Shown here piece after piece: positions 1 through 25,738 of a stretch of 25,738 nt of DNA. The DNA is from Spirogloea muscicola (lineage: Eukaryota > Streptophyta > Zygnematophyceae > Spirogloeales > Spirogloeaceae). Location of the stretch: positions 120,861 through 146,598 of the forward strand of contig WELB01000045.1 in assembly GCA_009602725.1 (NCBI GenBank), written 5' to 3'. Position numbers and translations under genes: made by a program. The notes under the pieces were generated by a model that made no database searches, had not been told where the DNA came from, and saw only the letters and a program-made list of their open reading frames with translations. The number at the start of each line of letters is the position of its first letter. Position 1 is the stretch's first letter.

Positions 1-180
1 CTGCTAAGCAGCCGCAGATCAGAGATGCTGGGCTCCTGGAAGTGGGTCCCCTGGCCAGAGCCAGAGGCAGCAGCGAGGGCTCTGCCGGCACGAAGGTGCA
101 GCGCCCGGGCCATGGACCTCTGCAGCGAGACGGCCAGGCGCATTCGATACACTTGCGCCAGCGACCCGGCTGCAGGGAAG
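1..180. repeat. Dispersed repeat family B, copy 1 (GC-rich)
   Basis: This stretch resembles 21915-22085. The shared core is GAGACGGCCAGGCGCAT at 128-144 and at about 22038-22054, followed in both by a variant of ACTTGCGCCAGCGACCCGGC. Read on the minus strand, both copies give near-identical peptides (AGSLAQVYRMRLAVSL, then LRAGRALAAASG, ending SDLxLL), so the repeat looks derived from coding sequence. Copy 2 carries a frameshift relative to copy 1. The copy is cut by the window edge. Its host gene is not identified. Confidence 0.55.
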
Positions 181-515
181 TCAACCGAACCCCCACCCCG
201 CAGCGCCCTTCCTTTTTCCCGCTGGAGCTGCCGTTCGGCCAAAGCGGCTTGACGGTGGCAAGCTCGAGTTGGCCGGCCAAGCTGGAAGAGAAGCAAGCTT
301 GTGCTTTCCAGACGGTGTGCGACGGCTGTGGAAAGCGGCGACCGGGGCTTCTCCACAACGGCGGTAAGATCCCTCTCGGTGCGCAGCCGTGCTGGCGGCG
401 GACAGTGGCTTATTTAGTGATGGGGCCTGACAACGGCCCCCACTGCGGCTCCCCGTCTCCCACCACCTCGACACCTTCTCCCCGACCGCCGTGCCGTGCG
501 GCGCACACGAGCGCC

Positions 516-1552
516 ATGGAGGCCTATCTGCGGCACCTCCGCACCCTCCGCGCGCAGATGAACGGCGCGCCCCGTGTCCCTCGCTCGTCTCAGGGGCAGT
601 CGTCTCGCCGCCTCTGCCTGCACCTAGCTCCTCGCCTCCTGCCTGCAGCCCTGCTTGCTTAAAATCGTCCGCCCCCCCTGCCAGCTCATTCACGAGGAAG
701 TGACGCGTTGTTGGCTCCTCTTTGAGCATTTGCAGAACACGAAGACAAGGCTGCTGCCATTAATTCTGAGAGACACGAGCAGCAGACTGCTATCAGCACA
801 CTGGAGAAGGACATTGCACAAGGTGCTGTAATAGCCAAGACCTGCATATCTGCCAGCTTTCTGATCAATGGTACTTCATGAAGCTGCCTGCTGTGCTCCA
901 TCAACACTGCAGCCACAAGCAACAGTGGTTACACAAGAAGGTCTCGATAAATGAGGCTGATCTGCTTGTCAAGTTGGCATGCATGTCACCTGAAGTTGCA
1001 ACAAACTCGAAGTTATTGGACGACCGCATGAACACCGTGACGCAGGAGATCAGGCAGCTGCAAAGTGAAGTGATAGCGTGCCACAAGGGCATCTCTATGT
1101 GTGAAGTAGACAGCGAGTCACTTGCGCAGGTGCTGCCACATGTCCAATGTACCGTGGGTGAAAGTAGCATCATGAAGATAATCACAAGGATGAGCCTAAC
1201 ATCAGATGGATCATAGCGTGCAGGCTCTCGACCTGTTGACCAAAGAAACTGCTGAGCAGCAAGGCAGCATAGCTGATAAGAGGTACCAACAAGTGTTTGT
1301 CAGAGTGTTGTGATGTTGTATGCAGAAGCAGAGCAGAGAGTGTAACCACCAGACACAGATCAGCACTCTGATGTGAAACTGACAGATCACAATGATCAAG
1401 CTTGCACTTGTTCCACACGCCTTTCCCTGACGATGAAATAGGGCACACTTTGCAGGCTTTTCTACAAGCAAGTTGAGGAAGAGATGCGAGAGCAGCTGAA
1501 CAAGTACAAGACTCACACCTATCGCGGCACAGAACAGCAGATGATTGCCTAA
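516..1552 (+). CDS. Small coiled-coil protein of unknown function
   Basis: Five exons can be proposed that stay in frame for about 150 residues: 516-573, 736-822, 996-1129, 1206-1282 and 1456-1552 (TAA). The protein starts MEAYLRHLRTLRAQMN. The second exon reads EHEDKAAAINSERHEQQTAI then STLEKDIAQ, and the last exon ends QLNKYKTHTYRGTEQQMIA. The whole is rich in E, Q, K and L in heptad-like order, as expected of a coiled coil. The start resembles an uncharacterised plant coiled-coil family that begins METYLRNLRSLRSQMND (remembered, not searched). The second, fourth and fifth exons have good splice sites. The donor of exon 1 (GTGTCC) and the acceptor of exon 3 (weak pyrimidine tract) are the least certain. 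The gene converges on the SCD1-like gene, with 141 bp between stop codons. No enzymatic motif is seen. Confidence 0.5.
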
Positions 1553-1693
1553 CAATGTCACTGAACTCTTGTTTGCTGGAACTTCAAGCATTTGACAGGA
1601 GGTAATGGTTGAAGTAATGCTGCCAACTATTAAAAAGGCCTAAAAACCATGACCTACATGGCTGATCAATGACTTCTCATTGAGATATGATTT

Positions 1694-4600
1694 TCAAGGG
1701 GGTTCCCAGAGCCTTAAGATGCCATTGCGTCCTCCACTGCAGAGCCTGCCTCTGTCTACATCCACAGCTACATGTCGACCCTGCCACAATCAAGCACAAC
1801 ACAAGTGAACGAAAAGCTGGTGTGTCCTGCATACGACTCTGCAATTCCATGTAGTGGAGCATATTGCAACATTTCCGTACGTGCAGACATCAGATTGTAT
1901 AGTACATCTTGGGATGATGACATGCAAACCAACCAAAGGGCTGGATTCGACCTTCAATTTTACGTCTGACGCAGCAACAAGAAACACGCATCAACTTGGA
2001 AGTAGCTTCTGAGTCTGCTTTAGATATGACATAAATATCGGGAGTACAAGGGTTGACCATCACCATACAGCAGAAAAACAACCTCACACGGAAGTTAATC
2101 GTTAATTGGCACTCACGACAGCAGCGGAGCGGTTGAGGGTGCGGTGCAGCTGCCAGTCACGCATGCTCCTCCGGCGATGGCCCCAGCCCTGGTTCCGCAT
2201 GGAGGCCGCATCAACTCCTGGGCCAGCGGCCTCTGGCTGGCGGTGGAGTGACATGGAGTTGTCCTGGGCCCCAATGCCCAGCCACCTATCTCCAGACCGG
2301 ACAGCGACGATGGGGCCCCCATGCAGACCAATGGTTGTCACACTCTGCAGCAAGCCTGAGAACACGGCGCACACATCACCTTGTCAGAGCACAGAGATGC
2401 CCCAGTAGTGACCACTGCTGACATTGTTCAATTCAACGGTGTCCATAACTCCAGCCGGTGGCAGGTGCCAGCAGCGGTCCACCACGGAGTTGGTCAGGCC
2501 AGCGGACGAGCAGCAGGCAGAGCGACAGGGTGCCTTCAGGGCTACCTTCAACACGCTCCCACAGGCGAACGGTACAGTCGGCGGAGCCCGTAACCACGCC
2601 CTGGCTGGAGATGCAGTAGTCGACACAGGTGATAGGCCCCCCGTGGCACGTCAAGACCGCCTCGCACTGTCCGCCGCTGAGCTCCCACACTCGTGCCGTC
2701 CAGTCGTCTGACCCCGTGACAATGTTGTCCCCGTGCATCCGGATGGCTCTACACAGGCAATCGCTTTAAGTCAAAAAGCAATCTGACAAAGAAAATGCGT
2801 TGAAAGCCAAAGCCCCCTGTGTGAAGAGGGGCTTGGCGCAGAGGGGCGTGGGCAAGGCCATTGGCTTGATTCAATGGGATGCCAACATCCTGAAACGAAT
2901 CTTGTGACTAGAGATCACAACCCATGCTACAGAAGAGCAGCCTCTGACAGTACTCCCAACTATGCATCAAGTCAAAGGACACATCTGAGCTCCTTGACAA
3001 CCTGACTTGCATCCTGGCCAGCGTGACATAAGTGGGAGCACCTGATCCAATTTGTGTGCCCAACGAGCTTGTATCGCTGCTTGCCTTCTCGGATGTCCCA
3101 CAGATTCAGTGTCCTGCACAACACACATGGCATCCCAAATTATGAGGCAAGTTGGAACGTCATCCTGAAGCAGTACCTCCCCTCAGCTTTGCACAGAAGA
3201 CCTGACAGAATCTGAAAGACCAGCTGCATTCCTGCTCCAGCCTGCTCCAAAGCACATAGTGATGACCAGCAGCTATCTGAGCAGGCTTGTAGGCTAACAC
3301 AAATGTCAGGGACATGGGTGAAGGCTATAGTCAGTTCAATACCCGTCTGTTCCCCCAAAGGCCAGCATGCCGGCATGGTCCACATAGTCAAAGCACAGGA
3401 CGGGGCACGCGGCCCTGGCCACAGTGGCCACACACTGGTCCGACCGCACATCCCACATCTTCACCATCCCATCCCAACCTGCCGTCAATACGCGCTGCCC
3501 TGGGAGCAGCCGCACGCAGCCCACCTGCGCACGGCAGAGCTCGGGGGCCTCTGAGTCCATGACCTTCTCCTGTTTATCAGCTCATTTTTTGACATGTGAC
3601 ACATTCCCAGCTCCGTTTCTGATCTACCTCCCGAGAAGGAGGCTGGTCAATGCTTCAGGCTTGTCAAATGCATTGTCCTCACCGAGCCTTCGTGGCCACG
3701 GAGCTCGACTGCAAGCTGTGCCGTAATTTTGTCCCAAACAAGCACCCTGTGGTCGTCAGAGCCGGTAACAATACGGCCCCTGTCACTTGAGATGCACCGC
3801 ACGGCTGCTTGGTGGCCCTCCAACGTTGCACGGAGCTCGGACCCCCGAGAATCGGGATGCCACAGCTTCACCTGAAAACACATGGCAGCCATTTGGTGCT
3901 TCAAGATATAATCAGCGCATAATCGATCATCCTTAGCACTACCCATGAGTCAATCCAAGCTGCTGCTTCGTTCTATCAGAGGGCACGCATGACTCAGAGG
4001 AAGCATTGCAGAAGCTAGCAAACCCCTGCATGAGGGGACGTGCATACAGAGAGAGGCTCACCGTGGTATCTGCTGAGCCGCTCACAAGATAGCCCACGTC
4101 GTCGGTCTGGCTGACCAGATCTCCAAGCTCAGCTCTGGTGCCAGCATGCAGGGCAGTCACGGCATCCTTGTGGCCCCGGAGAAGCCGCACCCCGCTTGGG
4201 CCCCTCCTCACTCCGCCGGGTCCACTTCTCACATCAACCTTCGGGCTTGGTAACCCCCCTGCTGGACCAGCGGGGGAGCCCTTTGTCTTGTCTTGGAGGT
4301 CTGGCGATGACCCACAGAAGTGACAGACTGTCAGAATCTTGCAAAGGTACCGCCTGTTGAGGCATAGCCGGGCCACATAACAGCACGTAAGGAAACAGGA
4401 TGTCAGATACTCAAGCGTAGGCTTTGGGTTAGTGATGTGAAGCAGTGCTTGTAGAGGATGGCGGAGGGTGTGTTCTCAACAGCTCACCATAGTTACTGTC
4501 GAGGAGCACTGGCTTCCGCCGCTCGCCTCTCGGCGAGACCCCGTTCACTTGCCCCTCCCGCTCATTCATCTTGCTGAACAGGCTCCACCCCTTGCGGCCG

Positions 4601-7600
4601 TCGCTGCCAACACCGTCGTCCAGGCCTCCGTGCATCCTGACCACACCCCCAAGCGAGTCCTGGCCCTCGAGTAGCCGCGGGGACATGCCAGGCACCGCTG
4701 CCGAGGGATGGCCCCAGTAGGCATGTGACACTTGCCGGACCCTTGCAAGCACTCCCCGCAGCTTCAGCTGCAGCATTAGCAAGCAGATGTCCGTGTCAGT
4801 GCGGCCTGCTCTGGACCAATTGACGAGCTTGTGCCAGGCTGAAAGGGTTTAGGTTCAGGGCTTAAGGATTAAGGGGTTGGGTTTTAGAGAAACGTAAACT
4901 CAGCAGCATTACCATGTGCGTATAACCGAGGCCGTTCTTTGAGGCTAATGACTCGAGGATGGCCCAGGCCTCCTGCTCCAGCAGGCCCAGCTCAGCCTGT
5001 CATAGGACATCCTCTCAGAAGCATATGTTAAGAACAAATCCATCACCAGTAGAAGGATGTTAGATGCTCTGCAGAGGGTCAAGGAGCGGTAACAACTTCT
5101 GAAGTCAGCTCTTACCATGTGGCAGGCGACAAGCATGAGCTGCTCAAGAACCATGACTGCATGATTGCCCTCTCTGCACAACAATAAAAGCTTTTGAATA
5201 ATGAGCATCTGACTGATAACCAACTTTTGTCCAACAAGCAACTTCTCTCCACTGTAAGCTTAAAAGCTGGCAGATGAACTTAATATTTGATTTCTGCTTC
5301 TCCTAAGCTTCTTTACGTTGTGCCCTCCTCCCGAGCCTATCAACATCTTTGAGGACTGAGAGGCTGCAGACGTACTGCATGACCACATGCTCCAGCAGCA
5401 GGTCGAAATACTCAGACCAGTATCTGCAAACGCATATTAAGATGAGTTGCCTGACGGATCTTGGGCTGACATGACAATTGAATTTCAGTCTTGGCTGTCA
5501 TCGAGCACATTTACAGGGTTGCTCAGGGCCTCATCCTGTGCTACCAACCACGTATGATAAGGCTGCTGCATTGGTAACAAATTACGTATGGTGAATCTGG
5601 GCAGCAAGAGATTGACCGCAGGCATTGAAAGAGCAGTCAGCCTGCTCACTCAGGGTCATCCCAAGTCGGCAGCGAGCAGAGGTGGCGTGCCATGTAGTCC
5701 TTGACATTGCCAAGATCTCTCCTGAAAATCCTGGACGAGATCTCCATCACAGCCTGAGCAGTGGAGGCATCCCCTCTTTCCGCGGCACTGCTGAGCGTCA
5801 GGATGAGCTGGTAGAGGCAAGATGCACTCTTTGTCAACATCAGGTCAGCCTTCAGCTTATCTGGTCGCCAGCAATACGAAAGCTTTTGGAGATTGCATTT
5901 AACATTCAACAGGATTAGCTGGGTGCTATCTTTGCTGGCAGTTACTGAAGAGGGGCAACAAGGCTACTGGCAATACCAGCTCCTTCACAGCTGCAAAGTG
6001 CTCAGTTGAGAGCTGGCAGTCCCAACCCTGATTCACCAAGAAGCTGCCAGGTGAGTATGGGTTCTGCTGCTGACACAGTTCGCCGGCTGCTGACAAATGG
6101 CTCAAACAAGATTTTGACAGCCATATACATTGTATGCTAAACTGGTGTCACTGATGACAATCTCGCAATCTTGCACAAGAAGGTACAAAGTACCTCATTG
6201 TGCAGCTTCTAGCAAAGCACTGACAACGCTCACATGTTTCATGTGCTCGATGATGCACTCGACAAAACCAACCGCTGTCATGCCCTCCGCATCCGAATCA
6301 ATGAGAGCTGCACAACGATCAATTATAAAGGGAGGATTACTGGAGGTTAACAACCAATGTGACATATGGAGCATATTTTCACCCTAAACCCAACTCCATC
6401 AAGTATGCAGTAGGCGTACAGATGAACATTGAAGTGTGTGAAGGATCTGAACACCTGAAATTGTTCCATACTGTGGTGAAGATAAAGGATCCTCCTCAGC
6501 CGGATCCAGCTCCAGCAGTCTCCGCCACAACCCCTGACCAGTATTGGGAGCATGGAGCAAGGGTTTCCAAACTATTAATACTGATGAAGTCTTACAGGCT
6601 GACAGGTCAGGCTGCTGTGCACACATGAATCTGCATGAATCTGCATTCTTGCTGATCAGTATAATTGCTGATCCAGCAATGGTATCAACAAGGAGAACTG
6701 ACGTGCTGGCCCCCTCACACAAGCCTTCAAAGAGGCTAGCATGGGGAAGCAGTTGCACCTGAAGCTTGACTTTGATGTCAAGCACCATCTGGTTTGTTTC
6801 AGCATGCTGCACAGAATGAAGCAGACATAGAGTTAAAGGCCCCATCATGGCAAGAAAGCTGTACTGCTTAACTTATGTTCACTACAATGGTGATCAGCTA
6901 ACGAGGTACACCTCCTTAGCATGGTGTTCACATAGGTGGCAACATTAACAACGGTTCCTTCCAGTGTAATTTCAACCTTTGCTTGTCCTTGACCATGATG
7001 TGGGCTTTTGATCATCAATGCAAGTCTTCTTGCACGATCCTCCACAGAAGCCAGTTTCCCCTCAGCACAAACAACAACTCTTCAGAAGACTGATAACAAG
7101 CCTAGTAAACAGGTAAACGTACCCCGCGCTGGATGTCAATCTTGCGAGGTTCCTTGGGGATGGCCTTTACTTCATCGTCCACAGGTGGCCTGGAAGGTCA
7201 ACAAGGCAGCACAGTGTTTACAGCTCCCACAGCCGCAAGGCTCGCTGAGCCTAGCCTGGACCTCATTTCTTATCTAGAATGCGATTAGTACCCCAGACAT
7301 GTAACGGAAGGCGACACTGCGTTGATTTGTCAAATGCGAAGAAGGCTGAAGGTCAGTAGACGCACTGGTGAGGGGGCATGTCAGCGGGACGCTCTCTGTC
7401 CTCAACTGCTCTGGCCAGCATATCCTTACGCGCCTGCTCCTGCTCAGCAGACCTCTCCAAGGCCGGGAATGCAGTGTAGGTGTATCTCATGCCGCGCTTG
7501 CCTGCATTTGAAGGTCTTTTCAGATAACCTTGACCCCAATCAATTGGCCAACAGGAGGCTCAGAAGAGCCGTACTGTACAATCTCTAATGTCCTTAATCA

Positions 7601-10600
7601 TACTCATCCTATGGTCAGAATGCCTGCCTTAATCTCGAAAAACGTCAATCAGCTAATACGACCTGACAAGCGCAATCAGAAAAGATAACGGTCATGGACA
7701 GCCAGAGACCTGCCATCTGATCTGTAGTTGAGGGCAAAGGCTCAAGGACAGCCAGGATGTCAGATCCACCAGCAGGCGGCTGCGCAAGGTAGGAGTAGTC
7801 CTTCTCCTGTTGCTGCGCATCAATGACTGCATCCACCAGGTTCGCACCCTCCTTCGCTGACCCCAAACCACTTTCGAGGAAGTGTATGAATCCTTGACTA
7901 CGGATGAATTGAGCCACCTGTTTGTGCATGAGCCAAGATGCTGTTTAGACTCAGCGAAGGTCCACTATCTGAGCTTGATCGACAAAGCCTGCTCCAAAGT
8001 CTATGTCTACTTCGGCAATAGAGCCAAACTTATGTGGACTCATGAATATTGGACGTATGAATATTAGACGGTCACAAGCTGTTGCACACCAAGGGGTCGA
8101 CTGGTTGATTGGTCATCCTGGAGCGCTTTCTCAAAAAGGCATCGGTGTTGAAGATGTTTGCTCCGCTTTGAGTCGGGTCCTGTGAGCCAAACGTTATGCA
8201 GAGCGTCTCAAGCTGGTCAAGGCAAGAGACACCCAGGAACATGTCTCTAGAGGTCTGCCCTGTATATCAAATAGGGTGTAGGAAGTGAACAGCTGACAGG
8301 TCACATTATGAGCTTTTGTCTCCAAACAGCAACATGCATAATTCTTATCATCGAGTCCTATACTCGGTTGACATGTTGCGTAGACAAGTCTGCATGGTTA
8401 ATAGCACCAAACTCAAAAGAGGGACTTTACCAGAAGGGCTCATCTTCAGAAGCAAAAGTTTTGAGATAGAAGCTCACCACAAAGTCGCGATAACCATTCA
8501 TGAGAGAGGCAAAGAGCTCCAGGAAGATGAGCCTGGTTCCAGCAAGCAGGGGCTTTAGATATACAATGTGACCATTCTATGTGATATCTCCTGCTACTTA
8601 ACCCCTGAACAACAGGTCAACGAGTATAGATGCTATAGTTCTCACACGGCAGTGCATTCAACTTACATATGAGCATAGCAGCTTGTGACAAGGATGGGTT
8701 CAACTGCCTACCTGAGCTTGTTGTCATGCTGTTTGCCCCATGGTTTGGCCAGCTGAATAGCTTCGCGGTCGTATCGAGGCTTGACCAACTTCTTGGATTG
8801 GTCAAGGGTGACCAGCGATGGGTGGACGAGGGTGTGCATAGCAGATCGCAGGTTGCTCAGCTCCGGCTCCGGCAATGGGGGGGTGTCATCAGCTATGTAC
8901 ATGAGGTTGAAGTCAAGGTCCACTACAGTAACCTGATACATAGGAACGAGACTTAGCAAGTAGCACAACGATCAAGTCATGCATCTCTGATTCCAAGCTG
9001 GATGACCAACTATGTGATAAAACATAACTGATGACATTACAACTGCATATAGTCCGCCTCTCGCTTGGCAAGTTCTTAGCACCTCGTGAACCCCAAAATG
9101 GAAGTGGACTCACCCCATCAAGGCTAAGATTGGAGATGTCAAGACTGGAGTGAAGACCAAAGAAGTACAGTGTGGGGGCGTCGATAAAATCCACGCCTAC
9201 ATAAGGTAAGACAGGGATGTACACACCCTGCGCCCATTGTGAGAATGGAACTGTGCTGCATCATCAATGATGGTAACTCCACAAGATCCAACACTGGTTG
9301 CTTGTGAGCAGCTGGTTTGCAGGTTCCTTCTAGAGTATTTCAAGAGCAGCTGGTCATGCCCTGACTTCGAGTACACAAATATTCGGAAAAGCTCAGATAG
9401 CACCAGCCGCTTAAGCACCGCGTATGCAGCTTGTTACCTGCCACTTTATTGGATAAAGTAGATGAAGTATTGCCTCGGCAACTAGAGTCAACAATGAGTA
9501 CCTACACAAGCCCCATATAAATTCGGCATTAGCAGTGGTTTTAGCAGTGGCATTACTTGGGACGGTGCTAAGAACCTTGTACTTCAGATATTGGACCCTA
9601 ATTTCTGGGGCCAGAGGGTTAGATGTTGTCATGATGTTCAGCATCTTGATGAGTAAAGGGATGTTGACAACAATTGGGCTGCAGAGGACTGACTGCAAGG
9701 GCTGAACTCTCACTTTGAGGCCCGAAGAAGTGTCCGCTTCTCTAAGAGGAGAACAGTGAAGAGTCGAATGACATTATTCACGTCCAGGCATTGGATCAGA
9801 GGCTGAAAAGATATCTGCAGTCAAGAACGAGACTCCTGTCAACAGAATAGCTTCCTAGCCAAAGTGCTCGCAACCAATAGCAGCTGCCTCAAGGGAGGCA
9901 ACAGCCTTCACTTGTCCAGACCCAGCTAAGCCTCAGCCTGAACCTGCAGGCCTATCTTCTCGCTTCAATTTAGAGAGAAACTTACATCAGCGTATGGCAA
10001 GCCAGCTTCTGCGGGAGACTGCACATGTAGCAGGCAGTTGTCAATCGTGAAGAGGACTTGACTTCTGCCGGGGTGTGGCAGAGGCACACAGTCCACAAGG
10101 TGGGTTATCGTGTCCCATATTGGCTTGCTGCAGGCCACTCAAGGGCGCGTTTCAGTAAGCAGAAACTGTCCAAGTGGAGACGAGAGGATTGTTGGTCTTC
10201 AATCTCACTGTCCACACCGTCCTTGAAATACATGATCATACTTCATCACCTGCTTCCTGCAGCTGTGAAGCAGAGGCGATGAATCTCCTCCAGGGTCTCA
10301 CGGAACACCTGGAAGAACGGCCAGCGGGATAGTATGCAGATGCACTTGTCTGCATACATGCCCTGGGGAATGAGGTAGGCTTCCGCTATGTCCGCGTCTA
10401 CAGGGTCTCGGAATGCGACGCAGCTGACGTACAATTTGGACCCGTCGCCGTCTGGAGAAACCCGCCAACAGAAGAGCTCATGAGGCCCAACTAGGCAGAG
10501 GATTTATGGTTACGAGCTCTCAGAAAAGCAATGTAGCCAGTCACATGCAGTCTAATCAGAACTTTTGCCTGAGCCCTTGATTCCTGAACCTTAATGACCA

Positions 10601-11384
10601 AGATGAGCTTGCAGATGCACGCAATGAGCATGCCTCAGGCCCAAGTTGCCGAGTGCCAGCGGTGATAGTGTGACCAACCAGTCAAGACGATGGGATAGCT
10701 GCGGGCGAGCGTGAGGGAGTCACTTGCGCTCGGCCCCTGTGTGTGGAACTCCAGCCCTCCTGGCAGAACACACTGCCAAAGAGAGGCGCAACCAAGCCAA
10801 GCCACTTACTGGTGCATCTCAAGTGATAAGAGATCAGCTGGGTGATGACCAGCCTGCATGCACTTGGGCAGCGCTACACACCACTTTTACTAATGGGCAC
10901 CATCAGCAGCCCACACTTCAACTGCTCAAATTCAGTCAGTCAAATGACTACGTATCCTAAAAGCAGAGCAAAGCACGCATAAACCTCGGCCCACAGTGAT
11001 GCACTTTGGCGCCTGCACTTAAAACAATGATAGTGGCGATTTTCGTCCCCTTGGCAGCCGCTTGACGCCTGACCAGTCACTCTGATCTCGCAGGTCTCAG
11101 GTTGCATTGCTGCGTGACGTCGTCCCCGCGTCTGCCGTCGGCAATGCGGCTCACTGACGACCTGCATCCGACGAGTTCCACGAAGCGGAGGCCACCAGAG
11201 TGGTGCGCACCCTGGCGAGCTCGGGCGGCGGGGCGGCGCCGTCGGGGCTGGCGGCCGGGTACTGGTCCAGCAGCGCCGCCTGGTACGCGTTGTGGAGGCC
11301 GCGGAGCCCGCGCTCCTCCTGCAGCGTCTTCACGTCCGGCCCGAGGCCGCACACCATGAAGTAGTCGATCAGACGGCCCGCCAT
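1694..11384 (-). CDS. SCD1: SCD1-like DENN domain and WD40 repeat protein, 30 exons
   Basis: Plant SCD1 (stomatal cytokinesis defective 1) acts in clathrin-linked and exocytic membrane traffic and in cytokinesis; DENN domains are typically Rab exchange factors. Exons in order: 11211-11384, 10679-10772, 10250-10451, 9986-10127, 9714-9814, 9438-9501, 9114-9227, 8712-8932, 8478-8532, 8090-8179, 7710-7917, 7366-7501, 7123-7189, 6977-7060, 6759-6806, 6455-6533, 6234-6307, 5977-6027, 5650-5807, 5376-5423, 5116-5173, 4913-4996, 4488-4767, 4062-4300, 3683-3871, 3343-3524, 3042-3113, 2546-2748, 2117-2355, 1694-1780. All junctions are GT-AG, phases agree, and the CDS sums to 3843 nt (1280 residues; the Arabidopsis protein is about 1190). 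The start reads MAGRLIDYFMVCGLGPD. DENN spans roughly residues 80-400 (YVSCVAFRDPV, YSLLTLVAEAILHLLYP, GVDFIDAPTLYFFGLHS). Helical middle pieces include VLDIKVKLQGLWRRLL. Eight WD40 blades fill about 915-1280 (for example VTGSDDWTARVWE), ending GGRNGILRLWEPP. Confidence 0.93.
4844..4889. repeat. Telomere-like degenerate TTTAGGG tract in an SCD1 intron
   Basis: The intron between the SCD1 exons at 4913-4996 and 4488-4767 contains GGGTTTAGG followed by further TTAGGG-like units (AGGGCTTAAGGATTAAGGGG, then GGGTTTTAG). Units are imperfect and irregularly spaced. This is one of five such tracts in the window, all non-coding. Confidence 0.5.
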
Positions 11385-11987
11385 GGCCGCGCCGCCGACG
11401 GTCGCCGCGCGGGCGCGCTCACCGCGGCGCGCGCCGGNCCCGGCGGGCCCGGCGGCGGGGCGGCCGGCCGGCCCCGGCGCTCGGCGCCATGGCGGTCAAG
11501 GTGTGGGTGGTGTGCTGGGACGGCCCGTGGGGGAGAGCCGCCATAGAGTTTCGCCGGGGTGCCCAGAGCTGCCACCCTGGCTAATGTGACATTGGCCGCT
11601 ATCTTTGTCAAGACAACGTCGCTTTACCACATGCTACCTGACGTTAGACTTGCAGCGTTGCTGGCAATCAACTGTCGATGGTCTGCATGCAGATGACTTG
11701 CAGGCGGAAATCTGGTGGAGATAGAGCCAAGGAAGAAGAATCAGCTGGCTACTCAGTCCCTGCAAGCTCTCGAGCATGGTGCCCATTTGGAGCACGAGCC
11801 AAACTTGATGGGGCCCCCTCCTTCCGGCAGGGGTTAACTCCTACTGCAGTCCAATTGTCACTTCCTTATGGGCTGCCACTAGCTGCCCAGTACCCAAGAT
11901 GGATCAGCTGCATTGGAGCACGAAAAGGACAGCGTGCACTGCTTAAGAGAGGGCCAGGGCTTCAATATGCAAAAGCAAGGGACATCT
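11385..11987. other. Upstream region of SCD1 with unresolved base; no gene recognised
   Basis: The first ~130 bp upstream of the SCD1 start are extremely GC-rich (GGCGCG/GCCGGC runs) and include an N at 11438, so the 5' leader sequence is not fully reliable. From about 11590 the composition drops to ordinary intergenic levels. The forward open frame 11678-12136 runs straight into the inverted repeat that follows and has no recognisable domain. No TATA box or convincing RNA gene was seen. Confidence 0.4.
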
Positions 11988-12253
11988 ACTGCCGGCATGC
12001 CCATCTCAGCTGGAAGATACCTTCATGTCGAGCATATCCCAGACTTGCAACATTCTCCAGTAGGGTATGGAGGCGAGGAACTATGCAGCCAGAAGTGTCA
12101 AATGCGGCTGGTAGGAGGTGGTCACTGCGGGGGTAGTCAGAGTAGTGTAGGAGCTTTCTCTGCTCTGCACCTCCCACTGGAGAATATTGCAAGTTTGGGA
12201 TATGCTCGAGCTCAGATGAGGATATGCTTCCAGCTCAGATGGGCATGCCAGCA
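11988..12253. repeat. Imperfect inverted repeat, arms about 75 bp
   Basis: The left arm 11988-12063 matches the reverse complement of the right arm 12176-12253. Shared blocks in order are GGCATGCCCATCT, AGCTGGAAG, CGAGCATATCCCA and ACTTGCAA, then ATTCTCCAGT. The arms differ by a few substitutions and one ~6-bp length change; the loop is about 112 bp. Neither arm carries a recognisable gene. It lies 120 bp from the left end of the terminal-inverted-repeat element at 12377 and may be an older, related insertion. Confidence 0.75.
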
Positions 12254-12376
12254 GCCTACTTGTCATTCTTGCGACGTCGAGTGTCAGCTTGTCTGCAGCG
12301 AGCTCAGGCTCATGCGTTGCATCAAAATGCTGGTCGAGCCTTAGCTGGTAGTTCAAGAGCTTGTCAATTGCCGTCC

Positions 12377-13087
12377 GGTATTCGGGCATCAGTTAGCGAC
12401 CTCTATGTGCTAACCCGCGGTTACTGAGCGGGTCAGCTTAGCAGCAGTTGACGTGCATTTGTCAATGTGCTTGCCTTCGTACTTGGCCACACAGGCCCTC
12501 CATCTAAGAGTACACACTCACTCTTCACTGCGCGGCCAGCAATATGAGTCGATGCTGAATTCTTGTACGCTTCCGTCACATCCACGTCAACCAAGGCTCG
12601 TGGGCCTCCGCCAGGTTGTGCACCCACAATGTCCAGGGTGCGACGGTGATGGCGTCCCTGAGAATCTGTGGTGATGGGCATTATATTGCTCACTTCCACA
12701 ATGGCGCGGTAGCCGGCGTCGCGCTTCAAGTCCGCCAGGGCGCCCCGTAGAAGATTGTGAACGCCCACTTCTTCAGGGCCTGTGACACCGCAGCATGTGG
12801 GTAGCGAGGTCTCCGCCCTCCACACGGAAGCCGCACTCACACTCAGTTACTCCCGATCAGGCAGGTCGGGGGCAGGCCAAGAAATGGAGAAGCGCCGGTA
12901 TGCCTCGGGGCTGATTTTGATTGCGTTGTGGATCCCAATGAATGCGTGTGTGTTAAGAGATGGAGGGCCATATATGGAAAAGTACAAAGGCAAGCACATC
13001 GACAAATGTACGTCGCCTGCTGCTAAGCTGACCCGCTCAGTAACCACGAGTCAGCACAAAGAGGTCGCTAACTGATGCCCGAATACC
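12377..13087. mobile_element. ~710-bp element with ~145-bp terminal inverted repeats
   Basis: The left arm, about 12377-12520, begins GGTATTCGGGCATCAGTTAG. The right arm, about 12943-13087, is its reverse complement (for example TTACTGAGCGGGTCAGCTTA at 12420 and its complement near 13020-13042). The arms remain similar through AAGGCAAGCAC/GTGCTTGCCTT to CCCTCCATCT, with scattered substitutions. A further arm copy lies at 21361-21478. No target-site duplication is obvious: flanks are TTGCCGTCC on the left and AATCGGGGGG on the right. The centre holds a decayed nuclease-like fragment. It could be a non-autonomous DNA element, or a head-to-head pair of retroelement 3' ends. Confidence 0.75.
12433..12838 (-). 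pseudogene. Decayed retroelement-type zinc-finger and nuclease-like fragment
   Basis: On the minus strand 12776-12838 reads CECGFRVEGGDLATHMLRCH, a C-x-C...H-x4-C-H zinc-binding pattern. In the next frame, 12433-12778, it continues HNLLRGALADLKRDAGYRAI, then RRTLDIVGAQPGGG and ALVDVDVTEAY. A zinc knuckle, then a basic patch with LD, about 15 residues, then VDVDVT, is the arrangement at the C-terminus of many non-LTR reverse-transcriptase proteins with a restriction-like (PD-D/ExK) endonuclease. The frame change between the two parts and a TGA just upstream of the zinc motif mark it as broken. Its last codons run into the left terminal repeat. No reverse-transcriptase motif is present in the window. 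Confidence 0.5.
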
Positions 13088-13412
13088 AATCGGGGGGCGT
13101 TGGCCTTGGTCAATTGTGCAGGCTGTCCTTTCCGTCGTCCCCTTTGGGAAGGTGAGCGCATTCCTAGCCTCGTCGCCGGCGGCGGGCGGCGGCGGCAGCG
13201 TTGCGGCAACGGCGGCGCCGCGGTCTTCTTGCTGCGCGCTCTTCGTCTGCCCATACCGCACCTTGCGCAGCTTCGGTCAAGGTGGTGCTCAATCAGCAGC
13301 TTACGTCAACAACAGCGGACGCAGACGCGGTTTTGCCTTCAGCGCGCGTGCCAGCTGGGGCGAACATCCTCTTCATTGCCTGGTGCCAAGCCGAAGTGCT
13401 TGTCGTCCAGCC
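13088..13412. other. GC-rich upstream region of the SMUG1-like gene
   Basis: This stretch separates the mobile element from the first SMUG1 exon. It contains a GGC-rich run around 13175-13220 and several overlapping open frames on both strands, typical of GC-rich 5' leader sequence. None shows a recognisable domain. It probably contains the promoter and leader of the downstream gene. Confidence 0.35.
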
Positions 13413-16156
13413 ATGGCGGACCCCTTTGACGCTTTCAAGCACGTGGGCGTGACAAGGAAGAGGGGTTCTCTGTCCCGGCCACAGGTGCGGAATAGTGCTG
13501 GACTTCTTGCACAAGCTCCAGCTAGTAGTAGGGAGATGGATGTCCTCAGAGGGACTAACTGTTCCGTTAAATTCGGTCGTAGCAAGAGAGAGGGCAGATA
13601 TTGACAATGACCCATAACACAGTCTTGCGGCTGCGGTCTTTATCAGCCGGCCAGAAGCAGAGTCTTGTGGCGGCGGGCGTGTATACATACTTCCGCAAGT
13701 GATAGTTAGCGAGCACTCTAATTGTGGGGTTATTAGACGAATGCGACGTTCCGTGCTGAGGTTCTTTCATTGGCGGCACTTCCCAGACTATGGACGAGCA
13801 CGACATTGTCAGCCCCAGTGCCAAGAGAGCGCCGAGGGCCCGGAAACAGCCCGCTCCTCAGCCCACGACGGCTTGCGAGGAGCAAACGCCACGAGTTACC
13901 TGCCCAAGTGTTCGGCTTGATGCTACTTCAATGCTGGACACTGCAGAGCACGCATGTGCAGAGCACGGAGACGATCAAGAGGCTGGTGCTGGGCTCCAGC
14001 GTGGTGAACCTCAGTGCGAAGCCTCCACGAGCTTATTTTCATCAGGAAGTGGAGCAGCGGGACAGCTTACGGTAGCTAACTCCGTTGCCTTTAGCGGAGA
14101 AGCGTTGCTTGGCGGCCTGGCAGGCCGGGGCAACAGGGCCGAGGTTATTTTGGCCATCATTGACTCTCTGGTTGCCAAGCTCCGAGTGTTGAGCTTCCAG
14201 CCCCCGGTCACGCACGTGTAAGCATCACCTCCCTGCAAATGCCTGCCGTCTACAAATGCCTGCCGCTTTGGTTACACATGCAGTTGACCAATCTCAGCTG
14301 ATGACTCGAGTGTTGCAGGTAGCGACAGGCTGGGAAATTGACAAGTATATATTCTGATTGGAGCCCCCATTGCATTGTTTATATCAGTCGCACTTTTGTA
14401 CTTTGCAATCGTGTGCATCTGGTGGCAGATACAATCCAATGGAGTACGCACGGGAGCCATTGGACAAGTATGTGCGCAGATATGGTGAGACAAATTTGTA
14501 GATGTCTCCATTTTGAGTGACACGGAACCTTTCCTGCTTTCTCCAGTGAGTCTCTGACATATATATATATATATATATATATTGTGCCTGCAAGAGCTCT
14601 CAGGAGTGGCTTCCTTTTGGGGCAGGTCCCTGAGTTTAGGCAGAGTGGTCACATCACAATGAGAGAGAAGCTGGAAGAGGCAAACATGCTGTTGTAAGAG
14701 GTCAAGGACGGAATTGTGGTCACCCTTTCCTGTCGTGAGGCAGTCAGTAATGCTCTGTCCTTCTTCTAGGAGGCCGGCAGGTGGAGGCCATCTGGGTAGG
14801 CATGAATCCTGGGCCCTTTGGGATGGCACAGACCGGAATACCGTTTGGAGACCCAGTGCTCGTCCGCGACTTTCTTCAAATTAGTGGAAAGGTGCTCTTT
14901 CGGGGGGAGCTTGTAAATGACTTGCTAAGAGTGCAGAATAATTGCAGTCCTCCAACACTGATAGGCAACGCAACATTGACAACATGATGTTGACAGGATC
15001 ACACAGGCTGTCCTGCTCTTGAACAGGTGAAGAAGCCGTCACCCATGCATCCAAAGAGACCGGTCCACGGCTGTGATTGTCCACGACGAGAGGTGTGGCT
15101 AATGAATCTCAAGTGTACCAGAACTTCCATCTTCTCTAGACAATAGTTGCCTCTTCCTGTCATTAGAGGGACTGTTTAAGCATGACTACTGCCCCACTTC
15201 TGGCAGGTCAGCGGGCAACGGCTTTGGGGATGGGCCAAGGAGCGTTTCGGAAGTGCAGATGCCTTCACATCTCGCGTTTGGGTTTGGAATTATTGTCCAC
15301 TTGTCTTCATGGAAGCTTCTGGCAAGTAAGTCTGTAAGAAGCCTGGTCATGCAACTAGAGAGTACGTATTGGCGTGACAGTGTACTCTCAGGCCATCAGC
15401 CGCTTGAGCATACCAAGACTTCTTGGAAAGGCATGCTTAGCTGTACTGCACTTGATGGTATTCATTGAGCAACTAGTGATGAATGTGGCTGTTCTGCGAA
15501 CACTTCTCATGGTGGAATGGACTGCACACATGCAACAGATGCCAATGTTCCTGTCACCACATGCTCATGCATTTAGTGAAGTCATGCAAGACCTCACCGA
15601 CCATAAGAATGATGACATGAAAATTGGTGGACCTGGCTAGAGGGGCGTCGTGCATGAGGCTGTTTCAATATCAATAACAGCTATCTGCTATCTGACGTTT
15701 TTTCCCGCAGGAATCGGACGCCCAATCAGCTTCCAAGAAGGGAGCAGGAGCTACTCTGTGCAGCTTGTGATGACGCCTTTGTCAAGCTCTTGATGCTGAT
15801 CAAGCCGAAGCTGGTCGTAGGAGTAGGTGAGCATCTTGAACCTCGTGTCTTTGCTTGCTTCTGAGGAGCACTGGTTTTGATTGCTTGAACAAGCTTGCAA
15901 GCAGATATGGAAGCAGCTGAGGTAATATCGGTTGGTACGAAGTTGGCATGAAGGTTGCCGTCTACAGACGTTTGAGACTGGTGCTGCTGCAGGAGCTTTT
16001 GCACGGCAGCGAGCAGATGCTTGTGTCCAACGACTTGCCCGGAAGTTCAAGGTCGGGACGATATTGCATCCCAGCCCAGCCAACCCGATGTCCAACAATT
16101 GGGCGGAGGTTATTGAGAAACAGCTGAAAGACTTGGGGTTTGAGTTTCCCATGTAG
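13413..16156 (+). CDS. SMUG1: SMUG1-type single-strand-selective uracil-DNA glycosylase
   Basis: SMUG1 excises uracil and oxidised pyrimidines from DNA at the first step of base-excision repair, in the nucleus. Eight exons join in frame to 381 residues: 13413-13484, 13787-14217, 14429-14484, 14770-14891, 15027-15092, 15207-15325, 15711-15826 and 15993-16156. The motifs are family-specific: [19 protein letters not shown], then [19 protein letters not shown] (motif 1, whose Asn positions the water), [60 protein letters not shown] and HPSPANP (motif 2, His at about residue 353). Human SMUG1 is 270 residues; the extra ~110 N-terminal residues are low-complexity and basic (for example [10 protein letters not shown]) and may hold a nuclear signal. 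The first exon is the least certain; without it, translation would start at the ATG at 13790 (356 residues). Confidence 0.92.
14559..14582. repeat. (AT)12 microsatellite in a SMUG1 intron
   Basis: A perfect run of 12 AT units lies in the intron between the exons ending at 14484 and starting at 14770. It is likely polymorphic. Confidence 0.95.
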
Positions 16157-16999
16157 TGTCATCTGATTTCGCACCGAAATTAAAGCAGCCTGAAGTTCTG
16201 CAGTGTCCACAAGTCTTGCTGGCCCAGCTCTTGGGAGCGTCTTGGCGGCTTTGGTGTTAGCAAGGCACCAAATGGCCAGATGTTGACTGAAGCTGTCAAC
16301 TTTGAGATCTTTCCTGTTTTTCACAGCTTGCTGCTTTGCGTCCCACCCTGACCCAGTGCAAGTGAGCTGAAAAAGGCAGCACCTCTGTCAGTCTACGAGC
16401 TTGCAGTTCAGAAATAAGACGTATGCAACAGAAGTTTGCAGCAGTCGGCAAGGGATGGCCAGGCATTCCGGTAGCTGCGGCTGTGGCTGCATCTGCTTTT
16501 CTCACAAGGAGAGCAGCTCCTGAAAGTGGAGATAGGATGTCACAAGCGAAGCACTCATGGTGAGAGGGCGTCACGAATGAGAAGCTCGTATGACTGTGAT
16601 TGAGCACGAGCTAAGCCTTTCCATTCTTCTTTCCGGGCTGGCCAACCACAGCCATTGCCTCTACTGGAAGACTGATTCCTCCCGATTGAGAGAAGTGCTC
16701 GCCCACTGAAGGTAGGGGCTAGGAAAGGCCAGCCCAAAGAGAATGGACAAGGTCCGAAGAGCCGAAAGCCGAAAGGCGCAATAATAATGATAACCACGAG
16801 TGAGCAGCAGCTAGTCGGAGTGACTGGCAGCTGGGAGAGAAGCACTCCGCCTAGAACAGATGCAGCAGCCATAGCGCGGCCTGCAGTTGCAGTGGAGTTG
16901 AGATGTCTGCCTAGCGGCTCCCTAGCTTCCTCCGCACTCCCGCGCCGCGCCGTGCATCGCGGGCTCCACGGCGGCATCCGGCGTTCCTGCGCCGGCTTC
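16157..16999. other. Spacer between SMUG1 and TatB genes
   Basis: The region holds the 3' flank of SMUG1 and, further on, the upstream region of the TatB-like gene. It contains an inverted pair of family C repeats at 16607-16765, listed separately. The long minus-strand frame 16555-17262 is antisense to the TatB exons and is judged a shadow. No further gene was recognised. Confidence 0.4.
16607..16765. repeat. Family C repeats, inverted pair
   Basis: The copy at about 16720-16765 reads GGCCAGCCCAAAGAGAATGG then ACAAGGTCCGAAG. A copy in reverse orientation lies at about 16607-16655 (its complement reads GGCCAGCCCGGAAAGAAGAA then TGGAAAGGCTTAG). The same ~40-bp unit recurs three times upstream of PIN1. 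Confidence 0.65.
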
Positions 17000-17854
17000 A
17001 TGCCGCTGGGCCTGTCGCTCGGCGAGGTCGCGGTGCTGCTGACCGTCACCGCCGCAGTCGTCGGTGAGCGCGCTGCGCATGCGCTGGCCTTGGCTGCACG
17101 CAGGAGTAACGGGAGGCCCTGACCTCGGCCGCCCTCTGCCGTCGCCGCCGCGGCTGCGCGCAGGCCCCAAGGACGTGCCGGTCGTGGCGCGCGGCGCGGG
17201 GCGCGCGGCCNAGCCATCGCCGGCCGCTCGCAGATTGCTGAGGTCCACAAGCCCTGGCCCACAAGCTAGCCAAAATCCCATCGCATACACTTGATCTCCA
17301 CGACAACCCACAACTTAACCGCTGAGCTTAGGCTGCTGGCACGTCGAGCTCACGTCAGCGACGCCGCTAGCTCAGTGGCGAGTGACTGCCAAGCTCCGGT
17401 GGGCTGCCAGTGCCAGACCCTGACGCGGCATTGCCTGCCCAATGCCGCCATACGGCAGCTCCATCGCGAGGTGCAGGACGCGATGGCGCAGCTGGAGGCC
17501 ATCCGGCACGAGATCCGCGGCGTCGGCAGCCTGGCAAGCTCCGGAGCGCTTGCCCGAGGCCTCGCTGGCGACTCCGGGTCGCCGCCGGATCGAGCAGCTT
17601 TTGCCCATGCTGAGCACTCGCAGCCAGGGCCAGCACCGTCTGGCTGTCCGGAGGCCCCCAGAATCAAGGCCGAGGCCGCAGAAGCTAGGCGCAGCCCGGG
17701 CCACTGGCCAGAGCTGCCAAGTGCTGCGCCACCGCTGGACGTTCTGCCCATGTCGGCTGTTTCAGCTGGCCTCCTCCCACGGCGCTATGGCAAGCCTGGC
17801 GAGCAAGCCGGCCACAGACTTGGTGAGGATTACTGTTCTTGCTGCTCGCTCTAA
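17000..17854 (+). CDS. TATB: Mitochondrial TatB-like twin-arginine translocase subunit
   Basis: TatB pairs with TatC to receive folded substrates in the Tat pathway. Exon 1 (17000-17063) encodes MPLGLSLGEVAVLLTVTAAV then VG, a short N-out transmembrane helix. Exon 2 (from 17164) continues GPKDVPVVARGAGRAA, the TatA/B hinge (F/V-GPK-x-x-P) and amphipathic helix. A later exon, ending at 17854, carries QLHREVQDAMAQLEAIRHEI, which matches the plant mitochondrial TatB signature (remembered as VHKELQDTMAQLEAIRHEIR). A Pro/Ala-rich tail follows. The N at 17211 falls exactly where the amphipathic helix should continue; an extra missing base there would restore an AIAGRSQ reading, so exon 2's 3' end and the next acceptor are uncertain. 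The last intron may use GCTCCG|GTGGGC and GGCAG|CTCCAT. The frame is open upstream of 17000, so a longer N-terminus is possible. Confidence 0.72.
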
Positions 17855-18647
17855 TGCAAGCCGCTCGTAGATGTGCAGCATCGTCGGCCAGCATGCAAGG
17901 CTGCAGTCTGGTTCAGCACAGCAATTCAATAGCACGATCGCAGTAAAATGATGATACTTTGCATATAAACACTCTGCAGACGTAATGCCAAGCGGAGCAG
18001 ATATTCTATCAGACGCCATTGTGGAGCGTCAGGTGGCCTGGCAGGCCCATGAGTTCCTCCGAAGATCCAAAGGCTCCTGACAGCAGAGTCTGTGGCAACT
18101 GACAGCCCTATGACCATGTGGAGATGGTGGCTTTGCCCTTCCTCCATTGTTGGATGTATACATGTAAGATCACTAGACCTTTGGGCTGGACTACTATTGC
18201 TATTTAAAAGAAAGGCCAATATTGCCCACAAGCCTTGGGTATAGTGAAGATATTGCAATCAAAGCTCCATTGATTGTCTGCATGACTGCCATTTGCCCTT
18301 TTTCACCTTCAAGATCCTTGCCGGTTTTGACATTCCTGTGGTTCTGTGAGACTGGGTGAAAGCAGGTCGTTTCAAACAAAAGATTGCTTCTGTGCTCTGA
18401 CATATTGTCACCTTGCGTGAAAGACATGGGAACAGGGGCAATTCAAGCAAAGTGATCATGGAGAGATATGGAAAGTCAGGCTTGAAATTCAGCCACTCTA
18501 TTGCCAATAAGCTGACCAGGCTCAGGAGGTAGAGTGCATCAAAAGACGTCTGTCCAAGTACCTGTCTCAAACTACTAAAAGAGACAATGGATGCCAAACA
18601 TGCATGATTGAAGAAAGCAATGCCACTTCTTTGATAACAGAATGGTG
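17855..18647. other. Intergenic region between convergent TatB and hydrolase genes
   Basis: This stretch lies between two stop codons on opposite strands, so it should hold both 3' untranslated regions and terminators. The minus-strand frame 18259-18798 overlaps the hydrolase's last exon out of frame and shows no domain. Nothing else was recognised. Confidence 0.45.
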
Positions 18648-21600
18648 CTACACAATGGGGCTTGTCAAAGCCTGAATACAAGAAGGGGTCTGCAGCCAGG
18701 CAAGACAGGCAAACAATGGACACGTGGGCCACAGCTTGGAAGCTGCCACACTGGCTTGTATCAGCTGCAAGACATTTTGCTAACAACAGCGAAGGCAAGT
18801 CTTCTAAGGGTCTGTGCTCATGCCAAGAAGCATGTCTCGTACCTGTTCAGGCTGTTCCAGGTGTGGTAAATGCCCACACTGACTAATCCAGTGCAACTTC
18901 GCATTGCTGACTTCTTCCAATAATCTCTGCTTGCAATGAGCAAGAGCCACGCTGTAAGCACTGAGCAGGTCTTGGGAATTGATGTGTGAGGCAAGTATTG
19001 TATGGTGCTCAGCAGCAGAAGAAGGCGGACTTGCATCTCTGCATCTCTATAATCGCATCTCTCTCTCTGGTTTTCTGCATTCTCTCCAACACGCGCAAAT
19101 AGCAAGCTAAGTCATTAGGTTGTGACACGCGCTCTCACCAGAGCAATATCCTTGGCAAGAATCTTATCATTTTCTCCCCACAGAACAACGACCTCCTGCT
19201 TAATCTGCACAAGCATACTCTACGTGAGTCCACTACTTCATGCCCAAGCCCACGTGGCATGTCAGGGGTCTCCTGAATCTCAGCAAGAAAGAAGCCACCG
19301 TGCTGCTAAGGTCTAGTAATCTTATAGCAATGGTGGGACCTGGGGCACAAGTCCAGCCACATTGTAGCCTCCGCTCTGCATGAAGGACACCATAGCATCT
19401 GACCATCCTGGCTGGAGGCAGTGCAGCCTCCCAACCTGTAAGGAGGGGCTGACACAGAAATTATCTGCAGAGCCCAACTGATGGCAAGCAGTGTGAGGCT
19501 ATGGATCGTGATGTTAACTGAAGACGAGCGGAGCTGCAGGCTGTAGTGTGAACAGGATGCCAAGGGGTCTGCATGCACGCTGACATTTAAGGTATGCTGC
19601 TTGCAAATGGAATGTAGGCCTTACCCGCATTGCATCATCTGTTGCAAGTTTGCCGTTCCAATAAGCTAAAACGTTTGCATAGGACCGAAGCGGGATGCTT
19701 TTGAGGATATTGACCTGGCAGAGGGACAAAGTATGATGCCTTAAGTCTAGCATTAGCCTGATGAGCGACCAGCACTAATGGTTGACCACGCGCCAAGCAG
19801 TGGTTGTCCTCGCAAGCATGTTCTGGTGGCAATTAAAGCATGAGTATATCATAGAGGAATGTCGAAGCATGAAGGCTTGCTCACTCCAGCGTATGCCAGC
19901 ACTCTGGGAAGAGTGGCCATGTTGCCGACACCTTCCGTGAAAGCCTGAGCATCAATCAGGCAAAGCTTTGCCACCTGCTCTCCACAGTGGAAGAGACAGG
20001 AACCAGTCAGCTGCTAGAGGGCCAGAACTTAGGTGGACTTTGCACGTTGAGCAGACTAACCATATGCAATTTGCTACCAAGTCGTCAGAGTAGTATTGTC
20101 AGGAGAGTATTTGCTCCTCGGACACTTGTGGGATCCTTCTGTTAGGATTGGCTGAGTGAGGAGTGAGACGCAAACTTACAGCATCTGGGTGTGTCAGAGC
20201 GAAGTCAATAGCAGCAGCGCCACCAAGCGAGGGGCCGACGACCACTACAGATTGTCCAATGTGCTGCCTCCAGAACTGCACGAAATAAACATCGTCAACC
20301 CGTGACAAGCCAGTGGCTCATGGGCGTTGACTCCAGTAGGAGTGTCAATGCTGCCTTTGTCATCAAGGGGGAGGGGACATCACTTTGCATCTGGGCTGCA
20401 AGATCCATTGCCTGCCGAGGCAGCAGATTGGAGCTTGTCATGTACCTCATATAGATGCTCTCTCTTGGCTGCAACTGAAAATGTCCGTGCAACATTCTCT
20501 GCATCACGAAAGCAAGAACGAAGCCAAAGTGAGGATCAAAAGCAGCAGTTGGGAGAGTAGAGTCATGAGGAATTGACCAAGTTTGCCACTCAGTTACCAA
20601 TCCGCCAATGTGGCACTCTTGCACTGTTGGTTGCAATTCAGGCTACTACACTCTTGCATGGACTTGTCCAGGGTGACGACTGTCAAGGAGAAGGGAGGTA
20701 GAACAGAGACCTCACTAGCATCACAGAAGCCCCAGCCGAGGAGGTCAACAGCCCAGGCTGCAGCGCCTGCCTGCTCGAGCAGGGGCAGAAGCCGCCGCCA
20801 CTCCAGGCACGAGCTGCACGGTTTGCCAGAGACTATTACTGAGTCAGGGAGCATCATGATTGTGGTAAAGCCGATGATAGTGCTGACTGCAATTGCTGCA
20901 CTGTGCAGCATGATGAAGCACCTTGCCTGCTAAATTTGCCAATCTTGTCAGAAGCTTATGAATGAGCAGTCCTTGCCAGCTCAATGAGCTCATCTGCTTA
21001 ATCCAGGTCCTAATCCATGCAGCCTAACTAAACAGGCAGCTGAAGTCCTTAAACCTCAGTCCCAGATGCCAGCCACTTTCTATACACGGCTGCCTAGTGG
21101 ACCCATATGCGCATTAGATTTCATGTCGAAAGTTAAAAGTCAAGGCACGTTGGCAATGGCCACTCTCTTGATGACGTCAATCTCAGCAGAGGATTCAGGA
21201 TGCTTAGGGAGTGCAGCCGCTGATCGCTAAGACCTGTCGAAGCTGTGCAGAAGCAGGAAGGGAAGCGCCCCGGCGTCGCCGACACGGCCCTCGGGAGCGA
21301 CGCAGCTGCTCAGGATCGGCTCCTCGGCGAGGGTCGTCTGGATCAAGGGCAAAAAATGGAGTGATGGAGGGCCTGAGTGGTCAAGTACAAAGGCAAGCAA
21401 ACTGACTAAAGTACATCACCTGCTGCTAGGCTGACCCGCTCAGTGAGCACGAGTCAGCACATAGAGGCCGCTAACTGAAACCGGGCAACCGGGCAAGGCC
21501 ACCAGTGCGCCGGGTTGAGCAGCACGCAGGCAGGGTGCCGAGACATGCTGCATGCAGCCTTGCGCCCTGTGATGCTCGCAACACAGACGCAAGGCTGCCG

Positions 21601-21866
21601 CGAGCATCACAGACGCAAGGCCGACGCCGCGGCGGCGGCGGTGGCAAAGGCAACTCCCTGCGGCGGCCGGGCTTAGGGTTTTGGGTTTTTGGCAGCGGCG
21701 CCGCACTTGCACTGGGAGCAGTTGGATGCGCGCGGCCAGCGCGCGCGCTGCGGGCTCCCGCAGCGCCGCGACCTCGCGCGGCAGGAAGCTCGGGAATGGC
21801 GGCGCCTCCGTCGCCGCCGCCGCCGCCGCGATTCGGGTGGCGCTGGTGACGAGCCGAGGCGCCGNG
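18648..21866 (-). CDS. Alpha/beta hydrolase superfamily protein, plant type
   Basis: Mapped exons, 5' to 3': about 21707-21866, 21234-21337, 20716-20813, 20446-20474, 20180-20275, 19885-19974, 19625-19714, 19340-19435, 19139-19204, 18843-18926 and 18648-18779 (TAG). Phases agree from 21707 onward and the last ten exons sum to 885 nt. The oxyanion region reads FLLLHSFDSSCLEWRRLLP. The nucleophile elbow is VVVVGPSLGGAAA (Ser of GPSLG), the acid is in VVVLWGENDKIL, and the catalytic His is in SQCGHLPHLEQ. Other matches to a plant family include AVDLLGWGF and AAKREHLYEFW (29-nt exon 20446-20474). Substrate is unknown. The most N-terminal mapped part reads PPFPSFLPREVAALREPAAR; no in-frame ATG lies upstream of it, and the N at 21865 is adjacent. 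The true start is therefore in an unmapped upstream exon or hidden by an assembly error, and a plastid targeting peptide cannot be judged. The C-terminal exon (44 codons) is the least family-like. Confidence 0.85.
21361..21478. repeat. Solo copy of the terminal inverted repeat arm, inside a hydrolase intron
   Basis: The stretch aligns in the same orientation with the right arm at about 12957-13075. Shared blocks are GATGGAGGGCC, AAGTACAAAGGCAAGCA, CTGCTGCTA, GCTGACCCGCTCAGT, CACGAGTCAGCACA, AGAGG and CGCTAACTGA. It lies in the intron between exons 21707-21866 and 21234-21337, so the arm sequence moves or persists independently of the full element. Confidence 0.8.
21670..21692. repeat. Telomere-like TTAGGGTTTTGGG run in the hydrolase's first mapped intron
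   Basis: The run reads GCTTAGGGTTTTGGGTTTTT and sits 14-36 bp inside the intron beyond the proposed donor at 21706. It is part of a set of telomere-like tracts in this window. Confidence 0.5.
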
Positions 21867-22278
21867 AGTGCTAAGGACTGAGACAGCAGTAAGCGAACTC
21901 TCAGTAACCTCTCGTCAGTAGATGCAAGTCTGAGTAGCTAGCAGGCGGAAAGACGTCGCCCTGACGGAAGCCGGAGGCCGCCGCCAGAGCGCGGCCTGCG
22001 CGCAATTGGACCGCAAAAGCTAGGGACCGTGCAAAGAGACGGCCAGGCGCATCCGGTAAACTTGGGCGAGGGACCCGGCGACATGGAAGCCAGGCTGCTC
22101 GCCTTGCTGCCTGTCGCGGCGGGCCGCTGCTCGCCGCGCAAGGCGGTGAAGGAGGTCCAGCCATTTGGCGCCAAAGGCGCCGTGTACGTCGACGGCGAGT
22201 GGGAGAGGCCAGCCCAAAAGAATGGACAAGGTCTGAAGGAGTAAAGTTCGTTTTGAGGTTAAGCCTGTTATTCTTTTC

Positions 22279-22303
22279 GGGAAGGCTTTTCACAAGCCTT
22301 CCC
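22279..22303. other. Perfect 10-bp hairpin
   Basis: GGGAAGGCTT, a five-base loop TTCAC, then AAGCCTTCCC form a perfect stem-loop between family B and C repeats. No poly-T follows; a role as terminator or RNA structure is not supported by context. Confidence 0.6.
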
Positions 22304-22357
22304 ATCCTTCAAGGAGAGCCAGTTTCTTGATGAAGAACGCCCCCCGAGAAGACGAGG

Positions 22358-22379
22358 CCCTAAACCCACTCCTAAACCG
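22358..22379. repeat. Telomere-like CCCTAAACCC run upstream of PIN1
   Basis: The run reads CCCTAAACCCACTCCTAAAC and lies in the repeat-rich spacer, just before the inverted family B end. Confidence 0.45.
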
Positions 22380-22792
22380 TGGGGGCGACGTCTTTCCGCC
22401 TGCTAGCGATTCAGAGTGCCCCTTCTCTCTATTCAGACTTGCATTTACTGACTAGAAGAAGTGGCTCTCCCAATGGGGGCAAGGGCTGTGAGAAGCCAGC
22501 CCGTAAAGAATTGACAAGGTTCGAAGGGGCCAAACTACGAGCTAAGCAGCAACTACGGGGCCTGAAGAGGCTATGACAGAACATGGCTAGAGGTCACGCT
22601 GAGAGTCGGCTTGCTGCTGTCTCAGTCCTTGGCAACTCCGGCTCCTTCAGACCTTGTCCATTTCTTTAGGCTGGCCTCTCCCAGCCTCCAGTCAATCTGG
22701 CCGCGCTTGCTTAAACCGTCCCACCAACAAACCTATGTCCTTCAACCCCAGCCCCTAAGCCCCGGGCTTCTCGCGGCGGGGACGGGGCCGCC

Positions 22793-23325
22793 ATGGCCGA
22801 GGTGCGCGCGTCGCACATCCTGTTGAAGCACCAGGGCTCCCGGCGCCCCGCGTCGTGGCGCGACCCCGACGGGCGCCGCATCGCCCGCACCACGCGCGAC
22901 GATGCCGCTGCGCGCCTCCGCCGCCTGCGCGACGAGGTCGCCGCCGCCCCCGGCGACGCCGCCTTCGCCCGCGTCGCCGCCGACGAGTCCGACTGCAGCT
23001 CCGCCAAGAACGGCGGCGACCTCGGTGCGCGCACGGCGCCCGAGACGACCCCGCGGCAGCTGCTGCTGCCGCCTCGCATTGCATACCGAACTCCTAAAAC
23101 CCTTACCCTAACCCTAAAACTTAAACCCCATACCTGGGCGCCCTGCCTGCGGCCCTGACCTTCATGCGCCTTGGTGTCGCCGCGACGCTTTCTATGGCAG
23201 GCTGGTTCGGGCCTGGCCAGATGCAGCGGCCGTTTGAGGAGGCCACCTACGCCCTCAAAGTCGGCGAGATCAGCGGCATCGTCGACACAGACAGCGGCGT
23301 GCACATCATCCAGCGGACCGGGTGA
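22793..23325 (+). CDS. PIN1: PIN1-type parvulin peptidyl-prolyl cis-trans isomerase, no WW domain
   Basis: The enzyme isomerises phospho-Ser/Thr-Pro bonds; plant PIN1 proteins act on phosphorylated nuclear and cell-cycle substrates and, unlike animal PIN1, lack the WW domain. Two exons, 22793-23024 and 23201-23325, join as CTCG|GTGCGC...GGCAG|GCTGG to 118 residues, matching the ~119 of Arabidopsis. The start is [20 protein letters not shown]. The GSRRP segment is the basic pocket that binds the substrate phosphate. [20 protein letters not shown] holds the active-site Cys, and the end is [13 protein letters not shown]. The N-terminal half is Arg-rich and very GC-rich. The single intron carries a telomere-like tract. 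The gene converges on RPL23A. Confidence 0.95.
23093..23128. repeat. Telomere-like CCCTAA tract in the PIN1 intron
   Basis: The intron contains CCTAAAACCCTTACCCTAAC followed by CCTAAAACTTAAACCCC. This is the closest in the window to a true telomeric array, with two adjacent CCCTAA units, but it is interstitial and degenerate. Confidence 0.6.
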
Positions 23326-23963
23326 CATTGCATCTGAGGATGTTGAGGAGGGCATCTCTTGTGCTGCTGCATGCAGCCCATGGGTTCCAGTTGCCCTTCG
23401 TCGCCATGTGACTTACACTGTTGGGGTGTCCCAGCGAGCACCATTGTGCCCGTTGTTGAAACGCCAGGCGCCCGGCAACTCCCCATGTGCAGTGAGCTTG
23501 TTTTTTAGCGCCACTATTAGGTGGGCACAATGGGTAACGACCATCTCATTGCCCGTCCTGTGCGAGGAGTTGACTTATCCTCTATTTAATTGACTAGCTT
23601 CTGAAGCTTGCATGCTGAGGCTACAGAACTTAGCTTTTACGAGCTGAAGCTTGCGCCGCTTGTGAAGCCAATGGGGACAGTGAACATGACATCGAGTGAG
23701 CCACTAGACTTCGTCCTACTCTTTCACCCTCAGCAGGCCACAACCTGTGACGTGCCCCTTGCCACCATATTTGAGTGAATTCTAAGCATCCACACTTACC
23801 TCCATCCACACACAGCTCCTGTTTGCTGTGAACCTGATCAATGCTGGTGCTCAAAAGTGAGCGACAACCTATGTGACGCCATGATCATGCAAAGGATGAC
23901 CAAGACAGTAAGAATGAGCACACGCTACTTTACACGTTAAATGGTGACAAATAGTCTTCAAGT
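23326..23963. other. Intergenic region between convergent PIN1 and RPL23A
   Basis: Both neighbouring genes end here, so the stretch should contain two 3' untranslated regions. Open frames on either strand (for example 23247-23486 and 23630-23854, minus) are short and lack domains. Nothing else was recognised. Confidence 0.45.
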
Positions 23964-25156
23964 CTATATGATGCCAATCTTATTGGCAATGTCGAGTGCG
24001 TCGTAGTCAGCTGTGAGCCGCACATAGGCCTTCTTGTTGCCGTCAGGCCTGCGCAATCGCAATAATAGCTGCTTCAATGCCGCTGATGATGAAGCTGAAG
24101 CTTGCTGATACTTTAGAACGATGTGAAACACCTGTGGCAATGCATCGACTCATGCAGGTGAAGACAGCAGCGCATCTTTCACTCCACATTGTCAAGTGCA
24201 GACTAGTCCAACTGTGACGGGTATACATATTCCAATCCCACCAATGCAGAAAATGTGATCAGGACTGAGATAGGCATGAAAGTCAGCAATGGCACATATA
24301 CCGTATGAGAGTATTGATTTTCTTCGTCTGAATGTCATACATCCGCTTGACGGCGTCCTTGATCTTCGCTTTGTTTGCGCGCGCGTCCACGATGAAGACG
24401 AGTGTGTTGTTATCTTCAATCTTCTTCATGGCCGACTCGGTCGTGAGAGGGTACTTGAGGACCTGCCACCGTCATGTGAGGAGCGATCCAGACTTAGAAT
24501 CCCAAATTGCACTGGCCCCCAACCACTCTAGGAGACCAAAGCCACGAGGATGATGCAAGAAGTGGCTCCTTGACAATGCCAACAGAGACGGTTGCAAACC
24601 AGCCTCCCACGGACGAGGCCCAAAGAACCTCGGGAAGCTTGCCACTGCTTAAGTGGTGGCACGACGGGAGGGCTAGACGAGGGCGCCAAGCGGACCTGGA
24701 AGTGGTCGAGCTTGTTGGCGCGGGGCGCGCTGATGCGAGGGTATTTGGGCACGCGGGCGCGCTTGAGCGTCTTGGGCCGGTGGAACGTGACGGACGTGCG
24801 CTGCTTCAGCGCCTTGGTGCGCACGCCGACCTTCTTCAGCGCCTTGGCGGCCTTGGTGGCGCCCGCCTTGGCGCCCGCCGAGTCCGGCTTCTCGCCTGCA
24901 CGACTCCCGACAGGGCGGGCGTCTCGGGTGAGCCAAGCCAGCAAGGTGCCGCACCTGCGCCTCTCGCCGCCGCAAGGTGGAGCTCGACCAGCTCTGGCAC
25001 TGCGCCCGACCTCCATTCATCTTCGTCCGCCGAGCCGTCGCGCAGCCATTGCTCGCAGTCGGACCGACGGCCGCAGTAGGCCCCCACCGGCGGCGGCGTA
25101 AGGCACCGGCGCGGGAGGCGAGCGTGGGGAAGGGGCTGATGCTTACCCTTCGCCAT
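23964..25156 (-). CDS. RPL23A: 60S ribosomal protein L23a (uL23)
   Basis: uL23 binds 26S/28S rRNA near the nascent-chain exit tunnel and is a docking site for targeting factors. Four exons: 25147-25156, 24696-24895, 24302-24462 and 23964-24048. They sum to 456 nt, giving 151 residues (Arabidopsis 154). The first exon is only 10 nt (ATG GCG AAG G), directly followed by GTAAGC. Diagnostic segments are [74 protein letters not shown] and [11 protein letters not shown] at the C-terminus. The N-terminal region is Lys/Ala-rich ([14 protein letters not shown]), the usual eukaryotic extension. All junctions are GT-AG with matching phase. A GC-rich leader precedes the start, as for the other genes here. 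Confidence 0.97.
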
Positions 25157-25410
25157 GGCAGGGAGTGGCAGGCCGCCGCTCCCGCCTGCGTCGTATGCGG
25201 CGGCGGCTCGGTGGCGGCGGCGGCGGCGGCGGCGATGGGGGAGCCGGGGGGTGAAGGTGGGACGCGGGCGCAGGGTTTAGAGGTTAAGCTAGCCTAAACC
25301 CCGGGGGGGTGTGAAGCTTCGGCCCCTGTGACCCTCCCAACCCTGGCGATGCCATCCATCGCGCATCTTGCCCTCGCATCGACGGCTAGGGATGGCTGAA
25401 TCTAAAAGGA
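25157..25410. other. GC-rich upstream region of RPL23A
   Basis: A (GGC)n-like run lies at about 25198-25235. A telomere-like palindromic stretch at 25272-25303 reads CAGGGTTTAGAGGTTAAGCT, then AGCCTAAACCCC. Short telomere-like boxes are common in promoters of plant ribosomal-protein genes, which would fit a regulatory role here; that link is inference. Confidence 0.4.
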
Positions 25411-25668
25411 GAGAGAAGGCGCGCGGGGCGCATGAATTGAAAGGGAGGCCAATTCAAGCCAATACATTGTTCAGGCAGAGTCGAGTGCAGACTAAACAAT
25501 GCTACATAATACGGAGACCTAATCTAAGGTACCTAAGATGACATTAGTACCCACGGGTGAGCAAAGAGAGAAGGCGAAATTAAAGCGAGGCCAATTCAAG
25601 CCATTACATTGTTCAGGCAGAAAGTGCAGAAAGTGCAAAGAATGCAGCGCAAAGAATGTGGCTACATG
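25411..25668. repeat. Imperfect tandem direct repeat, ~100-bp units about 155 bp apart
   Basis: Unit 1 is about 25411-25508 and unit 2 about 25566-25668. Both start GAGAGAAGGCG, share GAGGCCAATTCAAGCCA followed by TACATTGTTCAGGCAGA, and end GCTACAT. The sequence between and after the units has no recognised gene. The last bases of the window, after 25669, are GC-rich and may be the start of another gene, which cannot be judged. Confidence 0.8.
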
Positions 25669-25738
25669 AAAAGACGCCCTATACTAGGAGGGCCGGAGGT
25701 GCCACAGAGCGGGGGGAGCCGTGCTGACGGGGGCCATG

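Follow-up and report, generated by a model that had tools for sequence, protein, structure and literature searches.

The window, by which we mean the whole stretch of 25,738 nt of Spirogloea muscicola contig WELB01000045.1 analysed here, encodes according to Pfam WD40 repeats (2433–2765), a PPIC-type isomerase (22.8 kb) and the ribosomal protein L23a (near 24.7–24.9 kb), and its minus strand carries pieces of a DENN domain at 8.9–9.8 kb that score 23.1 and 18.5 bits, below the Pfam cutoff of 23.4. The best PDB match of the L23a stretch is 4v7e_CX (E = 3.7e-17), which, like the next few PDB matches, presumably comes from a land plant. This gene content is that of a eukaryote and points, though weakly, to a green alga. 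Among the 41 proteins of the window that were scanned with Pfam, no transposase or reverse transcriptase was found.

An inverted repeat and a third copy of its arm

At 12377–13087 the window holds an inverted repeat that measures 711 nt from arm to arm. Its arms (12377–12523 and 13087–12940) align by blastn over 148 columns with 85.8% identity and one gap (E = 9e-43) and contain an ungapped core of 122 nt (12377–12498 and 12966–13087) that is 88% complementary. Within 12200–13300 the arm pair reached 169 bits, compared with at most 35.6 bits for inverted matches among 60 mononucleotide shuffles. The inverted repeat is genuine and far above chance, and the long inverted ends of about 145 bp described in the first-pass annotation were thereby borne out. 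A third arm copy (T, Table 1), absent from that annotation, is 85.3% identical to the left copy (L) and 84.2% identical to the right copy (R) by blastn, and in an ungapped inverted match (21363–21492 against 12375–12504) it agrees with the left arm at 82% over 130 nt. T is solo: the sole arm oriented to pair with it is that of L, 8.9 kb away. Within the window, a 32-nt pattern derived from L, R and T and allowed up to three mismatches matched at these three sites only, and it had 0 matches in 100 shuffles. The arm is a repeat that also occurs without a near inverted partner.

Table 1. Positions in the window of the three copies and of the features associated with them.
Feature	Position	Strand	Remarks
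Left copy, L	12377–12945	-	Putative retroelement 3' region of about 570 nt; inverted homology to R over 12377–12523
Ends of L	Outer (3') end 12377; inner end between about 12915 and 12956	-	Coding-like by eye to about 12915
Right copy, R	12940–13087	+	About 148 nt of the 3' region of L; outer (3') end 13087
Third copy, T	21360–21492	+	3' region of L and R, solo; clear similarity over 21360–21478, to the stop codon, and weak similarity on to 21492
Zinc-knuckle-like CECGFRVEGGDLATHMLRC	12785–12841	-	Frame broken downstream; translation and motif scan
RTLDIVGAQPGGGPRALVDVDV	12577–12642	-	Resembles the D...D strands of the LINE restriction-like endonuclease; motif scan and published description, in excerpt (PMC5678591)
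Candidate left target-site duplication GTCAATTG	12363–12370	+	6 nt outside the arm
Candidate right target-site duplication GTCAATTG	13109–13116	+	21 nt outside the arm; weak

Coding-like sequence in the left copy

The minus strand of L carries two coding-like motifs, CECG...HMLRC and then RTLDIV...LVDVDV, with frame breaks, the stretch RTLDIVGAQPGGGPRALVDVDV beginning 199 nt beyond the start of CECGFRVEGGDLATHMLRC at 12841. Read outwards on this strand, L yields ISPEAYRRFSISWPAPDLPD, TECECGFRVEGGDLATHMLRCHRP, EEVGVHNLLRGALADLKRDAGYRAIVEV and RRTLDIVGAQPGGGPRALVDVDVTEAYKN and, within the arm, AKYEGKHIDKCTSTAAKLTRSV, in interrupted frames; the first of these we take to resemble the stretch that precedes the knuckle in protist elements. 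In the outward direction, on the plus strand, the R arm carries the coding end of L in an open frame (EKYKGKHIDKCTSPAAKLTRSVTTSQHKEVAN followed by a stop codon), and its open reading, DGGPYMEKYKGKHIDKC...KEVAN*, lies at 12959–13075. One base of R is absent from both L and T, so the original frame of the arm is uncertain. The first-pass annotation had described a broken zinc finger followed by an LD...VDVDVT motif; both are present in a broken frame as it had stated, whereas the spacing H-x4-C that it gave is not found, the actual arrangement being CX1CX11HX3C followed by an H.

The published description of the LINE restriction-like endonuclease, in excerpt, gives a knuckle of the form CX2-3CX7-8HX4C, an H that starts helix 1, a D or E that ends strand 1, a PD-(D/E) core and a displaced catalytic K, which is the first K of KX2KY (PMC5678591). 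The order, as placed by eye in L, of knuckle, H, acidic residue, D...D and KY towards the outer end is alike in L and in these LINEs, as is the occurrence of truncated copies, whereas the knuckle spacing deviates from the published form, the first K of KX2KY is missing (PMC5678591, in excerpt), and no reverse transcriptase is present and no profile matches, the comparison with the families being by description only. VHNLLRGAL and then AIVEV occur in L in the order expected of the H of helix 1 and the acid of strand 1, an assignment made by eye; in RTLDIV...LVDVDV 14 residues separate the two D and the P is absent. KY is found in all three arms and the first K of KX2KY in none of them, the copies being decayed. 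The window contains a single match to a loose pattern for the pair of motifs; among 100 dinucleotide shuffles, 3 had one or more matches to this pattern and 0 had a match to a stricter one, both patterns having been devised after the sequence was seen. LINEs with restriction-like endonucleases include R2, R4, NeSL, HERO and CRE, and Dualen/RandI elements, which occur in Chlamydomonas and relatives, have both kinds of endonuclease, according to the portions consulted of two accounts (PMC4640811, PMC8226300). The motifs suggest the label of an endonuclease, and a likeness to the C-terminus of a restriction-like-endonuclease LINE, short of membership in any of these families, is plausible.

Profile and structure searches added little. 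Pfam returned no match for the fragment at E ≤ 1, an outcome that the first-pass annotation had named as refuting its reading; we give it little weight because the fragment is decayed and Pfam may lack a model of such nucleases. NCBIfam gave nothing meaningful for the fragment, its sole row, XdhC at 13.5 bits against a cutoff of 212, being noise. PDB sequences gave six matches up to E = 10 (best E = 0.13), 0 of which were R2 or endonuclease chains, and an AlphaFold2 model built without an alignment had a mean pLDDT of 33.4 and was unusable. Searches for relatives were made in collections that are not meant for algae: viral contigs gave no match by protein and 7 and 2 DNA-pattern matches, 0 of them confirmed (the query behind the 2 was about one third antisense to L and so only partly a fair probe), genome contigs gave no protein match and 47 pattern matches, 0 of them confirmed, and neither plasmids (blastn) nor phages (tblastn) gave any relative.

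Ends, flanks and target duplication

Outwards, L and R stop at the identical base (...GAATACC) and then diverge, and T is clearly similar up to the common stop codon TGA, 12 nt before the end of L and R, its last 12 nt matching L at 6 of 12 positions. The first 120 nt beyond the ends are at shuffle level, the alignment score being reached by 263 (L–R), 118 (L–T) and 100 (R–T) of 300 shuffles. No run of more than two A was present in the 40 nt outside the ends of L, R and T. Inwards, the sequence upstream of the T arm is unlike the interior of L (283 of 300 shuffles scored as high); compared in register, T matches L at 6 of the first 6 positions but at only 16 of 60 overall. R extends 16–19 nt further inwards than T (inner ends at about 12940 and 21360, respectively), and its innermost 20 nt match L at 13 of 20 positions. 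On the inner side L exceeds R and T by about 420 nt, in a comparison of three copies only. By eye, the coding-like run of L extends to about 12915, and the homology of R starts at about 12940, leaving little between the copies. Coding-like sequence thus runs in L from the arm to the junction with R, so that no separate interior is needed.

The first-pass annotation had called for a test for target-site duplications. None directly adjoins 12377 and 13087, and only GTCAATTG recurs, at a distance of 6 nt from the left arm and 21 nt from the right. An exact 8-mer is common to 2.0% of 20,000 random pairs of 40-mers from the window, and 39 of 1000 shuffles scored at least as high as the alignment between the 60-nt flanks; GTCAATTG is a weak, suggestive candidate for a target duplication. 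For T as a solo insert, the sole candidate is GGGCAA (6 nt).

These ends bear on the reading of the unit as a non-autonomous DNA transposon that had taken up a piece of a retroelement, for instance a Mutator-like element with long terminal repeats. The long inverted arms, the total of 711 nt and the outer end shared by L and R to the base agree with it, as do the inner ends of R and T, which lie just 16–19 nt apart; arms of fixed length would likewise place these inner ends close together, which is the main point in favour of a transposon. Nevertheless, we consider this origin distinctly unlikely: the arms themselves resemble the coding end of the module, the third copy is solo, and 6 and 21 nt separate the arms from the candidate duplication. 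Moreover, Pfam (E limits from 0.05 to 1) found no transposase and no reverse transcriptase in any of the 25 open frames of 100 aa or more at 13.04–20.93 kb, the only rows there being weak and unrelated (FTCD_C, 0.63; EPS8_2nd, 0.033; K_channel_TID, 0.049), and the 40-nt flanks of the 9.1-kb pair formed by L and T share no 5-mer. For the latter two reasons a 9.1-kb element spanning L to T is also unsupported. Every point against a DNA transposon applies equally to an undescribed class of element, with its own protein carrying the module between true terminal inverted repeats, and since the right arm bears the same coding end as the left, such a class is scarcely probable.

Divergence of the copies and their proposed origin

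Among 131 ungapped columns, 99 were identical in L, R and T; L had 8 private changes, R 6 and T 17, and in one column each copy had a different letter. Over 113 columns L and R were 88.5% identical, and L and T as well as R and T 85.0% each. Differences at codon positions 1, 2 and 3, counted in the frame of the R arm, where L and T lack one base, were 6, 3 and 4 (L–R), 7, 5 and 5 (L–T) and 3, 7 and 7 (R–T). As no pair has an excess at the third position, the divergence looks neutral. L and T are broken, and R is a short fragment. The similar private-change counts of L and R (8 and 6) are expected if the two are similar in age. All three thus seem to be neutral relics, L and R being about equally old, which is indicative only as the variable columns are few (32).

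The closer match of L to R than of either to T over the 113 columns, together with the last 12 nt, which L and R have in common and in which T differs, would also agree with a single retroelement tail that was turned into an inverted duplication by repair, through snap-back or template switch. However, the flanks of L and R are unrelated, so that such a duplication must have halted within a few bases of the point at which similarity to T is lost, which makes this course of events very unlikely.

We consider it more likely than not that 12377–13087 consists of two copies of the 3' end of one non-LTR-like family, both truncated on the 5' side and joined 5' to 5' with their 3' ends outward. Among the three options offered by the first-pass annotation, it is this head-to-head joining of two 3' ends that is best supported, because T is solo, both arms carry the coding end and the coding-like run of L meets the junction; the DNA transposon and the new class of element gained no support. 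Several observations speak against the head-to-head reading: the exact outer end is common to L and R alone, the similarity of T stopping 12 nt earlier, and the inward difference between R and T depends on the stretch with 13 of 20 matches. The same holds for the outcome of the searches for relatives in the collections named above, for the lack of Pfam or R2 matches, for the deviating knuckle and the missing first K, for the short A runs outside the three ends and for the distance of the candidate duplication from the arms. Target-primed reverse transcription normally yields 5'-truncated copies with one fixed 3' end. For the head-to-head arrangement, reverse transcription may have started at both DNA ends of one target break, each end priming at the 3' end of a separate element RNA, and two incomplete cDNAs, of about 570 and 148 nt, would then have been joined at their truncated 5' ends. 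The second target end would anneal to the 3' end of a second RNA, unlike in twin priming, which takes place inside one RNA, and the product would be an apparent terminal-inverted-repeat element without a transposase. In this scheme the priming from both sides in a single event, the passage through RNA and the nature of the nuclease are inferred.

The twin priming of LINE-1, as set out in an excerpt of its description, involves one RNA, to which the second target end anneals internally, so that the 3' end is not duplicated (PMC2912911). The mechanism proposed here is alike in that both target ends prime reverse transcription (PMC2912911, in excerpt), whereas 12377–13087 has the same 3' end on both sides, which calls for two RNAs or two events. 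Head-to-head 3' ends of LINEs in algae did not appear among the literature matches listed (titles and starts of abstracts).

The main rival to two truncated tails is an origin as a Penelope-like insert, in which inverted short repeats (pLTRs) surround a truncated body, the copy at 21360 is a solo pLTR and the element's own reverse transcriptase performs the insertion; we regard it as unlikely. The canonical Penelope endonuclease is of the GIY-YIG type, and a simple GIY-YIG pattern had 0 matches in the six frames of 12300–13150 and of the whole window, a weak test in decayed sequence; moreover, the coding-like part resembles the restriction-like endonuclease type instead. In Adineta vaga, an excerpted account describes one truncated Penelope copy between inverted 212-bp pLTRs without a target duplication, other inverted-pLTR inserts with duplications of 8–10 bp, solo pLTRs, and head-to-head as the commonest inverted arrangement (PMC3846280). 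The 148-nt arms, the solo copy and the 8-mer candidate duplication fit these inserts, and the inverted repeats round a truncated body and the occurrence of solo repeats are alike in both; unlike in A. vaga, the repeat is 148 nt long rather than 181–218, no GIY-YIG pattern is found and the candidate duplication lies at some distance from the ends (PMC3846280, same excerpt).

Should two retroelement tails lie head to head at this locus, such tails would mimic terminal-inverted-repeat transposons and risk being misfiled in repeat libraries. That head-to-head dimers are the regular form in which a retroelement family of this alga inserts, with two RNAs priming on either side of one cut and the products mimicking such transposons, is a long shot; if many copies of the family were head-to-head, they would form a natural record of double-sided target priming.

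Other repeats were observed in the window. About 120 nt to the left of the inverted repeat lies a second, unrelated foldback (arms 11989–12064 and 12173–12254, 82.9% identity over 82 columns), which has no clear target duplication at its ends. A repeat of 40–50 nt (GGGAGAGGCCAGCC...GGACAAGGTCTGAAGGAG) occurs three times (16717–16764, 22200–22241 and 22642–22683), the second and third copies being mutually inverted, and nested inverted repeats are present near 22 kb (21929–21967 with 22377–22415, 89.7%; 21857–21912 with 22589–22646, 83.1%). Direct repeats comprise a dispersed pair of about 125 nt (59–183 and 21969–22092, 72.8% identity) and a short pair at 25434–25491 and 25576–25630 (86.2%).
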